Shown in pieces: positions 1 to 64,000 of a DNA stretch of 64,000 nt. The notes beneath the pieces are model-generated. The model had not been told where the DNA came from. It saw only the letters and a program-made list of their open reading frames with translations, and made no database searches. Every line of letters begins with the position of its first letter. Position 1 is the stretch's first letter. The stretch comes from Fibrobacter succinogenes (lineage in GTDB: Bacteria > Fibrobacterota > Fibrobacteria > Fibrobacterales > Fibrobacteraceae). The position numbers and the translations under genes are program-made. The stretch spans positions 186,001 to 250,000 of the forward strand of contig CACVQR010000004.1 in the NCBI GenBank assembly GCA_902756345.1, in the 5' to 3' direction.

Positions 1-166
1 ACACCTTGGGTTCGGTAAATTCACCGGACTTCGGGTCACGTTCCTGGTAAAAGAACATCACGGTCGGCCACGCACCCTTCGAAAGGATTTCCTTGCCGAT
101 TTCCTTGATGACTTCTTCACCGGTATCTTCATCGCTATAGGCAACGGTCAGTTCTTCAACTTCCAT
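1..166 (-). CDS. Conserved hypothetical protein, N-terminal part (cut by window edge)
   Basis: Reading leftward from an ATG at 164-166 the frame stays open for 55 codons to the window edge. The product starts MEVEELTVAYSDEDTGEE and continues with SKGAWPTVMFFYQERD. It is acidic, with no signal peptide and no membrane segment, so probably cytoplasmic. The 'SKGAW.T.MF.YQE.D' stretch reminds me of a small conserved hypothetical family in Gram-negative bacteria, but I cannot assign a function. The gene is divergent from the FecR-domain gene, with about 150 bp between the two starts. Confidence 0.6.
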   Translation of the reverse strand, partial: MEVEELTVAYSDEDTGEEVIKEIGKEILSKGAWPTVMFFYQERDPKSGEFTEPKV

Positions 167-275
167 ATTTAGTCCTGTAGTTATAGGTTTTGACCTTCTT
201 CCAAAAAACTTTGAAAAAAGCCACAGTCTTGTTACCCCGAATATACAATTCTGTATCGGGCCTAAAAAAAATACA

Positions 276-283
276 TATATTTG
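276..283 (+). promoter_or_regulatory. Putative -7 promoter element TATATTTG for the FecR-domain operon
   Basis: TATATTTG matches the TAnnTTTG form of the Bacteroidetes -7 element and lies 30 bp before the ATG at 314. It overlaps the alternative TTG start at 281, which argues against that start. No clear -33 element is seen. Confidence 0.45.
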
Positions 284-313
284 CGATGGGATGTTACACT
301 AAAGCGAGGCTTT

Positions 314-2209
314 ATGTCCTTTTCTCGTTTTTTTAGGCTTATAGCCCCCCTACTTTCCATCCTAGTTGGGGTTTCTTTTGCCGCTAAATCGCAATCAGGT
401 AGAGTTCACTATGCCGTAGGCGAAGTTTTCGTACTCCGTAGTGGCACCGAAATGGTCATCAAGAGCAACGATCCCGATAAGAGCAAGCTCAAGAAAGCCA
501 AAAACGTCAAGGAACGCGACGACATCATCACCAAGCTGGAATCCGAGGTAATTATCGGCCTTCCGGACGGCAGTTCCTTCAATGTTCAAGAAAACACCGT
601 CGTTACCATTACCAAGCTTTCCTTTGAAGACGGAGAAAACAACTTCATCACCGAAGTCAAACGCGGTAGCATGAAGTTCGACGTGCAGAAGCAAGCAAAA
701 ACCAAGAACAAGATCAAGTTCAAGACCGGTATCGCCACGGCAGCTATCCGCGGTACGGATGGCTTTATCGGCAAAACCGCTAAATGTGAAATCGCATCTC
801 TTTCAACAGGAAACCTGGACTTTGAAATCAGCACGACAAAAAAGACTTATGCAATCACTGGCGGCCAGACGATCTTCTACTGCAAGGACGCTGCTATCGT
901 TGTCGACCTGGAATCTTCCGGAAACGGCGAACTCTTCAGGGAACTAAACGCCGTTTTGACCGACACAACCCTTTCTGCAGACGCTATCCGCAAGGCTGCC
1001 GAAAAAGCAGACAAGAAGATTTCCGAAAAGCAGAAAGAATTGAGGGCAAAAATCAATTGCCATATCGACCCCCTCCCCGATATCGTTTATTCTGCCAAGC
1101 AGACCATTTCAGCCACCTGCTCCGAAGGTACGTACATCCGTATTTTCGGCGAACCGCAGCGTTCCAACGGAAACGCACTCCTGCTACCCGTCGAATGGGA
1201 CCCCAGCACCATCGGTCAAAAAAAGGTTCCATTCACCTGTTTCTATGAAGGCGACCCCACCAACACTATGCAGTGCGGTCTGCTAACCACCTATTTCGCA
1301 GGCTCAAGCGACACAACCACCACAGGAGACCAGGCTCTATTGACCATTATGTCCAGCATGCCTATCAAAGTGTGCGACCCCGCCATGATTACCATCGAAG
1401 GTGTATTTGACACCACCGACCAGAACGCAGTCCTCACAGTTACGCTCGGCAAGTACACTTCTAAAAACCTTGTGCCCCTCAGTGCAAAAGGACGATTCCT
1501 GCATTCCATTCCCGTGTCCGACAAAAACGGAAATTGGAACGAAAACACCCTCTACGTGAATTTTGAATCTAAAAATGGTAACAAGAATGTAGAAGTACCC
1601 ATCAGAGTGGTTAAGTCCTGCAAGACTGTGAACCTGATTCCGCCTACCCTCGCACTTTACGCCAACCAGTGCAAGGCCGCACTTGCCTTAGGCCAAACAG
1701 ATGGCGACAAGGCTATTTACACGCTGTATATCGATAACGTCGCCCAAAAGGAAATCTACTTTGACAGCGACCGCAAGTTCTACGAAAAACTGACCAGCGG
1801 CATCCACACGTACAGATTCCATGTGGAAGATCTCGCCGGCAACAAGGTTGAGTTGAAACAAAGACTGCAATGCTACCCGCCCCTCAGGAACGCAAAAATT
1901 GTCATTGACGGTGGCGAAGAACCGGAATACATACCCGTGCCGCCACCGCCCAGAGGTATAAATACCAAGATTCACAGACAGCTTTCGTTCTCGGTCAAGA
2001 ACCTGCCTCAAAACGATCCGACATACATCAAGCAAATTGATATCACCCTGCCCGGGAACCACATTCAACTCCGCGGCACCGATTTGCAGTCGAACAGGAT
2101 TGACCAGCAGATTGAGCTCCCTCATGGCACTTCGACCAAGGTCAAGATTACCGTCACCCTGAAGAGCGGTGAAATTCTTACTGCGAACAAACCATACACG
2201 GTGCAATAA
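314..2209 (+). CDS. FecR-domain protein, secreted/periplasmic
   Basis: A 631-residue protein. I chose the ATG at 314 because a GCGAGG ribosome binding site lies 4 bases upstream and an upstream TTG start would sit inside the promoter element. Residues 1-24 are a signal peptide (hydrophobic core, then SFAAKS). Residues about 30-170 resemble a FecR domain: a glycine-rich beta region ending in TAAIRGTDGF, the usual 'RGT' motif of this fold. The rest is predicted beta-sandwich, with several cysteines and a proline-rich PVPPPP linker near residue 555. The stop overlaps the next start (TAATG), so the two products are probably made together. FecR domains otherwise act as anti-sigma or ligand-binding modules; no sigma factor is nearby, so a structural or binding role with the downstream barrel protein is more likely (inference). 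Confidence 0.75.
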   Translation: MSFSRFFRLIAPLLSILVGVSFAAKSQSGRVHYAVGEVFVLRSGTEMVIKSNDPDKSKLKKAKNVKERDDIITKLESEVIIGLPDGSSFNVQENTVVTITKLSFEDGENNFITEVKRGSMKFDVQKQAKTKNKIKFKTGIATAAIRGTDGFIGKTAKCEIASLSTGNLDFEISTTKKTYAITGGQTIFYCKDAAIVVDLESSGNGELFRELNAVLTDTTLSADAIRKAAEKADKKISEKQKELRAKINCHIDPLPDIVYSAKQTISATCSEGTYIRIFGEPQRSNGNALLLPVEWDPSTIGQKKVPFTCFYEGDPTNTMQCGLLTTYFAGSSDTTTTGDQALLTIMSSMPIKVCDPAMITIEGVFDTTDQNAVLTVTLGKYTSKNLVPLSAKGRFLHSIPVSDKNGNWNENTLYVNFESKNGNKNVEVPIRVVKSCKTVNLIPPTLALYANQCKAALALGQTDGDKAIYTLYIDNVAQKEIYFDSDRKFYEKLTSGIHTYRFHVEDLAGNKVELKQRLQCYPPLRNAKIVIDGGEEPEYIPVPPPPRGINTKIHRQLSFSVKNLPQNDPTYIKQIDITLPGNHIQLRGTDLQSNRIDQQIELPHGTSTKVKITVTLKSGEILTANKPYTVQ

Positions 2210-5200
2210 TGAAAAAAAATCATCTCATTTCAATTATCGCTCTGACAACCGTCCTGGTTTACGCACAAGAACCGGCTTCCCTAGCTCAAGGCACCCCGCT
2301 CAGCGGCAACGTTCACGGATTTATCAGGGTAGAACAGTCCCCATACGTGGTGACCGACAACCTGACTGTCGAAGAGAACCAGGTGCTCGTGATAGAACCG
2401 GGTGTCAAGTTGCAGTTTGCTCCGGGTACCGGCCTTTATGTCAAGGGACAATTTGTCGCGGCAGGAACAAGCGAAAACGAAGTCGAATTTGTCTCGGCAG
2501 CAGGCGATTCCAAGAACGGAAGCTGGAAAGGTGTCTTCATTACCGGTAGTGAAGCATCTGAAATCAGAAACGCAAGCATTAGCGGTGCAGAAAACGGTAT
2601 TGCGGTCGAAAACAGTTCCGCAACCATTCAATTCAGCAAGTTTGCGAACACCTCAAGCCGTGGCGTCTATGCCAAGAACTCAAAAGTTTCTATCAGCGGA
2701 TGCCTTTTTGAAAAAAATGACGGCGCCGCAGTCCATACCGACAGCTACAGCGACATGAATATCAACGACGTAAAGTTCGACGGCAACAAGGTCGCCCTTT
2801 ACAACGCACAGCTCGCCATCACGAATGTTCAATCTTCCAGTTTCGAAAACAACTCCTACGCCGTCTTGGACATGGGCAACAGTCAACTGACCTTTGACAA
2901 TACCCAGATCAGCAAGAACACGGTGGGTGTAAGCGCAGGCGACGTTCTTGAAAAGAACGTTATCGAAAGCATTAACGGAAACGAGACCGACTTCAACAAA
3001 GATTACGAAGGCGTCGCGCAGACTTTGCCCGCAAGCCCCGAAATTCCGGGCGTCGAAAGTCGTGCCGTTGACGCAAACGACAAAATCGGCGACCTGCTCG
3101 TCCAAAAAGAAGAAGAGGAAGACGCCAAAGCACCGAAGTCCTGGAATGTCATGGGCAGCGTGATGGTAAACAACTACTACCACAAAGTCCTTATGCGCAA
3201 AGACCGCAACGGGAACCGTTACAAGAACATCTTCCAAGTTCCCGGTTTCGGTACTGAAGCAAGCGTTTACTTGTTGATGCAGTCTCCGGACGGCAAGTCC
3301 ATCGAATTCAGCGGTGACTACACCGGTGACCAGTGGAACCGATTCTCACCGATTCCGGTTACCTTGACTTACACAGACAGCTACAACAAGCTCATCCTGG
3401 GCGACTTTACCAAGACCGCTGGCGAGACATACATGGCAAGCCTTCCCATCTTCGGTGCCGGCTACACGCTTTCGCTCCTCAAGAACAACGTGAACCAGCC
3501 TCTGCTGGAATTGAGCGGATTCTTCGGCGAAAACCGCAAGCCCTACTTGATTGGCGAGCGTCACCCCTATATTTACAAGAATTACATTGACGAAGGCGAA
3601 GCTCAGGCTCAGCGCCTTGCTTATGGCGGATCTATCAAATGGTCGCCGCTCCGCCGTTTTGACGCAACCATCGGCGCGATCTATGCCGACGATGAAATTC
3701 ACAATCCTCTGCTGCGCGATGGCGGAAGCCGAAGCTCGATTACAAGCGAGCCCCTGCAGAAATCCTTTACCGTATTCGCCGATGGAAACTGGCTGTTCTA
3801 CCCCGGCAACATCGAACTGAATGGTCAGATTGCCGTTGGCCGCGCCGACACCGCAGACGTTTACAGGGAACGCGCCATCAACAAGGTGTTTACCGAAGCC
3901 GGAATCAACACCGCATCGATGACGGTGCTCCGCCAGCTTATGGCTAACGAGAACAAGATCAATTCGCTTTCGTTCGCCCAGCTCGAAGAAATCTTCGGCG
4001 GCAACACGACTCTTAACCGCAGCCAAATGCGCGATTCCTTGCGCACCCTCATTCGTGAAGCCAAGAACTTGAAAAAGGAATACGACAGCGACCGCGACAA
4101 CGACCGCGTAATGGGACTCAATTGGGGCAGCCAGAATTTCGCCATCGGGGCATCACTTTTCTGGAACATTTACAAGACCACGATTTCTGGCCACTTGAAG
4201 TATGTGGGCGAAGACTACTACAGCGCCGGTTCTCCGGACCAGCTCGCCGACACGCGTGAATTCGGCGGCAACATCGAACAGATAATTACCAACTTCTGGA
4301 CGCTCAACTTTGGCTATATGCTCAACATCGAAAACGCAGCCAATGGCGACAAGACAAACTTGTTTGGCCTTGGCGAAGGCTCCCGCTGGGGACTCTTCAA
4401 TAGCAACGATTCTAAGTGGTCTGAAGAACATGAACTGGATTACGGCCGAACCAAGTACATTCAGAACTGGTCTTTGGGCAATGACTTCAAGATTGGCAAG
4501 AACGTAGACGTGAGTGTCGGTTACAATCTGGAATACCGAACCCAATACCGCCCCTACCAGCTCCACGCCGACCCCATTCTGAAAGACGGAATTTATAGAG
4601 ACGGATGGTTTGCCGCTCGCCAGGGCAGAGCTACGACCGAAATCATTGACGGCGAAACAACCACCGTGTTGGATTCCGCTCGCTGGGCCGATTACATGAA
4701 TCTTTCCGGTGAAGACTATCTCGCATCCAAATTCCAGGAAAGAATCTACAAGAACACTTGGGCTTTGGACTTGACCATTCGCGGCTTCAGCACCACATTC
4801 AAAGCCGGCGGACGTTGGATTCTCCGTAGCGACGATTCCAAGTTCTACAAGGACGCCTTGATTAGCGGCATGGATCTTTCCAACACCACTTGGGCCAAGC
4901 TGGGTTACTACTTTGGCGGTGCAGACTACTTTGAACACACCTATCCGCTCTCTGCAACGACAACTCTAAAGCGCGTGCAGAACAGTTTCAGATTTACGCC
5001 GCGTTTCAAGAACTACGAACGTAACGACATGACCGAACACGAATTTACAGTCTCCGACGAACTCGAAATTTCGTTCCTGAAGCGATTCTTGGTTCTGGGG
5101 CTTTCTGGAGAATTCCGTTACATGACCATTGACTGGGAAGAAGACGGCATTAGCGAAGACGAGACCGAAACGGATGTGCTGGGTAACGTGAATCTGCGCG

Positions 5201-5325
5201 TGAACCACTCCAAGCGACTGAGCACCGATTGGTATACGGGTACGGCACTTTACTACCGTCCGGACAACTTGAGCGACGAATACAAGGATATTTACGCCGG
5301 CATCCGCGTGAACTACGTGTTCTAG
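2209..5325 (+). CDS. Outer-membrane protein: right-handed beta-helix passenger plus beta-barrel
   Basis: A 1038-residue exported protein with an N-terminal signal peptide (MKKNHLISIIALTTVLVYA). Residues about 40-260 contain short repeating strands typical of right-handed parallel beta-helices ('GVKLQFAPGTGLYVKG', 'NGIAVENSSATI', 'RGVYAKNSKVSI'). A charged linker near residue 300 (KEEEEDAK) is followed by about 700 residues with alternating aromatic/polar strands (YTGDQWNRF, GYNLEYRTQYR), ending RVNYVF; a terminal Phe is typical of outer-membrane barrels. The ATG overlaps the stop of the FecR-domain gene, so the pair is one translational unit. I infer a surface adhesin or carbohydrate-binding outer-membrane protein; the substrate cannot be read from the sequence. 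Confidence 0.65.
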   Translation: MKKNHLISIIALTTVLVYAQEPASLAQGTPLSGNVHGFIRVEQSPYVVTDNLTVEENQVLVIEPGVKLQFAPGTGLYVKGQFVAAGTSENEVEFVSAAGDSKNGSWKGVFITGSEASEIRNASISGAENGIAVENSSATIQFSKFANTSSRGVYAKNSKVSISGCLFEKNDGAAVHTDSYSDMNINDVKFDGNKVALYNAQLAITNVQSSSFENNSYAVLDMGNSQLTFDNTQISKNTVGVSAGDVLEKNVIESINGNETDFNKDYEGVAQTLPASPEIPGVESRAVDANDKIGDLLVQKEEEEDAKAPKSWNVMGSVMVNNYYHKVLMRKDRNGNRYKNIFQVPGFGTEASVYLLMQSPDGKSIEFSGDYTGDQWNRFSPIPVTLTYTDSYNKLILGDFTKTAGETYMASLPIFGAGYTLSLLKNNVNQPLLELSGFFGENRKPYLIGERHPYIYKNYIDEGEAQAQRLAYGGSIKWSPLRRFDATIGAIYADDEIHNPLLRDGGSRSSITSEPLQKSFTVFADGNWLFYPGNIELNGQIAVGRADTADVYRERAINKVFTEAGINTASMTVLRQLMANENKINSLSFAQLEEIFGGNTTLNRSQMRDSLRTLIREAKNLKKEYDSDRDNDRVMGLNWGSQNFAIGASLFWNIYKTTISGHLKYVGEDYYSAGSPDQLADTREFGGNIEQIITNFWTLNFGYMLNIENAANGDKTNLFGLGEGSRWGLFNSNDSKWSEEHELDYGRTKYIQNWSLGNDFKIGKNVDVSVGYNLEYRTQYRPYQLHADPILKDGIYRDGWFAARQGRATTEIIDGETTTVLDSARWADYMNLSGEDYLASKFQERIYKNTWALDLTIRGFSTTFKAGGRWILRSDDSKFYKDALISGMDLSNTTWAKLGYYFGGADYFEHTYPLSATTTLKRVQNSFRFTPRFKNYERNDMTEHEFTVSDELEISFLKRFLVLGLSGEFRYMTIDWEEDGISEDETETDVLGNVNLRVNHSKRLSTDWYTGTALYYRPDNLSDEYKDIYAGIRVNYVF

Positions 5326-5371
5326 AAATAGTTGGCAGAGCTTAGTTGGTAGAACTTAGAGAGAAGAGATT

Positions 5372-5495
<124 letters not shown>

Positions 5496-5512
5496 TTTTT
5501 CTACATTATAGG

Positions 5513-7147
5513 GTGATGTTCACCTACCGCTACAGAGAGCTTTCCGTTGCGCTTGCCAAGAAAGGCAAGTTTCGCGAGGCTTTGGCCAAGGAACTCCGCC
5601 TGCACCCCGAAGAGATTTTCAACTTGCAGGTGGAGCGTTTCTCGTTGGATAGCCGCCGAAAAGGCGACCCCAAGTGGTCTTACAATGTGATTTTTGACTT
5701 GAAGCGCGAAGTACGCGCCACGGGGAATCACGCCAAAGGGCTTGTAGCGGCCACGCGTGACAAAGAAACTCTTGAAAGCGATCCGCAGAAAAACAGCGTT
5801 GCGATGCCCGGACATGTCGATGTGATTGGCGCCGGCCCGAGCGGACTCTGGGCAGCTTTGCATTTACTGCGCAAAGGTTTTGCCGTCGATTTGTACGAGC
5901 AGGGCAAATGCGTCGAAGAGCGCTTCCGCGATATTCGTCGGTTCTTTGTTGACCGCAACTTCAACGCCTACAGCAACGTGCTTTTTGGCGAAGGAGGTGC
6001 GGGGGCCTTTAGCGATGGAAAGCTGAATACCCGCACCCGGAACCTGTTCGTGGAACAGGTTCTACACGACATGGTGGACTTCGGAGTCGACGAATCTGTC
6101 GTGACCTTCGCCAAGCCGCATATCGGCACGGACCGACTCGTTTTATTGCTGCGGAAACTGCGCGCCGAAATTGCAAGACTTGGCGGTAAGATTCACTTTA
6201 ACACCGCCCTCGAAGATATCGAGATTAAGGACGGGCGCATTGCGGCAATTCAGTTAAAAAACGTCATTACGAACCCCGATGGGGTGAAGCAATCCAATGC
6301 AGGCGCCGTGATCCCTCACTGGCAACCGTGCGAAGCGCTGGTGCTCGCCGTCGGGCATTCTGCTCGGAACATTTACGAAATGCTCCACGCCCGTGGCGTC
6401 GCACTCGAAAGCAAGGCATTTGCCATGGGCGTGCGCGTCGAGCACCCGCAAGCGCTCATCAACATGCGCCAGCTCGGCCTGAATGTCGATACCAAGCTCA
6501 CGGGTTCCGCCGAATATTTTCTCGCCACCCCGACACTGAACAAATCGAGCAGCGCCTACAGTTTCTGCATGTGCCCGGGTGGCGTTCTGGTGCCCTGCGC
6601 CTCGGAACCGGGAACTCTCGCCACCAACGGCATGAGTTACAGCCGCCGCAACGGGCCATTTGCAAACGGAGCCATCGCCGTGCCCGTTGCCGCAAGCGAC
6701 AAACTCTTTGGCGGTCTTGAATTCCAGCGTAAAATCGAACGCGACGCCTACGCGGTCGGCGGTAAGAATTACGCTGCACCGGCGCAAACCATCAAGGCGT
6801 TCCTCGCCCACAAAGAAGACAAATCGCTCCCGAAATCCACCTACCCCTGCGGACTCGTTCAGAGCAATCTGTGGGACTGGATGGACAAAACCATTTGCAA
6901 GAGCCTCGCCGAAGGATTCCAGAACTTTGACAAGAAGATTCCCGGATTCATCGAAGAAGGCCTGATCGTCGCCCCCGAAACCCGCACCAGCAGCCCGCTG
7001 CGCATGAGTCGCAACAACGAAACGCTTGAAAGCGTGAATACCCGCGGCCTGTTCGTGCTCGGCGAAGGTGCCGGATACTCCGGCGGAATCGTCACCAGCG
7101 CCGCCGACGGCGTTCGCCTCGCCCACTATGCAAAAAAAGAACAATAA
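5513..7147 (+). CDS. FAD-dependent dehydrogenase (COG2509-like)
   Basis: About 544 residues. The start is GTG 5513 or ATG 5516; no clear ribosome binding site separates them. Residues about 103-131 carry a Rossmann dinucleotide motif (VIGAGPSGLWAALHLL) followed by a Glu at the end of strand 2 (DLYEQG). Other conserved-looking blocks are FGEGGAGAFSDGKLNTR, LAVGHSARNIYEML and a C-terminal GEGAGYSGGIVTSAADG, which closes the FAD site. This is the pattern of the COG2509 'uncharacterised FAD-dependent dehydrogenase' family; the substrate is unknown. The N-terminal 90 residues form a small separate domain as in that family. Unusually, 6262-6295 is a near copy of the dispersed REP-like element at 34994-35029 and encodes about 12 residues (NVITNPDGVKQS) between the FAD-binding strands and the GHSAR block, apparently an in-frame insertion. 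Confidence 0.75.
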   Translation: MMFTYRYRELSVALAKKGKFREALAKELRLHPEEIFNLQVERFSLDSRRKGDPKWSYNVIFDLKREVRATGNHAKGLVAATRDKETLESDPQKNSVAMPGHVDVIGAGPSGLWAALHLLRKGFAVDLYEQGKCVEERFRDIRRFFVDRNFNAYSNVLFGEGGAGAFSDGKLNTRTRNLFVEQVLHDMVDFGVDESVVTFAKPHIGTDRLVLLLRKLRAEIARLGGKIHFNTALEDIEIKDGRIAAIQLKNVITNPDGVKQSNAGAVIPHWQPCEALVLAVGHSARNIYEMLHARGVALESKAFAMGVRVEHPQALINMRQLGLNVDTKLTGSAEYFLATPTLNKSSSAYSFCMCPGGVLVPCASEPGTLATNGMSYSRRNGPFANGAIAVPVAASDKLFGGLEFQRKIERDAYAVGGKNYAAPAQTIKAFLAHKEDKSLPKSTYPCGLVQSNLWDWMDKTICKSLAEGFQNFDKKIPGFIEEGLIVAPETRTSSPLRMSRNNETLESVNTRGLFVLGEGAGYSGGIVTSAADGVRLAHYAKKEQ

Positions 7148-7156
7148 GAATCTTAA

Positions 7157-7199
7157 CCACAAACCACTGTCTACTTTTAACTTCCTACCGACTACTGCC
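7157..7199 (+). repeat. Dispersed repeat, GTAGACAGT family (inverted copy of 33045-33095)
   Basis: The segment AACCACTGTCTAC...ACTTCCTAC...GACTACTGCC, read on the minus strand, gives GTAGGAAGT...GTAGACAGTGGTTTG, almost the same as the intergenic segment near 33050-33090. It fills the gap between the FAD dehydrogenase and the RluA-family gene, right up to the start codon. Confidence 0.75.
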
Positions 7200-7200
7200 T

Positions 7201-8298
7201 ATGATTACCCGAGTCATTGACCGCAACTTTGCCAACATGCGCCTCGACCGATTCCTCCGCAAGGCGTTCCCCGACGAATCGCTGTCGGTATTTTTCGCCG
7301 TCATCCGCAAAAAGAAAGTCCGCGTCAATGGCGTGGTGGGTAAGGCAAACCAGATGTTGCAGGAAGGCGATACCGTCTGCATCTACGAGAATTTTAAGTC
7401 AGTCAGCGAAGATGAGAGAACGCTCGCTAGCTCGCTACAGACGAGAGACGAGAGAGAGGCTAGTTCGGAATTCGGAGTTCGGAATTCGGATTACAAAGAA
7501 GGGTTCGCAAAAGCCAAGTCTACCTGGGGCAAAACAGACGAGAGACGAAAGACGAGAGACGAAAGAAACACTTCTTGGGGCGCCAAGGAACTCGACATTG
7601 TTATTCAGACCGAAGATTACGTTATCGTCAACAAGCCCTCGGGACTCGCAAGCCAACCGGGCTCCGGCACTCGCCCCGGCGAGAGCCTCGTGGAATACCT
7701 ATGGGAATGGGGCCGCCGCGAAGGGCTCGACTTTAAGCCCACAATAGCCCACCGTCTCGACCAAGAAACTTCGGGCATGATCATTGCCGCCCTCCACGGC
7801 GACACGCTCCGTGATTTCACGCGCATGATTCGCGAACACGAAGTCGACAAATTCTATTACGCGCTCGTCAAAGGCAACCTCAAAAAAGACAAGGGAACCA
7901 TAAACGAAACGCTCACTCGCACCGACGCCGCCAAGGGTAGCAAAATGAAAGTCGGCGAAACCGGCAAGGATGCCCAGCAGGCAATCACCCACTACCGAGT
8001 CAAACAGCATTACGAAGGCTACGACCTGGTAAAAATCAAGCTCGAAACGGGTCGCATGCACCAGATCCGCGCCCATTTCGCAAGCATCGGACACCCGCTC
8101 CTCGGCGACACTCGCTACGGCGACTTCGCCCTCAACCGCGAAGTCAAAAAGACGCTCGGACTCAACCGATTGTTCCTGCACAGCTGCCGACTGGAATTCA
8201 TATGGCAAGGCGACAAGAAGGTTTTTGATTGTCCGCTCCCCAAGGAACTGCAAAGCGTCGTGGACCAGCTAAAGCCAATCCGCCACGAACACCGATAA
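7201..8298 (+). CDS. RluA-family pseudouridine synthase
   Basis: A 365-residue rRNA/tRNA pseudouridine synthase. Residues about 1-65 look like an S4 RNA-binding domain (MRLDRFLRKAFP, KKVRVNG, LQEGDTV). Residues about 135-360 form the catalytic domain, with the RluA signature HRLDQETSGM that carries the catalytic Asp, plus ETGRMHQIRAH and GHPLLGDTRYG. It isomerises specific uridines to pseudouridine, most likely in 23S rRNA (RluC/RluD-like). The S4-catalytic linker is unusually long: residues about 71-123 (7411-7567) are encoded by the same short-word repeats found between genes in this window. The ATG at 7201 has no obvious ribosome binding site and directly follows another repeat. Family assignment is firm; the target uridine is unknown. 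Confidence 0.88.
   Translation: MITRVIDRNFANMRLDRFLRKAFPDESLSVFFAVIRKKKVRVNGVVGKANQMLQEGDTVCIYENFKSVSEDERTLASSLQTRDEREASSEFGVRNSDYKEGFAKAKSTWGKTDERRKTRDERNTSWGAKELDIVIQTEDYVIVNKPSGLASQPGSGTRPGESLVEYLWEWGRREGLDFKPTIAHRLDQETSGMIIAALHGDTLRDFTRMIREHEVDKFYYALVKGNLKKDKGTINETLTRTDAAKGSKMKVGETGKDAQQAITHYRVKQHYEGYDLVKIKLETGRMHQIRAHFASIGHPLLGDTRYGDFALNREVKKTLGLNRLFLHSCRLEFIWQGDKKVFDCPLPKELQSVVDQLKPIRHEHR
7411..7567 (+). repeat. Short-word repeats inside the RluA-family coding sequence
   Basis: Words of two families lie here in frame: GACGAGAGACGAAAGACGAG (also 27040-27081) and TTCGGAATTCGGAGTTCGG (also 34766-34800 and 57061-57088). The left part, GAGAACG-palindrome-CTACAGACGAGAGACGAGAG, matches 27042-27081 in order. 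No stop is created, and the segment encodes a charged, Arg/Glu-rich stretch. Confidence 0.85.
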
Positions 8299-8375
8299 GA
8301 ACTTCTAGACTTTTCTCCACCTCCAAAATTTTTTTTGTACTTTTACAAAGGGATCGGGAGGTCTAAGGAGAAAAT

Positions 8376-11234
8376 ATGAAGTTTCTTTTGGCACTCATAG
8401 TGTCCCTCTATTTTGTTGCTTGTAGCAACAGCGAATCGTTTACGCCTCCCGTAGACGAGACGGCCGTTTTGCCCATCGTTGACACAACCGAGGATTCTAC
8501 TCAAGAAATCGAAGGAATGCTTCGTCTCTCCGGCGACAAAGTCATGCTGGGAACCAATGACAAATCTTTTAAAGCCAACGAACGCCCCGCCATGAATGTC
8601 GTGCTCGATTACGACTTTTACATGGGCATTCACGAAGTCACCTGCGGGGAATACGCCGAGGTCGCCAAGAAGGCAAAGCTCAAGACCTTCGGCAAATGCG
8701 AAAACGACAGTCTCCCCCTCACTGACATTACCTACTACGATGCTGTGCTATATGCCAACGCCAAAAGCAAACTTGAAAAACGCGATACGGTATACACCTA
8801 CCGAAGCGCGCTCTTCGACGAGGAAAAACACTGCACGAACCTGGAAGGTTTCGCATTTCATGCAAATGTTGATGGTTACAGACTCCCTACCGAAGCAGAA
8901 TGGGTTTATGCGGCGACACGAGCCTGGAATACAAAGAACAGTTGGAACAACAGCAACTCTGAATACAAGCTTCACCCTGTTTGCAGCATCGGCACTGATT
9001 CTGCCGGATTCTGCGACATGGCAGGAAACGCGATGGAATGGGTGAACGACTGGCTCGGGCTATTCCGCGACACAACCGTCATAAACTATGCAGGAGCCCC
9101 GGATGGAGGAAACCAGGGGGAACGCGTCGTCAAGGGCGGCTACTACTCATTTTCTGAAAAACAACTCAGCCCCTACAGCCGCGGGGACGTCTACACGGTA
9201 ACATCATCAACAATGGCCGAATACGTGGGCTTCAGGCTCGTACTCGGAATCATCCCCAACGCGCTATGGATGGGAAACGACGGAAAATCTCAAACAAGTT
9301 CCATCACGGCGCTTGCAAGCAACGAGACCGTCAAGGCCATTACAGGCTCATACAACGTCAAGCAGGCATTCCGCAATGACGTCACCGGGAACATATCCTA
9401 CATAAACTACCAGAACATTCCCATTTCCATTCAGGAAATCACCGACGGCATAGACGCCTACCACCCCGAAATCTCACCGAACGGAAGCTGGGTCGCGTTC
9501 TGCACGGGGATGGAGGGAGTCTCGGGAAAATCGACGATCTACGTGCAAAGCCTCGACGAAGATTCGACAATCCAGGTAAAGCTCAACAGCAACGGCGCTG
9601 CCATTCCGCGATGGCGTGTACTCGACAACGGAGACACGGTTATCGTCTATGTGAGCGATGCCGGGAACAACAAGGACGACGCCACGTTCAAGAGCGCGTC
9701 CACCTGGCAGGTCAAGTTCTCCAACGGCAAGTTCGGCAAGCCGGAAAAGCTCTTCGACGGCGCCTACCACGGCGGCATCAGCGAAGACGGGAAGCTCGCC
9801 GTAACCGGGGCAAGACTACTCCGCGCCCGCGTATCGGGAAAGGACAGGGTCTGGTACAACAGCGAGCAGGCCTGCAACGCCTCGCTGGCCCAGGACGGGA
9901 CAAAGCGGACGGCATTCCTGGACTTCGGAGGCAAAACAGGACGTGAATTCGCAGGCAGCAACTACGCCACGCACCAGAGGATCCTCATCGCCGACAGCAA
10001 CGGGAAACTCCTACAGACAATAGAAGCCCCGGCCGGCTACACCTTCGACCATACCGAATGGGCTACCAACGGAACCAAGTCGACCATCGTAGCCACTCTC
10101 ACCAACGTCAACGGGGCCCACGAAAAAATCGTGCTCGTGGATCCCGACGACAACAGCGTCACAGAACTCGCAGAGGGCGAAGAACTTTGGCACCCGAATC
10201 TTTGGATAAAAAAGAAAAAAACTATTCAGCCCTCGATAACCTCTTCATCAGAAGAGTTCTCGTCGTCTTCGCAAACAGAGTCTTCCTCACCGGAATCCTC
10301 CGAAAGCGCGTCCGAACCCGAACAGCCCTTTATACTTGATTATGACAGCGCTGGCGTGTACTATAATTCAACAGGAAACTACATCGCCGCTCAATGGCGC
10401 TATAAGATGGAAATCCTGTGGCAATACATGGATTCAGCGAACATAGTCGTTTTGGGAAGTTCTCGAGCCCTGCACGGAGTTGATCCTCAAATTTTCCAAG
10501 CCCCATTCTTCGGAATAAACTTGGCCAATACGCAAAACACCCACCATGGTTCACAATACATTTTCCATAATTACGTATTGCCCCATTTTAAAAAATTAAA
10601 ATACGTCATCATCTCTGTTGATTTAGACCGTTGGTACAAACCAATATCACATAGTTTCTTCTATAAAAAATACCTGAACTTTCCCGGCTACAAATACGAC
10701 GCAAACCATGAATTTTGGACAAAGGGAAAGCCAACAGATCTATTCGAATACACCTACGAATCCCTCGGTAACGAGGCATACGGAAAGGTTCTTCGCCAAA
10801 CAAAAGGGTTCCTAACCTCTAATGCAGAAGGATGGGAGCAAAACAACGTTCCGTTAGAACGGGATTCAAGTTTGTTTAGCGAAGATTCTCTAAACTACTA
10901 TGAGAACTACAATTATCTGCTGGAAATCATAAAAGAGGCTGCCGAGCACGACATCGTCGTCATTGGAGTGGAATGCCCCGAAAGTCCTGCTTACAGAGAA
11001 ACAGGATCTTATGGCAAATATGGACTCAAAAGAAGTCAAATGCCAGTGCTACTCCAAGAAATAGAGGACATTAGCAAGACCTATCCGAACTTCGTTTTCT
11101 TCGACGAAAACAAAATGGGAAATCACGACTATACAGACGATATGGCCTTGGATGCAGATCATCTTGCAACTTTAGGCGCAGAACAGCTCTCACACCGTCT
11201 AGACTCTCTCATCAGAACCTTAAATATTTTCTAA
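8376..11234 (+). CDS. TIGR02171-type lipoprotein: FGE-sulfatase domain, TolB-like propeller, SGNH-like C-terminus
   Basis: A 952-residue protein with a good ribosome binding site (AAGGAG) 5 bases before the ATG. A lipoprotein signal (SLYFVAC) predicts an acylated Cys at residue 16. Residues about 50-295 are a formylglycine-generating-enzyme/SUMF1-like domain (YRLPTEAEWVYAATRAW, GNAMEWVNDW, VKGGYYS, VGFRLVLG). Residues about 310-610 carry TolB/WD40-like repeats (HPEISPNGSWVAFCTG, HGGISEDGKLAV). A Ser/Glu linker (SSSSQTESSSPESSE) follows. The last 290 residues have GSSRALHG and DADHL, like the first and last blocks of SGNH hydrolases. I remember this as the Fibrobacter paralogous family TIGR02171, function unknown. 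The architecture suggests a cell-surface protein; enzyme activity is not established. Confidence 0.78.
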   Translation: MKFLLALIVSLYFVACSNSESFTPPVDETAVLPIVDTTEDSTQEIEGMLRLSGDKVMLGTNDKSFKANERPAMNVVLDYDFYMGIHEVTCGEYAEVAKKAKLKTFGKCENDSLPLTDITYYDAVLYANAKSKLEKRDTVYTYRSALFDEEKHCTNLEGFAFHANVDGYRLPTEAEWVYAATRAWNTKNSWNNSNSEYKLHPVCSIGTDSAGFCDMAGNAMEWVNDWLGLFRDTTVINYAGAPDGGNQGERVVKGGYYSFSEKQLSPYSRGDVYTVTSSTMAEYVGFRLVLGIIPNALWMGNDGKSQTSSITALASNETVKAITGSYNVKQAFRNDVTGNISYINYQNIPISIQEITDGIDAYHPEISPNGSWVAFCTGMEGVSGKSTIYVQSLDEDSTIQVKLNSNGAAIPRWRVLDNGDTVIVYVSDAGNNKDDATFKSASTWQVKFSNGKFGKPEKLFDGAYHGGISEDGKLAVTGARLLRARVSGKDRVWYNSEQACNASLAQDGTKRTAFLDFGGKTGREFAGSNYATHQRILIADSNGKLLQTIEAPAGYTFDHTEWATNGTKSTIVATLTNVNGAHEKIVLVDPDDNSVTELAEGEELWHPNLWIKKKKTIQPSITSSSEEFSSSSQTESSSPESSESASEPEQPFILDYDSAGVYYNSTGNYIAAQWRYKMEILWQYMDSANIVVLGSSRALHGVDPQIFQAPFFGINLANTQNTHHGSQYIFHNYVLPHFKKLKYVIISVDLDRWYKPISHSFFYKKYLNFPGYKYDANHEFWTKGKPTDLFEYTYESLGNEAYGKVLRQTKGFLTSNAEGWEQNNVPLERDSSLFSEDSLNYYENYNYLLEIIKEAAEHDIVVIGVECPESPAYRETGSYGKYGLKRSQMPVLLQEIEDISKTYPNFVFFDENKMGNHDYTDDMALDADHLATLGAEQLSHRLDSLIRTLNIF

Positions 11235-11311
11235 ATTTACCTCCGAAAATTTTAGCAGGCACGTGTTTTGCGCCCGATTGATGGAGCGAAACGCATGCCA
11301 AAGAGGAAAAG

Positions 11312-13747
11312 ATGAAAGTTTCTTTGAATTGGCTCAGACGTCATGTGGATCTTCCGGAATCTGCGGAAGAAGTTGCAAAGGCATTGACCTCCATCGGCCT
11401 CGAAGTCGAAGGCATGGAAGAACCGGGCAAGGTTTATGAAAAGCTGATTGTGGCAAAGGTACTCACCTGTGATCCCCACCCAGACAGCGACCACTTGCAC
11501 ATTACGACCGTCAATAACGGCAAAGAAACTATCCAGGTCGTTTGCGGTGCCCCGAACGTGGCCGCCGGCCAGACCGTGGTGCTCGCCCCGATCGGTGCAG
11601 AGCTTCCGCTCCCCGACGGCGGCACGCTCAAGATGAAGAAGTCCAAGATCCGCGGCGTGGAAAGTTTCGGCATGATTTGCGCCGAAGACGAAATCGGCCT
11701 CAGCGACGACCACGCAGGCATCATGGTTCTTGACGATTCTATTCCGGCTGGCACCCCGTTCGTAAACCTCGGCCTCTACGACGTGTGCTTTGAGTTGAAC
11801 GTGACCCCGAACCGCCCGGACGCTTTGAGCCACCGCGGTGTCGCACGCGAACTGGCCGCAAAGTTCAACCGCCCGCTGAAGCCCCTCGCCTACGAACTCA
11901 AGGAAGATGCCGAACCGGCAAGTTCTGCGATTAGCCTCGAAGTGGTTCCCGGCTGCGGTTGCTCCCGCTACGTGGGCCGCGTCATCAAGGACGTGAAGGT
12001 CGAAAAGTCCCCGGCATGGCTTGCAAAGCTTTTGCATGCCGTGGGCATGAACAGCATTAACAACGTGGTCGATATCACGAACTTCATCTTGATGGACGTG
12101 GGTCAGCCGCTCCACAGCTTCGACATGGACCAGCTCCACGGCAACAAGATTAAGGTTCGCCGCGCCGTGAAGGGCGAAAAGATCGAAACCATAGACCACA
12201 CCGCTCACGAACTCGTTGAAAACGACCTCGTGATTTGCGACGGCGACCGTCCGGCCTGCGTTGCCGGCGTGATGGGCGGCGTCGAATCCGAAATCGTCGA
12301 TGCCACCAAGAACGTGTTCCTCGAAAGCGCCTGGTTCAACCCGACGGTGGTCCGCAAGCAGGCGAAGCGCCTCTGCATTTCCACAGACTCCAGCTACCGC
12401 TTTGAACGCGAAATCGACTTCGCGACCCAGGACGAATACAGCAAGTACGCCTGCGCCCTCATCCAGGAAGTCGCGGGTGGCCGCATTCTCAAGGGCACTG
12501 TCGAATACACCGGCGACGACCACAAGAAAGAGAACAACGTGGTCACGCTCCGCATCGCACAGGCCGAACGCGTTATCGGCATGAAGCTTGACATGGCCCA
12601 GGTGGAAAAGTTCCTCACGGGCATCGCCCTCGAAGTCGTTTCCAAGACGGCAGACTCCATCACGTTCAAGATTCCGAGCTTCCGCCCCGACCTCGAACGC
12701 GAAGTGGACCTCATCGAAGAAGTCGCCCGCCTCGTCGGGTTCGACAACATCCCGTACACGCTGCCCTCCTTCAAGATGCAGCCGAACGAACTTCCGCCCA
12801 TCGAAGTTTTGAACCGTAAGATTCGCAAGACGCTTTCTGCAATGGGCCTGCACGAATGCCTGAGCCTTCGCTTTACCAGCAAGGCCCGCACCGAAGCATT
12901 GTTCGGAGCTGAAAACGACGACCGCCGCAGCAAGCCCGCAGCGCTCCTCAACCCGCTTTCCGATGAACTCGGCGTAGTTCCGACAAGCCTGCTCCCCAAC
13001 CTCCTCAAGAGCGTTGCCGAGAACGAGAAGAACCGCCCCGGTTCCGTTCGCCTGTTCGAAGTGGCCAAGGGTCAGTTCAAGCGCGACCGCAAGGACGTGC
13101 GCGATCCGGGCTTCGACGAATCGAACCTCGTCGCCCTCGCCGTTGCAGGCGCCTTTGACGTGAACCCGCTCAACGACAAGCCCGCCCAGATTGACTTTGC
13201 AGCCTTCAAGGGCTTGGTGCAGAGTTTCCTCAAGCGCGTGGGCCTCGTGGTGGAATTCCGCGTGCCTGCCAAGCCCGAAATCTTCTTGCATCCGGGCAAG
13301 CAGGTCGAAGTCCTCGCCGACGGCGTGGTGCTTGGCACCATGGGCGAACTCCACCCGACTGCCATGTCCGCTTTCGATATCGGCTACACCACCTACGTGA
13401 TGGAACTCGACATGGACAAGATGGAACACGCCACCCACAAGAAGATCGTGTTCGAACCGTTCAGCCGCCAGGTGCCCTCTAGCCGCGACATTTCCCTCGA
13501 AGTCGACAAGACCATGACTCACGAGCAGATTCTCGCACGCATCAAGGGCCTGAACCCGAAGAACCTCGCAAAGATTACGCTCAAAAGTATCTACGAAGGC
13601 GACAAGATCGAAGCCGGCAAGAAGAACCTGGTCTACAGCCTCACTTACCAGGCCATGGACCGCACCCTTACCGACGACGAAGTCAACAAGGCCCACAACA
13701 AGCTGCGTGACAAACTCGTCGCAAACGGCGACATCGTGCTGAGATAG
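11312..13747 (+). CDS. pheT: Phenylalanine--tRNA ligase subunit beta
   Basis: An 811-residue beta subunit of the (alpha-beta)2 enzyme that charges tRNA-Phe. It starts MKVSLNWLRRHVDLP with a nearby AGAGGAAAAG ribosome binding site. Residues about 40-150 form the EMAP/tRNA-binding domain (HPDSDHLHITTVN, VVCGAPNV, SFGMICAEDEIGL). Next come the B1/B3-B4 editing region (NRPDALSHRGVARELAAKFNR), the B5 domain and the catalytic-like domain, and finally an anticodon-binding ferredoxin-like domain at the C-terminus (FSRQVPSSRDISLEVD). Length is normal for the family (about 800). pheS is not adjacent: the gene upstream is the TIGR02171 lipoprotein. A bidirectional terminator follows at 13826. Confidence 0.95.
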   Translation: MKVSLNWLRRHVDLPESAEEVAKALTSIGLEVEGMEEPGKVYEKLIVAKVLTCDPHPDSDHLHITTVNNGKETIQVVCGAPNVAAGQTVVLAPIGAELPLPDGGTLKMKKSKIRGVESFGMICAEDEIGLSDDHAGIMVLDDSIPAGTPFVNLGLYDVCFELNVTPNRPDALSHRGVARELAAKFNRPLKPLAYELKEDAEPASSAISLEVVPGCGCSRYVGRVIKDVKVEKSPAWLAKLLHAVGMNSINNVVDITNFILMDVGQPLHSFDMDQLHGNKIKVRRAVKGEKIETIDHTAHELVENDLVICDGDRPACVAGVMGGVESEIVDATKNVFLESAWFNPTVVRKQAKRLCISTDSSYRFEREIDFATQDEYSKYACALIQEVAGGRILKGTVEYTGDDHKKENNVVTLRIAQAERVIGMKLDMAQVEKFLTGIALEVVSKTADSITFKIPSFRPDLEREVDLIEEVARLVGFDNIPYTLPSFKMQPNELPPIEVLNRKIRKTLSAMGLHECLSLRFTSKARTEALFGAENDDRRSKPAALLNPLSDELGVVPTSLLPNLLKSVAENEKNRPGSVRLFEVAKGQFKRDRKDVRDPGFDESNLVALAVAGAFDVNPLNDKPAQIDFAAFKGLVQSFLKRVGLVVEFRVPAKPEIFLHPGKQVEVLADGVVLGTMGELHPTAMSAFDIGYTTYVMELDMDKMEHATHKKIVFEPFSRQVPSSRDISLEVDKTMTHEQILARIKGLNPKNLAKITLKSIYEGDKIEAGKKNLVYSLTYQAMDRTLTDDEVNKAHNKLRDKLVANGDIVLR

Positions 13748-13825
13748 GTGTGAGCTCGGGCCTCACGGCCCTTTGAGCTATGAGCAATGAGCGCGCATTC
13801 CTTCGGAATGCTGTGAGATACAAAA

Positions 13826-13846
13826 AGAGCCCCTTACAGGGGCTCT
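13826..13846. terminator. Bidirectional hairpin terminator after pheT
   Basis: AGAGCCCC-TTACA-GGGGCTCT is an 8-bp stem with a 5-base loop. It is preceded by A5 and followed by CATTATTT. It lies between the convergent pheT and the 125-residue minus-strand gene, so it can serve both. Palindromic short-word repeats (GAGCTATGAGCAATGAG and others, 13755-13800 and 13865-13905) surround it. Confidence 0.75.
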
Positions 13847-13934
13847 CATTATTTAGATACTCATAGCACACAACGTGTGCGGCCTCACAGCTCAAAGCGA
13901 AGCGTCCTCAGAGGCGGTTACGCCGACCTAATCG

Positions 13935-14312
13935 CTATTCCAGCGCTTCCCTAATCTGCTGGATAAAGTCCATTTCTTCGGGGCTGACGTTGCTTTCGTT
14001 TTCGTCTTCTTTAGAAGCATTCGCTACACGGAGCATCGATTCAAGAACCTTGCTCTTGAATTCGCCAGACTCATTCTTGATTGCTTCTACGCAGGCAGTG
14101 GCACGGTCCTTGGCGGACTTGAACTTGGCATAAGTGCTATTGAAATCGTCCCAAGAAACATCCGGGGTCAGTTCGTCGTGAATCGCATCGAGCATATCGC
14201 TTTCGGCTTCGGTCGCCGAAGTGGAGCCTTCCAAGAGTTTGTCGGTTTCGTTTTCATGGAAAAGGCAAGCCACCTGCCAAGAAAGAATCAACAGCGCTAA
14301 ATTCGGATTCAT
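13935..14312 (-). CDS. Hypothetical acidic helical protein
   Basis: A 125-residue protein starting MNPNLALLILSWQVACLF; the first 18 residues are hydrophobic, but no clear cleavage site follows. The rest is acidic and predicted helical (SDMLDAIHDELTPDVSWDDF, NVSPEEMDFIQQIREALE). The pattern of helices with acidic loops is loosely like TerB-type domains, a weak guess. It stands alone on the minus strand between pheT and dnaX, convergent with pheT. I do not recognise its function. Confidence 0.6.
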   Translation of the reverse strand: MNPNLALLILSWQVACLFHENETDKLLEGSTSATEAESDMLDAIHDELTPDVSWDDFNSTYAKFKSAKDRATACVEAIKNESGEFKSKVLESMLRVANASKEDENESNVSPEEMDFIQQIREALE

Positions 14313-14350
14313 GATTACCTCGTGGTTTTATTTACAAATAATAAAAAAAA

Positions 14351-14452
14351 ATGTGAAATGTGGAATGTGGGATGTAAGATTACCCATTTTTCATCAGCCA
14401 TTCGTCATTTCTCATTAGTCATTACACATTTCACACCACACACTTCACATTT
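14351..14452 (+). repeat. Imperfect inverted repeat of ATGTGGA-type words upstream of dnaX
   Basis: The left arm (ATGTGAAATGTGGAATGTGG) and right arm (CACATTTCACACCACACACT) are nearly complementary and built of the same 7-8 bp words. The same family recurs at 23826-23895. Confidence 0.8.
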
Positions 14453-14477
14453 CTGACTTTTTACTACATTTAAAGTC

Positions 14478-16238
14478 ATGGCATACGTAGCAATGGCCCG
14501 AAAGTGGCGTCCGCAATCTTTTTCCGACATGGTCGGTCAGGAACATATCGCAAAGACTCTTCAAAACGCAATTGAAGGAGGTCGCTTGCACCATGCATTC
14601 CTGTTTACCGGAACCCGCGGTGTCGGTAAGACCACCAGTGCCCGTATCCTCGCCCGCACGCTGAACTGCAAAGGCGGAGACCCGCTGCACCCTTGTGGAG
14701 AATGCGAAAGCTGCAAGGACATTGCCGGCGGAAACCCGATGGACGTGTTCGAAATAGATGCCGCTTCCAATACCGGCGTCGACAACATCCGCGACGTGAT
14801 TGAACGCGTGCAGTACCCGCCAGTCATCGGCAAATACAAGATTTTCATTATCGACGAAGTCCACATGCTTTCGACGGGAGCCTTCAACGCGCTCCTCAAG
14901 ACGCTCGAAGAACCGCCTGAACACGTGATTTTCATCTTCGCGACCACCGAAGTCAACAAGGTCCCGCAGACGATTCTTAGCCGCGTACAACGTTTCGACT
15001 TCAAGCGACTCACGATTGAACAAATCCGTAGCCGTCTGCGTTACATATGCGAACAGGAAGGCATCAACGCCACAGACGAAGCCCTTGACATTTTCGCCGA
15101 AAAAGCCGACGGTTCCATGCGCGACGGCCTCACCTACTTCGACCAGGCATACGCCTTTACCGGCAACGAAATGAACGCCGACGCAGTCCGTGGCGTCCTC
15201 GGCATTCCGCCTGTAGAACTCTTTTTCTCGCTGATTTCTTCCATCGAAAGCCACGACCTCAAGGGTTGCTTTAAAATGGTGGACGACGCCTGCAAGCGCG
15301 GTATCGAATTTACGCCCTTGCTCGACGGATTCGGCAAGTTCTTGCGCAACCTGCTTTACGCCCGCCTTGACGCCTTTACGCCCGACGCCCTGAACATTTC
15401 CGAAGAAATGTTCACCAAGTACAAGAGCGTAGTGCCCGAACTCAAGAACGGCGACATTCTGCGCATCAGCAAACTCTTGATTGACCTGCAGGGAACGCTA
15501 CGCTACAGCACGAACCCGCGCCTGCTGGTAGAAACCACGTTTGCCCGCATGGCATGGCTTGACAGGCTTACGGACTTGAGGCGTGCGCTTGCCGCCATCA
15601 ACGACCCGAAAAGCGCCTCCGACGAGGCGTTAAAAAAAAAAGTAACTGATGTCCAAAATATGCTTGACGCCGAAGAAGAAGCCAAGGCGTTACAGCAACA
15701 GGACGAAAATCCCTTCGCAGCCCTACAAAACGGCATCGCCAGCGGATACAATGGCGACGTTTACAGTCGTTACGAGATTTCTGCCGCCTGGGGTTCTATC
15801 AAGACCCGCATTGCCGATTCCGGCGATTTCGCGTTCTCGGTAGCCCTGAACGACACCGTGCTCGAAACAGGCGATTTGAAGGCAACCCCCTTCCCCATCG
15901 CGCTCACCTACTTGGGCGACAACGCAAGCGACGCCTGGGGCGTAAAACAAATGGAAGACCACCCCGAATACATGGAACGCATCAAGCAAATGCTCGAAGA
16001 AATGCTCCAGACGCAGGTGGATTTGACCCTCAAGACCAGAGCCTTCAACGAATCGGAGCTCCAAATTCGCAAGCAGGCACAAATGTCGCCTTTTGAACTG
16101 GACATGGAAAAAGAACCCGGGCTTCGAAAGCTCAAGGAACTTTTCGCCGCCGAACTGATTTACAGCATCAAGAGCACTCGCCCCGTGGCAGCCCCCCAGC
16201 AAGCCGAAGGTTGCGACACCACGGAAAGTGACGAATAG
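14478..16238 (+). CDS. dnaX: DNA polymerase III subunit gamma/tau
   Basis: A 586-residue clamp-loader ATPase. Residues about 1-225 are the AAA+ core: Walker A GTRGVGKTTSARI (45-57), a four-cysteine zinc module (LNCKGGDPLHPCGECESC, 62-79), Walker B IFIIDEVHML and sensor-1 region ATTEVNKVPQTILSR. Residues to about 370 fit domain III; the rest corresponds to the tau-specific C-terminal region. TACATTTA (14465-14472) lies 5 bases before the ATG, so the message may be leaderless. At 15614-15641 a hairpin is followed by ten A residues in the codons L-K-K-K. A one-base slip either way meets a stop within a few codons, giving a 388-390-residue protein ending just after domain III, the expected size of gamma. 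ybaB follows 41 bases later, the usual dnaX-ybaB pair. Confidence 0.95.
   Translation: MAYVAMARKWRPQSFSDMVGQEHIAKTLQNAIEGGRLHHAFLFTGTRGVGKTTSARILARTLNCKGGDPLHPCGECESCKDIAGGNPMDVFEIDAASNTGVDNIRDVIERVQYPPVIGKYKIFIIDEVHMLSTGAFNALLKTLEEPPEHVIFIFATTEVNKVPQTILSRVQRFDFKRLTIEQIRSRLRYICEQEGINATDEALDIFAEKADGSMRDGLTYFDQAYAFTGNEMNADAVRGVLGIPPVELFFSLISSIESHDLKGCFKMVDDACKRGIEFTPLLDGFGKFLRNLLYARLDAFTPDALNISEEMFTKYKSVVPELKNGDILRISKLLIDLQGTLRYSTNPRLLVETTFARMAWLDRLTDLRRALAAINDPKSASDEALKKKVTDVQNMLDAEEEAKALQQQDENPFAALQNGIASGYNGDVYSRYEISAAWGSIKTRIADSGDFAFSVALNDTVLETGDLKATPFPIALTYLGDNASDAWGVKQMEDHPEYMERIKQMLEEMLQTQVDLTLKTRAFNESELQIRKQAQMSPFELDMEKEPGLRKLKELFAAELIYSIKSTRPVAAPQQAEGCDTTESDE
15614..15641 (+). promoter_or_regulatory. 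Candidate slippage/frameshift site in dnaX (hairpin plus A10)
   Basis: A 6-bp stem CGCCTC-CGAC-GAGGCG (15614-15629) is followed by TT and ten A (15632-15641). In frame 0 it reads TTA AAA AAA AAA GTA. With one extra A the reading ends ...AAA AGT AAC TGA; with one A lost it ends ...AAA AAG TAA. Thermus dnaX makes gamma by slippage at an A9 run and E. coli by ribosomal frameshifting. Which mechanism works here, if any, is inference. Confidence 0.6.
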
Positions 16239-16279
16239 TTTTCTATATTACCCTAAAAACATTTAACGAGGAAAACACT

Positions 16280-16588
16280 ATGGACATGAGCAAAATGCTT
16301 CGCGATCTCCAGAAGATGCAGAGCAAGATGATGAAAGCACAAAGCGACCTTAAGGCACAGAGTTTCGAAGCCGAAGCCGGTGGCGGAATGGTGAAGGTCG
16401 CCATGAACGGTAAGGGAGTCCTGACCATGATCAAGATCAATCCCGATGCCGTCGACAAGGACGACGTGGAAGCCCTCGAAGACCTGCTCATGGCAGCAAT
16501 CAACGCTGCCGTCAAGAAAAAAGACGACGCCACTCAGGAAAGCATCAGCGGTATTACCGGTGGCATGAAAATCCCCGGCCTGATGTAG
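16280..16588 (+). CDS. ybaB: YbaB/EbfC family nucleoid-associated protein
   Basis: A 102-residue protein with the YbaB pattern: an N-terminal coiled-coil helix (MSKMLRDLQKMQSKMMKAQ), a central beta sheet (VKVAMNGKGVLTMIKINPDAV) and a second helix (VEALEDLLMAAINAAVKK), ending GGMKIPGLM. It binds DNA as a dimer. It lies directly after dnaX, the usual order, with a GAGGAAAA ribosome binding site; recR, often next, is absent. A strong terminator follows at 16614. Confidence 0.92.
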   Translation: MDMSKMLRDLQKMQSKMMKAQSDLKAQSFEAEAGGGMVKVAMNGKGVLTMIKINPDAVDKDDVEALEDLLMAAINAAVKKKDDATQESISGITGGMKIPGLM

Positions 16589-16613
16589 CCAAAATTACAC
16601 AAATGTTCACCGC

Positions 16614-16643
16614 AACAGTCTGTCCCTCCGGCAGACTGTTTTT
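16614..16643 (+). terminator. Rho-independent terminator after dnaX-ybaB
   Basis: A 9-bp stem AACAGTCTG / CAGACTGTT encloses a 9-base loop and runs into TTTTT. Confidence 0.88.
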
Positions 16644-16711
16644 CGTCCCCAAATAAGTGCAATTCATCACTTAAAACACCGTTGCTCCCTTTTATATAGT
16701 GCAAGATTTTT

Positions 16712-16719
16712 TACATTTG
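16712..16719 (+). promoter_or_regulatory. Putative -7 promoter element TACATTTG for the efflux operon
   Basis: An exact TAnnTTTG match 31 bp before the TolC-like ATG, after the dnaX-ybaB terminator. The AGGAG ribosome binding site at 16741-16745 would lie in the resulting leader. Confidence 0.5.
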
Positions 16720-16750
16720 TTGCGCAAAAAAAGTGTATATAGGAGTAAGA

Positions 16751-18166
16751 ATGCCCAGGCATTTAGCAGCATTATCGGCTATGGCATTGAGCCTCGCAGC
16801 CCCGCAATGGGCGGGTGCTACAACCTACACGCGCGACGAAGCCGTCAAAATAGCCCTTGAAAAGTCCTCGGACGTCAAAACTGCCGAAGAAGAAGTCATT
16901 TCGGCAAATTCCCAGGTTGATGCCGGTTACGGCAACGCATTACCTTCAATCGATCTTGATGCCACCGTCACCCGTATTTTCGGTTTGGACGATGTAAACA
17001 ACAAAAAGCCCATATTCAACGCGCTGAACCAGACCCAGTCTCAGTTGAATGACGGCTCTGAGCCTTCTGCCTACGACTACGTGAACGCAGGCGCCATCGA
17101 CGGCCTGATTTACGGCATGTCCCAGCAAGGTTACCGCTGGCAGTCCAGCGTGGGCCTTACCGCCACCCAGATCCTTTACGCCCAAGGCAAGGTCGGTACC
17201 GGCATCGAAATCGCCAAGGCCTATAGGCACGTCAAGGAAGTTAACCTTGAAAACACCAAGGCAAACGTCCGCTATGACGTGGAAAATGCATTCGACCAGC
17301 TCATTTTCCTGGATTCATCAATCGTTATCCTGTACCAGTCCAAGGACATGCTCCAGGAAAACCTGAATTTCGTGGAACAATCCCTGAAAAGCGGAATGGC
17401 CACCGAACTGGACCTGATTCGCATCCAGCTCAAGATGGACCAACTGAACTCACAAATCAACAGCACCGAAAAGAAACGCGTGCTTGCCCGCAATGCCCTG
17501 CTTAACACCATGGGCCTTGAATGGGATTCCGACGTCAAGTTCCAGGGAGACCTCCGCGATCCGTTGCAGGGTTACACCTATCCCGACACCTCCATGGCGA
17601 ACGTGAAAAAGCGCCGCAAGGAACTCGTGATGCTCGAAGCAAGCGAAGAAATGCTCCAAAAGAACGTTTCGATCGAAGAAGGTGGCTACAAACCGACACT
17701 CGTTTTGGTAGGAGGCCTCAAGTATACCAACAACAAGAACCACTTCTACCAGTGGGATGCTCCGGATTGGGACGAAAACATCAGCAAGTACATCGCCTTG
17801 AACCTCAAGCTGAACCTCTTCAATGGCATGAAAACCAAGGAAGCGGTCGTTCAGGCAAAATCCGACTTGCGTAGCACCCAAATCAAGAAAGAAACCGCCG
17901 AACGCGGCTTCCGCGTGCAGATTGAATCTTGCGCCAACACGCTCGAAGACGCAAATTCCCAGATTGAAATTGCCAAGCGCCAAATCGACCTGGCACAAAA
18001 GAATTACGACCTGACCAACGATAGCTACAAGCTCGGAAGAGAAACCCAGCTGAACCTTCTCACTGCAGAAAACGACCTTCGCACAGCGAAGATCGGCTAC
18101 ATGCAAGCTATCGTGAATTGGAACCAGGCTTACAACGCCCTCCTTCAGGCCACCGGTGAATATTAA
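16751..18166 (+). CDS. TolC-family outer-membrane efflux channel
   Basis: A 471-residue protein. I prefer the ATG at 16751 (AGGAG 5 bases upstream) to an upstream GTG at 16733. Residues 1-23 are a signal peptide (MPRHLAALSAMALSLAAPQW, cleavage near AGA/TT). Two related helical repeats follow, as in TolC: long amphipathic helices (VKTAEEEVISANSQVDAGYG; ENLNFVEQSLKSGMATELDL) ending LNLLTAENDLRTAKIGYMQA. It should form the outer-membrane exit duct of the pump encoded by the next two genes, 20 and 13 bases apart in the same direction. Substrate unknown. Confidence 0.9.
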   Translation: MPRHLAALSAMALSLAAPQWAGATTYTRDEAVKIALEKSSDVKTAEEEVISANSQVDAGYGNALPSIDLDATVTRIFGLDDVNNKKPIFNALNQTQSQLNDGSEPSAYDYVNAGAIDGLIYGMSQQGYRWQSSVGLTATQILYAQGKVGTGIEIAKAYRHVKEVNLENTKANVRYDVENAFDQLIFLDSSIVILYQSKDMLQENLNFVEQSLKSGMATELDLIRIQLKMDQLNSQINSTEKKRVLARNALLNTMGLEWDSDVKFQGDLRDPLQGYTYPDTSMANVKKRRKELVMLEASEEMLQKNVSIEEGGYKPTLVLVGGLKYTNNKNHFYQWDAPDWDENISKYIALNLKLNLFNGMKTKEAVVQAKSDLRSTQIKKETAERGFRVQIESCANTLEDANSQIEIAKRQIDLAQKNYDLTNDSYKLGRETQLNLLTAENDLRTAKIGYMQAIVNWNQAYNALLQATGEY

Positions 18167-18186
18167 TAAGAGAGACGAGGAAAGAA

Positions 18187-19230
18187 ATGAACAAGACAGT
18201 TAAAACCCTCCTGACAATCGCTGTCGCATCGCTGATGCTTGTCGCCTGCGACAAGAAAGAAGAAAATACCGAAAAGAAGGCGTCGACTATCGAAGAAATC
18301 CAGAAAGAAAAGGGTAAGCCCGCCCGCGTCGTCAAGGCTGGCACCTCCAAACTGATCGATGTCCGCAAGTTCAGTGGCACTATCGAAGGCATCAACCAGA
18401 ACAGCGCCATTTGCAAGATGGGCGACCCGATTGCAAAGATTAACGTGCAAGTGGGTTCCACAGTGCAAAAAGATCAGGTAATCGCCGAATACCTCTTTAC
18501 GGGCGACAACACCCAGTACCAGCAGGCACAGGAACAAATCGCGGTGCTTGAAAAGGCAACGGAACGCATGCGTGAACTCCATGCCAAGGGCGGCATTAGC
18601 CAGCAGGACATGGATAGCCAGGAAATGCAACTCAAGGTCGCCAAGATGAACCTCGAAGCAGCCCGCCGTGCAACTTTGATTCTTGCTCCTGAAGCAGGCG
18701 TGGTGACCGAAATCAAGTTCAAGGTTGGCCAGACTCCGGGACAGGGCGCTCAGTTTGCAACCATTGCAAAGCTCAACAAGGTTATCTTGAAGTTGAACAT
18801 CACCAGCAAAGACATCGGATTCTTCAAGAAGGGGGCATCTGCCAAAGTCACTGTCGCCGGCGAAACGCTCACGGGTAAAGTTTCCTTGATTCCGCTCGCA
18901 GCCGACCCGGCCACCCACTTCTTCCCGGTCGAAATCACTTTCGACAACAAGGCCAAGAAGCTCTTGCCCGGCATGTACGTGACCGCAGAACTCGACGCCC
19001 GCCAGGTGGAAGGCATCGTGGTTCCTGCCGAAGCAATCGTTTACCGCAACGGCATTAACGCCATTTGGACCGTTACCCCCGAAGGAAAGGCTCTCCGCAA
19101 GATTGTGAAGATCGGTGTCCAGACCAAGAACGACGTACAGGTTACCGAAGGCCTTGAAGGTGGCGAAACCGTGATTGTCGAAGGCCAGTCCAAGATGAAC
19201 GACGGCGACAAAGTGCTGATCGTTGAATAG
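18187..19230 (+). CDS. Efflux RND transporter periplasmic adaptor subunit (lipoprotein)
   Basis: A 347-residue membrane-fusion protein with a GAGGAAAG ribosome binding site. Its lipobox (LMLVAC, acylated Cys at residue 21) anchors it in a membrane. The lipoyl/barrel-sandwich halves (AKINVQVGSTVQKDQVIAEY and LILAPEAGVVTEIKFKVG) flank a helical hairpin (QYQQAQEQIAVLEKATERMR). The beta-barrel and membrane-proximal domains follow (LLPGMYVTAEL, VVPAEAIVYRNG). It bridges the TolC-like channel and the inner-membrane RND permease encoded on either side, in the order TolC, adaptor, permease. No local regulator gene is seen. Confidence 0.92.
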   Translation: MNKTVKTLLTIAVASLMLVACDKKEENTEKKASTIEEIQKEKGKPARVVKAGTSKLIDVRKFSGTIEGINQNSAICKMGDPIAKINVQVGSTVQKDQVIAEYLFTGDNTQYQQAQEQIAVLEKATERMRELHAKGGISQQDMDSQEMQLKVAKMNLEAARRATLILAPEAGVVTEIKFKVGQTPGQGAQFATIAKLNKVILKLNITSKDIGFFKKGASAKVTVAGETLTGKVSLIPLAADPATHFFPVEITFDNKAKKLLPGMYVTAELDARQVEGIVVPAEAIVYRNGINAIWTVTPEGKALRKIVKIGVQTKNDVQVTEGLEGGETVIVEGQSKMNDGDKVLIVE

Positions 19231-19243
19231 GAGATGATTCTGA

Positions 19244-22200
19244 ATGATTAAGGCCAGTATCTATAAACCGATAACCATGATCATGGTCATTTTGACCGTG
19301 GTGGTTTTCGGTCTTTATACCTATTCTATGATGGTGGTGGACTTGATGCCGAAATTCGACGTCCCCGTGGTCACCGGCACCATCATTTACCCGGGTGCAA
19401 ACCCCGAAGAAATCGAGACGACCATCATCAAGCCTATCGAAGATCAGGTGGAACTGGTGGACGGTATCGATTACGTGCAGTCAATCTGCCTTGAAAACTA
19501 CGGTATCGTGATCGCCATGTTCAACATGGGTATCAACGTGGACGTGGCAGCAAACGATGTGCGTTCTAAAATCGAACTTGCGGCAGCCGACTTCCCGGAT
19601 GCCGTGCAGGCACCGATTATTTCGAAGGTGGACATCAATGGTGCGGCCATCATGTCCATTTCGTTTACCGGTCCGCTGAACTCCACGGAACTCCGCCAAA
19701 AGGTGGAAGACGAAATCGAACCGCTATTCACCTCTGTTCCGGGCGTGGCAAGCGTAGACATTTTCGGTGGTACCACACGCCAGATTTCTATTGAACTTGA
19801 CAAGGACAAAATGATTGACCGCAATGTAGACATTGCGACCATCATGGGAATTTTCGGACAAGCTAACGTCAACAACCCGATTGGTGAAGTCATCGGCAAG
19901 CACAAGAACACGACCGTGCGTACCGCAGGTAAGTTCACCAGCCTCGACGAAATGCGCGACTTGGATATTCCGACCAAAACAGGCGTGATCAAGCTTTCTG
20001 AAATCGCCGACGTCAAGGACACGATTGAATCAATTACTTCTGCTTCCCGCTTCAACGGAACGAACTCCGTGTCGCTCGACATCAAGAAGCGTTCCGACGC
20101 TAACGTGGTTGAAGTTTCGAGAGGCGTGCTCAAGCGCATGGCCCAGATTCAGCAAACACTCCCCGAAGGATTCGAACTTCACCTGGTTTACGACAAGTCC
20201 GAAGCAGTGAACGAAGCTATCGATAACGTGATTCAGAATATCGTTATCGCAATCGGCCTTACGGCTGGACTTTTGCTCTTGTTCCTCGGCAAGTTCTCGA
20301 CCATGTTCATTGCGGCCCTTACGATGCCGATTTCCGTGATTGGTGCATTTACCCTTATGTATTTTGCGGGCTTTGGCATCAACATGATGTCGCTCATGGC
20401 TCTGTCGAGTTCCGTGGGTCTGTTGGTGACGAACTCTATCGTGGTGCTTGAAAACATCAACGAAAAGCTGAAGCTCGGGCTGGACCCGAAAGAAGCTGCC
20501 TACAGGGGCACCAGTGAAATCATGGTCGCCATCATGGCTTCGACACTCACCAACGTTTGCGTGTTCGTGCCGATTGCCTTCATGAAGTCCATTGCCGGTA
20601 TCTTCTTTAGAACGTTCGGTCTGACCATGGTGTTTGCAACCTTCGTGTCGCTCTTGGTGACATTCACCTTGACACCGCTCATGGCAGCCTACCTGTTCAA
20701 GGGCAAGAAGAAAGACGAAAACGGAAACATTATCGAAGAAAAGCCCTCGATTCTCGACCGAATTCTCTCCCTCTTCCCCAAGGCCTTGAATGGAATTCGC
20801 TTTGTGTACCTCAAGACCCTTTCGTTCTGCCTTTCTGTTCCGGGCGTCATATTCCAGGTCGTCGCTCTTGGCGCAGGAATTTTCTTCGTGGGCGTTCTTG
20901 CCAAGAACTTCCTCACGGTCGAAGTGATGCCGAAACAGGACCAGGGCATGATCTCGGTGAAGCTCGAAATGCCTGTGGGCACCAACATCGAAACCACCGA
21001 CAGCGTAGCACGTATTATCGAAGAGAGAGTCAAGGGTGTTCCCGAAATCGTGCACTACAGCATGAACGTGGGCGGTTCCAACGGTTTTACGACCGTAAAC
21101 CAGGCTACCATGCGTGTCAAGCTCCTGAAAGACTGGGAAGGCCGTACTCGTAGCACCGACCAAATCGTCGATTCGCTACGCCCTTACCTTGCAAATATTC
21201 CTGATGCATTTATTTCGATCAAGTCTACTTCCGCCTCCGAAATGAGCAACAACTCCGCTGGCGACGTGGTTCTCGAAGTGAGCGGTTTGCATGCAGACTC
21301 CGTGGTAAAGGCATCCGAAATCGTGATGGATAAAATCAAGGAAACCATCGAAGGTGTCGTTGACGTCAAGATGAGCTACGAAGCAGGTAAGCCAGAAATC
21401 CGACTTATCCCGAACCGCCAGGCTCTCGCTGATTACGGCATTACGCTCCAGACCGCCGCCAACTACAACTACATTGCCGTGAGCGGTTATGAAGCCGGCC
21501 AGTATACCGACAACGGTGAAGAATATGACGTGTACGTGCGCATGATGGAAAAAGACCGTCAAAGCCACGCCGATATCGAAAACCTTCCCATCTTGACCCC
21601 CAAGGGATACGTAAATGCCAACGAGCTGTTCTTCATCGAAGATGGCGCTGGCCCGACCCGTATTGACCGTAAGCGCAAGATGAGACGCGTGGACGTTTCA
21701 ATGAACTTGTTGCCTGGACACACGACTGGTGAAATCATGGGCAAGGTCGGAGCGCTCGCCGCAGAAATGAAGGATCAAGTTCCCGAAGGAATTTCGTTCG
21801 GCTTTGGCGGTAACGCAGACATGCAGAATGACATGGTGGACGAATTCAAGACGGCCATCCTGATGGCTATCATCCTCACCTACATTCTATTGATTGCACT
21901 CCTTGAAAGCTTTGCCCAGCCGTTCATTATTATGACGACAATCCCGATGGGTGCTATAGGCGTGATTCTTTCCCTTATCGTTACCGGCAAGGCACTTTCG
22001 ATGATTGCCTTGATGGCTATCGTGATGCTTATCGGTGTGGTGGTGAACAACGCCATTCTATTGCTTGACGAAGCAAACCGACTGTTACGAAGTGGTGCCA
22101 TGGGCAGACGATCTGCCATTATGACCGCAGGCGAAACCAAGTTCCAGCCGATTGTGCTTGCAACGTTTGCCTCTGTGGTGGCTCAGCTCCCGCTGGCATT

Positions 22201-22390
22201 CGCCCTCGGTGGTAACGTGGCTGCCATGACCCAGCCGATGGGTATCGCCTCTGTGGGTGGCTTGATTGTGTCTGCAATCCTCACCATGTACTTGGTGCCG
22301 ACCTTCTTCTGGCTCCCGAACGCCATCTTCCACAAGGCAAAGAAGAAAGCCGGAAACATCAAGAAGAATTTCCAGCGCCATAAGGCATAA
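19244..22390 (+). CDS. Efflux RND transporter permease subunit
   Basis: A 1048-residue AcrB-like inner-membrane permease. It has TM1 (ITMIMVILTVVVFGLYTYSM), a large periplasmic loop starting VDLMPKFDVPVVTGTIIYPG, clustered TM2-6, a second periplasmic loop (VEVMPKQDQGMISVKLEMPVG) and TM8-12, the normal two-fold repeat. Where AcrB has the proton-relay pair Asp407-Asp408 in TM4 ('GLLVDDAIVV'), this protein reads GLLVTNSIVVLENI. Where AcrB has Lys940 in TM10, it reads VVVNNAILLLDEAN. So the canonical relay residues appear replaced (alignment by eye). It may use other acidic residues or belong to a different RND branch. A strong terminator follows. Confidence 0.9.
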   Translation: MIKASIYKPITMIMVILTVVVFGLYTYSMMVVDLMPKFDVPVVTGTIIYPGANPEEIETTIIKPIEDQVELVDGIDYVQSICLENYGIVIAMFNMGINVDVAANDVRSKIELAAADFPDAVQAPIISKVDINGAAIMSISFTGPLNSTELRQKVEDEIEPLFTSVPGVASVDIFGGTTRQISIELDKDKMIDRNVDIATIMGIFGQANVNNPIGEVIGKHKNTTVRTAGKFTSLDEMRDLDIPTKTGVIKLSEIADVKDTIESITSASRFNGTNSVSLDIKKRSDANVVEVSRGVLKRMAQIQQTLPEGFELHLVYDKSEAVNEAIDNVIQNIVIAIGLTAGLLLLFLGKFSTMFIAALTMPISVIGAFTLMYFAGFGINMMSLMALSSSVGLLVTNSIVVLENINEKLKLGLDPKEAAYRGTSEIMVAIMASTLTNVCVFVPIAFMKSIAGIFFRTFGLTMVFATFVSLLVTFTLTPLMAAYLFKGKKKDENGNIIEEKPSILDRILSLFPKALNGIRFVYLKTLSFCLSVPGVIFQVVALGAGIFFVGVLAKNFLTVEVMPKQDQGMISVKLEMPVGTNIETTDSVARIIEERVKGVPEIVHYSMNVGGSNGFTTVNQATMRVKLLKDWEGRTRSTDQIVDSLRPYLANIPDAFISIKSTSASEMSNNSAGDVVLEVSGLHADSVVKASEIVMDKIKETIEGVVDVKMSYEAGKPEIRLIPNRQALADYGITLQTAANYNYIAVSGYEAGQYTDNGEEYDVYVRMMEKDRQSHADIENLPILTPKGYVNANELFFIEDGAGPTRIDRKRKMRRVDVSMNLLPGHTTGEIMGKVGALAAEMKDQVPEGISFGFGGNADMQNDMVDEFKTAILMAIILTYILLIALLESFAQPFIIMTTIPMGAIGVILSLIVTGKALSMIALMAIVMLIGVVVNNAILLLDEANRLLRSGAMGRRSAIMTAGETKFQPIVLATFASVVAQLPLAFALGGNVAAMTQPMGIASVGGLIVSAILTMYLVPTFFWLPNAIFHKAKKKAGNIKKNFQRHKA

Positions 22391-22414
22391 GATTTAGACA
22401 ATAGAGAGAGAAGT

Positions 22415-22445
22415 AAGTCCCGACTCACTAGAGTCGGGACTTTTT
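22415..22445 (+). terminator. Rho-independent terminator of the efflux operon
   Basis: A 12-bp perfect stem AAGTCCCGACTC / GAGTCGGGACTT has a 4-base loop and runs into TTTTT. Confidence 0.93.
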
Positions 22446-22536
22446 AATACCGTTCGGCTCACCGGTTCCGTTCGGCTAAAAATCTTGCAAACAATGTGTT
22501 GCACGCTTGCGCGGGAATGTTTTTTATTTTCGAGGT

Positions 22537-23856
22537 ATGGAGTCTTTACTTTCAACGAAATGGTGTCGCGAGCACGAGGTTGCCCTATTGGGCGACTTGA
22601 GCGATTGCAGGCCGGAACAGGCCTACCCTGTTGCGGTTACAAACGACTGCGATGAATTTTTGCTGCAGAAGGTGCGAACGGAACTTGGCGCGCCTGTGCA
22701 GGTCTGCATCAAGAGCAAGGCCGAGATTTTCCAGCTGTTGAGCAAGTGTTCCGAAAACTTCGACGATGATTTATTAAAGTCCGAGAACGCGCAAAATGCC
22801 TCTTGGGAGTCCGAACCGATTGTGAATCTGGTCGACAGCCTGATTGAGCAGGCGATTGATTTAAAGGCGACCGATATTCACCTGGAGCCTGCGTCACAGG
22901 CGTTCCGTGTACGGCTGCGGCAAGATGGATTGCTGAACGATTATAAGAGTTTGCCTTTATGGATTGGGGAACCGGTTTTAGTCCGGCTGAAGATTCTTTC
23001 GGAGATCGACATTACAGACAAAAGAATTCCGCACGACGGTTCGTTCACTTTTAGCGGGTTCCGCCATAATGCAAACATTCGCGTGAGCACGCTCCCCGTA
23101 CAGGGGGGCGAAAAAGCAGTGCTCCGGATTTTACCGACAGCGGGTAGCCCGATTGCGTTTTCACGCCTTGAAAGCGAACCATACTCAAGGCTGGAATCAC
23201 TGCGTTTGAGTTCAAGGAATCTTGAGTTTTTGCGGAAAGTATTCCATAGCCCGCAGGGATTGTTCCTGGTAACTGGGCCGACTGGGTCCGGGAAGACGAC
23301 TACGCTCCACGCCGGTTTGCAAGAAATCGTGCATAGGCAAATCAACGTGACAACGATTGAAGACCCAGTAGAGTATCCGCTAGAAGGGGTGTCTCAGGTG
23401 CAGGTAAACGAAAAATGCGGATTCACGTTTGCCGTAGCGCTCCGGGCCATTTTGCGCCAAGATCCCGACGTGATCATGGTCGGCGAAATCCGCGACAAGG
23501 AGACCGCGCAAATCGCCCTCCGCGCCGCCCAAACCGGACACTTGGTCGTATCGACCTTGCATACGAATTCTGCCAAGGCCGGATTCGCCCGTCTCAAGGA
23601 TTTGGGCATTTCGCGAACGGCCCTGCAGGAATCGTTCCTAGGCATTATGGCGCAACGCCTGGTACGCTGCCGCCCGGCCCAAGCGTTCCCCTATTCGGGC
23701 CGCCAAGCGGTGGTCGAGATTCTAATGCCCGACGGCAATTACGTTGACGGCACGCTCCGGGAAAACGCAAGGAGACTCGTTGAAAGCGGATATACCGACA
23801 TAACAGAAATAAAAAGAGTTTTTGGCAATGTGGAATGTGAGATGAGTGATGTGTGA
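22537..23856 (+). CDS. GspE/PilB-type secretion or pilus ATPase, short form
   Basis: About 439 residues from the ATG at 22537 (GAGG just upstream). The core is clear: an N2-like domain (ATDIHLEPASQAFRVRLRQDG), Walker A GPTGSGKTTTLHAGL, Asp box TTIEDPVEYPLEGVSQ, Walker B LRQDPDVIMVGEIRDKETA and His box AAQTGHLVVSTLHTNSA. These mark the ATPase that drives type II secretion or type IV pilus assembly. Two things are missing compared with typical members (about 560 residues): most of the N-terminal N1 domain, and the four-cysteine zinc motif after the His box (here MAQRLVRCRPAQAFPYSGR has one Cys). No other pilus or secretion gene is adjacent. The last codons (NVECEMSDV) and the stop lie inside a dispersed repeat, so the natural C-terminus may have been replaced. 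Confidence 0.85.
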   Translation: MESLLSTKWCREHEVALLGDLSDCRPEQAYPVAVTNDCDEFLLQKVRTELGAPVQVCIKSKAEIFQLLSKCSENFDDDLLKSENAQNASWESEPIVNLVDSLIEQAIDLKATDIHLEPASQAFRVRLRQDGLLNDYKSLPLWIGEPVLVRLKILSEIDITDKRIPHDGSFTFSGFRHNANIRVSTLPVQGGEKAVLRILPTAGSPIAFSRLESEPYSRLESLRLSSRNLEFLRKVFHSPQGLFLVTGPTGSGKTTTLHAGLQEIVHRQINVTTIEDPVEYPLEGVSQVQVNEKCGFTFAVALRAILRQDPDVIMVGEIRDKETAQIALRAAQTGHLVVSTLHTNSAKAGFARLKDLGISRTALQESFLGIMAQRLVRCRPAQAFPYSGRQAVVEILMPDGNYVDGTLRENARRLVESGYTDITEIKRVFGNVECEMSDV

Positions 23857-23895
23857 TGTAAGATAGTTCATTTCACATTTCACACTTCACATTTC
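23826..23895 (+). repeat. Imperfect inverted repeat of ATGTGGA-type words
   Basis: The left arm AATGTGGAATGTGAGATG and right arm CATTTCACATTTCACACTTC mirror each other and belong to the family at 14351-14452. It overlaps the last 31 bases of the GspE-like gene and supplies its stop codon. Confidence 0.8.
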
Positions 23896-23970
23896 CTCAT
23901 AGAGGATAACTCTACTAAGGTACTAAAGTACCAAGTATCGTTTATAACATTTTTTACTATATTCTCGGCC

Positions 23971-24984
23971 ATGAAGATTTCCGATCGTGCATTGGGTTAC
24001 ATTTCGCTGGTAGCGTTGTTTGGGCTGTTCGCCCTCATCGCTTATTGCATGTGGGATGCCCATCATGAGGAATCATCCATTATTCAGGTCGATTTCGACG
24101 AGCTCGGTTCCCTGCAACCCGAAGATCAGGTGATGATCCGCGGCTACACGGTCGGAACGATTGGCAAGGTCCAGTGGCTCGGCGACCGCGCCCGCGTTGA
24201 AATCAAGTTCAACGAACCTATCGTGATTCGCGAAGGCACCCAATTCAACAACATCAACCATGCGATCATGGGCCAGCGCAGGCTCGAAATCATTCCGTCC
24301 AAGACAGGCAAGGTGCTCCCCGAAAGCTACATCCACACGGGGCATTTTGAACCGGGTATTGCCGAAGTGTTGCGCTATATCGAAAACGTGAACGAACAGG
24401 TCGAAACGATCCGCCATATTGTATACCTAGTGACAAACGGCGACTCGACACACCGTTCTGCAAGCGCCTTGGTGGAATACGTCATTCAAAATATCGAAAT
24501 GGCGCTGTCGAACACCGAAAGGACTCTCCAGACTTTGCAACCGGCATTGAACAACCTGTTCAAGCAGGCCGATGTCGCTAGCCGCAACTTGCACATGGTT
24601 GCAAACCAGGCCGATTCAGCTATCGAAACCGTAACCGGTACCATTAACGAAAAGATTGCTCTTGCCGAAAACGCCATGAAGCAGATTTCGGAAGGCGCCA
24701 CAAAGACAAACGAGTTGATTAACACCATCGAAGCGGACCCTGTATACAGCAAGATTCTGTATTCTTCCGAAATGGTCGACAAGGTGAACGAATTGGTCAA
24801 CAAGCTGAACGAAATCGTACGCGCCATCGATACCAAGGGTATCAAGATGCTTGACGAAAACGGCAACCCGATCAAGCCCTTCACCTGGAAGAACCTGAAT
24901 CTTGTCGGAAAGACGGCCCGCGTGAAGGCGCGCGAACGTGCTGAACAGGCCCAAAAAGAAAAGGCCCAGAGCGAAGCAAAGTAA
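23971..24984 (+). CDS. MCE/MlaD-family lipid-transfer protein
   Basis: A 337-residue protein anchored by one N-terminal membrane helix (LGYISLVALFGLFALIAYCM). Residues about 37-115 form an MCE domain (VDFDELGSLQPEDQVMIRGY, VGTIGKVQW, IMGQRRLEIIPS). A long coiled coil (EQVETIRHIVYLVTNG; ALSNTERTLQTLQPALNN) and an Ala/Lys/Glu-rich tail follow. MCE proteins carry phospholipids or other lipids between membranes, normally with an MlaE/MlaF transporter; neither is in the window. TATATTC (23958-23964) lies 6 bases before the ATG, suggesting an almost leaderless message. recG begins 3 bases after its stop, so they are co-transcribed. Confidence 0.85.
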   Translation: MKISDRALGYISLVALFGLFALIAYCMWDAHHEESSIIQVDFDELGSLQPEDQVMIRGYTVGTIGKVQWLGDRARVEIKFNEPIVIREGTQFNNINHAIMGQRRLEIIPSKTGKVLPESYIHTGHFEPGIAEVLRYIENVNEQVETIRHIVYLVTNGDSTHRSASALVEYVIQNIEMALSNTERTLQTLQPALNNLFKQADVASRNLHMVANQADSAIETVTGTINEKIALAENAMKQISEGATKTNELINTIEADPVYSKILYSSEMVDKVNELVNKLNEIVRAIDTKGIKMLDENGNPIKPFTWKNLNLVGKTARVKARERAEQAQKEKAQSEAK

Positions 24985-24987
24985 GCC

Positions 24988-27036
24988 ATGGACTTGAACA
25001 ACCTTCCCAAGATGGGTCCAAAGAGTCTCGAGGCCCTCAAGTCTGCGGGTATCATTTCGCTTGCCGATTTTCTATTCAACATTCCCCGCACCTACCTGGA
25101 CCAGACCAAGGTGACCGCCATCGGGAACCTGCACGTGGGCGACCGCGTGGTGGTGATCGGAAAGATTTTGCGCGGAGGGATTATTCGTGGGCGCGGCAGC
25201 CGCTATGTGGCAACCTTGGCCGACGGCACCGGTGAACTGACGCTTACGTTTTTTCAGGGCGCGCAGTACCAGAGCAAGCGCCTGAAACCGGGAACCCGCT
25301 GGCTTGCCACAGGCGTCGTTGGCGAATACCGCGGATTCCAGATGACGCACCCCGACATGCAGCCCATGGACGAAGACGAAGAGTTCTGCGGCCAGATTCT
25401 GCCGGTGTATTCCATGACCGAGGCGATGATCAAGGCCCGCATTACGCAAAGGGCGCTTCGCAACTGGTTCAGCGTGATTTTCCATTTCCCGGCGCTTACG
25501 CTTTCGGGAATTTGCCCGAGGGAGCTCACCGACTACCTGCATTACAAGCCGGTCATTGACGACTTGCGTATTCTGCACAAGCCCGCCGACTTCGATTCGA
25601 TTCGCAAGGCGAAGCGGGAGCTCAAGGTTTTGGAACTGCTCCCCTTCTGCTTACGCATGGTGAAGCGGCGCGAGAACCAGAAGGTTCGCGGGCACGAAAG
25701 GCAGATTGACTTGGGCCAGGTCATGCTCGCCAAGTCGCGCTTGCCGTTCAATTTGACCGGCGGGCAGGACGCGGCGCTGAACCGCATCATTGACGGCCTG
25801 AACGGCAAAAAGCAGTTCCACGCCTTATTGCAAGGCGATGTGGGCTGCGGCAAGACGGTGGTCGCCCTGCTCGCCATGCTGGCCGTGTGCGGCGCTGGCG
25901 AGCAATGCGCATTAATGGTGCCGACCGATATTCTGGCACGCCAGCACTTTAAGCAGATGAAACCGTTCTTTGAGGCCGCAGGAATGCGCATTCAACTTTT
26001 AGTTGGGGCGACCCCCGCCGCCGAGAAACGCCAGATTCTGGGTGAACTGCAAATGGGACTTTGCCAAGCGGTGATTGGCACGCATGCGCTGTTCTCGAAG
26101 GATGTGACTTTTGCCAAGCTCGGGTTCGTGATTATCGACGAACAGCACCGCTTTGGCGTAAACCAGCGCGAAGCACTGCTTTCGAAGGGCGAATACCCCG
26201 ACATGCTCGTGATGAGTGCGACCCCGATTCCCCGAAGCCTCGCCATGACCATGTACGGCGACTTGCAGGTGATTTCAATTAAAGAAAAGCCCGCAGGCCG
26301 AAAGCCCGTAAAGACGCGCCTTGTAAGCCCCGACAAGCGCGGCGACATGAAGAAATTCATTTGCAGCGAGGCGAAGGGCGGAAACTTGTGCTACTGGATT
26401 GTAAGCCGCGTCGGAAGCGACGACGAAGGCAACGCCCGCAGTGTCGAAGATGTGGTCAACGAACTCCGCGCCTTTGATTCCAGCGTCGTGGTAGAAGGCA
26501 TTCACGGTCAGATGGACGAAGAGCAGCGCGACGGCATTTTAAAGCGGTTCGCCGCCGGAGAGGTCCATATTCTTGTGGCCACAACCGTCATCGAAGTCGG
26601 CGTGAATGTGCCCGAAGCAAACATTATGGCTATCGATCAGCCGGACCGTTTCGGGCTTGCGCAACTGCACCAGTTGCGCGGACGCGTTGGCCGTGGCAAT
26701 CAGCAGGCCTGGTGCTTCTTGATGTTGCCCGATGGCGAAGCTGCCGAAAATTCGCTGGAACGCCTCACCCAATTCAGCCACACCGACGACGGCTTTGAAA
26801 TTGCAGAACTCGACTTACAGACTCGCGGCGCCGGCAATCTGGAAGGCAACGAACAGAGCGGCAGCTGGGTATTCCGCTGGTTCGACTGGATTGCCGACCA
26901 GGAACTCATTGCGCAAACCTTACAGATGGCAGAAAACATTCTAAAAGACAAAGACGCCTTCGATGAAGACGCCCGCGAAAAAATCCAGCTGTGGTATAGC
27001 GAAAAGAAATCCGCCAACGAAGACGGCGTGCATTAA
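24988..27036 (+). CDS. recG: ATP-dependent DNA helicase RecG
   Basis: A 682-residue superfamily-2 helicase that remodels stalled forks and Holliday junctions. The N-terminal wedge domain has an OB fold (about residues 45-130, VGDRVVVIGKILRGGIIRG, GELTLTFFQG). Helicase motifs: I LLQGDVGCGKTVVALLAM, Ia MVPTDILARQH, II DEQHRFGV (the normal RecG variant of DEAH), III MSATPIPRSLAMTMYGD, IV-VI ATTVIEVGVNVPEANIM and QLHQLRGRVGRG. The C-terminal RecG wedge-contact region is present (DLQTRGAGNLEGNEQSG). Length is typical. It starts 3 bases after the MCE gene without a good ribosome binding site of its own, consistent with translational coupling. Confidence 0.95.
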   Translation: MDLNNLPKMGPKSLEALKSAGIISLADFLFNIPRTYLDQTKVTAIGNLHVGDRVVVIGKILRGGIIRGRGSRYVATLADGTGELTLTFFQGAQYQSKRLKPGTRWLATGVVGEYRGFQMTHPDMQPMDEDEEFCGQILPVYSMTEAMIKARITQRALRNWFSVIFHFPALTLSGICPRELTDYLHYKPVIDDLRILHKPADFDSIRKAKRELKVLELLPFCLRMVKRRENQKVRGHERQIDLGQVMLAKSRLPFNLTGGQDAALNRIIDGLNGKKQFHALLQGDVGCGKTVVALLAMLAVCGAGEQCALMVPTDILARQHFKQMKPFFEAAGMRIQLLVGATPAAEKRQILGELQMGLCQAVIGTHALFSKDVTFAKLGFVIIDEQHRFGVNQREALLSKGEYPDMLVMSATPIPRSLAMTMYGDLQVISIKEKPAGRKPVKTRLVSPDKRGDMKKFICSEAKGGNLCYWIVSRVGSDDEGNARSVEDVVNELRAFDSSVVVEGIHGQMDEEQRDGILKRFAAGEVHILVATTVIEVGVNVPEANIMAIDQPDRFGLAQLHQLRGRVGRGNQQAWCFLMLPDGEAAENSLERLTQFSHTDDGFEIAELDLQTRGAGNLEGNEQSGSWVFRWFDWIADQELIAQTLQMAENILKDKDAFDEDAREKIQLWYSEKKSANEDGVH

Positions 27037-27037
27037 T

Positions 27038-27081
27038 TAGACGAGAGAACGGCACTTCGTGCCTACAGACGAAAGACGAAA
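27038..27081 (+). repeat. Dispersed GACGAAAGA-family repeat after recG
   Basis: GACGAGAGAACG, a small palindrome (GGCACTTCGTGCC) and CTACAGACGAAAGACGAAAG occur in the same order as the copy inside the RluA-family gene (7411-7460). The palindrome could act as a weak terminator for recG. Confidence 0.75.
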
Positions 27082-27092
27082 GGAATTTCGTA

Positions 27093-27398
27093 CTATTCTA
27101 GCATCGGGGCGACCGTCAAAATGACAAGCCCGACCAGCACCGCATTCAAGAAAAAGAACGAACGGCGCACAATCTTATAGAACAACGGCAACCAGTGGAA
27201 CACATGGTCGCTCGGCTGCACTAGTTCCTTGAAACCGAGGAATACGCTTATTGCACCCGTGACAATCATCATCATAGCGCCCACAAAGTAACCCTCGTTC
27301 CAAACGGCAACCGTAAGGATTGTTCCCATGAGCATGGCGATTACGCCAATGGTTGCCTCAATGCGCAGAATCAATTTACTCAGTTTTTCTTTATTCAA
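27093..27398 (-). CDS. Small integral membrane protein, unknown function
   Basis: A 101-residue protein with three predicted membrane helices: IEATIGVIAMLMGTILTVAVW, GAMMMIVTGAISVFLGF and FFLNAVLVGLVILTV. No recognised domain. TATATTTG at 27422-27429 (minus strand) lies about 23 bases before the ATG. It is convergent with recG and stands alone between recG and rnpB. Confidence 0.65.
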   Translation of the reverse strand: MNKEKLSKLILRIEATIGVIAMLMGTILTVAVWNEGYFVGAMMMIVTGAISVFLGFKELVQPSDHVFHWLPLFYKIVRRSFFFLNAVLVGLVILTVAPMLE

Positions 27399-27421
27399 AA
27401 TATTTCCCGTACGTTATAATG

Positions 27422-27429
27422 CAAATATA
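27422..27429 (-). promoter_or_regulatory. Putative -7 promoter element TATATTTG
   Basis: Exact TAnnTTTG match on the minus strand (plus-strand CAAATATA), 23 bases before the ATG of the small membrane protein. Confidence 0.5.
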
Positions 27430-27487
27430 AGATAAAATACAACGAGCGCTTTCGCGATTGTTGTATTTTTGCAATGGGAAAGGAGGG

Positions 27488-27513
27488 TTTTAGGGAGGGC
27501 GGAGCCTTCCCTA
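27488..27513. repeat. Dispersed palindrome TTTTAGGG..GCGGAGCC..CCCTA
   Basis: TTTTAGGGAGGGCGGAGCC then TTCCCTA; a related copy is at about 34966-34990 in the opposite orientation (TTTTAGGGGCGGAGCCCCTA). It lies just beyond the rnpB 3' hairpin. Confidence 0.65.
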
Positions 27514-27519
27514 GTCGGA

Positions 27520-27548
27520 GAAGGCCTCTGCGTTAAGCAGAGGCCTTC
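27520..27548 (-). terminator. rnpB: Hairpin at the 3' end of rnpB
   Basis: A 12-bp perfect stem GAAGGCCTCTGC / GCAGAGGCCTTC has a 5-base loop and starts 6 bases beyond the end of helix P1 of RNase P RNA. No U-run follows, so it may be a processing or weak termination hairpin. Confidence 0.6.
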
Positions 27549-27553
27549 ATAAA

Positions 27554-27917
<364 letters not shown>

Positions 27918-27921
27918 ACCC

Positions 27922-27929
27922 CAAATATA
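27922..27929 (-). promoter_or_regulatory. Putative -7 promoter element TATATTTG for rnpB
   Basis: Exact TAnnTTTG match on the minus strand, 5 bases before the proposed +1 of rnpB. It is squeezed between the esterase terminator and the rnpB body. Confidence 0.55.
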
Positions 27930-27930
27930 G

Positions 27931-27962
27931 AAAAACGCCCCCCGAAATGAAAGGGCGCTTTA
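27931..27962 (-). terminator. Terminator of the esterase gene
   Basis: On the minus strand GGGCG pairs with CGCCC around a loop and is followed by a T5 run, 24-55 bases after the esterase stop codon. It separates that gene from rnpB. Confidence 0.6.
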
Positions 27963-27985
27963 AAAAGTTTGAAATTTGACGTTTT

Positions 27986-29323
27986 TTAGCGAGAAATACC
28001 GAATTGGATGGCACGTTCACCCTTTACGCGCAGCACATACACACCGCGTTCAAGGTCGGCAAAATCCACCGTTTCTCCTGCAGAAACCACGCCGTTTTTC
28101 ACCATACGGCCACGCAAATCCGTCACGGCGTAAGCGAGATTGCTACCCTTCGACACCGTAAAGCTCATGTTGTTTTCACCCATACGGAGTGCAGACGGCT
28201 TAACCAAAGCCACCACAATACGGTCGGCGCTTGCAGGTTTCTGGGTCAAGTCATAAAGGAAGTCAAAGACTTTCTTTTGTACCTTCACGTCATAATCTTC
28301 GTAATCATAAAATTCATGGGGTTGGCCATCGACAAAGTAGGTGTCATGTTCCACGTTGTTTGCCGTAAGCACCGAGTCAATCACATAGCTACCGTAAAGG
28401 GTCGGAGTCGCCACATGGAATGCAAGCGCGCCAACCGATGCCGCAGTCGCAGGCATCAAGTTTTCAAGAACGGCGGCAATGTTACTCAGCGGGCGTCCAG
28501 TCTTCCAGACGACCGTACTGTCGGCTTTACCATGAACCAAGAGAACCGGCTTTTTCACGTCTTCGATAATTTTTGGATCATGCACAGCGCCCCACAAGGC
28601 CGCCACGGCATTCGCCTGAGAACCATAGCCCTGCACACCATAAGCATCGAGTCCGCCCAAATCCGGAGCATTCTTTGCTGCCGGCGGAATTTCGGATTCC
28701 TTGTCCATGTAAATGTTTTCGAGCGAAAGGATTGCGCCTGCGCTATTGCCAATCAGGTAAATGCGATTCGGGTCAATGCCCAATTCGTCGGCGTTCGACC
28801 TAACGTAACGGACTGCGGCACGGATATCCTGGATTCCACGATACACCGTTCTCGAGAAATCGAGGCTATCGATAGTGAGCGCCTTGTCCTTGATGACAGC
28901 CGTAATCCCCAGGCGATACTCCACCGCCGCAGTCACAAAACCACGGGCTGCCAGAGAGTCGCAATAAGTCACCGTGTGCTGGTCATAATCGTTCTTGGAG
29001 CCTGCCGCAAAGGCACCGCCATGCATCACCAAAACAGCCGGGCGTTTCTTTTCAGTATCGTTTTTCGGCTGATAAATATCCATCTTCAAACTGACTTCCT
29101 TAAGGTCAGTCTCGTTATCAAACAGGTAGACAGGCATGCCATCGTTCAAAACGGCATACGTAATAATCGCAGTCGAGATGGAATTGAGTGTCTTGAGGTG
29201 TTTTACGTTAGAGGCATAAATGACATCTCTCTTGACCGAGACGTCAAACATGCGGTCTTTGTAACGTTCTGCGGCACCGGCAAAGGCTACCGCGCTGGCT
29301 AAGAAAAGGGCAATCTTCTTCAT
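27986..29323 (-). CDS. Secreted alpha/beta-hydrolase (carbohydrate-esterase-like) with C-terminal sorting-like domain
   Basis: A 445-residue exported protein with a signal peptide (MKKIALFLASAVAFAGAAE). The hydrolase core shows the oxyanion loop MHGGAFAAGS and the nucleophile elbow GNSAG (Ser near 190); the acid and His are probably in LLVHGKADSTVVW and DGQPHEFYDY. This is the BD-FAE/carboxylesterase-like alpha/beta fold, seen in hemicellulose and pectin esterases. The last 80 residues (VVALVKPSALRM ... YAVTDLRGRMVKNG ... GVYVLRVKGERAIQFGISR) look like the beta-sandwich tail on many Fibrobacter secreted enzymes and resemble type IX sorting domains. The ribosome binding site AAGGAG and a TATATTTG element lie upstream. 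Substrate is not proven. Confidence 0.78.
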   Translation of the reverse strand: MKKIALFLASAVAFAGAAERYKDRMFDVSVKRDVIYASNVKHLKTLNSISTAIITYAVLNDGMPVYLFDNETDLKEVSLKMDIYQPKNDTEKKRPAVLVMHGGAFAAGSKNDYDQHTVTYCDSLAARGFVTAAVEYRLGITAVIKDKALTIDSLDFSRTVYRGIQDIRAAVRYVRSNADELGIDPNRIYLIGNSAGAILSLENIYMDKESEIPPAAKNAPDLGGLDAYGVQGYGSQANAVAALWGAVHDPKIIEDVKKPVLLVHGKADSTVVWKTGRPLSNIAAVLENLMPATAASVGALAFHVATPTLYGSYVIDSVLTANNVEHDTYFVDGQPHEFYDYEDYDVKVQKKVFDFLYDLTQKPASADRIVVALVKPSALRMGENNMSFTVSKGSNLAYAVTDLRGRMVKNGVVSAGETVDFADLERGVYVLRVKGERAIQFGISR

Positions 29324-29340
29324 ATAATCTCCTTACACGC

Positions 29341-29348
29341 CAAATATA
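29341..29348 (-). promoter_or_regulatory. Putative -7 promoter element TATATTTG for the esterase
   Basis: Exact TAnnTTTG on the minus strand; the leader to the ATG at 29323 would be about 12-15 bases and contains AAGGAG. Confidence 0.5.
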
Positions 29349-29382
29349 GCTAAAGGAGATAATTTTGTCTGCAATCGTACAA

Positions 29383-29700
29383 TTAAGGATTCGGTTTATT
29401 TTCCGACGCCTTTTTAGCCTCCAGTTCCTTTTGCTTGCGCAAAATTTGCTCGCGGGCAAGTTCAGCCTTTGTCTTCTTTTCTGCGAACAAGTTATCCAAA
29501 GCGGATACGGCCTTGCCGTCGGCATCTTTCGCGCGGGAATTAAAAAACAGCGCCAGCAAGAAGAAAACAACCAGGTAGCAAGCTACCGCCGACAAGAGCG
29601 CCACGATTTCGGAACCCGAGGCCGCCTCTACCTTGAGGTAGAGGACAATCGACAGCGGGATTGCAAGCATGAACAGGAAAGCCGGGAGTTTTTCTTTCAT
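29383..29700 (-). CDS. Small two-helix membrane protein with charged coiled-coil tail
   Basis: 105 residues. Two hydrophobic helices (FLFMLAIPLSIVLYLKV and VALLSAVACYLVVFFLLALFF) are followed by a cytoplasmic-type Lys/Glu/Ala-rich tail (FAEKKTKAELAREQILRKQK) ending SENKPNP. No known domain. It starts 18 bases after the stop of the pectate-lyase-like gene on the same strand, so it may be the last gene of that operon. Confidence 0.6.
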   Translation of the reverse strand: MKEKLPAFLFMLAIPLSIVLYLKVEAASGSEIVALLSAVACYLVVFFLLALFFNSRAKDADGKAVSALDNLFAEKKTKAELAREQILRKQKELEAKKASENKPNP

Positions 29701-29718
29701 GACCGCTAAAGTAGAAAA

Positions 29719-31407
29719 TTACTGGGCACCGCTTTGCTTCTTGACTCTTAAAGCAAGCTCTGCATCGGCGGAATCAGCCGTATACTTGTAGTCGGGCTTG
29801 TAGCCGCGAGCATCGGTAATGAAATCTTCGCCGCCGGCGGTATGCCAGTTGGATTCCATGTCGGCAAAGCCCACCGTAGAATCCACCGGAGCACCGTCTT
29901 CGTAATACCAGCGGTATAACGTCAAAGGCATTTCGTTATTGAAGATGTTCTTTTCTATCAGGCAGGTAGCGGAATCTGAACATACCACGCCCGACAAATC
30001 TAAAGAGTAGAAGAAGTTGTTGTAGGCATGAAGTTTGCCTCCATGAGCAAGAATTCCGTCGCGAGAGAGCCCCTCGAAGTAATTGTGATGCATTGTCAGG
30101 CTTTGGGCCGTATCCATAATGATATCGCCGGCAAGTCCGAACAGCACTCCCGTCTGAGCATTTTCAAAACGAGACCAAGAAATCGTGACATTATGCGAGC
30201 AGCGCTTCACATCGAATTCCACCAGCGGGTATTCCTCGAAGGTGCAATGGTCCACCCACACATGATGCGTACGGTTATGGATTGAAAGGGCGCGGCGAGA
30301 GGTCGTATCTTGCGCTGTAATAGACGGCGCCGTAAAGGTCAGATTTTCAAAGATCAAGTTGCTTGAAGCATCGGTAAGCACACCCATGCCCGAAATGCGG
30401 ATATCGCGACCGCGGCCATCGAATGTCTTGTCGGACTTCAAACGGAGCGGAGCCTGCAGGTTATAAGTGCCATCTTTTTCGAAAAGCACCCATACCGGGC
30501 CTTCCTTGTAAGCACATTCACGGAGCGACCCCGGTGCAATCACCGCCGTCGTTGACGCCGAATCCGTACTGGTCGTGTCTTCGACAATAATGTAGTCTTC
30601 GGTTGTGGTCACAATACAGACTTCGCCCTTCTGCTTGCTGATATTACCCGCAGAATCGGTAACGCCCGCAGCACCGAGCACGCCTACAGCATAGCCGTCG
30701 GCCAACTTAATCAAGGCATCGTGTTCGTTCCAGTCGGCATCGGGATATTCACTTGCAGCCGTTTCCTTAGGCTTGACCACATTAATGCTTGAAGTGGAAT
30801 CAGAGCAGTCTACATACAAGGTATCGCCCGTCGTCGACTGCACCTTGGCCGAATAAACCTCTTGCGGGTCGCCGATTTGCACGTCAAAATCGCCCACCGG
30901 GAGCGAGTCAATCACAAAATGCCCCGTACTGTCCGGAATCACGTAGCGGTCAAGGCCCGCAATACGGACCACCGGCATCGAATCACCGAGCATCACGTAG
31001 CCTTCAATCGAAGAAAGTTCGCCGAGCTTGACCGTATCGATTCTAGCGGCCGACTTTTTCTCCAAGTCTACGCTGCGGATGGCGCCTGTTGCCACTGTTC
31101 CATCGACATGGCGAGCCTCCACCGTGTAAGAACCCGGTTCCATCGGAATCTTGACAAAACCCGAATCATTCGTTTCGAGCCAAGGCACCACGCGGTTGCC
31201 TTCGGGTAAAAAACCTTCCGGGAGCGCACGCACACGGCTATAAGCGGCTGGCTTACCGCTTGCCAACTGAATCTGCAACGCGATCGTCGATTCGGCTTCG
31301 GTACCGCCCGCGACATCGCGACGTTCAGAGCAGCCCACAAAGCTACTGCAAAGCATTCCCGCCACCACGGGAGCTAGAACTGCATATAAAGATTTTCTCT
31401 TAAGCAT
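29719..31407 (-). CDS. Pectate-lyase-like (PL1-type) lipoprotein
   Basis: A 562-residue protein from the ATG at 31405-31407, which overlaps the end of the TIGR02147 gene by 8 bases; the upstream in-frame start would cut deep into that gene. The lipobox SSFVGC predicts a lipid anchor at Cys 26. Residues about 45-190 carry carboxypeptidase-regulatory-like beta-sandwich repeats (GSYTVEARHVDGTV; VIDSLPVGDFDVQI). Residues about 280-540 match the PL1 beta-helix order: RDIRISGMGVL, HHVWVDHCTF, FDVKRCSHNVTISWSRF, LTMHHNYF and KLHAYNNFF. Calcium-site Asp residues (VWVDH, FDVKR) are kept, but the usual catalytic 'RxPRxR' before the last strand reads SRDGILAHGG, so activity may be lost (alignment by eye). 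Confidence 0.72.
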   Translation of the reverse strand: MLKRKSLYAVLAPVVAGMLCSSFVGCSERRDVAGGTEAESTIALQIQLASGKPAAYSRVRALPEGFLPEGNRVVPWLETNDSGFVKIPMEPGSYTVEARHVDGTVATGAIRSVDLEKKSAARIDTVKLGELSSIEGYVMLGDSMPVVRIAGLDRYVIPDSTGHFVIDSLPVGDFDVQIGDPQEVYSAKVQSTTGDTLYVDCSDSTSSINVVKPKETAASEYPDADWNEHDALIKLADGYAVGVLGAAGVTDSAGNISKQKGEVCIVTTTEDYIIVEDTTSTDSASTTAVIAPGSLRECAYKEGPVWVLFEKDGTYNLQAPLRLKSDKTFDGRGRDIRISGMGVLTDASSNLIFENLTFTAPSITAQDTTSRRALSIHNRTHHVWVDHCTFEEYPLVEFDVKRCSHNVTISWSRFENAQTGVLFGLAGDIIMDTAQSLTMHHNYFEGLSRDGILAHGGKLHAYNNFFYSLDLSGVVCSDSATCLIEKNIFNNEMPLTLYRWYYEDGAPVDSTVGFADMESNWHTAGGEDFITDARGYKPDYKYTADSADAELALRVKKQSGAQ

Positions 31408-32344
31408 TGTCCGCACCCCCTTCGGCATTTTCACCGGCGATATCATCACCGGCAACTTCTAATTCGTCGCCGTTCGTCATTTCCATACCGCGAATACGGC
31501 GCTTGCGCCCGCGGCGCTGCGGAGGCGGATACGGGTCCGAAAGCGGAAACAGCTGCATGCCGAGCTGGAACACTCGATTAGGCTTTGCGCACTGCCCCAC
31601 CTTCGCGAGAATTTCACGGCGAAAACGGCGCACCATTTCTACCAATTCCTTATAGGTGTCCTCGTCACAGGCAAACGCAAGCGTCGACAGGTTTCGTTCA
31701 TTTCTGTCGAAGCGGTCCATGGCGTCTTGCGCCACATTCAAGTTCTGCTGGATGTAAGAGTTGACCGCCGTACTGAAAGATTCAGACCCGCTCGAAATCA
31801 GGCCCTGCGTCTGTTCGTAAAAGCCCGTCGCCTCGTTTTTCTTGATCATCGAAAGGCGTTCCAGCAGCGCAATCGAAGACTTAACCTGCGAGGCCGTAAT
31901 CGGCGGACGCACCATCAAGCCGAGCGCCGCGTCATCGCCCACATACGGGTAAAAGGTCACCAATTCGCGAATCACCGCATGGTACCAGTGGTCAAAGTAT
32001 TCGAACTGGTCCTTAGCCACATTTTCGACCTTGCATTCCTTGGTGGCCACCAGCTTTTCCAGGTACTGACGGCTTTCGGAATGGTTCTTAGCCTGGTTGA
32101 ACGCCACCATGTCGGCAAAGTAGGCCTTTTCGCGGTCATCATTGCAAAAGATATCGGCAAACACCGAAACCAGACGGCTGGTCAGGTTACGCTTGCCCTG
32201 CAGAATCTTGTTGAACATCGACGCATCGAACCCGGCACGGTCGGCAATATAGCGGTGGCTAAAACGCCAATCGCCCTTATGGCGCTCTTCATAGGCGTCA
32301 CGCAAAAATTCGCGGTAGTTCAAGTATTCAAAAAGATTCACCAT
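31400..32344 (-). CDS. TIGR02147-family (DUF4423-like) putative regulator
   Basis: A 314-residue protein. The N-terminus (NLFEYLNYREFLRDAYEERH) and helix-turn-helix-like segment (YIADRAGFDASMFNKILQGKRNLT, residues 32-55) are typical of the TIGR02147/DUF4423 family, first described as Fibrobacter paralogs and also common in myxobacteria. The middle (RELVTFYPYVGDDAALGLMV; ERLSMIKKNEATGFYEQT) is a helical effector-like region; the Arg-rich then acidic tail is probably disordered. Its stop overlaps the start of the pectate-lyase-like lipoprotein by 8 bases, so the two are translationally coupled. Three stem-loops fill the 124-base gap upstream. A role in controlling its own operon is inference. 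Confidence 0.8.
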   Translation of the reverse strand: MVNLFEYLNYREFLRDAYEERHKGDWRFSHRYIADRAGFDASMFNKILQGKRNLTSRLVSVFADIFCNDDREKAYFADMVAFNQAKNHSESRQYLEKLVATKECKVENVAKDQFEYFDHWYHAVIRELVTFYPYVGDDAALGLMVRPPITASQVKSSIALLERLSMIKKNEATGFYEQTQGLISSGSESFSTAVNSYIQQNLNVAQDAMDRFDRNERNLSTLAFACDEDTYKELVEMVRRFRREILAKVGQCAKPNRVFQLGMQLFPLSDPYPPPQRRGRKRRIRGMEMTNGDELEVAGDDIAGENAEGGADNA

Positions 32345-32357
32345 ATTAAAAATCCAT

Positions 32358-32388
32358 AAAAAAAACCGAGCGCAAATTGCTCCCGGTT
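32358..32388 (-). terminator. Hairpin plus T8 directly upstream of the TIGR02147 gene
   Basis: On the minus strand AACCGGGAGC pairs with GCGCTCGGTT (one mismatch, one wobble) and is followed by T8. It ends only 14 bases before the TIGR02147 ATG, so it either ends the dCMP-deaminase transcript or works as an attenuator. Confidence 0.65.
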
Positions 32389-32408
32389 ATCAATATAATA
32401 AATATTTC

Positions 32409-32461
32409 GCCTAAAAGTCTACATTTAGGCAAAAATTTATGTCCACACTTTTGAAAGTGTG
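32409..32461 (-). other. Two perfect stem-loops between dCMP deaminase and the TIGR02147 gene
   Basis: GCCTAAA-8-TTTAGGC (32409-32430) and CACACTTT-2-AAAGTGTG (32444-32461) are perfect 7- and 8-bp inverted repeats. They could be an operator pair or RNA hairpins; with the next hairpin they make three in 104 bases. Confidence 0.55.
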
Positions 32462-32468
32462 ATAAAAA

Positions 32469-33029
32469 CTACTTGTTCGGTTTCGAAACCACCGGGCGAA
32501 TGCGCTTACCGCACAGCGTCACGATAATTCCCGCCTGCGCAAACATGTAGTAAGCCGTATCGCGGCTGTTGTTCAGCGTGGACTTCGGGTCGTAATCGTC
32601 CTTGGTCACGAACACTTCGGCAACGCCCGAAAGGCTCACATCCAGGGCGCAGCGTTCGCACGGGAACCCGATCACGTAGAGCTTGGAGCCGGGAGGAACC
32701 TTGCCGCGGGCATAGTGCAAAGCGTTGATTTCGGCGTGAACCATGAACGGGTACTTGTTCGCCTCGAACTCGTGGTGGCTCAAGAGCTCGCCCGAATCGG
32801 CATCCAGCAAATCGTACGCCAGCAGTTGCTTTTCGCGGGTGTACGGCACCGTCTCGTCGTCGAAACCAGCCGGAGCGCCATTGTAGCCTGTGCTGATCAC
32901 GCGACCGTCGGCACTCACCAGCACCGCCCCCATCTGGGTATTCTGGTCTTTAGAAAGGCGCGCCTGCGCGCACATCATCTGGGTATAGACTTCGTCACGA
33001 AGCTTGCTGCGAGATTGAGAATTGTTCAT
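32469..33029 (-). CDS. Deoxycytidylate (dCMP) deaminase family protein
   Basis: A 186-residue protein from ATG 33029 (MNNSQSRSKLRDEVYTQMM). The longer frame upstream reads through a repeat and is rejected. The zinc site of the cytidine/dCMP deaminase fold is visible: VHAEINAL supplies His and the catalytic Glu, and PCERCAL the two Cys ligands. The substrate loop GYNGAPAGFDDE is typical of ComEB/dCMP deaminases, which convert dCMP to dUMP for thymidylate synthesis. TACTATATTAT sits about 12 bases before the ATG. It lies between ilvC and the TIGR02147 gene on the same strand, separated from both by terminators. Confidence 0.85.
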   Translation of the reverse strand: MNNSQSRSKLRDEVYTQMMCAQARLSKDQNTQMGAVLVSADGRVISTGYNGAPAGFDDETVPYTREKQLLAYDLLDADSGELLSHHEFEANKYPFMVHAEINALHYARGKVPPGSKLYVIGFPCERCALDVSLSGVAEVFVTKDDYDPKSTLNNSRDTAYYMFAQAGIIVTLCGKRIRPVVSKPNK

Positions 33030-33044
33030 GTGGGATAATATAGT

Positions 33045-33095
33045 AAGAGTAGACTGTAGGAAGTAGACAGTAGACAGTGGTTTGCAGGCTATTGA
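33045..33095 (+). repeat. Dispersed repeat, GTAGACAGT family
   Basis: AGTAGACTGTAGGAAGTAGACAG followed by TAGACAGTGGTTTG is the inverted counterpart of 7157-7199. The extended frame of the dCMP-deaminase ORF passes through it. Confidence 0.75.
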
Positions 33096-33109
33096 AAGTT
33101 CGAATACAG

Positions 33110-33142
33110 AAAAAGCCCGCCGCATCACTGCGACAGGCTTTT
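33110..33142 (-). terminator. Terminator downstream of ilvC
   Basis: On the minus strand AAAAGCC...GGCTTTT with an inner CGC/GCG pair runs into T5. It lies 127 bases beyond the end of the ilvC frame remnant. A separate palindrome CCGTAC-AACTA-GTACGG sits at 33221-33236. Confidence 0.75.
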
Positions 33143-33268
33143 GAAAATGTTCACTACAACCAGTTATACTTCTTTCCGAAAGTCGTATAAGCGAGTATAG
33201 CGAGGCCGCAGACCCCGAAGCCGTACAACTAGTACGGCGAGTGGGTCGAGAACGAAGCTAGACGAAGC

Positions 33269-33447
33269 TTAGACGACGCGGGTCATGCCGCTCATGCGTT
33301 CACGCAGCCACGCTCCGACTTCTTCCACCGGATGCTGACGGATGTTCTTGTTCACCTTGATGAGTTCTTCGTTATCCACAGCGGTGGTCTTGCCTTCGCC
33401 GTAGATAGCGCCGATGTCGTCCTTCTTCACTTCGTTCTTCATGAGGC
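33269..33447 (-). pseudogene. ilvC: Detached C-terminal part of ilvC (other frame)
   Basis: In the frame shifted relative to ilvC this reads [18 protein letters not shown], then VDNEELIKVNKNIRQHP, ending RMSGMTRVV and TAA. It matches the C-terminal end of E. coli-type IlvC ('FMAELQPGDLGKAI...VDNGQLRDVNEAIRSH...MTDMKRI'). It has no ribosome binding site of its own, so it is the lost tail of the gene upstream, not a separate protein. Confidence 0.8.
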
Positions 33448-34719
33448 GAACAGATAGCAACCGTATTCGGCGGTGTCGCTGATCACGCGGTTCATTTCGT
33501 ACAACTTCTTACGAGCGATGAGGTTCGCGATAAGCGGAGTCTCGTGAAGGGATTCGTAGTAGGCGCTCATCGGCTTGATGCCCACGGAGCACATGGTTTC
33601 GAAAGCGAGTTCCACACCGGCCTTGATCATGGCGGTCATGAGAACGCCACGGTCGAAGTATTCCTGTTCGGTGATGACCTTGTCGGTAGCTTCGACCTTT
33701 TCGAATTCGAGCTCGCCCGTTTCGCCACGCCACTTGAGGAGGTCCTTGTCGCCGGCTTCCCAGTCAACCATCATGGTGCTGGAGAACTTGCCGGAGATGA
33801 TGTTGTCCTGGTGTTCGCAGTAGAGCGGCTTCATGATCTTCTTCATCTTTTCGGCGAGTTCCGTGGCGCGGATCTTGGCCGGGTTGGAGAGACGGTCCAT
33901 CATGTTGGTGATGCCGCCGTGCTTCAGGGCTTCGGAAATGGTTTCCCAGCCGTACTGGAGCAGCTTGACCGCGTAAGCCGGTTCAACGCCGAAATCCTTC
34001 ACCATCTTGTCGTAGCAGAGGATGGTGCCGGTCTGGAGCATACCGCAAAGGATGGTCTGTTCGCCCATGAGGTCGGACTTCACTTCGGCAACGAAAGAGC
34101 TTTCGAGAACGCCCGGACGGTCGGCATGGAGGCCAGCGGCGTAAGCCTTGGCGTAGTCCCAGCCCTTACCTTCGGGGTCGTTTTCCGGGTGCACAGCGAT
34201 AAGGCAGGGCATACCGAAACCGCGAACGTATTCGCTACGGACTTCGGAACCCGGGCCCTTCGGGGCGACCATGATCACGGTGATGTCCTTACGGATTTCC
34301 TGGCCTTCTTCAACGATGTTGAAGCCGTGGCTGTAAGAGAGGGCGGCGCCCTTCTTCATGAGCTTCATGATGGCCGGGATCACGTTGTGGTGCTGCTTGT
34401 CCGGTGTGAGGTTGCAAACGAGGTCTGCATCCGGAATCATTTCTTCGTAGGTACCGACCTTGAAGCCGTTTTCAGTAGCGTTCTTCCAGGACTGGCGCTT
34501 CTGTTCGATGGCTTCCTTGCGGAGCGTGTAAGAGACGTCGAGGCCGCTATCGCGCAGGTCAAGACCCTGATGGAGACCCTGGGCACCGCAACCGACGAAC
34601 ACGATCTTCTTGCCCTTGAGGGCTTCAACACCACGGCTGAATTCAGAATGTTCCATGAAACGGCAGTGGCCAATTTCTTCGAGTTGGCGACGCATAGGGA
34701 TAGAATTGAAATAATTCAT
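33439..34719 (-). CDS. ilvC: Ketol-acid reductoisomerase, frameshifted near the C-terminus
   Basis: A 426-residue open frame for the NADPH-dependent enzyme of valine/isoleucine synthesis, class II (E. coli-like, two knotted domains). The Rossmann motif is [20 protein letters not shown]; other blocks are [34 protein letters not shown] and [12 protein letters not shown]. The frame then stops after FAS, where E. coli IlvC goes on for about 60 residues. Those residues are found directly downstream in another frame (33269-33447). By comparison with the remembered E. coli sequence, about 9 codons plus one base (YACVPLLKP region) are missing at the junction near 33441-33448. The gene is either inactivated, or the assembly is wrong here. 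TACATTTC at 34755-34762 is a possible -7 element. Confidence 0.85.
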
Positions 34720-34765
34720 TTTTTGAACCTCTGTTAAATAAAATTGTTCCGAGGGGAAATGTAGT

Positions 34766-34905
34766 AAATTCGGAATTCAGATTTCGGAATTCGGAGTTAT
34801 TTTCGGATTTTACAGCCTACTATCATAAAACTTCGGCATTCGAAGTTCAAATTTTTCAAAAATTCAACTCTGAAATCCGAACTCACAAATCTGAATTAGG
34901 AAGGG
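34766..34905. repeat. Inverted repeat built of GAATTCGGA-type words
   Basis: The stretch between ilvC and the first FISUMP gene holds no gene. TTCGGAATTCAGATTTCGGA on the left is mirrored by AACTCTGAAATCCGAACTC and CAAATCTGAATT on the right. To its right are G/C-rich palindromes (GGGGGAAGTCTCCCCC; TAGGGGCTCCGCCCCTA, 34963-34979) and then the REP element at 34994. Confidence 0.7.
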
Positions 34906-34993
34906 GGAAGTCTCCCCCTGACTCCAGCCGCGGCACGCCGCGTCTTCCATACACCCCCACGCCTAGGGGCTCCGCCCCTAAAACCCCGAATTA

Positions 34994-35029
34994 CGTCATT
35001 GCGAACCCCGAACAGGGGTGAAGCAATCC
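34994..35029. repeat. REP-like palindromic element CGTCATTGCGAA...GAAGCAATCC
   Basis: CGTCATTGCGAACCCC and GGGGTGAAGCAATCC form an interrupted palindrome (central CCCC/GGGG stem). Near copies lie inside the FAD-dehydrogenase gene (6262-6295) and, diverged, in the linkers of the FISUMP genes (35723-35756, 35804-35851, 38912-38939). Confidence 0.85.
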
Positions 35030-35122
35030 TTTCGCCCTGCTAGGGGACTACTATGTAGTCCCTCGCCGTTCGGCTCGGTAATGCAGAAATGCAAGCATTT
35101 CCGTGCAGGATTCGCCTCACTG

Positions 35123-35968
35123 CTAGTCCTTTACACAACGAACAGAAAACCCGTAGTCCTTACTGCAGTAGCTCAGGTACGCGTTGTCGTGATTGTAGTA
35201 CAAGTACATGCGGTACGCGTTGCTGCTATCGTACTCCTTAGAACTCCAGAAGTAAGCGTAGTTGCCCTCGTCGTTGTAATACCCATTGTTGCGCCTGTTG
35301 CCGGCAGGCAACGCCGAGAAACCGAAAGCATCCGTGCCGTTGCCGTCATTATACCAGCCGCCGGTGGACTTGAGGACCGTACCGGCTGTGGAACTGCCGC
35401 CCACCGCCGTGAACAGGGTCTTGAATTCAGTTGTGCTGGGCAAATGCCAACCGCTGGGGCAAACTGTTTTTGCTGCCGCCCAGGTGTACAGGCGACCGTA
35501 CTTGGAGCAGTTGGAGGGATCGTCATCATAACAGTAGCTGTTCTCCGTCTCGTAGTTCAGGTTCTCCGCCATCCAGGTCTGGTCGCCGATGGTCACCGTC
35601 TTGTAGGTCTTGCCGTCGCGTAAATCTGTCAGCGTTTTTGCGGTTGCATCGTAAACACTGCCAGCGCTTATGTTTTCAGAAGAACTGCTGGATTGCGTCG
35701 TTTCACTCGAAGAGGAGGAATTGTCATTGCGAATCGTCGAAGAAGACGAAGCAATCTCAATGGCACTCGAAGAAGAACTCTCTATGGCACTGGAAGACAA
35801 GCTGTCATTACAAATCGTCGAAGAGGATTGCGTCGCTTCGCTCGCAATGACACTGGAGGAAGACAACTCCTCCAATTCCGTATCCTTGGCAGAAGCACTG
35901 TCACTATCGCAGGCGACAAGCATCGCAGACAGGGCGAATGCACCAACAAACAGTTTCGTGAGTTTCAT
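35123..35968 (-). CDS. FISUMP-domain (TIGR02145) lipoprotein 1
   Basis: A 281-residue lipoprotein from ATG 35968; GGAGG lies 7 bases upstream. The lipobox AMLVAC anchors it at Cys 20. Residues about 30-90 are a Ser/Glu/Asn-rich linker. The C-terminal 170 residues form the Fibrobacter succinogenes major paralogous domain: DGKTYKTVTIGDQTWMAENLNY, CSKYGRLYTWAAA, CPSGWHLPSTTEF, FGFSALPAGNR, FWSS and FSVRCVKD. The domain is thought to be a surface fold of unknown function, distantly FGE-like. Parts of the linker (VIASEATQSS, STIRND, STICND) are translated from REP-like palindromes. TACATTTA (35998-36005) may be the -7 element. Two more paralogs follow within 3 kb. Confidence 0.85.
   Translation of the reverse strand: MKLTKLFVGAFALSAMLVACDSDSASAKDTELEELSSSSVIASEATQSSSTICNDSLSSSAIESSSSSAIEIASSSSTIRNDNSSSSSETTQSSSSSENISAGSVYDATAKTLTDLRDGKTYKTVTIGDQTWMAENLNYETENSYCYDDDPSNCSKYGRLYTWAAAKTVCPSGWHLPSTTEFKTLFTAVGGSSTAGTVLKSTGGWYNDGNGTDAFGFSALPAGNRRNNGYYNDEGNYAYFWSSKEYDSSNAYRMYLYYNHDNAYLSYCSKDYGFSVRCVKD
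35723..35851. repeat. REP-like elements inside the FISUMP linker coding region
   Basis: Two to three diverged copies, GTCATTGCGAATCG...GACGAAGCAATCTC (35723-35756) and GTCATTACAAATCG...GGATTGCGTCGC...CTCGCAATGAC (35804-35851), are in frame within the Ser-rich linker and in both orientations. Confidence 0.75.
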
Positions 35969-36062
35969 GGAGCCCTCCATTAAATCTATTTACCGTATAA
36001 ATGTAGCAATAAAAAAAGCCCGGCAGGTAAAATTCCTGACCGAGCTTGGAAATGTCTGCGCC

Positions 36063-37151
36063 CTAGTCCTTTACACAGCGGACAGAGCGCCCGTAGTTCT
36101 TACCGTTGTAGTACAGGTCCGCGTAGTCGTTGCCGTAGAACAAGTTTACGAGGTACGCGCGGCTACTATTGCCCTCCGTCGAACTCCAGAAGTACGCGCC
36201 GTAGCCCACGTCGTAGTAATCCCCACAGTCGTCCCTGTAGCCGGCAGGCAACGCCGAGAAACCGAAAGTGTCCTCATTGGTGATGCTACTAAACGCATTC
36301 CAGCCTGATGCCGCTTTGAGCTTCTGCCCCGCAGTTGATTGGCCGCCCACCGCCGTGAACAGGGTGTTCCATTCCGTTTGAGTCGGCAAATGCCAGCCTT
36401 CGGGACAAACTCCTCGAACTGGGTAGGTCGTCGAGTATGTCTTGTAAAAGTCGATAAAGCCGCAGCCCTTGCCGTTTGTGCTCCATTCGCCCACGCTGTC
36501 CATGGCCGCAGCCCAGGTATAAAGACGTCCGTACTTGGCACAGTTGGTTGGGTCGTTGTCGTAGCACCAACTGGTGGAATCGGAGGTGTAGAAGCCGTTA
36601 TCAAAGGGAACGCCGGTGTAGGCATAGTTCAGGTTCTCGGTCATCCACCATTGATCACCAATTTTTACAGTCTTGTAAGTTTGACCATCGCGGTCATCAA
36701 GCACAGTCCCATATTCGCAGTTGTCCTCGGTTTCCGTTTTACAAGGATTTGCCAAAGTTACTACACTCGACGAAGACTTTGCCTTACCCGCAGAACTGCT
36801 ACTAGACTCACTTAACTCGCTACTACTTGAATTAGGCGTCTCGACAGAAGACGAAGATCTCAACTTTACCGAACTCGACGAAGCATCATCCGTACTACAG
36901 CTTGACATTCCAAACTTTTCACTAGAACTGGATTGTTTCGCATCACTCTGATTGTCGCTTGACAAAGACTTCGCCTTCGAACTGCTAGATGACATCACTT
37001 CGGCTGGTTCGGCAGGCTCACCAGCCTTGCCACTACTCGAAGGAGACGATTCAACACCCGGTTCGTCATTCGACCCCGCCGATGCCGACGACGAATCATC
37101 ACACGCCGCCAAGAACGCCACCATGCAAAGCGCCACAAAAATCTTTTTCAT
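36063..37151 (-). CDS. FISUMP-domain (TIGR02145) lipoprotein 2
   Basis: A 362-residue lipoprotein (MKKIFVALCMVAFLAAC, acylated Cys 17). A long linker of about 110 residues (SSSASAGSNDEPGVESSPSS, AEVMSSSSSKAKSLSSDNQ, SSSSVETPNSSSSELS) leads to the FISUMP domain: YKTVKIGDQWWMTENLNYAY, CAKYGRLYTWAAAMDSV, CPEGWHLPTQTEW, FGFSALPAGYRDDCG, YFWSSTEG and GRSVRCVKD. It has four extra cysteines beyond paralog 1 that could form disulphides outside the cytoplasm. A diverged REP copy lies in the linker (36930-36957, QSDAKQS). It is separated from paralog 1 by 94 bases; TATATTTT about 33 bases before the ATG may be the -7 element. Confidence 0.85.
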   Translation of the reverse strand: MKKIFVALCMVAFLAACDDSSSASAGSNDEPGVESSPSSSGKAGEPAEPAEVMSSSSSKAKSLSSDNQSDAKQSSSSEKFGMSSCSTDDASSSSVKLRSSSSVETPNSSSSELSESSSSSAGKAKSSSSVVTLANPCKTETEDNCEYGTVLDDRDGQTYKTVKIGDQWWMTENLNYAYTGVPFDNGFYTSDSTSWCYDNDPTNCAKYGRLYTWAAAMDSVGEWSTNGKGCGFIDFYKTYSTTYPVRGVCPEGWHLPTQTEWNTLFTAVGGQSTAGQKLKAASGWNAFSSITNEDTFGFSALPAGYRDDCGDYYDVGYGAYFWSSTEGNSSRAYLVNLFYGNDYADLYYNGKNYGRSVRCVKD

Positions 37152-37420
37152 AAAAACACCTTCGCCCTAACGGCTTAATTTTTCTGGCGAAAATATAATT
37201 ATTTTCACATACTCTGTTCATTTCATGTGAATTGCTGACAACAATGTGCGACATATCCACACACAACAAAAAAATCTGTTGATAGCTGCAAACAGTTGAT
37301 TGCAAAAACAAGGGGGTTCTCGTTTTTTGCAATTTTTAATTGTAGATTTGCACACTCAACAACTTTTAGGACATTGACTCGTCCATGGTATTTATTTATA
37401 TTTATGGAAGGTCATCTAAT

Positions 37421-37573
37421 ATGAACACAGAAATCAAAAAAGACATTAAAAAGCTGATGGACAAATTGCCCGAGGTAATTGCCGCTAAGAAGCGTATGTC
37501 TGCCCATATTAAGGAATATGGGTCGTTAGAATCGTTTAACGATGACCACATTAAATTCGTCAAGCCGCTATAG
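37421..37573 (+). CDS. Small hypothetical protein, partner of the DUF6169-like gene
   Basis: A 50-residue protein from ATG 37421 with GGAAGG 9 bases upstream: MNTEIKKDIKKLMDKLPEVI ... HIKEYGSLESFNDDHIKFVKPL. Charged and helical. It overlaps the next gene by 32 bases in another frame, an arrangement typical of small two-gene modules such as toxin-antitoxin pairs. Base composition is AT-rich compared with the core genes. Function unknown. Confidence 0.55.
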   Translation: MNTEIKKDIKKLMDKLPEVIAAKKRMSAHIKEYGSLESFNDDHIKFVKPL

Positions 37574-38048
37574 TTTAACCGAAGCTCCAAACGGTTATAT
37601 ATTTACAACAGATTATGGCAACGAATATCTCGTTACCTTTTCGGACTTAACAAGTATAATCAACCTGAAGGGTTTAAAAATCTACGATTTCGGGATCGAA
37701 GTCATTAAGCGAAATTCGGTAAAAAATGACAAGTTTAACGGGAAACTGAAAAATACTATAGCAGCATTACTTTCCCAGTTGTTCTTCAAGCAACCCGAAT
37801 GTGCGATTTTGATTATTCTAGACACTACAGACAATAAACATCAAGCTCGCTACAGGATGTTTCTTTCGTTAAAGCATAATTCTTGGTTCAAGCAATCTAA
37901 CAATGGTGAGCTAGAAATAATCGATCTTCCCCTTCGCGATAGGGAATTTGAAAACATCTGCTTTCTACTCATCCGCAAACAAAACTCACGTCTGCAAGAT
38001 ATTCAATCAGCCATTACAGAATATCTAAATCTGTCCTTTGGGAACTGA
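37542..38048 (+). CDS. DUF6169-like hypothetical protein
   Basis: A 168-residue protein. The N-terminal half is beta-rich (YSLTEAPNGYIFTTDYGNEYLVTF). The second half has IAALLSQLFFKQPECAILIILDTTDNKHQARYRMF, close to what I remember of the DUF6169 family in Bacteroidetes ('ICD.SDG.Q..R.RLF'). Function unknown; it sits in the AT-rich accessory zone with a small overlapping upstream partner. An alternative start further in cannot be excluded. Confidence 0.6.
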   Translation: MTTLNSSSRYSLTEAPNGYIFTTDYGNEYLVTFSDLTSIINLKGLKIYDFGIEVIKRNSVKNDKFNGKLKNTIAALLSQLFFKQPECAILIILDTTDNKHQARYRMFLSLKHNSWFKQSNNGELEIIDLPLRDREFENICFLLIRKQNSRLQDIQSAITEYLNLSFGN

Positions 38049-38119
38049 TTAAAAAACATGACAACAATTAAGGGACTCCTTTGGAGTCCCTGCGTTTCTG
38101 TGTCGCGTTTGCCTCACTG

Positions 38120-39181
38120 CTAGTCCCGGAGACAACGAACTGAAAACCCGAAGTCCTTAAAGTCGTAGTCCAGGTACGCATACTCGTTGAAGTAGTACAA
38201 GTACATGAGGTACGCGAGGTCGGTATAGAGCTCAGTGGCACTCCAGAAGTACGCGTGGTAGCCATCGTAGTTGAAGTAGCCATAGTCGTACCTGCTGCCG
38301 GCGGGCAACGCGGAGAAACCGAAGGCGTCGGTGCCGTTTCCATTGCTATACCAACCGGTCTGGGACTTGAGTACCTTGCCCGCATTCAATTGTCCGCCCA
38401 CAGCCGTGAAAAGGGCATTCCATTCGTCATAACTTGGCAAATGCCAACCGCTCGGACAGATGCCCTGGACCTTGCCCGTAAGGCCACATTCCCTGCCGTA
38501 GCCGCAATCCAGCGGGTTGTCCGCATCGGTAGCCAACTTTACCGAATCGATTGCCGCCGCCCAGGTGTAAAGGCGACCGGCCACGTCGCAGTTGGCGGCC
38601 ACGTCGTTGTAGCACCAGGATTTACCCTTGAGACTCGCGGTCGTTACACTGTCGGCGTAGTTGAGATTTTCCGCCATCCAGGTCTGCGTGCCGATGGTCA
38701 CCGTCTTGTACGTCTGGCCGTCGCGGTTGTCCGTGAGAAACCCTTCGGCAAGCTCAGGGTCCTTGCTGCTGGACGACTGCGAATCCCCAACAGAAGACGA
38801 TGATTCCGACTTTAGCGAACTCGACGAAGTGTCTTTCACACCACTGCTGCTGGACTTTTTGTCACCCTGGAGGCTCGAAGAACTGATAGGATCCACGGAA
38901 CTGCTAGAATTGGATTGCTTCGTTTCACTCGCAATGACGCTTGACGAAGACTTCGCCTTTTCACTACTCGACGAAGTCACTTCGTCAGGCTCAGTGACCT
39001 TGCCACTGCTCGAAGAAGACGATTCAACACCCGGTTCGTCATTCGGCCCAGCAGATGCCGACGAACTGTCATCGCACCCGACAACAGCAAACGCCATAAT
39101 AAGCATGGATCCTATCGCTGCACCTTTCGACAAGCTCATGGACCAACGGCACCAGGATGACTGTTCAAGAAACTTCTTCAT
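38120..39181 (-). CDS. FISUMP-domain (TIGR02145) lipoprotein 3
   Basis: About 353 residues from ATG 39181, chosen for the GGAGG 6 bases upstream. An unusually long signal region (MKKFLEQSSWCRWSMSLSKG then a hydrophobic core) ends in the lipobox AVVGC. The Ser-rich linker (about residues 45-150) contains VIASETKQSN, the translation of a REP copy (38912-38939). FISUMP domain: YKTVTIGTQTWMAENLNYAD, CDVAGRLYTWAAAIDSV, CPSGWHLPSYDEW, FGFSALPAGSRYDYG, YFWSATE and GFSVRCLRD. TACATTTG at 39211-39218 is an exact -7 match. A truncated relative of its N-terminus lies at 40751-40819. Confidence 0.85.
   Translation of the reverse strand: MKKFLEQSSWCRWSMSLSKGAAIGSMLIMAFAVVGCDDSSSASAGPNDEPGVESSSSSSGKVTEPDEVTSSSSEKAKSSSSVIASETKQSNSSSSVDPISSSSLQGDKKSSSSGVKDTSSSSLKSESSSSVGDSQSSSSKDPELAEGFLTDNRDGQTYKTVTIGTQTWMAENLNYADSVTTASLKGKSWCYNDVAANCDVAGRLYTWAAAIDSVKLATDADNPLDCGYGRECGLTGKVQGICPSGWHLPSYDEWNALFTAVGGQLNAGKVLKSQTGWYSNGNGTDAFGFSALPAGSRYDYGYFNYDGYHAYFWSATELYTDLAYLMYLYYFNEYAYLDYDFKDFGFSVRCLRD
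38912..38939. repeat. REP-like element in FISUMP lipoprotein 3 linker
   Basis: The minus strand reads CGTCATTGCGAGTGAAACG then AAGCAATCC, an in-frame copy of the palindrome at 34994-35029; it encodes VIASETKQS. Confidence 0.85.
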
Positions 39182-39210
39182 AAACGCCTCCAAATAAAAT
39201 TCATTCTTTG

Positions 39211-39218
39211 CAAATGTA
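39211..39218 (-). promoter_or_regulatory. Putative -7 promoter element TACATTTG for FISUMP lipoprotein 3
   Basis: Exact TAnnTTTG on the minus strand, 29 bases before the ATG at 39181. Confidence 0.5.
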
Positions 39219-39263
39219 ATTTATTTTCACCCCAAAGCATTAACACAAAAGCCGCCCACATCA

Positions 39264-39467
39264 CTACGCCACGGTCTTCAGCAGCTCCCTGCCGATACGG
39301 CGCAATTCCTCATCAATGAGTTTCTTTCTTGCCGAAGAGGGCTTTTTCGTTCCGTTTATGTATGCGGCGAACAGGGGCTGAGGGATTCCCAATCGGCGTG
39401 CAAACGCCGAGGCGTTAAGTTCGGGGAACAGCCAAAATACGCGGCCAATGGGATTCGTTTTTTTCAC
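39264..39467 (-). pseudogene. HTH part of a split DUF2442-HTH protein
   Basis: From a GTG at 39465-39467 the frame reads NPIGRVFWLFPELNASAFAR, then RLGIPQPLFAAYINGTKKPS, then RRIGRELLKTVA: a helix-turn-helix domain. In Bacteroidetes I recall the same HTH fused behind DUF2442 in one chain. Here it is in a different frame from the DUF2442 part; removing one A from the A7 run at 39458-39464 joins the two as ...FFSGEK-TNPIGRV.... It is either a split gene, a sequencing error or a slippage fusion. Such proteins are often antitoxin-like or toxin-linked; no partner is certain. Confidence 0.6.
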
Positions 39468-39687
39468 CCGAAAAGAATCCCGAAAGTTCTAGGCCCTCGT
39501 CTAGATCGTCAAACCACACGCCATCGCAATCTATGCGGCAGTTCTCCAGCTGTTTTCGCGTAGCCTTTCGCAGCGGTTCGTAATCGCGGATGAGTTCCCG
39601 CCCGATTCGGCCGTCTTTCAGTTCGACACAAACAGCGTCTTTCTCAACCCAAAGCCTTTTTACATCTTTTTCCGTAATTTCGCTCAT
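39415..39687 (-). CDS. DUF2442-domain protein (first part of split DUF2442-HTH)
   Basis: A 90-residue frame. Residues 1-70 match the DUF2442 pattern: short strands (KDVKRLWVEKDAVCVELKDG), RDYEPLRKATRKQLENCRID and GVWFDDLDEGLELSGFF. The last 16 residues (NESHWPRILAVPRT) look like out-of-frame readthrough after the A7 run at 39458-39464, because the other frame continues as a sensible HTH domain. The two parts overlap by 53 bases. Confidence 0.65.
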   Translation of the reverse strand: MSEITEKDVKRLWVEKDAVCVELKDGRIGRELIRDYEPLRKATRKQLENCRIDCDGVWFDDLDEGLELSGFFSGEKNESHWPRILAVPRT

Positions 39688-39752
39688 CCGTTCGTTCCAT
39701 GCCGTTTCTTTCTCTCCGCGCGAGCAGTTAAATTATTAGAGGCAAAGCCGCT

Positions 39753-40118
39753 CTACTTCCCGAAATCAAAAAATGCAGCGGGATCCGTTCCGAAGATTTT
39801 GCCGAGTTTTACGGCCATCTTGCGGGAAACCGTCCTGCGCCCATTTTCCATAGCGCACAGATTTTGCACCTGAATTCCAAGTTTCTCGGCCAAAGTCACC
39901 TGCGACCAGTTGCGCAAATCCCTATTCGCAACAATCATCTCTGCAGGCGTCGTCTCCAAAGACTTGAACCATTCCGACTCCTCAAAAGGAACGGCAACAT
40001 CTTCATCGCTGACGATCACATTCTCCGGTTTATAGGTGTCCTTCAAGAACCTGACAAGCGGAGCGGGGATATGTTTCGCCCTGATTTCAATACGGGGCCT
40101 TTTCACGACTGCCAGCAT
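39753..40118 (-). CDS. HTH-type antitoxin (HigA-like, XRE family)
   Basis: A 121-residue protein. The C-terminal half is a classic XRE helix-turn-helix (WSQVTLAEKLGIQVQNLCAMENGRRTVSRKMAVKLGKIF, residues about 72-110). The N-terminal half (IPAPLVRFLKDTYKPENVIV) probably binds the toxin. GAGG lies 7 bases before the ATG, and the gene overlaps the end of the toxin gene by 32 bases. It should neutralise the toxin and repress their shared promoter (family knowledge). The toxin-first order is that of higBA systems. Confidence 0.78.
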   Translation of the reverse strand: MLAVVKRPRIEIRAKHIPAPLVRFLKDTYKPENVIVSDEDVAVPFEESEWFKSLETTPAEMIVANRDLRNWSQVTLAEKLGIQVQNLCAMENGRRTVSRKMAVKLGKIFGTDPAAFFDFGK

Positions 40119-40350
40119 AATACACCTCGATATCTATAGAGCCATCTCTACAAGTCCAGCACGCCACCCAGTTAAGAGCCAGGTGACAATGGTACCTGTC
40201 GCCTCCGAGCTTGGAGTAATGCCAAAACAATGGTTGAATCGGCCCGGAGACCTTGAGTGACTGGACGAGAGCCTTAAGCTTATTTTGCACAGCCTTCGGC
40301 ATCGTCGCAGCACTTCTTTGCGCTCTTTTGGTTATAGTTACATTGTACAT
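40087..40350 (-). CDS. RelE/HigB-like toxin
   Basis: An 87-residue basic protein of the RelE/ParE fold: MYNVTITKRAQRSAATMPKAVQNKL (helices), then KLGGDRYHCHLALNWVACWTCRDGSIDIEVYYAGSREKAPY (the strand-rich RNase core, with the final 'YYAGSREKAPY' typical of type II toxins). Such toxins usually cut mRNA on the ribosome. It is followed, with a 32-base overlap, by the XRE antitoxin. The pair lies in the accessory zone next to other small regulators. Confidence 0.75.
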   Translation of the reverse strand: MYNVTITKRAQRSAATMPKAVQNKLKALVQSLKVSGPIQPLFWHYSKLGGDRYHCHLALNWVACWTCRDGSIDIEVYYAGSREKAPY

Positions 40351-40387
40351 AGTTGAATATAATCAATTTTTGATTATTTGTCAAGTT

Positions 40388-40606
40388 TTATCTCTTTTTT
40401 TCGTCGTACTCCTTCAAGCAAGCTTTAAGAATGAGCGTTACCAATTCAGAAACCGTAATTTCCCGCTTTTTTGCTTCAGCCTCAAGTTTTTCGACAACCC
40501 ACTCAGGCATCTCCCATACGCAATCAACAAAGCCGTCACCAGTCGGTGTTTCGGATATAACCCTAAACGGGAAATCCTCTTTGCATTTTTCGATGTTGTT
40601 ATTCAT
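40388..40606 (-). CDS. Ribbon-helix-helix-like small protein (antitoxin-like)
   Basis: A 72-residue protein from ATG 40606, with GGAGG 6 bases upstream (the longer frame has no such site). The C-terminal part (PEWVVEKLEAEAKKREITVSELVTLILKACLKEYDEKKR) has the spacing of ribbon-helix-helix DNA-binding proteins such as CopG/ParD-type antitoxins. No toxin is directly coupled; the HigBA-like pair begins 38 bases downstream on the same strand. Confidence 0.6.
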   Translation of the reverse strand: MNNNIEKCKEDFPFRVISETPTGDGFVDCVWEMPEWVVEKLEAEAKKREITVSELVTLILKACLKEYDEKKR

Positions 40607-40681
40607 ACAGCCTCCGTTTTGTGGTCGCATTTGCGGCCAGTTTATTGTTAGAGGCGTTCCCTTCAATCCAAATTTCAGGAT

Positions 40682-40724
40682 AAAAAAAGAACGCACCTCG
40701 CCTTTCCTTAGACGAGATGCGTTC
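40682..40724 (-). terminator. Rho-independent terminator
   Basis: On the minus strand GAACGCATCTCG pairs with CGAGGTGCGTTC (one mismatch) and is followed by T7. It separates the AAA/DUF4143 gene and relics upstream from the RHH-like gene. Confidence 0.8.
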
Positions 40725-40750
40725 GGGGATGCAGAAATTGTACCTATTTT

Positions 40751-40819
40751 TTATAACCGTGGCAAGGGGGCCAAAATAATTTTACAATTCGTGAACGACT
40801 GTTCAAGAAACATCTTCAT
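40751..40819 (-). pseudogene. Truncated FISUMP-lipoprotein N-terminus
   Basis: MKMFLEQS, its leader and the ribosomal region closely resemble the start of FISUMP lipoprotein 3 (MKKFLEQS; DNA ACTGTTCAAGAAAC.TCTTCAT shared with 39157-39181). After 8 residues similarity is lost, and the frame stops after 22. It is a relic of a duplicated or deleted paralog. Confidence 0.55.
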
Positions 40820-40914
40820 AAAACCTCTGTTCTAATCCACCTGTCCAAGAAAGTCATCTGCTCGGCGGTGTGGAACCAGTGTTCGCCGCCGTCCATTACG
40901 GTCAACGGAACATC
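40816..40914 (-). pseudogene. Orphan alpha/beta-hydrolase C-terminus
   Basis: The minus-strand frame reads DVPLTVMDGGEHWFHTAEQM then TFLDRWI. 'GGEHWFHT.EQM.FLD.W' is the His-containing end of small alpha/beta-hydrolases. There is no start and no upstream part: the frame runs into the 3' end of the AAA/DUF4143 gene. The AAA gene or a deletion has replaced the rest. Confidence 0.6.
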
Positions 40915-42215
40915 TTTCCGCATAGATAAAGCGGCAAATGCAAGGTTTCCGTTTGTCCGTCATTCGTCACGGCGATATTCTTTTGCGAAAGTACGAATCC
41001 TTTCTTAGGCGAAAATCTCTTGCAAAAGACTCCATAGCTTTTCGCTTTCGTGTGTTCTTCCGCCTTGACTTCGATCGGCATCAACTCGTTTTTAATCTCA
41101 ATCAGAAAATCGAGTTCAGCCTTGTTCTCGGACCGCCAGAAATAAGGGTGCAGCCCCTGCTTCACAAGTTCATTCATTACATAGTTTTCCGTAAACGCAC
41201 CCTTGAAAGTTGCGTACAGCGGTGCCTCTTCAAGAATCGTGCTAGCGTCAATTCCAGACTTCACGCGCAGCAACCCGACATCGCTCATATAGACCTTGAA
41301 AACCGTGCCGTTGGCATTGTTCGATAGCGGCAGTTCCGCATTCGTCACACATTCTAGTTTGTGCAAAAGTCCCGCATTAAAAAGCCATTGCAGCGCATCT
41401 TCCAAATCAGCAGCACGCTTGCCCGCCTTCACATGCGAGAACATGAACTTGTTGTTGTCCTTTGCCAGTTGTTTGGGAACGGAATCCCAGATAAGCCCTA
41501 GTTTCGGAATATCCGATGGAGGAGCATGCTTTGAAAAATCGTCCCCATAATCCAAAAGAATGTTTTTCAGGATTCGGTCCACTTTTTCAAAATCATTTTC
41601 CTGTACAAACGACGCTACCGCAGCAGGCATACCGCCGACAACATAATAAAGTTTCAGATAATTCTGTAGCGGAATCGTGTACATTTCCGGTAGCGCACGA
41701 CGCAGGTCATAGTTCGAAAGACCTTCGAGCAGAGAGCGGCCGTCATCAATCGCCATCAAGAATTCCTCAAAACTCATGGGGAACATCTGCAGGCGTTCCA
41801 CCTTCCCCACGGGGAAAGAAATTTCCGACTTGCGGATAACCACTCCCAAGAGAGATCCTGCAGCAATCACATGAAGCCCGGAACGATCTTCGCAGAAATA
41901 CTTCAGGCTCGTTATGGCCTTGGGGCACGCCTGGATTTCGTCGAAAAAGACAAGCGTCTTCCCATCCGTAATTTTCTGCCTGGAATAACGTTCCAGTTCC
42001 ACCACAATGCGAGAGACATCGAAATCGTACTCGAAGATGGACTGCAGGGCAGTATTTCCTTCGAAATTGAAATACGCCAGATTTTCAAAAAAACGGTTCC
42101 CAAAAACCTTGATTGCGTAGGTTTTTCCGCACTGACGTACCCCGGTCACCACCAGCGGCTTACGCCCTGGCTCAGACATCCATTCTATGAAATTTTTCAG
42201 TATTTCGCGTTCCAC
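40902..42215 (-). CDS. AAA ATPase with DUF4143 domain (1)
   Basis: A 437-residue protein. Walker A is VVTGVRQCGKTYAI (residues 22-35), Walker B is TLVFFDEIQACPKAI, and an arginine-finger-like segment reads VIAAGSLLGVVIRK. The central region YVVGGMPAAVASFVQ and the C-terminal DUF4143 part (MSDVGLLRVKSGID; FWRSENKAELDFLIEIKNELMPIEVKA) end in a PD-(D/E)xK-like 'E-D-F-...-EVK' pattern. This is the widespread AAA_14/DUF4143 family of unknown function, often in variable regions. A second, diverged member lies 6 kb away. Its 3' end abuts a hydrolase fragment, a sign of insertion or replacement. Confidence 0.85.
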   Translation of the reverse strand: MEREILKNFIEWMSEPGRKPLVVTGVRQCGKTYAIKVFGNRFFENLAYFNFEGNTALQSIFEYDFDVSRIVVELERYSRQKITDGKTLVFFDEIQACPKAITSLKYFCEDRSGLHVIAAGSLLGVVIRKSEISFPVGKVERLQMFPMSFEEFLMAIDDGRSLLEGLSNYDLRRALPEMYTIPLQNYLKLYYVVGGMPAAVASFVQENDFEKVDRILKNILLDYGDDFSKHAPPSDIPKLGLIWDSVPKQLAKDNNKFMFSHVKAGKRAADLEDALQWLFNAGLLHKLECVTNAELPLSNNANGTVFKVYMSDVGLLRVKSGIDASTILEEAPLYATFKGAFTENYVMNELVKQGLHPYFWRSENKAELDFLIEIKNELMPIEVKAEEHTKAKSYGVFCKRFSPKKGFVLSQKNIAVTNDGQTETLHLPLYLCGKMFR

Positions 42216-42305
42216 GCTCCAAAATCTACATTATTCATATCAATTTTGCAATAGTTTCTGCATTTTTCATACGAATAACGCAAGTTCTTCCGCATTTTCC
42301 GCATT

Positions 42306-43016
42306 TTAGCCTTCAAATTTCCAGCCGCAGTCGTTGTGGTAAATCATCTGGCGGGTCATGCCGCCGTCGATACAGATGTTTTCGCCGGTGATGAAGCCGG
42401 CCTTGTCGCTCGCGAGGTAAAGCACCATGTTCGCGATGTCCAAGGGGTTCCCGACGCGGCCTGCGGGCTGCTGCGTAGCATCGGGGCCTTCGTAGACCTT
42501 GAAATCCGTATCGATCCAGCCCGGTGAAATGGAATTCACGCGGACGCGGCCCGCAAAACTCACGGCAAGCGCATGGGTAAGGGCTGCAATTCCGCCCTTC
42601 GCCGCCGTATAGCTTTCTGTTTGCGGTTGGCTCATGCGGTCGCGACTCGAAGAAATGTTTATAATGCTCGCGCCCTTCGCGAAATGCGGTGCGAAAAGTT
42701 TCGCGAGGTAGAACGGGGCCGTCACGCCGACCGCCAGCGCGTAGCTGAATTCCTCGTAACTGCACTCGTCAATGCCCTTCATCAGCGGGAGCGCGTTGTT
42801 CACCAGCACATCCACGTGCCCATACTTTTCGATGACGAACTGCGCAAATTTTTCAAGAACATCCTTCTTGGAAAGGTCCCCCACAAAGCAAGGATTCTCG
42901 CGGATGTCGATATACGCGACCTTCGCCCCCTCTTTCTCGAATTCACTCACGACGGTAGCGCCAATCCCGTGGGCACCGCCCGTCACCACGACCACTTTAT
43001 TTTCAAACGATTTCAT
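42306..43016 (-). CDS. SDR-family oxidoreductase
   Basis: A 236-residue short-chain dehydrogenase. The NAD(P)-binding motif is VVVTGGAHGIGATV (residues 8-21), the NNA motif VLVNNALPLM, the active site Ser in IINISSSRDR, and the catalytic YTAAK (Tyr/Lys, about 143-147). The tail is TGENICIDGGMTRQ. It is an NAD(P)H-dependent oxidoreductase of unknown substrate. TATATTTA (43022-43029, minus) ends 5 bases before the ATG, so the message may be leaderless. It stands alone between the AAA/DUF4143 gene and the divergent membrane protein. Confidence 0.88.
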   Translation of the reverse strand: MKSFENKVVVVTGGAHGIGATVVSEFEKEGAKVAYIDIRENPCFVGDLSKKDVLEKFAQFVIEKYGHVDVLVNNALPLMKGIDECSYEEFSYALAVGVTAPFYLAKLFAPHFAKGASIINISSSRDRMSQPQTESYTAAKGGIAALTHALAVSFAGRVRVNSISPGWIDTDFKVYEGPDATQQPAGRVGNPLDIANMVLYLASDKAGFITGENICIDGGMTRQMIYHNDCGWKFEG

Positions 43017-43063
43017 GTTGGTAAATATACCTTTCTCACCGCAAAAAAGGTATTTTTAAAGCT

Positions 43064-43972
43064 ATGGAACCAACAGAACCGTTATTCGCGATTATTGCAA
43101 AGATTGTACTTATTATCATTTTTGCAATAATTCCTTTGCTATTAGGCATTTTCGCCAACATTTCGACCAAGCATCCCAGGGCAATGTTCATTGCAGGGAA
43201 AACCGTATCAATTCTACTCACAATTTTCACAGTCATCTCACTTTCGATATCCGTAATATACGCAATCAACGAGCAGGATTCTACACAGCGACCCTATATT
43301 TTTGCATGGTGTATTTGCTGGCTACTCATAGCTATTTTTCCTTTATCAACATTTGACCTCACCACAAGCCAAAAAACAAAAAAGCAAAAGACCTGTTATC
43401 TCACCATTTCATTTATTACGTTTTTCCTAATTCTGTCAGGATCTGAATTTCTATACAATCGAGCGTTTGGATACGTTTTTCAAACGGAACGGTTTGAACT
43501 ATCCATAAACGATTTTTACTCGAACCATCCTGAAGCCGATAAAAATAGCGACATCAATATATTCGCATCTATACAAAACGGAGAAGATGAGTTCACAGCG
43601 AATATAGCCGTATATAAAGATTCTATAACTCTAAAAGCAACAGAACTCCGTTATATAAGCAGTGAAATTATAAGCAGCGAAAAATCGCAAAAAGATTCTT
43701 GTTATCGCAACGACTTGCCGCGTGACTTAGTTCAAGACATTATTGAAGAAATCACCTATTATCAACCGGAAATTGAATACACCTGGGTAGGAGACCTATG
43801 TTTCCATCCATTCGCATTTGTTGAACTTGCCAATAATAAAAACGCAACAACGATAATATTGAAACTTCCAGACATTGATGAATATCATCCCAACGCCCAG
43901 CGTTTAGCAAAAAAAATCGCGAGTCTTGTAAACGATTCAAAAATCAACCCGACAAAAGGTTGCTCCAATTAA
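43064..43972 (+). CDS. AT-rich membrane protein of unknown function
   Basis: A 302-residue protein with four predicted membrane helices in the first 140 residues (KIVLIIIFAIIPLLLGIF; TVSILLTIFTVISLSISVIY; FAWCICWLLIAIFPL; CYLTISFITFFLILSG), then a soluble domain of about 160 residues (FELSINDFYSNHPEADKN ... VWVGDLCFHPFAFVEL-like strands). Codon use is AT-rich, unlike the neighbouring SDR and GNAT genes, which suggests transfer. TATTTTTA 6 bases before the ATG could be its promoter. No recognised family. Confidence 0.65.
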   Translation: MEPTEPLFAIIAKIVLIIIFAIIPLLLGIFANISTKHPRAMFIAGKTVSILLTIFTVISLSISVIYAINEQDSTQRPYIFAWCICWLLIAIFPLSTFDLTTSQKTKKQKTCYLTISFITFFLILSGSEFLYNRAFGYVFQTERFELSINDFYSNHPEADKNSDINIFASIQNGEDEFTANIAVYKDSITLKATELRYISSEIISSEKSQKDSCYRNDLPRDLVQDIIEEITYYQPEIEYTWVGDLCFHPFAFVELANNKNATTIILKLPDIDEYHPNAQRLAKKIASLVNDSKINPTKGCSN

Positions 43973-43980
43973 TAATTCCT

Positions 43981-44511
43981 ATGCTCCAGTTTTTCGATGT
44001 CACAAGAGATGCCCCCTGGTTTCCGCAGGTCAAGGCGCTGTACGAATCGGCGTTTCCGGCGAACGAGCGCATCCCGATAAAGCATTTACTCGACGATAAA
44101 ATCAAGCGGGAATTTTGGGCATTTTTTGATGGAGATACTTTCTGCGGGTTCTCGAACTCCATCACGCACGGGAGCATCACAAACATCGTCTATTTCGCCG
44201 TCGTTCCAGAACTGCGCAGCTGCGGGTACGGCTCGAAAATTCTGCAGGCCATCCGCAGGCAACACCCCGACACGCGCATTGTCGTCGATATCGAAGTCGA
44301 AGAAGATTCCAAGGACGCCGAGGAACTCGAACGCAGGAACCGCCGCCGCAAATTTTACACCCGCAACGGCTTCGACTCCTCCCCCGTCGATTACGTCTGG
44401 CAAGGCGAGCACTACCGCCTACTTTCCGCCGGCGGCACCGTCACCGAAAAAGAATTCCGCGACTTCTGGAAAGAAATCCTGAAAGATATTCCCGGAGCGA
44501 AGTACCCGTAA
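43981..44511 (+). CDS. GNAT-family N-acetyltransferase
   Basis: A 176-residue protein from ATG 43981; the upstream ATG at 43960 would overlap the previous gene. The acetyl-CoA site (NIVYFAVVPELRSCGYGSKILQAI; consensus V..e.rg.GyGs.lL) lies at about residues 70-93, followed by VDIEVEEDSKDAEE and RRKFYTRNGFDS, normal GNAT strands 4-5. Acetyl acceptor unknown. Confidence 0.8.
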   Translation: MLQFFDVTRDAPWFPQVKALYESAFPANERIPIKHLLDDKIKREFWAFFDGDTFCGFSNSITHGSITNIVYFAVVPELRSCGYGSKILQAIRRQHPDTRIVVDIEVEEDSKDAEELERRNRRRKFYTRNGFDSSPVDYVWQGEHYRLLSAGGTVTEKEFRDFWKEILKDIPGAKYP

Positions 44512-44602
44512 GATTTTACAGCGGCTCTTTATGAGCCGAGGGAAAACTGAAACTAAAAAATATGTATATTAATAAACACAATATCGTCAGTAAGGACTTC
44601 GT

Positions 44603-44965
44603 ATGAAACATCTATCTCTTCTTATTATTCTTCTCTATATTCCTCTCCAGGCTGATACCTGTAGACCTATATCCAATGACGATATATCCAATCTTGAAAA
44701 AGACTATGAATATACAGTCTCCGTAAAATCCGGCGTGGTTTGCGATTATCTAATATACTGGAAAGGATATACCAGTGACTTCTTAAAACAAGAAGTCTGT
44801 GAATATATTGACTTCAATTCCAACACAAAAAAAATCATAATTGGTAATACCTATAGATATTATCACTTTGATGAATTCAATGTCATTGATGACCAATCTA
44901 TAAAAGAAAACTCCAATATGAACTGTATTGACCTATATAAATCTTTCAAGAAAAAAATAAAATGA
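44603..44965 (+). CDS. Small secreted AT-rich hypothetical protein
   Basis: A 120-residue protein with a signal peptide (MKHLSLLIILLYIPLQADTC) and four further cysteines (VVCDYL, EVCEYI, MNCIDL and C20), probably disulphide-bonded outside the cytoplasm. Strongly AT-rich with a Lys-rich end. Directly upstream is a GGCTC-TTTAT-GAGCC hairpin of the local repeat family (44523-44537). Unknown function. Confidence 0.55.
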   Translation: MKHLSLLIILLYIPLQADTCRPISNDDISNLEKDYEYTVSVKSGVVCDYLIYWKGYTSDFLKQEVCEYIDFNSNTKKIIIGNTYRYYHFDEFNVIDDQSIKENSNMNCIDLYKSFKKKIK

Positions 44966-45060
44966 TTACTCTTTCCAAAATCAATAGACTTAGTGATAAA
45001 TATTCCCTACATGCAGTAACTGTTGTTGGTCCTATAGCAACCCTTTACAAGACAAGGTAA
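44962..45060 (+). CDS. Possible 32-residue ORF truncated by a repeat
   Basis: The ATG overlaps the previous stop (ATGA). The frame MITLSKINRLSDKYSLHAV continues TVVGPIATLYKTR; its last codons and stop come from a degenerate copy of the local hairpin repeat (CCTATAGCAACCCTTTACAAG). Probably the beginning of a lost gene. Weak evidence. Confidence 0.25.
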   Translation: MITLSKINRLSDKYSLHAVTVVGPIATLYKTR

Positions 45061-45087
45061 AACTTGAGAGCGCAGAATGAAGTCCGG

Positions 45088-46194
45088 CTACATGGACGGC
45101 ACTTCGCACAATCTTTTCTCAATTTCCTCAATAGAGGGCATTGTGCCTTCAACCTTTTCAGGGTAGAATTTTTCCAATTCAAATTCCGAAATACTGATAG
45201 GTTGCGTACTTGATTCCAGTGCGTACTGTGCCTGCACCTTGTCCTTTTCCTTGCAAATCAGCAGACCGATTGTCGGGTTGTCGCGCCCTTCCTTTTTAAG
45301 GATGTGGTTGCATGCCACCATGTATCCGCCCAATTGCCCGATATCGGCAAATTCAAAGCGCCCGATTTTCACCTCGACAACGACATAGCAAGAGAGATTC
45401 AGGTTGTAAAAAAGCAAATCCATGAATTTCTCCCTTTCGCCCACCATAATGCCATATTCCCTGCCGACATAGGCAAATCCCGTGCCTAACTCCACAAGAA
45501 AACGGGTAATGTTGTTCAGCAAACTATCTTTCAGCAGTTTTTCGTTGTAGCGGCCCGTAATACCCGTAAACGCGAAATTGTAAGGATCCTTCGTCAGTTC
45601 CTGGGCCAAATCGCTTGTTTCGGCGGGGAGAGTCCGTCCAAAATTCGTCAACGCCTTTCCCTGGCGCTCGTAAAGGTCACTTGAAAGCGCATTCAAAAGG
45701 GACGAACGGCTCCAGCCATTTTCTACCGTCTGGCGGGCAAAAAACAGGGCCTTTTGAGGATTTTCCTTGAACTTGTCCATTAAGACAACGTGATGTCCCC
45801 ATGGAATTGAAAAGATGTCATGGGCAATTTGCTCAACAACTTGTTGAGTAATTGGAAAATCTTCCTTTTGTTCCCCGATCTTGGGTGCATTTTCCAAATA
45901 GGGGCGATACATAAGATAAAAGTTCTTCATGTACAGAATGTTCGTGGGAGAAAAACAAGTGGCACTGGGAATCTGAGCCTTTAAGTCTCGGCTCAGATTC
46001 TTCATGAAGCCGCTGCCCCATTTGCTTTCAGCCTGCTTGGTTACAATATCGCGCCCCAATTCCCAGTAGTAGCGCAACATTTCGCTATTTACCTTCACCG
46101 CCGCCTTGATCTGGCTCTTGCGATAACGGGAAGAAAGTTCCTTGACCCAGTGAATGTAATCCTTGTCCAAGATATTGATAGATTTTTTCGACAT
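45088..46194 (-). CDS. YhcG/DUF1016 family PD-(D/E)xK nuclease
   Basis: A 368-residue protein from ATG 46194 (AGAGG 7 bases upstream). The N-terminal DUF1016_N half is helical (VNSEMLRYYWELGRDIVTKQAESKWGSGFMKNLSRDLK). The C-terminal half has the nuclease core: FMDLLFYNLNLSCYVVVEVKIGRFEFADIGQLGGYM, with Asp and E-x-K in the PD-(D/E)xK pattern. E. coli YhcG is the best-known relative; family members occur with restriction-modification and mobile elements, and the function is not settled. It is not next to a methylase here. Immediately upstream, ending at its ribosome binding site, is a roughly 300-nt segment full of stem-loops (46210-46510). Confidence 0.85.
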   Translation of the reverse strand: MSKKSINILDKDYIHWVKELSSRYRKSQIKAAVKVNSEMLRYYWELGRDIVTKQAESKWGSGFMKNLSRDLKAQIPSATCFSPTNILYMKNFYLMYRPYLENAPKIGEQKEDFPITQQVVEQIAHDIFSIPWGHHVVLMDKFKENPQKALFFARQTVENGWSRSSLLNALSSDLYERQGKALTNFGRTLPAETSDLAQELTKDPYNFAFTGITGRYNEKLLKDSLLNNITRFLVELGTGFAYVGREYGIMVGEREKFMDLLFYNLNLSCYVVVEVKIGRFEFADIGQLGGYMVACNHILKKEGRDNPTIGLLICKEKDKVQAQYALESSTQPISISEFELEKFYPEKVEGTMPSIEEIEKRLCEVPSM

Positions 46195-46209
46195 AGATAT
46201 CCTCTTAAA

Positions 46210-46510
46210 AATGGTTGCACAACGGTGCGAATACACCGTATAAACGATGCACTATACGCCCTTGCTTTTTTGCTTTGTAATGGAGTTTCCACGCCTTGCG
46301 TGGAATGGGATAATCTTGCAATTCTGTTGGCGGGGGCTTTCCCCGGCATTACCTGTCACTCTTTCGAATGAACCCGAGTAGGGTATTTTCCTACCAGCTA
46401 TCCAACAGGACCGTCAAGAAGGTTGATGGGCCCCGCCGCGAATGCACGTACGGACCAAATGGTCTATGTCGACTGTCGCGAGGATTATCGAATTACGATT
46501 GTAATATAAG
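46210..46510 (-). ncRNA. Candidate structured RNA or leader upstream of the YhcG-type nuclease
   Basis: At least seven inverted repeats lie in 300 bases: ATTAC/GTAAT (46492-46505), GACCA/TGGTC (46453-46464), CCTAC/GTAGG (46378-46394), CCCC/GGGG (46333-46344), CCACGC/GCGTGG (46289-46303), GTATA/TATAC (46238-46256) and CGGTG/CACCG (46223-46238). Two long-range pairings are also perfect: CTGTTGG (46324-46330) with CCAACAG (46402-46408), and GGCGGGG (46329-46335) with CCCCGCC (46431-46437), which are mutually pseudoknot-like or alternative. Hairpin loops are A-rich on the minus strand (AAAG, AAG, AAAATAC), favouring minus-strand RNA, which would end at the nuclease ribosome binding site. No convincing protein is coded. 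Layout and fold complexity resemble HEARO/omega-RNA upstream of iscB, but no iscB is present; this is inference. Confidence 0.4.
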
Positions 46511-46557
46511 TAAATGCGTACTCTCAGTCAAGGGGCACGCCGCCAGTTTCAAACCAC

Positions 46558-46740
46558 TAGAGTTTAATCTTCTTCAAGAAATCCGCATCCAGTGGCCACC
46601 CTGAAGCATCGGGGATTACGGAATCCACGGCGCAATAAAGGCACAATGCCGTCCGGCGACGAATCGCCAATATAATCGAGCCCCGCTCCACGGTCTGCCC
46701 GCCGAGCGTCACGGACAGGGAGTTCCTGGAGCTCTTCAGT
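46558..46740 (-). other. Possible gene remnant upstream of the structured region
   Basis: One minus-strand frame reads SVTLGGQTVERGSIILAI, then TALCLYCAVDSVIPDASGWP, then LDADFLKKIKL and TAG, a protein-like C-terminus without an identifiable start. An 85-codon frame overlaps it in another phase. I cannot assign it. The rest of 46511-46800 shows nothing else. Confidence 0.25.
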
Positions 46741-46807
46741 CATTTCGGCAGCACCAAGGCTCCAAAAAAATGGCCCAAATCGCAGGATTTTATCCAATTT
46801 TTCTGAT

Positions 46808-46886
46808 TTTTTCAGCGTCAAACCGCTTGCGAACCCGCATAAAACAAGGTATATTCAGAAAGTAGATCTTATAGGAGCTCTTTATG
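46808..46886 (+). repeat. 79-bp direct repeat, copy 1 (promoter/leader cassette)
   Basis: TTTTTCAGCGTCAAACCGC ... GCTTGCGAACCCGCATAAAA ... GGTATATTCAG ... CTTATAGGAGCTCTTTATG. About 85% identical to 48745-48822. It holds a TTG-N19/20-TATATTC promoter-like pair and ends in the local hairpin (here extended to GAGCTC-TTTAT-GAGCC). It precedes the 43-residue membrane protein gene. Confidence 0.85.
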
Positions 46887-46963
46887 AGCCGAGATAAAAC
46901 TGAAAATAATGTTCCGTCCGCCCCAAAAGAATCTATATTAAATGTGTAATGCGGAGGTGAAGA

Positions 46964-47095
46964 ATGGATTTTCTATTAGTTGGCGGTTTCGTCTGGTTCA
47001 TATTTTACATTCCGTTCGTTGTAGTATGTTCCATTATTGCCATTCTTTGGTATTTTGTAATCAAACCGATGCTAAATAAACCTTCGGAAAACTAA
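46964..47095 (+). CDS. 43-residue single-span membrane protein
   Basis: ATG 46964 has a good ribosome binding site (GGAGG, 46953-46957) and a terminator 22 bases after its stop, so this short gene is well framed. The product MDFLLVGGFVWFIFYIPFVV continues VCSIIAILWYFVIKPMLNKP and ends SEN: essentially one long hydrophobic helix with a short basic/polar C-tail. TATATTAA lies about 19 bases before the ribosome binding site. Small toxins, pump-associated peptides and phage-like peptides have this form; no antisense RNA or partner is evident, so no function is proposed. Confidence 0.6.
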   Translation: MDFLLVGGFVWFIFYIPFVVVCSIIAILWYFVIKPMLNKPSEN

Positions 47096-47116
47096 CCTGG
47101 ATTACGGCTCTTTAAC

Positions 47117-47147
47117 GGCAGGATTCAAAGTCCTGCCTCTTTTTTTT
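47117..47147 (+). terminator. Rho-independent terminator after the 43-residue membrane protein
   Basis: GGCAGGA-TTCAAAG-TCCTGCC is a perfect 7-bp stem followed by TCT8. Confidence 0.9.
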
Positions 47148-47218
47148 GTCTCACGAAAAGCGACAAGTCCAAAAACATGTCCGCACCCCAGTTTTCAAGA
47201 AAAACTCAAAACGCCTTT

Positions 47219-47257
47219 AAATCTTATAGGGACTCTTTACAAACCGAGGTAGAACCT
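47219..47257 (+). repeat. Degenerate copy of the local hairpin repeat
   Basis: ATCTTATAGGGACTCTTTAC then AAACCGAGGTAGAAC matches the consensus CTTATAGGGGCTCTTTATG...GCCGAGGTAAAAC. Other copies are near 44516, 45037, 46868, 48805 and 50039. Confidence 0.65.
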
Positions 47258-47274
47258 CCGAAGGCTAGATTGCT

Positions 47275-48639
47275 CTAAATACACCAAGCCATATACGACG
47301 GAATCTTCATTACCCCGTCATCAACCGCAAATTGTTTCGGGTGGATTATAATAGACTCGCCCACCCGCTTCTTGAATTTGTCCTTGAACTTGCCGAGCGA
47401 TGTCGTGGTGTAGTTCTTCGAGGATTTCACCTCTACCGGGAACACCTTGAAATTGACCTTACTCTCATTAGAAAGCAAGAAGTCTATCTCCATGGAGTTG
47501 CGGTGTTTTGCGGCATCGTATTCCGTATAGAAAAAGAGTTTGCGCCCCTTGGCCCGTATCATCTGCGCAATCATGTTTTCATGGAGCATGCCCTCGTTCA
47601 GCGAAAGTTTTCCGTCCATGATAGCCTTGTACAACTGGTTCGACGCGATTTCATTTTCACTGAAAGCAAGGCTTACCAAAAGGCCCGTATCGCACAGATA
47701 GCACTTGACAAGCGACTCGTTCTTGTTCAGGGCAAAGCCGACGTTGGGATCGTCGCATTTATAGCAAAGGTTGCAAATCATCGAGTCGTCAAGCCAAAAG
47801 AGCGGCTCGTCGTACTTGGAGAAAGTTGCCGCATTGGACTTGTCAATCTCGGTAAGGACGATTTTTTTCTCGTGTGTTGAAAGGTAGCCCGGAATATTTT
47901 CAAAAATCGCGGAGACCTTGGAATTATAGCGCCTGGAAGCCTTCCTGATATCATCGCGGTAGAGGTCCAGAATTTTCCGCTTCTCCTTGTCACTCTTTGA
48001 AAAGTCACGATTGTTCTCTGCATACGCAACAATGCTTTGTGGCATGCCGCCCACCAGCATATACTCCCTGAAAAGGCGCATCGCTCGTTTATGGAAATGG
48101 TCTTCCAGAGGTTTCTTTTCGGCAAAGCACTTGCCAATATACTCAAGCAAGACGTCTTCGCCTAAGGCCCTTGCAAATTCCTCGAAATCGCAAGGGTACA
48201 TCTTTAACTTTTCTTCTTCGGAAGGAATCGTTATGTCGTCGACATTCTCCTTGATAGAAATCAGCGAGCCCGTCTCGACGAAATCGTAACGGCCGTCCGC
48301 CACAAGATACTTTATCGATTCCCGCGCCCTCGGGAATTTCTGGATTTCGTCAAAGATGATCAGCGACTTTCTCTTGAACAGCGGCTTATTGTATTCCAGA
48401 GACAGAACCTGGAAGAAAACATCTAGGTTGTCTAGGTTCGTCTCGAAGTTATCGCGAACCTTTTTGGAAGCCTTGTTGAAATCGACAAGAATATACGACT
48501 TGTATTCCCGCTCGCCGAACCGCTCGGCCACGGTGGATTTACCGATTCGACGAGCACCCTCTATCAACAGGGCACTCTTCCCGTTGGATTCCTTTTTCCA
48601 CTCCACAAGGCGATCATAGGCTTTTCTCTGGATTTCCAC
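47275..48639 (-). CDS. AAA ATPase with DUF4143 domain (2)
   Basis: About 454 residues from a GTG at 48637-48639: GGAGG lies 6 bases upstream, while the longer frame would run across the promoter region (TATATTTT). Walker A is LIEGARRIGKSTVAERF, Walker B SLIIFDEIQKFPRA, then VETGSLISIKENVDD. The middle has MLVGGMPQSIVAYAE; the C-terminal DUF4143 part has YLCDTGLLVSLAFSE and MEIDFLLSNESKVNFKVFPVEVKS with a PD-(D/E)xK-like pattern. It is only distantly similar to the copy at 40902, so not a recent duplicate. Typical of variable islands; function unknown. Confidence 0.85.
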   Translation of the reverse strand: MEIQRKAYDRLVEWKKESNGKSALLIEGARRIGKSTVAERFGEREYKSYILVDFNKASKKVRDNFETNLDNLDVFFQVLSLEYNKPLFKRKSLIIFDEIQKFPRARESIKYLVADGRYDFVETGSLISIKENVDDITIPSEEEKLKMYPCDFEEFARALGEDVLLEYIGKCFAEKKPLEDHFHKRAMRLFREYMLVGGMPQSIVAYAENNRDFSKSDKEKRKILDLYRDDIRKASRRYNSKVSAIFENIPGYLSTHEKKIVLTEIDKSNAATFSKYDEPLFWLDDSMICNLCYKCDDPNVGFALNKNESLVKCYLCDTGLLVSLAFSENEIASNQLYKAIMDGKLSLNEGMLHENMIAQMIRAKGRKLFFYTEYDAAKHRNSMEIDFLLSNESKVNFKVFPVEVKSSKNYTTTSLGKFKDKFKKRVGESIIIHPKQFAVDDGVMKIPSYMAWCI

Positions 48640-48744
48640 AGGCACCTCCGTTTCAACAGTACGCAAAGTAAAATATACACTATTCACCAATAGTGCGCAA
48701 GGTATTTTCTGTAAAAATCATCAATAAAGCGCGTTATTCTACCA

Positions 48745-48822
48745 TTTTTCAGCGTCTAACCGCTTGCGAACCCGCATAAAAAAGGTATATTCAGAAATCG
48801 AGTCTTATAGGGGCTCTTTATG
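48745..48822 (+). repeat. 78-bp direct repeat, copy 2 (promoter/leader cassette)
   Basis: TTTTTCAGCGTCTAACCGC ... GCTTGCGAACCCGCATAAAA ... GGTATATTCAG ... CTTATAGGGGCTCTTTATG. It ends 23 bases before the DUF4421-like ATG and probably carries its promoter. A shorter relative of the promoter core (GCTTGCA...CATAAAATAAAGTATATTC) is at 51591-51623, before another gene. Confidence 0.85.
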
Positions 48823-48845
48823 TTATTATCTTTTCAAGGACCCCG

Positions 48846-49772
48846 ATGAAGAGCGTCCTGAAAATATTCCTGTTTGCCCTGGTGTTCGCAGGGTTTGCCT
48901 TTGCCGAAGCGCAAGACAGCGACGAGCCTTCGGTTTCCAAGTTCCGTGAACGGTTCTCGCTGCGTTTCTTGTGCGATTACAATTTCGTGGCTATCTGGAA
49001 TTCCGCCTACAACAACTCGACGCTCAATTCGAACCGCCCGATTAATGTGGGCATCGGCTTCGGTTACGACAGCCTGTTTACCACATTCGGAATTTCGTGG
49101 GACGTGTCCGCCGATTTCAAGTACAGTCTCCCTTTTACCACTTCAAAAGAAAAATCAGACACCCAGGCTTTCGAGACAGGGCTCGACTTTTTCCCGGGAA
49201 ACTGGTGGCTTGCGGCAAAGCTACGCTTTTACAGCGGCTTTACCGCGGAAGTCGAACACGACGGCGAAAAGGAACGGGAATTTATAGACCTCTGGTTTGC
49301 GGACATGTATTTCTCGTTGCTCTGGATGGCGACTGCGAAAGAAATTTTTGCACCCAGGAACGCCTACTTTTTGGACAGGCGTCAAAAGAAATCAGCCGGG
49401 AGCCTGATTATTGGCGGGCGCCTGCAACGAAACATTGCCGAAGACAACGACGGAGTGCTCGGCTACGAAAACGACAAGCGCGACATCACCTCCATCTGGG
49501 GTGACGTCGGGTACACCTACACCTTCGTTTTCAGCAGCGGATATTTTTGGAACCTCTGGGGAGTTGTCGGTATCGCATACGGCCGCGAACGCATTGACGA
49601 CGGCAACCTGCTGTTACCCGAATCGGACATAAAGACCGCATTTGGCTACATCGGGGAAAAATGGGCTTGGAACATCGTTCTTAAAAGCGGATATTCCGCC
49701 ATCGCGTTTGGCGAACATCTGGAGCAAAAATACGTATCTGCCTTCGAAATCCTTGTGGTACGCAGGTTCTAG
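48846..49772 (+). CDS. DUF4421-like outer-membrane protein
   Basis: A 308-residue exported protein with a signal peptide (MKSVLKIFLFALVFAGFAFA). The rest is rich in alternating aromatic strands (FSLRFLCDYNFVAIWNSAY, VGIGFGYDSLFTTFGISWDV, YFWNLWGVVGIAYGRERI) and ends FEILVVRRF with terminal Phe, as in outer-membrane barrels. The pattern is like DUF4421 proteins of the Bacteroidetes/Fibrobacteres. Its promoter is probably in the direct repeat just upstream. After the TAG stop the same frame stays open for 57 more codons (see the fragment at 49776). Confidence 0.65.
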   Translation: MKSVLKIFLFALVFAGFAFAEAQDSDEPSVSKFRERFSLRFLCDYNFVAIWNSAYNNSTLNSNRPINVGIGFGYDSLFTTFGISWDVSADFKYSLPFTTSKEKSDTQAFETGLDFFPGNWWLAAKLRFYSGFTAEVEHDGEKEREFIDLWFADMYFSLLWMATAKEIFAPRNAYFLDRRQKKSAGSLIIGGRLQRNIAEDNDGVLGYENDKRDITSIWGDVGYTYTFVFSSGYFWNLWGVVGIAYGRERIDDGNLLLPESDIKTAFGYIGEKWAWNIVLKSGYSAIAFGEHLEQKYVSAFEILVVRRF

Positions 49773-49775
49773 CCG

Positions 49776-49946
49776 CACCCGGAGCACATCCAGTTCAGGG
49801 GCATGCGCATCGAAGACCTTTACCGTGACGCCACTTTCACTGTAAATAAAAACGCCCCCGAAGAGAAGTTCATCAAGTTCTACCTGCAATGGGATCAGGA
49901 CTGTGAACGGCGAATCGTTCTAAAGGCGATTGTTTCGGGGATTTAA
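49776..49946 (+). pseudogene. In-frame coding remnant after the DUF4421-like gene
   Basis: Following the TAG at 49772, the same frame codes HPEHIQFRGMRIEDLYRD, then ATFTVNKNAPEEKFIKFYL and QWDQDCERRIVLKAIVSGI, to a TAA. The composition is protein-like and unrelated to the barrel upstream. It is most likely the end of a deleted gene; stop-codon readthrough is a less likely alternative. Confidence 0.4.
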
Positions 49947-50028
49947 CCCATTTCGCAATAATCTGTGACGTTTAGCATGCGTTTTTGCATGTTGTTTTTT
50001 AGGTATTCTTTTTATCTGAAAAAAGAAC

Positions 50029-50036
50029 TAATTTTG
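50029..50036 (+). promoter_or_regulatory. Putative -7 promoter element TAATTTTG for the VWA lipoprotein
   Basis: Exact TAnnTTTG match 57 bases before the ATG. A start about 5 bases later would place the 8-bp hairpin at 50045 at the very 5' end of the transcript. Confidence 0.45.
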
Positions 50037-50044
50037 TTTTATAA

Positions 50045-50063
50045 GGGTCTCATTATGAGACCC
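50045..50063 (+). promoter_or_regulatory. Leader hairpin (local repeat family)
   Basis: GGGTCTCA-TTA-TGAGACCC is a perfect 8-bp stem. The flanks (ATAAG...CGGTTATC) relate it to the CTTATAGGGGCTCTTTATGAGCC copies of this region, with the stem sequence changed but pairing kept. Confidence 0.6.
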
Positions 50064-50092
50064 GGTTATCTTTTTTCGACAAGAGGGGCCCT

Positions 50093-51514
50093 ATGAAATC
50101 CAGATTTTTATTGACAGCAGGTTTTGCACTCAGCATGTTTTTTGCGGCCTGCAGCGACGACAGCGCCAGTGCAAATCCAATTGACGCGGGCAAAGACGAC
50201 GGCCAAATTGCAGACGAGACCCCGTCTGACACAACCACGCATAAAAAGTCCTCCGTCGATACCGAAGACGGAGCTACCTTCGAAACAAAAGGCAACCCTT
50301 CCTATAGCGATTACGGCATAAGCGAATCTTACGAAGGCGGCATTCGCATGGTCGACGCCGTCTATACCGCAGAACCGACTTCTGTCATGGAGCCCGGAGG
50401 AGTCGCGGACATGACAGTTTTCGACGAGTACATTCCTGTAGACTACGCCCCCGGCGGAGGAGATGGCGGATTTAACGGCAAGACTTATGGTCTGCTCACG
50501 GCCTCCGAATGGAACGATTTGGACAATTGGAGTTCCTGGACAGAAATAATGTCTGGCGAATTTGCCTCCAAGGCAGACTACTGGGATTTTGACCCGCGCA
50601 ATCTCGCAGCGGTACAAGTGGTAGACGAAAACGGCACCGGCTTAGCCAACGTTTCGGTAAAGCTATTGAAAGGGGACAATGAGGTTTTCGCCACGAAGAC
50701 CGATAACAAGGGATATGCCTACTGCTGGGTAAACCTGTTTGACGGTGGCACCGAAGAAGTCTTTAAAGATGAAGATTTTTCGTTGAAAATCAATGATGAA
50801 GTATCAGAAGCCCCCGTAAAGCTTACCTCTATCGGCAATGATTCGCTCAAAGTGAACGTGGTTACAAGCGACACCAAGCAAGCCGACGCCAAGGCAGACA
50901 TAGCCTTTATCGTTGACGCCACCGGTTCCATGGGCGACGAAATCCGATTCCTCCAATCGGACCTCAAATACATCATAGACCACGCTCATTCTGAAACCAA
51001 GGTCGCATTACGTACGGCAGTGGAATTCTACCGCGATGAGGAGGACGAATATATCATCCTGGGTAAGGATTTTTCCACAAACGTCGCCAACACCCAAGCA
51101 TTCATCGATGAGCAGTATGCTAATGGTGGTGGCGATTACCCCGAAGCAGTGCATACCGCGCTTGAAAACTCGCTGCAAAAATTCTCTTGGAACGAATCGG
51201 CCCGTGCACGCATCGCCTTCTTGATTCTTGACGCCCCCGCCCACCACCAGGACGACGTCATCGAAAGCCTCCAGAAGTCCATCGAGCTCTACGCCAGGAA
51301 CGGAATCAAGCTCATTCCCGTAGCGGCAAGCGGCGTTGACAAGGATACAGAATCCATGTTGCGTTTCTTCGAGATTATCACGGGCGGCACCTACGTGTTC
51401 CTCACCGACGACAGCGGCATCGGCTATTCCCATCTCGAAGCCTCTGTTGGTGACACCAACGTGGAAAAACTCGCCGACCTGATGATACGGCTAATCAAGA
51501 AATACGTGGAATAA
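50093..51514 (+). CDS. VWA-domain lipoprotein
   Basis: A 473-residue lipoprotein (MKSRFLLTAGFALSMFFAAC, acylated Cys 20). A Ser/Asp/Thr-rich linker leads to an Ig/CnaB-like module near residues 180-260 (VVDENGTGLANVSVKLLKGD) and then a von Willebrand A domain (about 270-470) with an intact MIDAS start DATGSMGDE (DxxGS-like DxTGSM), TAVEFYRDEED, GGGDYPEAVHTAL and AFLILDAPAHH. It probably binds a divalent ion and a protein or polysaccharide ligand at the cell surface. It has a leader hairpin of the local repeat family and a strong terminator, so it is transcribed alone. Confidence 0.82.
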   Translation: MKSRFLLTAGFALSMFFAACSDDSASANPIDAGKDDGQIADETPSDTTTHKKSSVDTEDGATFETKGNPSYSDYGISESYEGGIRMVDAVYTAEPTSVMEPGGVADMTVFDEYIPVDYAPGGGDGGFNGKTYGLLTASEWNDLDNWSSWTEIMSGEFASKADYWDFDPRNLAAVQVVDENGTGLANVSVKLLKGDNEVFATKTDNKGYAYCWVNLFDGGTEEVFKDEDFSLKINDEVSEAPVKLTSIGNDSLKVNVVTSDTKQADAKADIAFIVDATGSMGDEIRFLQSDLKYIIDHAHSETKVALRTAVEFYRDEEDEYIILGKDFSTNVANTQAFIDEQYANGGGDYPEAVHTALENSLQKFSWNESARARIAFLILDAPAHHQDDVIESLQKSIELYARNGIKLIPVAASGVDKDTESMLRFFEIITGGTYVFLTDDSGIGYSHLEASVGDTNVEKLADLMIRLIKKYVE

Positions 51515-51557
51515 CTAGAAATGAACAAAATCATTTTATCACTCTAAAAAAGCGAAA

Positions 51558-51585
51558 GGGCGGTCGAAAGGCCGCCCTCATTATT
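51558..51585 (+). terminator. Rho-independent terminator after the VWA lipoprotein
   Basis: GGGCGGTC-GAAA-GGCCGCCC is an 8-bp stem (one G-U pair) with a GAAA tetraloop, followed by TCATTATTTT. Confidence 0.85.
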
Positions 51586-51659
51586 TTGTACGCTTGCAGT
51601 TCCACATAAAATAAAGTATATTCGGGGTGTTTAAAGATAAATAAAAAAGGAGAAACACA

Positions 51660-52319
51660 ATGAGCGAAAGCAAGCCCCAGGACATGGATAAAATTTGGAT
51701 GAAGAGAATCCGTAATCTGGCTGGCCTGATGGGAATGATCCTGCCATGGGTTTCATTACTCGGCGCCATTCTCGTTGCTCGCACCGAGGGGTTTCCTGAA
51801 GGTTTCTGGGACCTTCTGTCCATCTCGGAGACCTACTATGTGACGCCTCCGCTGGTAGGAATCTTGACGACCGCAGCAGTCGTGCTGATGTGTTACAAAG
51901 GCTATAGCACCAAAGATCACGTCATTTCGGCCCTAGCAGGTCTATTCGGCTTGATGATCGTCCTGTTCCCTTGCAATTGTCCTGCAGCAAGCGAAATCGT
52001 CGGATTTTTCCAGTTGCCCGTAAAGATTTCTAACATCATTCACTGCGCATCTGCAATCGCGTTCTTTTTGCTTTTGTCGTACATGAGCCTGTGCCAGTTT
52101 ACTCAAGGTAAAGATGACACTCGCAACAAGCACATCAAAAACATCATCTTCAAGATTTGCGGCATCGGCATGCTAGCCTCGTTGGCCTTGATGGTCATTC
52201 CCGTCGAATTCTTCGCCAAGACGTTCATTGTTGAAGCAATCGCACTCACCTTTTTCGGTGTCAGCTGGCTTGTGAAAGGAGAATTTCTCGGATTGCTGTC
52301 TGACGAAAAGTCTAATTGA
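51660..52319 (+). CDS. Six-helix membrane protein, unknown function
   Basis: A 219-residue protein with about six membrane helices (LAGLMGMILPWVSLLGAILV; PPLVGILTTAAVVLMCY; VISALAGLFGLMIVLFPC; IIHCASAIAFFLLLSYMSL; ICGIGMLASLALMVIPVEF; IVEAIALTFFGVSWLV). The arrangement recalls Frag1/DRAM/DUF998-type proteins, without a firm match. An AAAGGAG ribosome binding site precedes the ATG. Upstream (51591-51623) is a relative of the promoter core in the direct repeats. The stop overlaps the start of the FliB-like gene (TGATG), so they form one unit. Confidence 0.7.
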   Translation: MSESKPQDMDKIWMKRIRNLAGLMGMILPWVSLLGAILVARTEGFPEGFWDLLSISETYYVTPPLVGILTTAAVVLMCYKGYSTKDHVISALAGLFGLMIVLFPCNCPAASEIVGFFQLPVKISNIIHCASAIAFFLLLSYMSLCQFTQGKDDTRNKHIKNIIFKICGIGMLASLALMVIPVEFFAKTFIVEAIALTFFGVSWLVKGEFLGLLSDEKSN

Positions 52320-53287
52320 TGATTCTTCGAAAGCCCGATTTTTATGACCAGTTCAAGTGTATCGCTTCGCGATGCAGCGACACTTGTTGTGTCGGCTGGG
52401 AAATCGATATTGACGAGGCGACACAAGAGGTTTACCGCAAGGTGGCGGGAGCCTTTGGCGAGCGGCTCCGCGCAAACATCGAGGACGGGCATTTTAAATT
52501 ACTCCCCCACGACCGTTGCCCGTTTTTAGACAAAGACAACCTTTGCGAAGTCTACCAGAATCTGGGCGAAGACGCACTTTGTGATATTTGCACCGAGCAT
52601 CCGCGATTTGTCGAAGTCTATGGCGATATAATGGAGCGGGGGCTCGGGCTCTGCTGCGAAGAAGTCGCGCGCTTGCTGCTTGAAGGCGAAGGCCCGCTGA
52701 CCTTTACCCGCGAAGAATGCGATGAACCCGAAGACGAATTGGATGACGACGACCGCGATGTCCGCGACCAGGTTCTTGGGGAACGCGAATGGATGTTCGA
52801 AACGCTTGCTGACCAAGGCTTGCCTTTCGCCGAGAGACTCTACAAAATTTTCGGCTATACGGGCGAGAATCCGTTTGCGCCGTTTGAAAGTGCGAATGCC
52901 ATGTTCGAACTTTTGGCGAAGCTTGAAAGCTACGGCCCGGATTGGGACGCCGCTCTCGAGCGCATCAAAGCTAGGATTGATTCTAGCGAACCGATTGTAG
53001 ACCAAGGGTTCTTTACCGAAAACGAAAGCGTGCGCCTGCTCGCGTACTTGATTTACCGGCATTACGCCAAATGCCTTTTTGAAGGCCGTGAGCAAGGCAA
53101 GCGACAATTCGCGCTTTTATTCTGGAACCTGGCCCGATTCTTTACCAAGGAACTTGCAGGCGATAATCCCGTCTTCTCACCTAGCCCGCGGATCAACACA
53201 AAAATAAACGCGGTCAAGATTCTTTCGAAGCAACTGGAATACTGTCAAGAAATTATGGAAATCGTCGAGATTTCTCTGGACGAATAA
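52319..53287 (+). CDS. FliB-like lysine N-methylase family protein
   Basis: About 322 residues from ATG 52319 (TGATG overlap with the previous stop). It carries the cysteine pattern of the flagellin lysine-N-methylase FliB family: CIASRCSDTCCVGWEIDID (residues about 13-31), CPFLDKDNLCEVYQNLGEDALCDICTEHPRFVE and GLGLCCEEVARLLL. The family is thought to bind an iron-sulfur cluster through these cysteines. No flagellin gene is visible in the window and Fibrobacter is regarded as non-flagellated, so another protein substrate is likely (inference). Confidence 0.8.
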   Translation: MILRKPDFYDQFKCIASRCSDTCCVGWEIDIDEATQEVYRKVAGAFGERLRANIEDGHFKLLPHDRCPFLDKDNLCEVYQNLGEDALCDICTEHPRFVEVYGDIMERGLGLCCEEVARLLLEGEGPLTFTREECDEPEDELDDDDRDVRDQVLGEREWMFETLADQGLPFAERLYKIFGYTGENPFAPFESANAMFELLAKLESYGPDWDAALERIKARIDSSEPIVDQGFFTENESVRLLAYLIYRHYAKCLFEGREQGKRQFALLFWNLARFFTKELAGDNPVFSPSPRINTKINAVKILSKQLEYCQEIMEIVEISLDE

Positions 53288-53290
53288 AAG

Positions 53291-54718
53291 CTAGGCCGCC
53301 AGGCGGTCTTTGTCCATCACGTGCTTACGCCATTTGCCGCTCTTCCAGCGGAGCCAGAAAATAAGCGGTGCCGTACTATACACGGCAACGACCGTGATCC
53401 AGGCGTATTGAGGCGGCAGGTGGAAAATGTAGGCTGCCACGTACAAGGCACCCGCCACGCACCAGTTCATAATGGCGCACGCGAACATGACCCACACGGT
53501 ATCGCCCGCACCGCGAAGCGCACCCGCATAAATCACAAGCAGGACTTCCACAAAAATGTAGAAGGTCGCAATCCGCAACATGAATATGCTCATAGGCCGC
53601 GCTGCAGCGAAAATGGCAAGCGCCTCGGCAGAAGCTTCAGCGGCATCGGGTTTAAAGATATCCGTCAGTATGCCCGGCAAGAAGATAAAGATAACGCCCA
53701 TCAGCAAGGAATATCCCCAGCCGAGTTTGAGGCCGGAATAAGTCGAACGCGATGCCGCGGCACCGTCGCGCGCACCCACGTAACGCCCCACGAGGCTCGT
53801 AGACGCCACTTCAAGGCCCATTAGCGGAACGTAGGCCACCATGTCCCAGTTGAACATGACCGAAGACGCCGTGGCCGCCTCGGGCCCGAGCGCATGGAAC
53901 ATGAGAATCAGGAGCTGGAACGCCGCCATGTTCAGGCACATTTCGACACCGGAGGGAATGCCCTTCTGCAAAAGTTCCTTGGTCAGGGGCCAACTGAATG
54001 CAAACGCATAACGGGTGCGGAAACGGTCGTGACAATTCTTGCCGAAGAATTTTGCGAACAAAATCACCGTCGAAACCAGGTTCCCGATCAAGGTGCCATA
54101 AGCAGCACCCGCCACGCCCAAAGCAGGAATCGGGCCAAAGCCGTAAATCAAGAAGAAGTTGCAGACGACATTCACGAGCATGCCCACGAAAGCAGCCTTC
54201 ATCACGATCTTGGTTTCACCGATACCGCTAAAAAAACACGGAGCCGCATTGCGCACCAAGTTAATGATGCCGCCGAACATCAGAATGTTAAAGTAGGTCT
54301 TTTGATACTGCAGCTGGTCTGCCGGCAAGTGTTCCATTCCAAAAACCAAATGCCCCAGCGGAATCGTGAGGTACAAAAGCGGGACCGAAATAAGCGACAG
54401 GTAAACCGCCTGCATAAACACGCGGGCGCAATCCCAGCGCTTTTTGCCACCCAGACGCTGCGCCACCATAGCGGTCGTGTAACTGATGGCACCGGTAAAG
54501 AACATGGTAAGTGCAAGCTGCACCGCACCCGCCCCAAGCGCCGCATTCATTTCGGCTGGGCCTAGCTTCGAAAGGAACAGGCGGTCGATAAATGTCATGA
54601 TTGTGTCGAAAGACATCGACATGAGCATGGGAAGTGCCACTACGAGCACATCCTTTACATCACCGTTTTTCTTGAATTTAGACGGTCTGTAGAACTTATT
54701 GAGTATCGCGTCGACCAT
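53291..54718 (-). CDS. MATE-family efflux transporter
   Basis: A 475-residue multidrug/toxin extrusion transporter with 12 predicted membrane helices in two related halves (VLVVALPMLMSMSFDTIMTFIDRLFLSKLG near the start; ELLQKGIPSGVEMCLNMAAFQLLILMF at the start of the second half). I use the ATG at 54716-54718; the upstream TTG at 54730 lies inside the -7 element TATATTTG (54728-54735, minus). It exports cationic compounds in exchange for Na+ or H+ (family knowledge). It is divergent from ffh with only 43 bases between start codons, and convergent with the FliB-like gene (3 bases between the stops). Confidence 0.9.
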   Translation of the reverse strand: MVDAILNKFYRPSKFKKNGDVKDVLVVALPMLMSMSFDTIMTFIDRLFLSKLGPAEMNAALGAGAVQLALTMFFTGAISYTTAMVAQRLGGKKRWDCARVFMQAVYLSLISVPLLYLTIPLGHLVFGMEHLPADQLQYQKTYFNILMFGGIINLVRNAAPCFFSGIGETKIVMKAAFVGMLVNVVCNFFLIYGFGPIPALGVAGAAYGTLIGNLVSTVILFAKFFGKNCHDRFRTRYAFAFSWPLTKELLQKGIPSGVEMCLNMAAFQLLILMFHALGPEAATASSVMFNWDMVAYVPLMGLEVASTSLVGRYVGARDGAAASRSTYSGLKLGWGYSLLMGVIFIFLPGILTDIFKPDAAEASAEALAIFAAARPMSIFMLRIATFYIFVEVLLVIYAGALRGAGDTVWVMFACAIMNWCVAGALYVAAYIFHLPPQYAWITVVAVYSTAPLIFWLRWKSGKWRKHVMDKDRLAA

Positions 54719-54727
54719 ATTGGGCGA

Positions 54728-54735
54728 CAAATATA
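54728..54735 (-). promoter_or_regulatory. Putative -7 promoter element TATATTTG for the MATE gene
   Basis: Exact TAnnTTTG on the minus strand, 9 bases from the ATG at 54718. Back-to-back with the ffh element 11 bases away. Confidence 0.6.
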
Positions 54736-54746
54736 GAAAATAATGC

Positions 54747-54754
54747 TAAATTTG
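54747..54754 (+). promoter_or_regulatory. Putative -7 promoter element TAAATTTG for ffh
   Basis: Exact TAnnTTTG match, 7 bases from the ffh ATG, leaving room for a leader of only a few bases. No ribosome binding site is seen. Confidence 0.6.
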
Positions 54755-54761
54755 ACCCACT

Positions 54762-56126
54762 ATGTTTTCACAGCTGACTGACTCTCTAGAATCTACTCTC
54801 AAGAACCTGCGCGGGCAGGGCAAGCTCACCGAAGAAAACGTCGCCGAATCGCTGCGCGAAGTGCGCCGCGCATTCCTCGAAGCCGACGTGAACTTCAACG
54901 TGACCCGCGACTTCGTTAAGGCCGTCAAGGAAAAGGCCATGGGCTCCGAAGTGCTTTCCTCGGTGACTCCCGGTCAGCAGATTGTGAAAATCATCCACGA
55001 CGAACTTGTGGCCGTGATGGGTGGCGAAACCAAGGAAATCAACCTTTCCGCTCCGGCTCCGGTCGGCATCATGATGGTTGGCCTGCAGGGTTCCGGTAAG
55101 ACGACCTTCGCCGGCAAAATCGCCCTCTGGATGCGCAGCAAAAAGAAGCGCAAGCCGCTTTTGGTGGCCGCTGACGTGTACCGCCCCGCCGCTATCAAGC
55201 AGCTGCAGGTGCTGGGCAAATCTATCGGCATTCCCGTTTACGACGAAGGCCAAGGCAATCCGGTCGAAATCATCAAGCACGGTTACCAGTACGCCAAGGA
55301 CAACGGTTTTGATTTAGTCATTTACGATACCGCAGGCCGCTTGCAGATCGACGAAGAGTTGATGCAGGAACTCGAACAGGCCCGCGACGCCGTTCACCCG
55401 GATGAAATTTTGTTCGTGGCCGACGCCATGATCGGTCAGGAAGCGGTGAACGTGGCAGAGACCTTCTGGAACCGCCTGAACTTTACGGGCGTTTGCCTTT
55501 CGAAGATGGACGGCGACACCCGCGGCGGTGCAGCGCTCAGCATCAAGAAGATGACAGGCGTGCCTATCTGCTTTATCGGTGTCGGCGAAAAGCTCCCCGA
55601 AATTGAACTGTTCCACCCCGACCGTATGGCCAGCCGAATCCTCGGCATGGGCGACGTGGTGAGCCTCGTGGAAAAGGCCCAGCAGGTCATCGACGAAAAA
55701 GACGCGAAGGACCTGAAGAAGAAGATTCTCAACAACACCTTCGACCTGAACGATTTCTTGAACCAGCTGCGTACCATCAAGAAGCTGGGCCGCATCAAGG
55801 ACATTCTGAGCCTGATTCCTGGCCTGAACAAGCTCCCCATCGACCAGATTGACGAAAAGGAACTCGTTTACGTAGAAGCCGTACTCAGCTCCATGACGCC
55901 CAAGGAACGCAAGAAACCGCAGATTCTGGACGGCAGCCGCAAGGCACGCGTAGCCAAGGGTTCCGGCACCGAAATCGGTCGCGTGAACGCGGTGCTCAAG
56001 CAGTACGAAACCATGAAGGAAATGTTCAAGAAGGTCGGCGACATGGCCCGCAAGCAAAACAATGGCGGAACAGTTGGCAGTAACTACACGCCGCCAAAAG
56101 ACAAGAAGAAAAAGAAGAAGAAATAA
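54762..56126 (+). CDS. ffh: Signal recognition particle protein Ffh
   Basis: A 454-residue SRP GTPase that targets nascent membrane and secreted proteins. N domain, residues 1-90 (LTEENVAESLREVRRAFLEADV); G domain with G1 GLQGSGKTTFAGKIAL, DVYRPAAIKQLQVL, G3 DTAGRLQIDEEL and G4 SKMDGDTRGGAAL; M domain from about residue 320 (FDLNDFLNQLRTIKKLGRIKDI, then the RNA-binding SRKARVAKGSG loop). It ends in a Lys-rich tail. Length is normal. There is no ribosome binding site: the -7 element lies only 7 bases before the ATG, so the message is probably leaderless. A terminator follows directly. Confidence 0.96.
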   Translation: MFSQLTDSLESTLKNLRGQGKLTEENVAESLREVRRAFLEADVNFNVTRDFVKAVKEKAMGSEVLSSVTPGQQIVKIIHDELVAVMGGETKEINLSAPAPVGIMMVGLQGSGKTTFAGKIALWMRSKKKRKPLLVAADVYRPAAIKQLQVLGKSIGIPVYDEGQGNPVEIIKHGYQYAKDNGFDLVIYDTAGRLQIDEELMQELEQARDAVHPDEILFVADAMIGQEAVNVAETFWNRLNFTGVCLSKMDGDTRGGAALSIKKMTGVPICFIGVGEKLPEIELFHPDRMASRILGMGDVVSLVEKAQQVIDEKDAKDLKKKILNNTFDLNDFLNQLRTIKKLGRIKDILSLIPGLNKLPIDQIDEKELVYVEAVLSSMTPKERKKPQILDGSRKARVAKGSGTEIGRVNAVLKQYETMKEMFKKVGDMARKQNNGGTVGSNYTPPKDKKKKKKK

Positions 56127-56131
56127 AAATG

Positions 56132-56157
56132 AAGCCCGCTTTAAGCGGGCTTATTTT
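56132..56157 (+). terminator. Rho-independent terminator after ffh
   Basis: AAGCCCGC-TTTAA-GCGGGCTT is a perfect 8-bp stem followed by ATTTTATG. Confidence 0.85.
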
Positions 56158-56192
56158 ATGATTTTGCGAATTTAATTTCGCGGATTTTAGAA

Positions 56193-57035
56193 TTAGTGAT
56201 TCTCTAGCTTGCTCAAGTCAGTCGAAAGCATTTTCCAGAGGCGGGATGCGAAAGGTTCCGCCCATTCTTTTTCGGGCGCCACACGGCTCGTAGTGGCAGC
56301 GGTAAATTCCGAATACACCAAGAACACAAGCTCCCCGTAGCGGGCATCCCACAGCGTCCAGAGCGTTTGCCAGGTGTAACCGCCACTCTTGCCGAGGTCG
56401 GTATCCATGCGCACATTCAGCACCACCGGAATCGAAAGGTAACGCAGTTCGTAGCGACTTGCAAGTGCGTTCAGCAAGTTCTTGAAATCCTTCGATAGTT
56501 CGCGGGAAATGTCCTGCTCAACACCATCGCGTTCAAGCCACGGGCTCATATCGCTCAACTTTTTACCGTCGGCAAAGACCGAATTCAAAAGGAGCTTGGA
56601 AAGGCTATCGACGTAAGCGGAATCCGCATCCGGCAGGCGCATGCCCGGGAGCATGAGCTCGCGGCGCATCTTGGGGAACGCCTTGACCATCAGGGAATCT
56701 TCGACACGGGCCAAGTCAAAATCCAGGGCGTCTGCACTGTAGCTGTGGCAGAACTTGCATTTTTCAGGGCGGTCGGCCTTGACCGAAAGCGCCGGGAACA
56801 CGCCCCACACCGCCGAGGAATCCATACGGCTATAAGCCTTCTTGTTCCATTCGCGGTAGGTCTTTTCGTTGCTGATTTTGAGTTCGATATCGCCGCGGGT
56901 GCCGCATTCCTGACACGGAGCGTCCTTCATGCTCGCATCGCCCGAAGCGTCTTCGCCACCCTGGCTGCCGGCGCAACCCGAGAACGCAAGCAAACCTAGC
57001 ATCAATACAAAGCTGAACAAGCATTTCGTTTTCAT
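56193..57035 (-). CDS. Lipoprotein of unknown function with two CxxC motifs
   Basis: A 280-residue lipoprotein (MKTKCLFSFVLMLGLLAFSGC; lipobox AFSGC, Cys 21). Two CxxC pairs, CQECG (about residue 42) and CKFCH (about residue 93), could bind metal or heme-like groups; CKFCH is not a clear c-type heme site on its own because only one CxxCH is present. The rest is helical with many Asp/Leu/Arg and no known domain. It is convergent with ffh and lies downstream of the aromatic operon on the same strand. Confidence 0.65.
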   Translation of the reverse strand: MKTKCLFSFVLMLGLLAFSGCAGSQGGEDASGDASMKDAPCQECGTRGDIELKISNEKTYREWNKKAYSRMDSSAVWGVFPALSVKADRPEKCKFCHSYSADALDFDLARVEDSLMVKAFPKMRRELMLPGMRLPDADSAYVDSLSKLLLNSVFADGKKLSDMSPWLERDGVEQDISRELSKDFKNLLNALASRYELRYLSIPVVLNVRMDTDLGKSGGYTWQTLWTLWDARYGELVFLVYSEFTAATTSRVAPEKEWAEPFASRLWKMLSTDLSKLENH

Positions 57036-57060
57036 ATTTTAATACCTAACTATTTTAAGC

Positions 57061-57088
57061 TCCGAATTCCGAACTCTGAATTCTGAAT
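57061..57088. repeat. Dispersed GAATTCGGA-family repeat
   Basis: TCCGAATTCCGAACTCTGAATTCTGAA lies just upstream of the lipoprotein gene and next to the 3' end of the NAD-kinase gene; same family as 34766-34905 and the insert in the RluA-family gene. Confidence 0.7.
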
Positions 57089-57091
57089 GAA

Positions 57092-57988
57092 CTAGACCTG
57101 CCTCGGTTTACCAGTCCAACCAAGCTTTTCGCGAAGCGCACCCACAAATCCCGTATGGCGCAAGCGAATAAACGTCGTCACCGACTTGCTTTCGGCAAGA
57201 GTCAGCACATCGTTCGGTTTTAAAACTATCGTGGTACGGCCATCGAACACCAAGTCCAGCGGGCCATCGACAGCCGACTTCATCTGGAGTTTCTTGGACG
57301 AAAGCGAAAGCACCAGCGGGCGCACCGAAAGACTGCTCGCCGCCACCGGAGTCAGCACCACGGCAGGCGTTGCCGGGTGAATAATCGGGCCGCCAGCCGC
57401 CAGGTTGTAGGCGGTAGAACCCGTCGGAGTCGAAACGAGCACGGAATCGGCCCAGTAATCGGTCAGGGCAGTCCCATTGTATTCCACGCTCACGTTCACC
57501 ATGCGCTCGGGCGCGTGCGCACGAACGTGCACCTCGTTTAGCACCGTCTGCTTTGCCACTTGCTTTTTACCATGGTAAACGACCGCGTCAATCATCATGC
57601 GCTCGCGGGTCGAAAAGTCGCCGGCAAGCAAGCTATCCAAAGTCTGCGAAAGGCCTTCGACACGGGTCTCGGCCAAGAAACCGACTCGACCCGCGTTCAC
57701 GCCCAGAATGGGCGTGTCGTGCCCGAGCGCCATGTGCGCCGCCGAAAGCACCGTGCCGTCGCCGCCAATGGCAAGCAACAAGTCGGACTGGCAAAGCGCA
57801 TTTTCCTTGACAATCTTGATAGGCTTGCGCACCAAATCCTTCAGATTGTTCAACACGCAGAACGTCACCTGCGGATGTTCGTCGGCCCAGCCCGAAATCA
57901 CATCGAGGGCGAGAGCCAAATCCGGATTCTTGTCTTTCCAGCCCACAATACCAATCGTGCGGAATTGGAATTTTTTGACCTTGTTCAC
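57092..57988 (-). CDS. nadK: NAD kinase
   Basis: A 298-residue enzyme that phosphorylates NAD to NADP. Conserved blocks: LLAIGGDGTVLSAAH (GGDG motif, about residues 72-86), ILGVNAGRVGFLAE, LNEVHVRAHAPERM (NE motif) and LVSTPTGSTAYNLAAGGPIIHP (glycine-rich signature), then LTPVAASSLSVRPLVL. It starts with GTG whose first bases overlap the stop of the AroA-like gene (TAGTG), so it is the last gene of the four-gene aromatic operon. NADP supply fits a biosynthetic operon, but the link is by position only. Confidence 0.93.
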   Translation of the reverse strand: MNKVKKFQFRTIGIVGWKDKNPDLALALDVISGWADEHPQVTFCVLNNLKDLVRKPIKIVKENALCQSDLLLAIGGDGTVLSAAHMALGHDTPILGVNAGRVGFLAETRVEGLSQTLDSLLAGDFSTRERMMIDAVVYHGKKQVAKQTVLNEVHVRAHAPERMVNVSVEYNGTALTDYWADSVLVSTPTGSTAYNLAAGGPIIHPATPAVVLTPVAASSLSVRPLVLSLSSKKLQMKSAVDGPLDLVFDGRTTIVLKPNDVLTLAESKSVTTFIRLRHTGFVGALREKLGWTGKPRQV

Positions 57989-59364
57989 TACGACGCCTCC
58001 GTTTCAGGCTTTGCCGTGGCCTGTTCCAAAAGCTGTTTCAACTTCTGCAAGACACCGGGGTAAGTGCTTTCGACCAATTCGGAATTCGCCACCGGTTCAT
58101 CGTTTTCAAGAGCAATCGAAAGCACCGAAAGCGCAAGGCCATTCTGCGGCACCTCTCCGCCGTCAAAGTCGCTTCCGTTCACAATCGTTTCTAGCCCGCG
58201 AATCACAAGGCCGTCGTCATAGACGCCCACTTCGGCGCCCGTCTTGCGCAAGTTCTCGGCCAAGGCTTCGTTGGTGGAGCGCATTTCTTTACGCAGTTCC
58301 TTGGGGATGCGCAAAATGGTTTCGCCTTCGGCAAAGCAGGCGGCCACCGCCAAGAACGGGAATTCTTCGATTCCGGTCGCCATCGTATCTTCCGAAAAAC
58401 GCCTGCCCTGCAAGCGCTTACCCGAAGCGAGCGGATACACCATGATATCGCCGTAAACATCGCCAAAACGTTCGCGGCGGCTCACCGTCTCAAAGTTACC
58501 GCCCATGCGCTTAAGGCAAGTGAGGGCACCGGCGCGGGAGCTGTTCAAATCCACATTCTTGAGGCAGACTTCGGTGTTTTTGGGAATGCCCGCAATCGTC
58601 GTCAAGAGAACAAAGGCCATCGCTTCGGTCGCGTCGCCAGGAATGTAGTAGTCGCGGCCCGTAATCACCTGGGTTTCCGAAATTTCGGTGAACTGCGAAC
58701 GTTCCACCTTCTGGCCGCGCGCAATCATCATGCGGCGTTCCAGTTCTGTCAGTTGTTCCATGCCGCGGCTTTCGTACTTGACATTCACGCCAAAGTACAT
58801 GAGCATTTTAGTCCACTGGTCGTGTACCGAGCCCTTTTCCTCGAACGACAGGTATTCGCCACGAATGAGCGTGCGCAAAAGCAAGCGGTTACGCATGATG
58901 GTCGCTACGTTGCCCAGCGAATCCTTTTTAATCGCCACTTCTTCGGGCGCAAAGGTAAACGTAAACTTTGCCGGTTCATCGTCGACTGGCTTTACCTTGA
59001 AATACTTCTGCAAAAGCTCCTTGGCGCGTGCCACCTGCGCAATGCCCGCTTCGTCATTTTCGGCGGCAAAGGTATAAATCTGATCGACATCCTTAGAGGC
59101 AAGCGTCCAGAGCATCACGCAGCGCGATTCACCCAAATCCATCGGGAGCATATTCGGGAGCGCGTACTGAAAGCCCTTGCCTTCAAGCACCAGCTGGTGG
59201 CCTTGTTGCGTATAATTCAGGCCAAATTCCTTGAGGGCTTCGGCAAAAGGTTCTACACCTGCGGCAAAAGAAAAATCTTCAAAAACGGTACGACCATTCA
59301 CAAGCAGCGCCATCACCAGCGCAAGCTCCATGCGTTCGCGGTCGGGGTTTAAAACAAATTCCAT
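57988..59364 (-). CDS. Divergent EPSP-synthase-like (AroA family) protein
   Basis: A 458-residue protein with the two-domain fold of 3-phosphoshikimate 1-carboxyvinyltransferase: the repeats are visible as YYIPGDATEAMAFVLLTTIA, VDLNSSRAGALTCLKRMGG, FPFLAVAACFAEGETILRI and AENLRKTGAEVGVYDDGLVI. Against E. coli AroA by eye, the N-terminal 'KSxxxR' substrate site (Lys22-Ser23-Arg27) is absent (here LNPDRERMELALVMALL), and the catalytic Asp313 ('IPDAAM') appears as Phe (EFPFLAV). The segment around Lys340-Glu341 aligns only with a gap. It may be a catalytically altered or inactive paralog, or a distant variant. It is tightly coupled (TAATG/TAGTG) between prephenate dehydrogenase and NAD kinase, so it is co-expressed with aromatic amino acid genes. 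No other aroA is in the window. Confidence 0.72.
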   Translation of the reverse strand: MEFVLNPDRERMELALVMALLVNGRTVFEDFSFAAGVEPFAEALKEFGLNYTQQGHQLVLEGKGFQYALPNMLPMDLGESRCVMLWTLASKDVDQIYTFAAENDEAGIAQVARAKELLQKYFKVKPVDDEPAKFTFTFAPEEVAIKKDSLGNVATIMRNRLLLRTLIRGEYLSFEEKGSVHDQWTKMLMYFGVNVKYESRGMEQLTELERRMMIARGQKVERSQFTEISETQVITGRDYYIPGDATEAMAFVLLTTIAGIPKNTEVCLKNVDLNSSRAGALTCLKRMGGNFETVSRRERFGDVYGDIMVYPLASGKRLQGRRFSEDTMATGIEEFPFLAVAACFAEGETILRIPKELRKEMRSTNEALAENLRKTGAEVGVYDDGLVIRGLETIVNGSDFDGGEVPQNGLALSVLSIALENDEPVANSELVESTYPGVLQKLKQLLEQATAKPETEAS

Positions 59365-60506
59365 TAGCGTTCCTTTACGTCGTAGCCAAGCTGCAACAGA
59401 ATCTGCATGGCACGGCGGGCCTCTTCAGGGGTCTTAAACGCAAGCAGCAACGTGCCTGCAATATTTTCGCGGACTTTCATCAGTTCAATATCGCGAATGT
59501 TCAAATTGTTGTCGGCTAGGGGCTGCATCACCTGCAATAGCGCACCCGGCACATCTTTCAAGGGCACCGTAATTTCGGAGAAGGCGGCTGCGGCATTGCG
59601 GCCCGGCGCAAACAGACTGGCACGGCCATCGTTACCGGCCTTAAAGACGGTTTCCAATTCGGCAGAATGGTCATCAGCGGCGGGTTTGCCGTCGCACACC
59701 ACCTTCAAATTTTCCATGGCCTCGACCGTCTTGTCGATTCCGGCGCGGACTTCTTTAAGCGCAAGCACCGTCTGGTCGCGGTTAGTGACGGCTATATCGT
59801 GCCACATGTTCCAGCCAGAGGCGGCAATGCGCGTCATGTCTCTAAAGGCGCGGCCTGCGTAATGCTGGTAGTTAGGCTTCACCAGGCGCTCCGGCATGCT
59901 CGCCGCAAGCGTCGACGAAAGCATCTGCGGCATGTGCGAAACCCAGGCCATGGTGCGGTCATGATGTTCCGGCGGGAACACCACGGCATTTGCGCCCACG
60001 AACGAAATCAAGTTCAAGAGCGGCTTGTACACCGATTCGTCGACACCTTCAGGCGGGCACACGAACCAGTAGGCATTTTCAAAAATCGAGGGATCGTTGT
60101 ATTCGAGCGTACGCTTTTCGGAGCCTGCCATCGGGTGGCTACCCACAAACACGAATGGTTCCGGGAGCTTGGCGCCCGCCTTGCAAATTTCCACCTTGGT
60201 CGATCCGATATCGCTCACCAAAATCTGGTTCTGGCCCGCAAGAGCAGCCAAGTCCATCTGCGAAAGAGCATCGATGGTCTTAAGGATATGCAGAATCGGA
60301 GCGCACAGCAAAATCACATCGGAACCGGGAACCCAGTCCTTGATTTCGTCGTAGCCGAAAAATTCATCGGCAAGCCCCAGTTCCTTTGCACGGGCAAGTG
60401 TGGTGGGGCTACTCACCGCACGCACCACCGTAGGCAACTTAGCCTGCTTAATAGCAGCGGCTACCGAACTTGCCAAAAGTCCAAAGCCAACGAAGGTAAT
60501 CCGCAT
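59364..60506 (-). CDS. Prephenate dehydrogenase with C-terminal ACT domain
   Basis: A 380-residue enzyme from ATG 60506, whose first base overlaps the chorismate-mutase stop (TAATG). Residues 1-30 form the NAD-binding motif, slightly unusual as TFVGFGLLASSVAAAIKQA. Then come LLCAPILHILKTIDAL, DIGSTKVEICKAG, FVGSHPMAGSEKRTLEY (catalytic His region) and DRTMAWVSHMPQMLSSTLA. Residues about 305-375 form an ACT domain (EITVPLKDVPGALLQVMQPLADNNLNIRDIELMKV), typical for amino-acid feedback. It oxidatively decarboxylates prephenate to 4-hydroxyphenylpyruvate for tyrosine. TyrA function is likely; no regulation site is visible beyond the ACT domain. Confidence 0.88.
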   Translation of the reverse strand: MRITFVGFGLLASSVAAAIKQAKLPTVVRAVSSPTTLARAKELGLADEFFGYDEIKDWVPGSDVILLCAPILHILKTIDALSQMDLAALAGQNQILVSDIGSTKVEICKAGAKLPEPFVFVGSHPMAGSEKRTLEYNDPSIFENAYWFVCPPEGVDESVYKPLLNLISFVGANAVVFPPEHHDRTMAWVSHMPQMLSSTLAASMPERLVKPNYQHYAGRAFRDMTRIAASGWNMWHDIAVTNRDQTVLALKEVRAGIDKTVEAMENLKVVCDGKPAADDHSAELETVFKAGNDGRASLFAPGRNAAAAFSEITVPLKDVPGALLQVMQPLADNNLNIRDIELMKVRENIAGTLLLAFKTPEEARRAMQILLQLGYDVKER

Positions 60507-60769
60507 TATTCTTCTACCTTGCAAGTTTCGTCAATAATGGTTCTAAAAATGTTCTTGAACGATTCTGGAGGCAAGGGGCCATTCGCCTTTTTCGCCTTTT
60601 CGGCGACCCCGTTCAAAACAGCCTCTTCGCGCGCAGCATCAAGCACGGGGAGTCCCTTTTGCTTCTTGATTTTACCAATTTCCACTGCGAAACTCGCCCT
60701 CTTGTTCAAAAGGGCAATCAGTTCATCGTTCAGTTCATCAATACGGTTGCGCCAGTCTTCAATATTCAT
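60506..60769 (-). CDS. Chorismate mutase (AroQ type)
   Basis: An 87-residue all-helical AroQ-class chorismate mutase: MNIEDWRNRIDELNDELIAL, LNKRASFAVEIGKIKKQKGL, DAAREEAVLNGVAEKAKKAN and FKNIFRTIIDETCKVEE. It rearranges chorismate to prephenate, the substrate of the next gene. It heads the operon chorismate mutase, prephenate dehydrogenase, AroA-like, NAD kinase, all joined by 1-base overlaps. TAAATTCA (60774-60781, minus), a near match to TAnnTTTG, ends 4 bases before the ATG, so the operon message may be leaderless. Confidence 0.9.
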   Translation of the reverse strand: MNIEDWRNRIDELNDELIALLNKRASFAVEIGKIKKQKGLPVLDAAREEAVLNGVAEKAKKANGPLPPESFKNIFRTIIDETCKVEE

Positions 60770-60804
60770 ACTTTGAATTTAGAAAAAAGGCTCAATGGTG
60801 TCGC

Positions 60805-62334
60805 TTAAAACTCCACCTTGTACTCGTCAAAAGCCTTCTTATTGGCCTTCATGTTCGGGCCATCCCAGTCAAAAAGCGCTGGCCCCCAGGCTCCACTCAA
60901 AGTAGGTTCCCAGAAAAAGGCGCCAATCCAGCGGTCTAGCCCGCGCACCATATCTACGGCCTTCTTGCGCGAGCCATCGTAAGAATATGTATTATCCGAT
61001 TCGCCGCCGTTGTATTCGGCCACAATGAATTCCAAATTCGGATAAGTCGAAATCAAATTTTTGAACAAACTATTCCATTTGTCCGGTTTGTCGTCACCGT
61101 AAGCGGTATACGCCGAAAATCCCATCACGTCAGCAGGAACCTTCTGGTTCTTGAAGATTTCATTCATCCACCAATCGACCGTACTCGTCTTGCGAATGCT
61201 TTCGATATGGAGAACCGTCTTGATGTTTTGCGACACCGCCTTGACGGCGCGAATGCCCGCCTTAAAGTACTTGCCCGCATTGGCCTTGCCGGCACTTGTA
61301 CCCATATCACCATTGATTGCAGTAGATGCCTTGTCAACCCCATTGCCCCAGCAGTCTGTTTTGCTGTTCGGCACATGAATCAAAATGCCCGGCGTGGTTT
61401 CGTTACCGATTTGCACCATCTCCGGTGTCGCATTCACCTGCTTTAAGGAATTCAACAAGTCATAAGTATAATTGTATACGGAATCCGCCATCGCATCGGA
61501 ACTTTTCACGTTGCGCCAGCGAGAGGGAATAATCTGCTTGCCTGGATCGGCCCAGTTGTCGCTGTAATGAATGTCGAGCAAGAACGCCATGCCCGCCGCC
61601 TTGATCTTTTGGGCGTAAGCGATAATGTGGTCCTTGTCGGCATAACTTTCGGCATCATGATCGCAGCCCGACGCCGCATAACCGTACTGCGCCTTCGGAC
61701 TCACAAAAGTCTTCAAGCGAATCGCATTGAATCCGTGGTCTTTCAGGAGCGTAAAGATGTCTTTTTCGGAGCCGTCGACATCGTAGAATTTGGCACCCCA
61801 ACGTTCGTATTCCTGCACCGTCGAAATGTCCGCACCGTTATAGAAGCTAAAGTCAAGCGCAGGCCCCTTGCTCGAAGAAGAGGGCGGCTCCATTCTAGAA
61901 GAAGATTCCGGAGGGGGTTCCATCTTGGAAGACGAAGAACGCGGCGGCCTCGAGTCCGAAGATAAATCAGGAAGGATTCCCGACGAAGACGATTTTGGCG
62001 GTTCCACAGCCGAGGAATGTGGCGGTTCCATGCCCGAAGAAGCACCCGGATTGACTTCAAGCGCCGACGATTCCGGAGTATCCGCTGTAGAAGAACTCAG
62101 GTAAGCAAGCGTATCCCCGCCTTGGGGCGGATAAACTAAGACCTCAGGCGGAGGCATATGAATGGTATCATAAATCGTATCGCGAACAGTTACTGCAGAT
62201 GAATCGCGTTCATTATCTATGACTTCGTAGTCATATTCCGCAGCATTGTTAGATCCGTTATCGCAACCATTCACGACAAGTGCAAATAGCGTCGCAAAAG
62301 AGACTAGACCAAATTTTCCCATTCGAATTCCCAT
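60805..62334 (-). CDS. GH53 endo-beta-1,4-galactanase, lipoprotein with Ser/Pro linker
   Basis: A 509-residue lipoprotein (or 505 from the second ATG at 62322, MGKFGLVSFATLFALVVNGC). After the anchor a linker of about 130 residues is rich in Ser, Pro and Glu (SSALEVNPGASSGMEPPHSS and similar). Residues about 168-505 form a GH53 TIM barrel: GADISTVQEYERWGAKFYD, FNAIRLKTFVSP, FLLDIHYSDNWADPGKQ, VQIGNETTPG (acid/base Glu) and LEFIVAEYNGGES (nucleophile Glu), ending FFWEPTLSGAWG. It cuts beta-1,4-galactan side chains of pectin. It stands alone; a role at the cell surface in plant-wall attack follows from the lipid anchor and linker. Confidence 0.9.
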   Translation of the reverse strand: MGIRMGKFGLVSFATLFALVVNGCDNGSNNAAEYDYEVIDNERDSSAVTVRDTIYDTIHMPPPEVLVYPPQGGDTLAYLSSSTADTPESSALEVNPGASSGMEPPHSSAVEPPKSSSSGILPDLSSDSRPPRSSSSKMEPPPESSSRMEPPSSSSKGPALDFSFYNGADISTVQEYERWGAKFYDVDGSEKDIFTLLKDHGFNAIRLKTFVSPKAQYGYAASGCDHDAESYADKDHIIAYAQKIKAAGMAFLLDIHYSDNWADPGKQIIPSRWRNVKSSDAMADSVYNYTYDLLNSLKQVNATPEMVQIGNETTPGILIHVPNSKTDCWGNGVDKASTAINGDMGTSAGKANAGKYFKAGIRAVKAVSQNIKTVLHIESIRKTSTVDWWMNEIFKNQKVPADVMGFSAYTAYGDDKPDKWNSLFKNLISTYPNLEFIVAEYNGGESDNTYSYDGSRKKAVDMVRGLDRWIGAFFWEPTLSGAWGPALFDWDGPNMKANKKAFDEYKVEF

Positions 62335-62425
62335 GCCCCTAATCTATACAAAACACCCCGAAAAATCAACAAACGAATTCTTTACACTAGGCCTTGCGCG
62401 GCAAAAAACAGCCCCACAATACAGC

Positions 62426-62452
62426 AAAAGGCCCCGTCAAAGCGGAGCCTTT
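62426..62452 (-). terminator. Terminator of the 288-residue lipoprotein gene
   Basis: On the minus strand AAAGGCTCCG pairs with CGGGGCCTTT (one mismatch), ending in TTTT. It lies 42 bases after the stop codon. Confidence 0.65.
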
Positions 62453-62493
62453 CGCTAAATTCAACAGACAGGGCTAAGCCCTATGCCGTAAAA

Positions 62494-63360
62494 TTACTTG
62501 ACCTGGAAGTAGTAGGTCTGCAGGGTCTTGCCATCCTGGGCGAGCTGAAGAATCTGCTTGCCAGACGGAAGAGTGCCCGTCACCTGGAACAGGTTTTCGG
62601 CCTTGTATTCCACATTCAGAGTCGTGCCCTTGGACTTGTCTACAAAGAGACCTGTCTTTTCGTCGGCGCCGAAGCCCTGGCAGTCGGAATGGTCAGCCAC
62701 CTTGCCTTCCACAGCCGGGTAGGTGGTCGCAACCAGCGGAGAGGTCACGGAGCTTGCATTCACGTAGAACACGTTGAGTGCAGCGTCCACGGCCAACGGA
62801 GCCGGGAGGCTAGAAACCTTGGCTGCGCCCTTATCGGCCTTCTTCTTTTTCTTCTTGTCAGCCTTCTTGCCCGGAACCTTGGCGGCATCGGTAGCAATCG
62901 GCATGGTCAAACGGTAACCGGCAACGGATTCGCTGCAGCTTGTAGAATAGACAACCCACTGGTTATCAATCTTTTCAGGACCTTCGGTCGTACCGCTCTT
63001 GTAGAGACCCGGCTTGATCTGGTCGCTGTATTCGTACAGAGTCACAGAGAGGTTCGGGTTCTTTTCGTCGGTAGCAATCTTCTGCTGGCCGAGAATGTAC
63101 TTGGAACGACGGGCCTTGATCAGATATTCGCCAACGGGAACCTTTTCAAACTTGAACTTACCCTGCTGAAGGTCGCCCTTGTAGGGGTACTTCGGGTTCT
63201 GCGTACCGAAGATGGTTGAATCCATCCAAACGGTCGGCATTTCAATAGCCTTGCCAGTAAACGGATCGAGGACGACACCTTCGATAGTGCCAGTCTTCTG
63301 GCAACCGGTCATAGCCATAGCCACGAGAGCGGCTGCACCAATAAAGAGTTGCTTTTTCAT
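62494..63360 (-). CDS. Lipoprotein with carboxypeptidase-regulatory-like domain
   Basis: A 288-residue lipoprotein (MKKQLFIGAAALVAMAMTGC, Cys 20). Residues about 24-110 form a beta-sandwich of the carboxypeptidase-regulatory type (GTIEGVVLDPFTGKAIEMP; GKFKFEKVPVGEYLIKARRS). A Lys-rich linker near residue 170 (GKKADKKKKKKADKG) separates it from a C-terminal beta-rich part (LNVFYVNASSVTSPLVATTY). Such domains often mark surface or outer-membrane proteins. It lies next to rpmE on the same strand, with its own terminator. Function unknown. Confidence 0.75.
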   Translation of the reverse strand: MKKQLFIGAAALVAMAMTGCQKTGTIEGVVLDPFTGKAIEMPTVWMDSTIFGTQNPKYPYKGDLQQGKFKFEKVPVGEYLIKARRSKYILGQQKIATDEKNPNLSVTLYEYSDQIKPGLYKSGTTEGPEKIDNQWVVYSTSCSESVAGYRLTMPIATDAAKVPGKKADKKKKKKADKGAAKVSSLPAPLAVDAALNVFYVNASSVTSPLVATTYPAVEGKVADHSDCQGFGADEKTGLFVDKSKGTTLNVEYKAENLFQVTGTLPSGKQILQLAQDGKTLQTYYFQVK

Positions 63361-63420
63361 TTGAATCCTTTTTTTAATAAAAGGGCCCCCTTACGCAGGG
63401 AGCCATTCATTTATCTGTAA

Positions 63421-63723
63421 TTATTCGGCGTCTTCAGCCTTGGCGGGAGCAGCCTTGCGGGTCTTACGCTTTGCACCAGTGATGTTGCCAGCGAAACGCT
63501 TGTTGAAGCGGTCGATACGGCCAGCCGTATCCACGCGATGCTGCTTGCCCGTCCAGAACGGATGGGTATCAGCCGTAATTTCCAAGGAAATTACGCTATA
63601 TTCAACACCATCGATAGTCTTCTTTTCGGCGGAAGACTTCGTGGAGCGGGTGATGTATTCTTTACCCGTATTCGCATCGACGAACACGACCGGTTGATAG
63701 TTAGGGTGGATACCTTCTTTCAT
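63421..63723 (-). CDS. rpmE2: 50S ribosomal protein L31 type B
   Basis: A 100-residue L31. I use ATG 63723; the longer frame upstream is not coding. MKEGIHPNYQPVVFVDANTG, EYITRSTKSS, SLEITADTHPFWTGKQH and DTAGRIDRFNKRF are typical of L31. It has no cysteine, so it is the zinc-free type B form, often used when zinc is scarce. A Lys/Ala-rich tail of about 20 residues (GAKRKTRKAAPAKAEDAE) extends beyond the usual end. TAAATTTA lies at 63762-63769 (minus). Confidence 0.92.
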   Translation of the reverse strand: MKEGIHPNYQPVVFVDANTGKEYITRSTKSSAEKKTIDGVEYSVISLEITADTHPFWTGKQHRVDTAGRIDRFNKRFAGNITGAKRKTRKAAPAKAEDAE

Positions 63724-63801
63724 TTTTAAACTTCCTATGAAGTAGTTAGATTTTGAGAGCCTAAATTTAGAAGAATTTCGCCATTTTGGCAAGGGAAATA
63801 G

Positions 63802-63809
63802 TATTTTTG
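63802..63809 (+). promoter_or_regulatory. Putative -7 promoter element TATTTTTG
   Basis: Exact TAnnTTTG match, ending 5 bases before the ATG at 63815; implies a leaderless or nearly leaderless message. Confidence 0.5.
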
Positions 63810-63814
63810 GGAAC

Positions 63815-64000
63815 ATGAATAGAATTTCTGTGGCATTTTTTACAATTATCCCTTCGCTTTTTATGGCCTGCGGGAACGAACCTCCCGTGGCAAAAATCAT
63901 CGTAACCGACCAAAAAATGCCCCTTACCGAGTGGCCCGACAGCGCCTACGTTGCAGGACTAGATTCTATTCTCGCCCTGGAGCCTATCAAGAAGAACGCC
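63815..64000 (+). CDS. Lipoprotein, N-terminal part (cut by window edge)
   Basis: Sixty-two codons are visible: MNRISVAFFTIIPSLFMAC is a lipoprotein signal with the acylated Cys at residue 19, followed by GNEPPVAKIIVTDQK and SAYVAGLDSILALEPIKKNA. The frame is open to the edge. No ribosome binding site is seen, consistent with the -7 element only 5 bases upstream. Function not recognisable from this part. Confidence 0.7.
   Translation, partial: MNRISVAFFTIIPSLFMACGNEPPVAKIIVTDQKMPLTEWPDSAYVAGLDSILALEPIKKNA

Follow-up and report, generated by a model that had tools for sequence, protein, structure and literature searches.

Structured leaders as such are already known in bacteria, and little is known about the control of accessory defence genes in these organisms. 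Several described systems come close to the RNA reported here from Fibrobacter. The HEARO/IscB omega RNA (RF02033) is, like the Fibrobacter RNA, a structured RNA of ~200 nt that occurs in multiple copies and lies directly 5' of a protein gene, which can be that of a nuclease; the Fibrobacter RNA, in contrast, shows no sequence or structure match to it and no 5' guide, has its own promoter at a fixed distance, and is partnered with three unrelated gene families and not with IscB. The DUF3800 motif RNAs of Rfam (e.g. RF02975, DUF3800-XI) are candidate structured RNAs beside poorly understood accessory genes, and the likeness lies in a structured RNA adjoining accessory genes, whereas one and the same Fibrobacter RNA serves several gene families; DUF3800-XI gave no match above threshold, only chance-level ones (E 5-10). 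The HK022 put RNA, the Bacillus EAR element, and the ompA 5' UTR are structured RNAs at the 5' end of transcripts that affect the genes following them, whatever these encode. By analogy, the Fibrobacter RNA may resemble such antitermination or stabilising leaders in its proposed way of working only, since it has no homology to them and mostly heads single-gene units. Riboswitches and attenuators share with it a conserved aptamer-like core, invariant junction bases, and a position upstream of genes, but the Fibrobacter RNA has no Rfam match and no visible terminator or platform sequestering the ribosome binding site, and its partners are accessory rather than metabolic genes. We are not aware of any RNA leader shared by many unrelated defence genes, and the swapping of a single leader between several families of candidate defence genes has, to our knowledge, not been described before. 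No paper describing this RNA was found in the open literature, which leaves many journals uncovered.

The locus lies in a 64,000-nt stretch of Fibrobacter succinogenes DNA (hereafter the window), in which the initial annotation had singled out a highly folded segment of about 300 nt (46210-46510) upstream of a DUF1016/YhcG gene whose start codon is at 46194 on the minus strand. The position was borne out, the segment being directly 5' of this gene (PF17761 + PF06250) and stopping at its ribosome binding site. So was the folding: the minus-strand RNA of 46200-46520 is unusually stable, at -99.1 kcal/mol as compared with -83.7 in shuffles (z = -3.2), and 0 of 100 shuffles were as stable. The extent needed revision, the conserved unit being 46306-46490 plus a promoter that reaches to 46531 (Table 1). 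The segment belongs to a strongly conserved, previously unlisted, Fibrobacteraceae-specific structured RNA family, of which it is one copy. A DNA search with the window segment found five copies of the core in the same genome, with 185-187 nt in common and sharp edges (CGAYAATCC...GCAAGANNATCCCA), and a covariance model built from these five recovered about 150 copies (best E-value 1e-58), many of them close relatives of one another; 66 of the 111 Fibrobacteraceae genomes searched carry at least one, and the 57 genomes from elsewhere in the phylum yielded no match. The distribution is patchy, with one to six copies per carrying genome, and the hosts are rumen and gut Fibrobacter. When a conserved 18-mer was scanned in 84,980 species, nearly all matches were to Fibrobacter. 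Of the six genome matches outside it, one is a truncated domain 1 on a contig from a horse-faeces MAG, and the other five were rejected as chance because they did not fit the RNA model. Pattern matches in viral contigs were rejected on the same ground, and plasmids and phages searched for the RNA gave no match.

Table 1. Features of the RNA locus, in window positions
Feature	Position	Strand	Basis or remarks
Promoter TTGACT, 17 nt, TATATT	46503..46531	-	10/12 matches; same box at fixed place across family
Conserved structured RNA core, 185 nt, CGATAATCC...GCAAGATTATCCCA	46306..46490	-	Copies in same genome, family copies, covariation
Domain 1	46431..46483	-	Stem P1 (46483-46478 with 46436-46431) and hairpin P1b (46464-46461 with 46456-46453)
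Domain 2	46314..46419	-	Stem P2 (46419-46402 with 46330-46314), closing junction of P3, P4, and P5
Domain 2 hairpins	P3 46395-46377, P4 46373-46355, P5 46345-46331	-	Covariation
Variable linker with local hairpins (TTTCCACGC/GCGTGGAAA adjoining core), ending in Shine-Dalgarno AGAGGA (46205-46200)	46195..46305	-	
DUF1016_N + YhcG_C (PD-(D/E)xK) gene, 368 aa	45088..46194	-	PF17761 + PF06250; PADLOC PDC-S02

The evidence for the fold comes from 30 diverse copies aligned with MAFFT independently of the covariance model (A7); for this alignment RNAalifold predicted 48 pairs, 21 of them with compensatory changes. Across the 44 pairs retained, 98.2% of the cells are paired and 21 pairs changed on both sides; none of 500 shuffles reached these values, and slid structures paired at most 58%. 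An alignment of 112 copies supports the same fold, with the caveat that it was fitted to the model. The covariation across homologous loci on which the proposal of a folded RNA hinged is therefore strong, P1 being paired throughout (100%) with two-sided changes in four of six pairs and P4 showing two-sided changes in all seven. Two 7-bp long-range pairings had been picked out from the letters. One of them, CTGTTGG/CCAACAG, lies within the main stem P2, making up its inner portion; over the stem as a whole, 96.7% of cells are paired. The other, GGCGGGG/CCCCGCC, was rejected as a pseudoknot or competing helix because about 18-24% of copies have A-C in place of two of its seven pairs, with no compensating change; its GGCGGGG bases belong to P1 and its CCCCGCC bases to P5/P2, and both P1 and P5/P2 covary. 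A helix (59-61/68-70) and the P1 register of our first model (R1) were likewise discarded as alignment artefacts, A7 placing P1 at 8-13/55-60. Because paired columns hold 820 G-U/U-G cells as against 191 A-C/C-A cells, the functional molecule should be RNA of the minus strand, which is the strand of the gene, rather than DNA or the other strand. Some variants of the RNA lack P3-P5, others most of domain 2, and still others carry an extra 75-nt domain. This additional domain, seen in the long copies L152, L153, and L157, is inserted at the domain-2 junction (GGGTGAGC..CCTTGAT..ATCAAGGGCGGATGCGAGAGTGAGG..CCGAACGGTC) and had no clear match in Rfam.

A large structured RNA adjoining a PD-(D/E)xK nuclease gene recalls an omega-like guide or scaffold, here of an RNA-guided DUF1016 nuclease, or else the relic of an IscB element, and both had been considered in the initial annotation; our results make this reading highly improbable. 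The Rfam comparison that it had suggested, with HEARO and all of Rfam (4227 families), gave no gathering-score match for the RNA. The HEARO model had no match in the region up to E=5 (permissive filters, 2351 nt) and none in the same genome, where it should be said that control genomes gave no HEARO match either, and there was no IscB-type match among 122 downstream ORFs. The relic reading is not supported, the RNA belonging to an intact, conserved, multicopy family, and the GAAAGAG..ACAGG string, which had suggested an omega-RNA likeness, sits in the variable hairpin P4 and is not the same between copies. A 5' guide could not be accommodated, since only about 6 nt of predicted transcript come ahead of the core, and the 3' flank is common within subfamilies and hairpin-forming rather than hypervariable as a guide would be; with most partners not being nucleases, an omega-like guide RNA is thus unlikely. 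The partner spectrum opposes it strongly, since two thirds of the copies precede families other than DUF1016. An RNA dedicated to the DUF1016 nuclease is too narrow a description for the same reason, and identical RNAs stand before different families.

Taking as the downstream ORF the nearest substantial one on the same strand, with start codons and downstream genes picked by simple rules, 98 of the 122 (80%) come from three unrelated families, namely DUF1016/YhcG (39), SLFN_AlbA_2 with HATPase_c_4 (30), and ORF6N (29), and the remainder include HsdR (3), Bro-N (2), HipA, an RNA ligase, and a C5 methylase. Of the five RNAs of the window's own genome, two precede DUF1016, two AlbA_2, and one ORF6N, and in a hand tally covering nine well-assembled genomes, about 25 of the 31 RNAs had a same-strand member of these three families behind them. 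PADLOC lists the window gene as PDC-S02, a phage-defence candidate, and has PDC-S02, PDC-S05, and PDC-S13 among the partners, which also include HsdR; going by family names and these candidate lists, the partners would be mostly candidate phage-defence genes. Leaders have been exchanged repeatedly among these unrelated genes. The RNA tree, in which many branches are weak, needs 27 partner changes as compared with 43.8 when labels are shuffled, and its well-supported branches alone force five to six changes per group. One pair of copies, L046 and L047, has identical RNAs, the former before ORF6N and the latter before DUF1016.

The promoter travels with the RNA. TATATT occurs in the last 30 nt ahead of the core in 115 of 135 copies, its end lying 12-13 nt from the core across the family (5th-95th percentile), and the full arrangement TTGAN-N15-19-TATATT was found in 89 of 135 copies but in none of 135 upstream control stretches. 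With the box at so fixed a distance, the transcription start should coincide with the beginning of the RNA, only about 6 nt of predicted transcript preceding the core. The RNA is found repeatedly between this promoter and a same-strand gene, with different gene families. The order of parts, in which the promoter is followed by the RNA from about +6 and then by the linker, the ribosome site, and the gene, together with the unrelated partners, argues for a leader acting in cis over an RNA partner specific to one protein. Judged from sequence comparison, the swappable promoter and its ~185-nt two-domain RNA are probably a cis-acting 5' leader of accessory genes, perhaps working via a common cell factor; of the three options initially put forward, a cis-regulatory leader fits best, the IscB relic not being supported and the DUF1016-specific RNA being too narrow. 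The predicted transcript would start a few bases before the core and run as a 5' leader into the accessory gene. The invariant junction and loop bases of the leader would be recognised by the common factor, for which RNA polymerase or a Nus-type protein, the ribosome, a nuclease, or a ligand are candidates. The leader would then act in cis on the expression of whatever gene follows, and accessory and defence genes may thereby share one control or insulation signal.

The window copy showed no intrinsic terminator-like site in its leader, and the ribosome binding site is no more hidden than in shuffles (0.415 unpaired, as compared with 0.400 when the upstream sequence is shuffled). This gives no indication of a classic attenuator or a sequestering riboswitch, and the leader could affect elongation, RNA stability, or processing just as well as translation. 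Some observations fit a leader less well. Several copies, e.g. L126, L155, and L156, precede genes with an apparent promoter of their own, and only about a quarter of the genes in the three partner families (some 95 DUF1016, AlbA_2, and ORF6N genes by hand tally of the nine well-assembled genomes) carry the RNA. The genes with apparent promoters of their own are also what would be expected if the core were processed or terminated as a stand-alone RNA of ~190 nt acting in trans, e.g. by binding a host protein or by base-pairing, with the genes as mere passengers of the cassette; the RNA's own promoter and sharp ends, and the resemblance among extra copies within one genome, are in keeping with this. 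We consider such a trans-acting RNA unlikely, as in most copies a same-strand gene follows closely, typically about 110-160 nt past the core, 80% of the downstream ORFs come from just three families, and the window copy has no terminator.

The patchy distribution at one to six copies per genome, the 27 partner changes, and the tandem RNA-gene-RNA-gene arrays observed at L047, L050, L104, and L151 raise another explanation, in which promoter and RNA form the moving or recombining end of a cassette, selected for the spread or shuffling of cargo and not for regulation. A stretch serving merely as homology would not be expected to show compensatory changes that keep pairs on one strand, with G-U favoured over A-C; no integrase and no shared 3' end were found, and the window cassette occupies one conserved site in about ten species, where the same convergent GNAT gene adjoins it. 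Selection as a recombination handle is accordingly rather doubtful. A sharp-ended mobile cassette had been considered for the window copy itself, from an apparent left boundary at -45 in comparison with L122 and L074, and was rejected because the same GNAT gene follows in all three, the boundary reflecting altered upstream DNA.

One structured RNA might conceivably provide many unrelated candidate defence genes of Fibrobacteraceae with a shared control module, e.g. by sensing infection or a host component disturbed by phages, and an RNA-based defence regulon would then have been built by leader swapping; we put this forward as a tentative extension. A shared, swapped control element would link three families whose members have been catalogued only as candidate defence or accessory genes. 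The folded RNA that heads DUF1016, AlbA_2, ORF6N, and restriction genes offers a direct handle, with about 150 natural variants.

Further features were observed around the window locus. A 567-bp insertion (44530-45096), missing from the relatives L068, L070, and L075, lies at the extreme end of the DUF1016 gene, where it alters the last residues of the protein; it holds a 120-aa ORF (44603-44965) and is edged by 8-bp near-direct repeats (CGGCTCTT / CGGCACTT). A 30-bp hairpin-containing repeat (GGCTCTTTATGAGCCGAG..AAAACTGAAA) stands on both sides of the DUF1016 locus (44523-44552 and 46876-46905), these being its only copies in the whole genome, and a similar hairpin is found left of the RNA in L074 and L122.

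Between core and gene, the hairpins of the window linker (46195-46305) are not conserved, and the median distance from core end to start codon is 111-157 nt depending on the partner family. In L009 and L010 (C12 and C18 of the window's own genome), L057, L105, and L109, a tiny conserved ORF of about 60 aa with one CxxC (MFDEIFGKFNG...LRCPKCG.KLRYPRG) separates the RNA from the AlbA_2 or ORF6N gene. Another small ORF (MNITKHAFERMRERGFTVEMLGKVL..., possibly DUF4258-like) follows the RNA in L099, L126, L136, L144, L155, and L156; it has an apparent TTGACA/TATAAT promoter of its own inside an inverted repeat, and in L136 and L144 hsdR comes next. The linkers and gene N-termini of L043, L045, L047, and L055 contain repeated palindromes, e.g. 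GGTCACAAATTGTGACC and GTCGCAAATTGCGAC, which are partly translated as SQFVTSK/SQIATL repeats in ORF6N proteins.
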